DNA of 8,648 bases from Butyrivibrio sp. (GTDB taxonomy: Bacteria > Bacillota_A > Clostridia > Lachnospirales > Lachnospiraceae), in NCBI GenBank assembly GCA_017996845.1, contig JAGOGF010000107.1, positions 1 through 8,648 of the forward strand. Reading direction: 5' to 3'. The position numbers and the translations under genes were made by a program. Below the pieces are notes generated by a model, which was not told the origin of the DNA, made no database searches, and saw only the letters and a program-made list of their open reading frames with translations. Position 1 is the stretch's first letter. Each line of letters begins with the position of its first letter. Below are positions 1-8,648 of the stretch, one piece after another.

Positions 1-26
1 CAATGGCTTTTATGACTTAGCCATTG
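1..26 (+). repeat. Inverted repeat (hairpin) in the domain IV/V region of the intron
   Basis: CAATGGCT at 1-8 is the exact reverse complement of AGCCATTG at 19-26, giving an 8-bp stem with a 10-nt loop. It lies about 30 nt before domain V. It could be the distal part of domain IV or another intron structural stem. It may extend upstream of the window, so its full size is unknown. Confidence 0.5.
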
Positions 27-56
27 CATATCAGTCAGTGCACGTCAACTATTGAA

Positions 57-88
57 AGCGCCGTGTACCGAACGGTACGCACGGTGCT
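57..88 (+). ncRNA. Group II intron domain V (catalytic hairpin)
   Basis: Hand folding gives a 9-bp lower stem (57-65 with 80-88, containing one G-T wobble 60/85), a two-nucleotide bulge C78-G79 on the 3' strand, a 4-bp upper stem (66-69 with 74-77) and a GAAC tetraloop (70-73). The AGC at 57-59 is at the expected position of the catalytic triad. The 32-nt length is close to the 34 nt usual for the family. The shorter upper stem and a GAAC loop rather than GNRA are mild deviations. Confidence 0.83.
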
Positions 89-90
89 GT

Positions 91-126
91 GAGAGGACGG
101 CGGTTAATCACCGCCTCCTACTCGAT
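91..126 (+). ncRNA. Group II intron domain VI with bulged branch-point A
   Basis: The stem pairs 99-104 (GGCGGT) with 110-115 (ACCGCC) around a TAATC loop, continues with 94-97 against 116-119 (C98 unpaired), and closes with 91-93 against 121-123. This leaves A120 unpaired on the 3' strand, where the branch-point adenosine of group II introns lies. The predicted intron end is GAT at 124-126, which fits the AY-ending rule for the family. Confidence 0.78.
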
Positions 127-163
127 TCATCACATGAAGTTGATTGATAAAAGAATAAATATC

Positions 164-195
164 TTGTAATGAGAAAAAATAAAGATTTTTATAAT
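164..195 (+). promoter_or_regulatory. Possible sigma-A promoter for the catabolic operon
   Basis: A perfect TATAAT lies at 190-195. The best -35-like match upstream is TTGTAA (164-169), 4 of 6 to consensus, but the spacer would be 20 bp, longer than the usual 16-18. With a 17-bp spacer the -35 would be the poor TAATGA. The -10 match is real, but such boxes occur by chance in AT-rich DNA, so this is tentative. Confidence 0.3.
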
Positions 196-220
196 AGATC
201 TAAACTGAAGCAGGCACATG

Positions 221-258
221 ATCAAGTGACATATTTGGTAATGTGTCTGATTTTTTTT
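221..258 (+). terminator. Hairpin followed by a T8 tract: possible attenuator or weak intrinsic terminator
   Basis: GACATAT (228-234) pairs with ATGTGTC (241-247) with one wobble around a 6-nt loop. ATCA (221-224) can add four pairs with TGAT (248-251) across a 3-nt bulge. Eight T's follow at 251-258. The stem is AT-rich and would be weak as a stand-alone terminator. Its place between the TATAAT box and the first gene would suit conditional termination, but it could also end a transcript coming from the intron. Confidence 0.3.
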
Positions 259-390
259 ATACAGACTTCACTTTGCAGGCAAAAAAGAAAATATATAAAC
301 ATAAGACATGAATCTAAAGAAATTGAACTTGAAAGCATCATGCTGGTTGGTACGATAGACATAAGGGATGAGACTGTAAAATGGGATTTT

Positions 391-430
391 TCATCCGGCA
401 ATTTGCGTGCTGCATCAGTTTGCCGGACGA
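391..430 (+). promoter_or_regulatory. Inverted repeat upstream of the first gene: candidate operator or leader hairpin
   Basis: TCCGGCAA (394-401) and TTGCCGGA (420-427) are perfect reverse complements separated by 18 nt. TCA (391-393) can extend the stem by pairing with TGA beyond a 3-nt bulge, and TGC/GCA (404-406, 412-414) can form a small inner stem. It is GC-rich in an AT-rich surrounding and ends about 30 nt before the ribosome binding site at 458. No T-tract follows, so it is not an intrinsic terminator. It may be a protein-binding operator or an RNA structure. Confidence 0.4.
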
Positions 431-474
431 TGATGAGAAGTGTATCTGATTGAACGCAAAGGGAGAAACAATTT

Positions 475-1878
475 ATGGGAAAGTGGACGAAACAATTAGA
501 GGAAGTAGTTACGAAGAATAAAGCAAAGATTATTGTACTGGATGATGATCCGACTGGGGTACAGACAGTGCATGATGTATCGGTATATACAGATTGGAAT
601 GTGGAAAATATCAGAAAAGGTTTTCTTGAACAGGAAAAGATTTTTTTTATTTTGACCAATTCCAGAGGCTTTACCATGGAAGAAACAACAAAAGCGCATA
701 GAGAAATAGCGGAACGGGTTTTGAAAGTGGCAAAGGAACTGCAGCAGGAGTATCTGATTGTCAGTCGTAGTGATTCCACTCTTCGTGGACATTATCCGCT
801 GGAAACGGAGATACTGCATGAGGCAATTCGTGATCGAGGATATGGAGAAACAGATGGTGAAATATTATGCCCTTTTTTTAAAGAAGGAGGACGGTTGACA
901 ATAGAGGATGTTCATTATGTGTTATCTGGTGGAGAACTGATCCCTGCCGGAGAAACAGAGTTTGCAAAGGATGAGACCTTTGGTTATCACGCCAGTAACT
1001 TGAGAGAATATGTGGAAGAAAAGACGAAAGGGAAATATAGAGCAGAGAGTTGTCTCAGCATACCATTGAAGATTTTGAAAACAGGAGATATTGAAGCGGT
1101 AGAAAATATTCTGATAAAGTGCAGCAATTTTCAGAAGATTATTGTAAATGCAACAGAAGAGGAAGATCTGGAAGTGTTTTGTATTGCACTATATCATGCC
1201 ATCGCAAAAGGAAAGCATTTTTTATTCCGATGCGCTGCATCATTGGTTAAGGTATTAGGCGGAATTTCAAGCCAACCTTTATTAACCAGAGAGCAGATGA
1301 TAAAAGGAATGCAGATTGGTTTAGGTGAGAAGGAAAATGGCGGAATAATTGTTGTAGGAAGTCATACTGAGAAAACAACAAAACAGCTTGAAAAACTAAA
1401 GGAAATTTCTGAGATTTCTTTTCTGGAAATGAATTCGGATCTGGTTCTGAATTCCGAAAACTTACTGGAAGAATGTAGAAAACTGCAAAATTTGGAAGAA
1501 AAACTGATAGGAGAAGGAGAAACAGTCTGCATTTCAACCAAGAGACAATTACTTAGAATGGAAGATGATACAGCGGAAGAAATGCTGAAGCGATCTGTAC
1601 GAATCAGTGAGGCGCTGCAGAGCTGTGTAGGAAATTTGAAATATGCACCGGCATTTGTAGTGGCAAAAGGAGGAATCACATCCAGTGACGTTGGGATTAA
1701 GGCATTGAGAGTCAGGCATGCAAGAGTCTTAGGGCAAATACAACCCGGGATTCCAGTATGGGAAACAGGAGAAGAAAGTTTGTTTCCGGGAATTCCATAT
1801 ATTATTTTTCCGGGAAATGTCGGGGAAGAAGATACGCTGAAAAAGGTAGCAGAAATATTGTTACAGGATCAAAAGTAG
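475..1878 (+). CDS. Four-carbon acid sugar kinase family protein (DUF1537)
   Basis: Predicted cytoplasmic ATP-dependent kinase of 467 aa. The family (3-oxo-tetronate, erythronate and threonate kinases, and 3-oxo-isoapionate kinase) phosphorylates short sugar acids. The N-terminal substrate domain shows DDDPTG (residues 23-28), TNSRG (61-65), SRSDSTLRGH (97-106), FFKEGGR (134-140) and a DETFGY motif near 166-171. The C-terminal nucleotide-binding domain shows KGGITSSD (398-405) and PGNVG (446-450). Both domains are complete and the length is normal. The start is supported by AAAGGGAG at 458-465. It is the first gene of the catabolic unit, 58 bp ahead of the next. The exact substrate cannot be read from sequence. 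The usual partners of tetronate pathways (OtnC-like aldolase, OtnI isomerase, dehydrogenase) are not in this window, so the substrate may differ from the classical ones. Confidence 0.9.
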   Translation: MGKWTKQLEEVVTKNKAKIIVLDDDPTGVQTVHDVSVYTDWNVENIRKGFLEQEKIFFILTNSRGFTMEETTKAHREIAERVLKVAKELQQEYLIVSRSDSTLRGHYPLETEILHEAIRDRGYGETDGEILCPFFKEGGRLTIEDVHYVLSGGELIPAGETEFAKDETFGYHASNLREYVEEKTKGKYRAESCLSIPLKILKTGDIEAVENILIKCSNFQKIIVNATEEEDLEVFCIALYHAIAKGKHFLFRCAASLVKVLGGISSQPLLTREQMIKGMQIGLGEKENGGIIVVGSHTEKTTKQLEKLKEISEISFLEMNSDLVLNSENLLEECRKLQNLEEKLIGEGETVCISTKRQLLRMEDDTAEEMLKRSVRISEALQSCVGNLKYAPAFVVAKGGITSSDVGIKALRVRHARVLGQIQPGIPVWETGEESLFPGIPYIIFPGNVGEEDTLKKVAEILLQDQK

Positions 1879-1923
1879 TGTGGGAACAATCAGAAAATGA
1901 ACAAAAAAATAGATGACCGTGAA

Positions 1924-1930
1924 AGAAGGG
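1924..1930 (+). promoter_or_regulatory. Ribosome binding site that fixes the start of the racemase-like gene
   Basis: AGAAGGG lies 6 nt before the ATG at 1937. The in-frame ATG at 1913 has only an A-rich run upstream and no Shine-Dalgarno match, so 1937 is preferred. Confidence 0.75.
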
Positions 1931-1936
1931 AAAAGT

Positions 1937-2617
1937 ATGAGAAACGTGAAGGCAGGAATAATTTATACAAGTACAACACCGGAACTGATTGAACTGGTAG
2001 AAAAGGAGGTAAAAAAACAGCTGGGAGCAGAAGTGGAACTTTTTTGTATGGAAGATCCGTCCATTTTGGCAGAAGTGAGAGAAAATGGATATGTAACAGC
2101 AGCACCGGCCGCCAGACTGATCGCTATGTATATGAAGGCAGTTCAGGAAGGCTGTGATGCAATTTTGAATGTGTGCAGTTCAGTAGGCGAAGTGGCGGAT
2201 GCAGTGCAGCAGACGGCAGCTTATATCGGGGTTCCGATTGTGCGGATTGACGAGGAAATGTGTCGGGAAGCAGTGCGGATCGGATCAAGGATTGGTGTGA
2301 TGGCAACACTTCCCACAACACTGGAGCCAACTAAACATACAATCATGAAAATGAGCAGAGAGTGTGGTAAGAAGGTTGCATTAGTGGACTGTATGGTTGA
2401 TGGTGCATTTGGGCTGAATCAGGAGCAGTTTCAACTGCGGATGTCAGAATATGCAGAAAAGATTGCCGATCAGGTGGACGTTATATTATTTGCACAGGGA
2501 AGTATGGCATATTGTGAGAAATACATAGCAGATAAAACTGGCAAAAATGTACTGTCCAGTCCCAGATTTGGTGCGGAAGAACTCAAAAAAGCTTTAATAA
2601 AAAAAGGAAGATTGTGA
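1937..2617 (+). CDS. Asp/Glu racemase superfamily protein with a single catalytic cysteine
   Basis: Predicted cytoplasmic protein of 226 aa of the aspartate/glutamate/hydantoin racemase superfamily (two Rossmann-like halves). The first-half cysteine motif is present as NVCSSVGE (C80, where racemases have a CNT-like loop), and GVMATLPTTLEPT (120-132) is the typical second-half opening. At the position of the second catalytic cysteine, where racemases have a GCT-like motif after a hydrophobic strand, this protein has ILFAQGSMAY (183-192) without cysteine; C193 lies just after. A two-base racemase mechanism is therefore doubtful. The fold also includes maleate isomerase and arylmalonate decarboxylase, so isomerase, decarboxylase or hydrolase activity is possible. 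The start at 1937 follows a good ribosome binding site. The stop overlaps the next start by one base, so it is coupled to the BKACE gene. The substrate is unknown. Confidence 0.82.
   Translation: MRNVKAGIIYTSTTPELIELVEKEVKKQLGAEVELFCMEDPSILAEVRENGYVTAAPAARLIAMYMKAVQEGCDAILNVCSSVGEVADAVQQTAAYIGVPIVRIDEEMCREAVRIGSRIGVMATLPTTLEPTKHTIMKMSRECGKKVALVDCMVDGAFGLNQEQFQLRMSEYAEKIADQVDVILFAQGSMAYCEKYIADKTGKNVLSSPRFGAEELKKALIKKGRL
2605..2610 (+). promoter_or_regulatory. Ribosome binding site that fixes the start of the BKACE gene
   Basis: AGGAAG lies 6 nt before the ATG at 2617 and inside the end of the preceding gene. The adjacent in-frame GTG at 2614 would extend the protein by one residue only; the ATG has the better spacing. 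Confidence 0.7.
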
Positions 2618-3441
2618 TGAAAAAAATACTGATTTCAGTGGCGCCCGTTGATGCTGCAGATACCATATATGATCCGATAAAAACAGCAGAAGATGTAATA
2701 CGGTGTTATCATGCAGGGGCAGCAATGGTGCATCTGCATGTGAGAGATAAAAAAGGAAAACTTACTTCGGATCTGGCGTTGCTCGAACAGACGGTATCCA
2801 TTATTCGTAAAGAAACGGATATGGTGATTGAAATATCAACCGGAGGGGTATCTGATCTGACAATCGAGGAAAGATGCCGTCCCTGCACTGCACCATGGAT
2901 CGAAGTGAACAGTTTGAATGTAGGTTCTGTAAATCTGGGGGAAGCGGTATATCAAAATTCGATACAAGATGTAAAGTATTGTGTGAAACAAATTCTGGGA
3001 AATCATAAGTGGCCGGAGATAGAAGTTTTTGAGCTTGGAATGATCAATACTGTTTTGGAACTTTCCAGAGAATTTTCATTTTCAAAACCGATTCTGTTTG
3101 CTTTCGTATTCGGACATGGTGGAGAGATGCCGGCAACGCCGCAGGCGCTGCATCATATGAGAACTTATCTGAAGGAACTTTTTCCTGAAGAAAGGCAGGC
3201 ATTATGGGGCTATACAGAAGCACATAGAAAAGACTGGAAAATGGTAGAAATGGCACTGGATAGCGGGGCTTCTGCGATACGAATCGGATTTGAGGATTCA
3301 CACATGTTGTCACCTGAAGAAATCGCGGTAAGCAATGAACCTTTGGTGAAAAAAGCAGTAGAACTGGTGCATGAAAGAAAAATGGAATGTATGACACCAT
3401 TCGAAATACGTGAAATGATGAAAGGAAATGTATCATGCTGA
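2617..3441 (+). CDS. Beta-keto acid cleavage enzyme (BKACE, DUF849/PF05853 family)
   Basis: Predicted cytoplasmic zinc enzyme of 274 aa with a TIM-barrel fold. The founding member, 3-keto-5-aminohexanoate cleavage enzyme (Kce), transfers the acetyl part of a beta-keto acid to acetyl-CoA, giving acetoacetate and a new acyl-CoA. Visible family motifs are MVHLHVRD (37-44), whose H39 and H41 correspond to the zinc histidines; STGG (74-77); SLNVGS (99-104); EVFELGM (136-142); and IRIGFED (221-227), whose R222, E226 and D227 keep the spacing of the Kce active-site Arg, zinc Glu and Asp. The position of Kce Glu14, which binds the substrate amino group, appears to be Ala14 here, so the substrate is probably not an amino-keto acid. 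The gene overlaps the upstream stop by 1 nt and the downstream GH127 start by 7 nt. Family assignment is firm; the substrate is open, with a sugar-acid-derived beta-keto acid suggested by the neighbours. Confidence 0.88.
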   Translation: MKKILISVAPVDAADTIYDPIKTAEDVIRCYHAGAAMVHLHVRDKKGKLTSDLALLEQTVSIIRKETDMVIEISTGGVSDLTIEERCRPCTAPWIEVNSLNVGSVNLGEAVYQNSIQDVKYCVKQILGNHKWPEIEVFELGMINTVLELSREFSFSKPILFAFVFGHGGEMPATPQALHHMRTYLKELFPEERQALWGYTEAHRKDWKMVEMALDSGASAIRIGFEDSHMLSPEEIAVSNEPLVKKAVELVHERKMECMTPFEIREMMKGNVSC

Positions 3442-5498
3442 CAAATACAGAAAAATCAAAATATGCAAAAGTGATTCCGCCGACAGAGGAGGTAGTCTGG
3501 AATAATGGATTCTGGAAGGATATGACGGAGCACTGTGCCAGAAATATGGTGCCAAATCTCGAGAATAAATTTGCTGCGACAGATATCAGTCATGTTGTGG
3601 AAAACTTTCGTATTTGTGCCGGAAAAGCGGAAGGAGAGTTTGGTGGCTCGGTATTTGGAGATGGTGATTTTTACAAGTGGATGGAAGCGGCAGCTTATGC
3701 AGCATATATATTGAAAGATAAATCGCTGTATGAACGACTGGATGCGTATATTTCCCTGATTGGAGAAGCACAGCAGGACGATGGATATATTTCTACCAAA
3801 CAGATCATTGAAAGCAGGCAGGGAAAAGGTTTGGGAAGAATGAGCGATATCAATGATTTTGAAGTATATAATATGGGTCATCTTTTTACTTCAGCGTGCT
3901 TATATTTCCGTTTGAGCGGCAAATCCGATTTCCTTGCAATTGCAGAAAAAGCAGCTGGATATCTGGAAAATATGTATGCTGAGGCAGAAAAAAAGGGAGA
4001 GGTAAAAACGGCAGTGTGCCCCTCTCATTATATGGGTTTAATAGAACTATATAGAACTACGAAAAAGGAAAAATATCTTGTACTGGCAGAAAAAGCTGTA
4101 AAATTAAGAGATTCAGTTAAAAATGGTTTAGATGATAATCAGGATAGAATTCCGCTTAAAAAACATGAAAAAATTGTTGGACATGCTGTCAGAGCAAGCT
4201 ATCTCTATGCAGGGCTAGCAGATCTCTATGCAGAGGAGGGTGATGCAGAATATTATGAAGTTTTGCAAAAAGTATGGGGAAATATGGTTAGCAGCAAATT
4301 GTATCTGACCGGTGGAATCGGCGCTTTATATAATGGCGTAGCGCCATATGGGAATTTTTTTGGTGATCAGAAAATTCATCAGGCCTTCGGGTATGAATAC
4401 CAATTGCCGAATATAACAGCGTATAATGAAACGTGTGCGTCGATCGGTCTGGTGATGTGGGCATACCGTATGTTTTTGATTGAGCCGAAAGCGGAATATT
4501 TTGATGTACTTGAAAGAGCAATGTTAAATGTTAATCTGGCAGCAGTAAGTTTAGATGGCAAAAATTATTTTTATGAAAATATGCTGCGAAGAACTGACAA
4601 ACTTGAATACAAGCTGGTATGGCCTTTAAAGAGAACTTCCTATCTGATCAGCTATTGCTGCCCGCCGAATCTGGCACGTACGATTATGGAATCTGCTGAA
4701 TATGCTTATACAACCGGAGAAGACAGTGTCTGGTGCGGATTGTATGGCGGCAGTCAGGCAAATTTCATTTTGAAAAATGGTGCGGAATTTATGTTGGAAC
4801 AAAAGACAGCGTATCCCTATGATGGAAAAATAGAATTCAATTTTTCAGAAATAAAAAAGGAAAAAGTAGTAAAATTGATGCTTCGTATTCCTGCATGGGC
4901 AGAGAGCGGCAAGATCATAATCAGAAATATAAAAGAAGGTATTATGGGAGCGCAGATTCTGAAAAAAGAAGATGCAGGAAGCTATATTCAGGTCATGGTA
5001 AATTCTATGAAAGAAATCCAGATCGAATTGCAGCTTGATATGCCGGTCAGGTATACAATAGCAAATCCTATGATAGAAGAAGATATCGGACAGGCAGCTA
5101 TCGAAAAAGGCCCTTTGGTATATTGCATGGAACGTGCGGATCTGTCAGAGATGTATGCGGATCAAAATGCTGCAGAAAAAGATGAAATGCTGCATGGTGG
5201 AGAAGAAATGCATACTTCATTGAAAATGGATAATCTATGGCTGAATACAGAAACACAATGGAAATCAGTTTCGATGGAACTGCAGGGAGAAACAATTATG
5301 GCACTTCAGGGAGAGGCCTGGTTAATTGAGGACAAAGATGTGCAGATGCCGGATATGGGAAGAAGAACAATCCGGAACCTGTACAAAACGCTTTCTTCTA
5401 AAAAGAAAGTATCTGTAAAAGTGCAGATGATACCATATTTTGCATGGGATAATCGTGGTATGGGAGAAATGAGGATATGGTTCCCGTATTCAATATAA
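3435..5498 (+). CDS. GH127-family glycoside hydrolase (DUF1680), cytoplasmic
   Basis: Protein of 687 aa, close to the 658 aa of the Bifidobacterium beta-L-arabinofuranosidase HypBA1. Family members use a zinc-bound cysteine nucleophile and remove beta-L-arabinofuranose or, in some relatives, other sugars such as aceric acid. Hallmarks visible are LTGGIG, YQLPN (323-327), NETCASIG (331-338; E332 and C334 as zinc ligands) and SYCCPPNLAR (406-415; C408 as nucleophile, C409 as zinc ligand). An (alpha/alpha)6 barrel fills roughly residues 10-430, followed by beta-rich domains. The expected acid/base Glu, 16 residues before the zinc Glu, is Gln316 in the run HQAFGYEY; E321 lies nearby. There is no signal peptide, so it should act on imported oligosaccharides, in line with the sensor pair and possible importer downstream. 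The start has AAAGGAA at 3421-3427 and overlaps the BKACE gene by 7 nt. The exact glycan is not readable. Confidence 0.9.
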   Translation: MLTNTEKSKYAKVIPPTEEVVWNNGFWKDMTEHCARNMVPNLENKFAATDISHVVENFRICAGKAEGEFGGSVFGDGDFYKWMEAAAYAAYILKDKSLYERLDAYISLIGEAQQDDGYISTKQIIESRQGKGLGRMSDINDFEVYNMGHLFTSACLYFRLSGKSDFLAIAEKAAGYLENMYAEAEKKGEVKTAVCPSHYMGLIELYRTTKKEKYLVLAEKAVKLRDSVKNGLDDNQDRIPLKKHEKIVGHAVRASYLYAGLADLYAEEGDAEYYEVLQKVWGNMVSSKLYLTGGIGALYNGVAPYGNFFGDQKIHQAFGYEYQLPNITAYNETCASIGLVMWAYRMFLIEPKAEYFDVLERAMLNVNLAAVSLDGKNYFYENMLRRTDKLEYKLVWPLKRTSYLISYCCPPNLARTIMESAEYAYTTGEDSVWCGLYGGSQANFILKNGAEFMLEQKTAYPYDGKIEFNFSEIKKEKVVKLMLRIPAWAESGKIIIRNIKEGIMGAQILKKEDAGSYIQVMVNSMKEIQIELQLDMPVRYTIANPMIEEDIGQAAIEKGPLVYCMERADLSEMYADQNAAEKDEMLHGGEEMHTSLKMDNLWLNTETQWKSVSMELQGETIMALQGEAWLIEDKDVQMPDMGRRTIRNLYKTLSSKKKVSVKVQMIPYFAWDNRGMGEMRIWFPYSI

Positions 5499-5585
5499 AG
5501 CGGCGCGGTTGTTTATCTGTGATAGTATGTGCAATCTGTATGCAGAAAAATGCTGGCTCTATGGAATTTAGAATGTTCCGGAAAG

Positions 5586-7340
5586 ATGATTAAGGCAATG
5601 CAAATAAGCAAGTTGGGGATTAAGAAAAAAACTATCAGTTTTAAAAAACAGCTGATTTGTGCGATGGTTTTCACAGCAGCAGTGCTTTTATTGATTTTGG
5701 GAAGCGTGATCTATCAGATTTCCAAAACGGAACTGGAAAAAAAATACAGAGAAACACATGCATATAATATGGAATTATTCAGCAGCAGCCTTCTTTTGCA
5801 TTTTCAGGAAATAACGGATGCTTCCAGAAATTTGCTTGAGAATTTTACATTTATTGAAGTGATGACATCTGAGGATGGGAATGGAAACTATTTTTCTGCA
5901 TCTAATCAGAGATTGATAGAAAAAATTCTGAATAAAATGGAAGATGCAGACAATAATATCCAGGGAGCACTTGTGGTAAATCGGAATGGACAGTTTCGAT
6001 ATTTACCAAAGCGATCTTCTCAAAGTAATCTCATGAACAAATATTACAATAACGATGAATTATTAAAAATGAATTGGGTGAAGGTTGCAGATGAGGCAAA
6101 AGGAAAAGAAGTCTTTTATGGATATGATGTGCTCTCGGATAGTGACCTGGAAATGATTTCAATGGTAAAACGACTCAATAATCCGGAGACGGGAGAGCTT
6201 TTTGGATATCTGGTAGTCAATATAGAGAAAAGCATGATAGACAAAACATTCGGAACAAAAATGGACGGGTTTGAGGGAAACAGCTATCTGATTCTGGATA
6301 CGAACATAGAAAGAAGGCAGACAAAAGGAAAACAGCAGGTTGTTTATAATAATATGCGCAATGACATACTTCCGGATGTACTGGATGCATATCAGACAAA
6401 GAATCAGAAAAAATATTTATTCAGTACCTATCATGACGAGGTCAGTCAGTGGGATATTATCAGCGTGATTGACAGAAAGGAGCTCTCCAGACAAAGTGAT
6501 TATATAAAATGGGTGGTTGCAATGGGCGTTTTGATTCTGATTGCGGCATTTGTACCTATTGCGACCATCTTAACGCAGAAAATCAACAAGCCGCTTGAAC
6601 TTCTGGAACATACCATTCAGGAAGTTGGGCGTGGTAATTATAAAGTGGATGCAGAATTTGATGATAGCGAGATTGGAATTGTAGGACAGCATTTTCTGAG
6701 CATGTCTCAAAATAATCTGGAACTTAGAGACAGGCTTTTGAATTCAGAATTGAAAGAGCGGGAAGCAGAACTTTTACTGCTTCAATCTCAGATCAATCCA
6801 CACTTTTTGTATAATACGCTGGATGCGCTGTATTTTATGGCACTGCTTGATAAAGCAGACGATGTGGCGGGAATGGTAAAAAATCTTTCCGATATGTTTA
6901 AACTCAGTCTGAATAAAGGAGATAAGACGATTGCAGTACATGCGGAACTGGAGAAAATTGAAGCATATATGAAGATCCAGAATTTGCGTTACCAAAATCG
7001 TTTTGAACTGAATATCGATATTGCAGAAGATATAATGCAGGAAAAAATACTTGCATTTCTATTACAGCCTTTGGTTGAGAATGCAGTGACCCATGGTCTG
7101 GAAAGTAAGATTGGTAATGGATCCATTTCCATTATAGGGTATAAAGAACAGGAAACGCTCCATTTCACGCTTCATGATAATGGCATCGGAATATCCGACA
7201 TGTCTCTCCTGGATAAGGGCTATGGTGTAAAAAATGTCAGAGAACGTATAAAACTTTTTTACGGAGAAAAATATGATGTGGTATATGAAAGCGTAATTGG
7301 AGAAGGAACTACGGTTTTTTTAACATTTCCGAGGATATGA
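5586..7340 (+). CDS. YesM-type membrane sensor histidine kinase
   Basis: Two-component sensor of 584 aa from the chosen start. Order: short basic cytoplasmic tail, first membrane segment (about 23-45), extracellular sensor of about 260 aa (46-306, probably a Cache-type domain by analogy), second membrane segment (about 309-329), HAMP linker (about 330-382), then a His_kinase (PF06580) domain with QINPHFLYNTL carrying phospho-acceptor H406, and an HATPase domain with LVENAVTHG (N499), DNGIGI (D531) and GYGVKNVRERI (from G545). This is the class paired with AraC-type regulators for sugar uptake. The start is uncertain. A GTG at 5529 and ATGs at 5550, 5586 and 5598 are all in frame and none has a good ribosome binding site; 5586 has GGA close upstream and 5598 has AAGG too close. 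All options keep the membrane segment. It lies about 87 bp after the GH127 gene and 92 bp before its partner regulator. Confidence 0.9.
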   Translation: MIKAMQISKLGIKKKTISFKKQLICAMVFTAAVLLLILGSVIYQISKTELEKKYRETHAYNMELFSSSLLLHFQEITDASRNLLENFTFIEVMTSEDGNGNYFSASNQRLIEKILNKMEDADNNIQGALVVNRNGQFRYLPKRSSQSNLMNKYYNNDELLKMNWVKVADEAKGKEVFYGYDVLSDSDLEMISMVKRLNNPETGELFGYLVVNIEKSMIDKTFGTKMDGFEGNSYLILDTNIERRQTKGKQQVVYNNMRNDILPDVLDAYQTKNQKKYLFSTYHDEVSQWDIISVIDRKELSRQSDYIKWVVAMGVLILIAAFVPIATILTQKINKPLELLEHTIQEVGRGNYKVDAEFDDSEIGIVGQHFLSMSQNNLELRDRLLNSELKEREAELLLLQSQINPHFLYNTLDALYFMALLDKADDVAGMVKNLSDMFKLSLNKGDKTIAVHAELEKIEAYMKIQNLRYQNRFELNIDIAEDIMQEKILAFLLQPLVENAVTHGLESKIGNGSISIIGYKEQETLHFTLHDNGIGISDMSLLDKGYGVKNVRERIKLFYGEKYDVVYESVIGEGTTVFLTFPRI

Positions 7341-7351
7341 GTTTGTGTGAT

Positions 7352-7406
7352 CAGGTGTATATAGACCTGCAAAGCGCTGAAATGGCAGCAGATTATTAAA
7401 GTGCTG
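7352..7406 (+). repeat. Two small inverted repeats between sensor and regulator genes
   Basis: CAGGT (7352-7356) pairs with ACCTG (7365-7369) around 8 nt, and CAGCA (7386-7390) pairs with TGCTG (7402-7406) around 11 nt. Both stems are only 5 bp and no T-tract follows. They might tune the expression ratio of the two regulator genes, but stems this short can arise by chance. Confidence 0.2.
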
Positions 7407-7418
7407 TAATGCCAGCTG

Positions 7419-7425
7419 AAAGGGA
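7419..7425 (+). promoter_or_regulatory. Ribosome binding site that fixes the start of the response regulator
   Basis: AAAGGGA lies 7 nt before the ATG at 7433. The in-frame ATG at 7409 lacks a Shine-Dalgarno match and would add eight residues not typical of the receiver domain N-terminus. Confidence 0.75.
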
Positions 7426-7432
7426 TGAAAGT

Positions 7433-8491
7433 ATGAGACGGGTCGTGGTGATAGATGATGAATATATTGTTGTTGCGGGTATGACTGCTATCCTGGATCG
7501 ATTAAATCTTGATTTTCATATTGTGGCGTCTGCTTCTAATGGAATAGATGGACAGGAAGTGATACGCAGGGAAAAGCCTGATGTTGTGTTTACGGATATT
7601 CGGATGCCGGGACTGGATGGACTTTCCATGATCGAAAATATTAAAGAAGAGCTTCCGAAAACAGTGTTTGTTGTAATCAGTGGCTATACCGAATTTGAGT
7701 ATGCCAGACGTGCACTTCAGCTGCAGGTCGAAGACTATCTTGATAAACCGATTACAATGGAAAAAGTGGGTAAGTGTCTGACAGATATTGGAAACAGAGA
7801 ACGGGATAAAAAGAATAAGTTAATGCAGGAGGAAAGTGAAGCACAAAATGGTGTGAAACTGGATGACATGGCTATTAATGCACTGATTATGTCGGATAGT
7901 GAGGCACTGCGTGAGAACAGCAGAAAGTATCTGCAAAGACTGATAGAAACCTGTAGAGATTTTAATTCTGTGAAAGAGGGAACCTATCGATTTCTGTGTG
8001 TTATTCTGGAGATTTTTGCAGGGCAGAAAAATCAGTATGATGAGAAAATGATTATTCCCTGTACCACTGTGATGGAATTGGAATCAAAAGGGGAATTGGA
8101 AAAATATATGGAACAGGTGATCAGCAGAATCATTGCAGTTATAGAAGCAGATAAGGTGTCCTGCAATCATCGTGGTATTACTGACGCGCTGCAGTTTATT
8201 AATGATAATTATGACAAAGATATCGGATTAACGGAAGTGGCCGGCTATGTAAATCTTGCACCTGCCTATCTCAGTATTTTATTCAAAGAAAATGTTGGGA
8301 CAAGTTATGTGAAATATCTTACGGATATTCGTATGAAAAAAGCAAAAAAATTATTGACGCAGGGATATAAAGTTGCCGAAATCAGTGAAAAAGTAGGCTA
8401 TAACAACTATAGATATTTTTGCGATATATTCAAAAAGCATACAGGGGTGACACCAAATGAGTATCGCAGCAGTGCAGGAGCAAGAATCTAA
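7433..8491 (+). CDS. YesN-type response regulator with AraC-family DNA-binding domain
   Basis: Cytoplasmic transcription regulator of 352 aa. The N-terminal receiver domain (1 to about 120) has the acidic pair D8-D9, phospho-acceptor D55 in FTDIRMPG, S83 in VISGY and K105 in LDKPI, so it should be phosphorylatable. A middle part of about 125 aa (121-246) has no motif I recognise. The C-terminal AraC/XylS domain (about 249-347) contains two helix-turn-helix units: the first around LTEVAGYVNLAPAYLSILFK, the second around VAEISEKVGYNNYRYFCDIF, ending in the typical TGVTPNEYR. It is the natural partner of the kinase immediately upstream. Likely targets are the gene starting at 8613 and perhaps the enzyme operon; this is inferred from position, and I did not find its binding site. 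Confidence 0.93.
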   Translation: MRRVVVIDDEYIVVAGMTAILDRLNLDFHIVASASNGIDGQEVIRREKPDVVFTDIRMPGLDGLSMIENIKEELPKTVFVVISGYTEFEYARRALQLQVEDYLDKPITMEKVGKCLTDIGNRERDKKNKLMQEESEAQNGVKLDDMAINALIMSDSEALRENSRKYLQRLIETCRDFNSVKEGTYRFLCVILEIFAGQKNQYDEKMIIPCTTVMELESKGELEKYMEQVISRIIAVIEADKVSCNHRGITDALQFINDNYDKDIGLTEVAGYVNLAPAYLSILFKENVGTSYVKYLTDIRMKKAKKLLTQGYKVAEISEKVGYNNYRYFCDIFKKHTGVTPNEYRSSAGARI

Positions 8492-8600
8492 AAAATATGA
8501 ACAGTTTGCATAAAAATGTGGACTAGATCCAAAAAAAACTTATGGTAAGCTTAATATAGAAACAAAAAACAGAAGAAGCCGATTGGGAAGGCAAAAAAAT

Positions 8601-8606
8601 GGGAGG
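8601..8606 (+). promoter_or_regulatory. Strong ribosome binding site for the gene cut by the window end
   Basis: GGGAGG lies 6 nt before the ATG at 8613. It is the best Shine-Dalgarno match in the window, in contrast to the weak sites before the sensor kinase. This fits a highly expressed product such as a transporter binding protein. The 121-bp gap before this gene (8492-8612) is A-rich. I see only weak promoter-like boxes there (TGGACT at 8519, TATGGT at 8541) and an 8-bp palindrome TAAGCTTA around a HindIII site. Confidence 0.8.
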
Positions 8607-8612
8607 ATTATC

Positions 8613-8648
8613 ATGAAACAGAAATTACTGGCAGCGATACTATCAACA
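8613..8648 (+). CDS. Start of a probable secreted protein, possibly an ABC sugar-binding lipoprotein (partial)
   Basis: Only 12 codons are visible, reading MKQKLLAAILST. A lysine pair followed by a hydrophobic alanine/leucine/isoleucine run is the normal beginning of a signal peptide. Genes directly after YesM/YesN pairs in Clostridia are often extracellular solute-binding lipoproteins of CUT1 sugar importers, followed by two permease genes. The start itself is well supported by the strong ribosome binding site. The function is inferred from context and cannot be confirmed from the visible part; the lipobox would lie beyond the window. Confidence 0.65.
   Translation, partial: MKQKLLAAILST

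What the first reader, a model, noticed from the sequence alone, without database searches (positions are those of the whole stretch)
475..5498. Unusual catabolic gene set: DUF1537 kinase, one-cysteine racemase-like protein, BKACE and GH127 in one unit
The sequence shows four collinear genes, the last three overlapping. DUF1537 kinases usually sit with a dehydrogenase and an aldolase/decarboxylase of tetronate or apionate pathways. BKACE enzymes act on beta-keto acids with acetyl-CoA. GH127 enzymes release L-arabinofuranose or related sugars. I know no described pathway that combines them. One reading is that GH127 frees a sugar or acid sugar (for example from pectin side chains), it is oxidised to a beta-keto sugar acid, phosphorylated by the kinase, isomerised by the racemase-like protein, and split by BKACE instead of by a decarboxylating aldolase. 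The dehydrogenase needed for this scheme is absent from the window and may lie upstream of the intron or elsewhere.
Basis: partly seen in the sequence, partly recalled or inferred. Interest (0 to 1): 0.7.

Follow-up and report, generated by a model that had tools for sequence, protein, structure and literature searches.

The report
Candidate aceric acid utilisation operon
Four neighbouring bacterial genes look like a set for releasing and breaking down aceric acid, a rare branched sugar acid of plant pectin for which we found no described breakdown route.

Summary
Confirmed: a DUF1537 kinase (KIN), a one-cysteine racemase-fold protein (RAC), a BKACE-family enzyme and a GH127 hydrolase lie collinear at 475-5498, the last three overlapping. 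The set is conserved: of 200 genomes of one family, 12 have a GH127 of the high-scoring kind; BKACE occurs in 12 of 12 against 8 of 188 others, KIN in 11 against 15, RAC in 7 against 2. The GH127 clade is sister to PDB 5MQO, which passes the aceric acid hydrolase model (1096 bits); the window's protein scores 714, below the cut-off of 950. Relatives add apiosidase, rhamnosidase and beta-galactosidase genes, i.e. RG-II context. Best reading: GH127 frees aceric acid; RAC isomerises it to a ketose; BKACE splits that into acetaldehyde and 3-oxo-tetronate; KIN phosphorylates the latter towards DHAP. No dehydrogenase is needed, as the substrate is already an aldehyde. In relatives a dedicated transketolase, mostly with dehydratase and reductase, stands in for BKACE/KIN, or microcompartment genes are added. 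The substrate is supported by context; every reaction is inference. The papers listed by our searches showed no aceric acid catabolism.

The parts
56..126 (+). 3' end of a group II intron upstream of the unit; not part of the pathway
   Evidence: Rfam RF00029, 46.7 bits, gathering 40
475..1878 (+). KIN: DUF1537-family acid-sugar kinase; proposed to phosphorylate 3-oxo-tetronate or its C6 precursor
   Evidence: PF07005 + PF17042; D-threonate kinase model 50.6 and 3-oxo-tetronate kinase model 29.9 bits, far below cut-offs; found in 11 of 12 genomes with the high-scoring GH127
1937..2617 (+). RAC: Asp/Glu-racemase-fold protein with one catalytic-type Cys; proposed aldose-ketose isomerase for aceric acid
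2617..3441 (+). BKACE-family enzyme; proposed C-C cleaving step
   Evidence: PF05853 204 bits; His-x-His kept in 65 of 68, Arg223/Glu227/Asp228 in 68 of 68 locus rows, and in Kce
3435..5498 (+). GH127, no signal peptide seen by eye; proposed cytoplasmic aceric acid hydrolase
   Evidence: NF049879 714.4 bits, positions 7-656 of 657, cut-off 950; sister clade of 5MQO; 5MQO 1096.5 bits
5529..7340 (+). Membrane histidine kinase; proposed regulator, part of the cluster
   Evidence: PF06580, PF02518; HAMP 22.2, below its cut-off of 25; HK-RR-SBP-ABC order in L008, L034, L041, L042 and L127
7409..8491 (+). AraC-type response regulator
   Evidence: PF00072, PF12833
8613..8648 (+). First 12 codons of a further gene, probably the ABC solute-binding protein
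   Evidence: Sequence and the HK-RR-SBP order of L008; inference

Best explanation
The unit is for aceric acid (3-C-carboxy-5-deoxy-L-xylose) from a side chain of rhamnogalacturonan II. Oligosaccharides enter by an ABC transporter whose binding protein probably begins at the window's right end. (1) GH127 frees aceric acid in the cytoplasm. (2) RAC, with its single Cys as base, isomerises the aldose to the ketose HOCH2-CO-C(OH)(COO-)-CHOH-CH3. (3) BKACE binds this beta-keto acid through its metal and splits C3-C4 by retro-aldol, giving acetaldehyde and 3-oxo-tetronate (2-oxo-tetronate shares the same enediol). (4) KIN makes 3-oxo-tetronate 4-phosphate, which loses CO2 to DHAP. (5) Acetaldehyde goes to acetyl-CoA; in some relatives this appears to happen inside a microcompartment. 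Step 3 may follow step 4. Shown: genes, conservation, GH127 clade, RG-II context. Inferred: substrate and all reactions. Sub-confidences: GH127 acts on aceric acid 0.8; RAC/BKACE/KIN degrade aceric acid 0.65; RAC is the isomerase 0.45; BKACE is a retro-aldolase 0.35.
For: GH127: clade of the window and 40 homologues (39 distinct sequences in all), sister to 5MQO, support 0.993 and 1.0, with 18 of 18 lower-scoring GH127s outside; shared Phe142 (His in 18 of 18), Gln316 (Glu in 18 of 18) and an insertion with Pro304, Gly306 and His315; 5MQO passes the aceric acid hydrolase model; BT1003 is named aceric acid hydrolase in PMC10850190 (passage). Co-occurrence. RG-II context: apiosidase next to the set in L034 and L127, GH78, GH42 and an isomerase/FGGY/split-transketolase module in the same clusters L142, L145. 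Ending: L077 has RAC and BKACE with OtnK (572, cut-off 350) and OtnC (271, cut-off 250), OtnI just under (305 of 325). Acetaldehyde: of 80 RAC loci 12 have a gene of the cluster whose L010 member is EutE/PduP-like, 11 PduL, 13 shell genes. RAC as isomerase: 9 of 80 loci pair RAC with a dedicated transketolase and have neither KIN nor BKACE in the DNA held; with IlvD-like genes already seen there, I noted that a reductase should be present before reading those genes, and 6 of 9 have one, the same six that have the IlvD-like gene. L151 has RAC, this transketolase and GH127 in one same-strand run.
Against: The window GH127 misses the NF049879 cut-off (714 of 950), as do all matches in 200 and 291 genomes, and is 38% identical to 5MQO. 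Nothing was assayed; an isomerase with the racemase fold and a retro-aldolase among BKACEs would both be new. Other aldolase-type genes occur in some loci (class II aldolase 10 of 80, FBA-like 8 of 80; transaldolase-like 4 of 80 clustered, plus L141 and L151), which leaves BKACE's role open. L139 has KIN, a thiolase and a BKACE in a row, as canonical BKACE chemistry would want. 52 of 80 RAC loci show no GH127, though L034, L063 and L066 have one just outside; of 22 genomes searched whole, 18 have no close GH127, so their substrate may differ. L005, L020 and L028 have the transketolase but no dehydratase or reductase in the DNA held. G427 has the GH127 with no module beside it. RAC of four genomes of the 12 is only a distant relative (28-33%), and G097 shows none.
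Confidence: 0.58

Rival explanations
1. Same substrate, canonical BKACE: an oxidised and phosphorylated derivative with a free alpha carbon is cleaved with acetyl-CoA to acetoacetate and an acyl-CoA; the dehydrogenase lies elsewhere and RAC is a true epimerase.
For: His-x-His, Arg, Glu and Asp of BKACE kept. BKACE on 2-deoxy-3-ketoribonate, giving glyceryl-CoA and acetoacetate, is proposed from mutant fitness data (PMC6365646, passages). L139 has KIN, thiolase and BKACE in a row.
Against: I saw no dehydrogenase, thiolase or CoA transferase recurring in the KIN-RAC-BKACE-GH127 loci; the proposed ketose has no alpha hydrogen, so a Claisen step cannot run on it (argument).
Confidence: 0.18
2. The core RAC/KIN/BKACE handles another small branched or C4 hydroxy acid (for example an apionate- or erythronate-like acid); GH127 is only a frequent neighbour in pectin users.
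For: 52 of 80 RAC loci show no GH127, many with TRAP or PanS-like carriers; KIN relatives elsewhere sit beside an HIBADH-family gene in 9 of 12 loci fetched, 5 of these with a PdxA-family gene and a second DUF1537 kinase.
Against: The high-scoring GH127 is tied to the set in two genome samples, also to the transketolase version (L065, L151); the same clusters hold a separate probable apiose module (L142, L145); KIN has no OiaK match at E<=1e-3.
Confidence: 0.15
3. One reading: GH127 frees L-arabinofuranose or a related sugar, which is oxidised, phosphorylated, isomerised and split.
For: GH127 includes beta-L-arabinofuranosidases (PMC10850190, passage).
Against: The window's clade lacks the His and Glu that 18 of 18 lower-scoring GH127s and 4QJY share; no dehydrogenase in the set.
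Confidence: 0.05
4. Aceric acid is the substrate, but RAC is not the isomerase: another protein (cupin, xylose-isomerase-like or sulfoquinovose-isomerase-like) makes the ketose and RAC epimerises or decarboxylates a later intermediate.
For: Cupin in 15 of 80 loci; xylose-isomerase-like TIM barrel beside the transketolase in L005, L024, L038 and L151.
Against: Among the 28 loci with GH127 the ORF map shows no cupin, one xylose-isomerase-like and four sulfoquinovose-isomerase-like genes; L065 with L140 shows none. RAC is the gene shared by both downstream versions, but it was also the search query.
Confidence: 0.2

Closest known systems
Aceric acid hydrolase (GH127; NCBIfam NF049879; PDB 5MQO, which I recall to be BT1003)
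   Same: Family, domain make-up, sister clade, shared clade residues and insertion
   Different: 38% identity to 5MQO, below the model's cut-off, no signal peptide seen by eye, sits with a catabolic set
3-oxo-tetronate and D-apionate pathways with DUF1537 kinases (OtnK/OtnC/OtnI, OiaK; pathways recalled)
   Same: A DUF1537 kinase on a beta-keto acid is the proposed chemistry; L077 combines OtnK and OtnC with RAC and BKACE
   Different: Window kinase matches OtnK at 29.9 bits (cut-off 350) and OiaK not at all at E<=1e-3
[quoted passage not shown]
   Same: BKACE acting on a sugar-derived beta-keto acid
   Different: There a dehydrogenase makes the keto acid; the passages name no kinase or racemase-like protein before the cleavage
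D-apiose pathway with kinase aplK and transketolases aptA, aptB (PMC13001218, passages)
   Same: Branched RG-II sugar and split transketolase; a probable apiose module lies in L142 and L145
   Different: The transketolase paired with RAC is at most 42% identical to the probable apiose type
SPU and GRM5/PVM microcompartments (PMC8217296, PMC4207490, passages)
   Same: An aldolase-made aldehyde is oxidised in a shell
   Different: Relatives here carry BKACE, RAC and TRAP genes beside the shell genes; none of this is in the window

Membership tests
Aceric acid hydrolase (NF049879) | Score over curated cut-off (950 bits) | tested here: not met
   714.4 bits; so not filed as a member, only as acting like one
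Aceric acid hydrolase (NF049879) | GH127 catalytic, middle and C-terminal domains over the full model | tested here: met
Aceric acid hydrolase (NF049879) | Groups with a protein over the cut-off rather than with other GH127 | tested here: met
   tree; 5MQO 1096.5 bits
Aceric acid hydrolase (NF049879) | Release of aceric acid from RG-II | not testable with these tools
   needs an assay
BKACE (PF05853) | Pfam gathering score | tested here: met
   204 against 24.8
BKACE (PF05853) | Metal-ligand His-x-His and Glu, with Arg and Asp | tested here: met
   present in the window; 65 of 68 and 68 of 68 rows; that they bind the metal is recalled
BKACE (PF05853) | Acetyl-CoA-dependent cleavage | not testable with these tools
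   no assay; four NCBIfam BKACE-type models hit, all below cut-off
Asp/Glu racemase superfamily | Fold | tested here: met
Two-cysteine Asp/Glu racemases | Two catalytic cysteines | tested here: not met
   Ser in the second place, 99 of 99 rows; the place was assigned by motif
DUF1537 kinases | SBD_N and NBD_C domains | tested here: met
3-oxo-tetronate kinase OtnK (NF043035) | Curated cut-off 350 | tested here: not met
   29.9 bits
D-threonate kinase (NF047819) | Curated cut-off 450 | tested here: not met
   50.6 bits
3-oxo-isoapionate kinase OiaK (NF042436) | Curated cut-off 700 | tested here: not met
   no match listed at E<=1e-3

The most novel reading that the evidence does not exclude
This is the first catabolic system for aceric acid. 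A racemase-fold protein with one catalytic Cys is a new aldose-ketose isomerase, and a BKACE is a CoA-independent retro-aldolase. Three exchangeable downstream modules exist: BKACE plus kinase; the same with an acetaldehyde microcompartment; and a dedicated transketolase with reductase and dihydroxy-acid dehydratase that turns the ketose into 2-oxobutanoate. Free aceric acid is also scavenged through TRAP carriers by bacteria that lack the hydrolase.
Probability: 0.3. Interest if true: 0.85.

Novelty: new variant of a known kind. Interest (0 to 1): 0.72.

Why it matters
[quoted passage not shown] Aceric acid is one of its marker sugars; a 2025 review lists the enzymes that make it as unidentified (PMC12168206, passage), and the papers our searches listed showed no catabolic route. 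If right, the finding names the genes, gives a redox-neutral pathway testable with four purified proteins, assigns new chemistry to two enzyme families, and suggests a substrate for a microcompartment type that I could not match in the passages read, and for cross-feeding in gut and sediment.

Tried and rejected
Arabinofuranosidase reading: set aside on the GH127 tree and residues. Apiose as substrate of KIN/RAC/BKACE: set back because a separate probable apiose module lies in the same clusters (L142, L145). Lactaldehyde as the aldehyde: first idea, dropped when the carbon count gave acetaldehyde. RAC relatives in the PDB by sequence: none at E<=0.001 with one sequence, only chance-like hits at E 0.47-0.63 with the profile. 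KIN in the PDB: none at E<=0.001. The Kce numbers were wrong; one search repeats the check by motif. Promoter/terminator scan: 19 and 2 sites against 24.1 and 4.3 expected, uninformative.

Prediction of dehydratase plus reductase downstream of the transketolase in L005, L065, L020 and L028: at L065 the dehydratase was already in view and the reductase was then found (L140); at L005 neither, a transaldolase-like gene instead (L141); at L020 and L028 neither in the DNA held.

ORF calling is home-made; L056's dehydratase was missed through an antisense ORF and recovered. Rows dropped by length: RAC outside 200-300 aa, BKACE outside 240-330, KIN outside 420-560, GH127 under 560 aa, among them the broken copy of G097. 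RAC-like proteins of L120-L122 and L124 (28-33%) were not counted as RAC in the statistics. Families were checked by models on one or two members of a cluster, the rest follow by clustering; FGGY, RhaB/RhaA, GntR (beyond L013) and histidine kinase/regulator labels in relatives were partly read by eye.

Literature: listings only, apart from seven papers of which I read passages. Aceric acid searches: 40 papers, 30 listed; 7 of 7; 7,014, 12 listed; 20, 12 listed; neighbouring terms: 31, 32, 69, 70. None of the listed titles or abstracts tells of aceric acid catabolism. Most subscription papers are not held, so this is weak.
Full report
WHAT IS THERE. The window holds, on the + strand, a group II intron 3' end (56-126), KIN 475-1878, RAC (about 1937)-2617, BKACE (2617)-3441, GH127 3435-5498, a histidine kinase 5529-7340, an AraC-type response regulator 7409-8491 and the first codons of another gene at 8613. 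RAC, BKACE and GH127 overlap by 1-4 and 7 nt. No whole genome is held for the window. The nearest BKACE and RAC in the protein search, the window's own aside, are about 99% identical proteins from ENA or NCBI contigs.

THE SET IS CONSERVED. A scan of genome contigs with an alignment of 20 RAC homologues gave 153 confirmed relatives, of which the best 80 were kept as L001-L080. By clustered ORFs, 56 of 80 have BKACE, 48 KIN, 28 GH127, 37 a TRAP large subunit and 16 one of the ABC permeases (flanks at most 10 kb, many contigs end earlier). Of the 28 with GH127, 22 have KIN or BKACE by this method. Of the other six, L005 and L065 have the transketolase version, L059 and L076 show KIN by tblastn, and in L051 and L062 the contig ends within or just after a partial GH127 match.

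DENOMINATORS FROM THE OTHER SIDE. In 200 genomes of the family of G001 (the genome of L008, so one hit was known beforehand), the aceric acid hydrolase model hits 56 at E<=1e-100. In 12 genomes the best score is 593-774 bits, in the other 44 at most 519; none passes 950. In the 12: BKACE (E<=1e-25) 12, KIN (E<=1e-20) 11, RAC (E<=1e-40) 7. In the other 188: BKACE 8 (six at 94-107 bits; the other two, G004 and G006, are RAC-TRAP genomes L007 and L013), KIN 15, RAC 2 (the same G004 and G006). One of the 12, G097, has a BKACE match of only 94 bits, a KIN with a stop inside and a short GH127, and looks as if the locus were decaying. Nominal Fisher p 2e-14, 2e-10 and 1e-8; related genomes make these a guide only. 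In seven of the 12 all four genes share a contig within about 21 kb; G097 has three of them side by side; in G177, G178, G201 and G118 the BKACE is on another contig than the GH127, beside a distant RAC-like gene of PF01177 (28-33% identity).

In a second sample, 291 genomes of the class, sharing at least G001 with the first, the high-scoring GH127 occurs in four (750-806 bits; the next are 530 and 505). G001 and G484 have KIN, RAC and BKACE nearby (G484 in the window's order, with a partial RAC), G383 has RAC, a xylose-isomerase-like gene, the split transketolase, a GntR gene, a transaldolase-like gene and GH127 in one run (L151), and G427 has nothing recognisable beside it. RAC hits (E<=1e-40) 2 of 291, both in these four; BKACE hits (E<=1e-40) 5 of 291, of which G290, G453 and G510 sit in other contexts.

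THE GH127. The best solved relative is 5MQO (470 bits; next 309). Its letters, as printed in that alignment, pass the aceric acid hydrolase model (1096 against 950); the window does not (714). The tree holds 41 proteins of the window's kind (window, 26 from L001-L080, L081-L091, L142-L144; 39 distinct), the 18 lower-scoring ones fetched (L093-L110), 5MQO and 4QJY. The 41 form a clade (0.993) whose sister is 5MQO (1.0); all 18 fall outside (midpoint root). The clade and 5MQO have Phe where the 18 and 4QJY have His (142), Gln where they have Glu (316), and an insertion with Pro304, Gly306 and His315. From memory, active-site residues of HypBA1 include a His and a Glu that I take to be these. BT1003 is named as the aceric acid hydrolase among characterised GH127/146 enzymes in a figure legend of PMC10850190 (passage); that 5MQO is BT1003 is recalled. 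I say it works like an aceric acid hydrolase; I do not file it as a member, since the cut-off is not met.

RG-II CONTEXT. L142 with L034 (one genome) reads: sulfoquinovose-isomerase-like protein, split transketolase, FGGY kinase, GH78, GH127, GH42, HK, RR, SBP, two ABC permeases, GH63-like, apiosidase (PF13204, 334 bits), KIN, RAC, BKACE. L145 with L127 (one genome) is the same with a cupin, TRAP, GntR, class II aldolase and aldehyde dehydrogenase added. L152 has a GH106-type gene (PF17132 54.7, gathering 29). That RG-II holds aceric acid and apiose is in the papers seen; the order of chain B (galactose on aceric acid on rhamnose on apiose) is recalled. aplK, aptA and aptB are the apiose genes of PMC13001218 (passages); naming the module here as apiose is an inference.

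CHEMISTRY. Aceric acid is OHC-CHOH-C(OH)(COO-)-CHOH-CH3 (recalled). Its 1,2-ketose is a beta-keto acid of the same shape as 3-oxo-isoapionate. Retro-aldol at C3-C4 gives acetaldehyde and 3-oxo-tetronate, the substrate of OtnK, whose product is decarboxylated to DHAP (recalled). Four hints fit. (a) L077 (Succinatimonas) has OtnK and OtnC over their cut-offs and OtnI just under, with RAC, TRAP and BKACE. (b) Of 80 loci, 12 carry a gene of the cluster whose L010 member is EutE/PduP-like (NF011927 643 bits), 11 PduL (PF06130), 13 shell genes (PF00936); aldolase-made acetaldehyde in a shell is proposed for SPU loci (PMC8217296, passage). (c) Of 12 fetched KIN loci from genomes without this set, 9 have an HIBADH-family gene beside KIN, 5 of them also a PdxA-family gene and a second DUF1537 kinase, i.e. 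threonate-type operons. (d) Nine of 80 RAC loci have a dedicated transketolase and neither KIN nor BKACE in the DNA held; its subunits are 66% or more identical within the nine and at most 42% identical to the probable apiose type, L066 being in between. From the ketose it would give 3-hydroxy-2-oxobutanoate, which wants a reductase and a dihydroxy-acid dehydratase. IlvD-like genes had been seen there; I wrote that a reductase should be present before reading the genes. Six of nine have both: IlvD-like with a 3HCDH-family gene (L024, L038) or a PanE-family gene (L056, L058 cut by the contig end, L065 by way of L140, L067). L005, L020 and L028 have neither in the DNA held.

ROLE OF EACH GENE. 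RAC is the gene common to both downstream versions, which makes it the best isomerase candidate; but RAC was the query, so this is partly by construction. A single base suits a cis-enediol isomerisation; the Cys is kept and Ser stands in the second place in 99 of 99 rows, 88 of them distinct. The fold is that of Asp/Glu racemases. BKACE keeps His-x-His in 65 of 68 rows (two of the three exceptions are the same broken gene of G097, the third a 242-aa ORF in L124) and Arg, Glu and Asp in 68 of 68. Its usual acetyl-CoA reaction cannot run on the proposed ketose, which has no alpha hydrogen, whereas a metal-held enolate is what a retro-aldolase needs; this is argument, not data. Against it, other aldolase families appear in some loci, and L139 has KIN, a thiolase and a BKACE in a row.

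LOCI WITHOUT GH127. Of 22 whole genomes taken from loci, 8 had a GH127 match at E<=1e-30, four of them close (50-68% identity): L008, L034, L063 and L066, all with ABC genes. The other 18, of TRAP, microcompartment, transketolase or other-carrier type, had none (14) or only distant ones (4; 34-38%). They may take up the free acid, or a different acid.

VERDICT. Observation confirmed; interpretation partly supported. A conserved catabolic unit, probably for aceric acid: substrate likely, mechanism open. The papers listed showed no catabolic route for aceric acid; most subscription papers are not held.

Noticed in passing
window 56-126: 3' end of a group II intron just upstream of KIN; the unit may be cut off from its native upstream region.
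   Followed up: no
L002, L004, L007, L009-L014, L031: RAC-TRAP-GntR-BKACE followed by class II aldolase, CoA-acylating dehydrogenase, PduL and shell genes: a microcompartment type I could not match in the passages read.
   Followed up: partly
L024, L038, L056, L058, L065/L140, L067, L151: RAC with a dedicated split transketolase; all but L151 also with an IlvD-like gene and a PanE- or 3HCDH-family reductase.
   Followed up: partly
L142, L145: Probable apiose module (isomerase-like, FGGY kinase, split transketolase) upstream of GH78-GH127-GH42.
   Followed up: partly
L126 (G097): KIN, BKACE and GH127 of one locus look broken together, as if the pathway were being lost.
   Followed up: no
L139 9161-12683: KIN, a thiolase and a BKACE in a row, with an SDR-like gene: perhaps a different pathway using the same families.
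   Followed up: partly
L037, L039, L043, L045, L053, L054: Loci with RAC and BKACE, an HbpS-like gene and no TRAP genes; a PanS-like carrier in four of six and an FBA-like aldolase in four of six.
   Followed up: no
L002 19339-20568 and the like in 14 loci: A CoA-disulfide-reductase-like flavoprotein recurs, mostly at the end of the microcompartment loci; role unknown.
   Followed up: no
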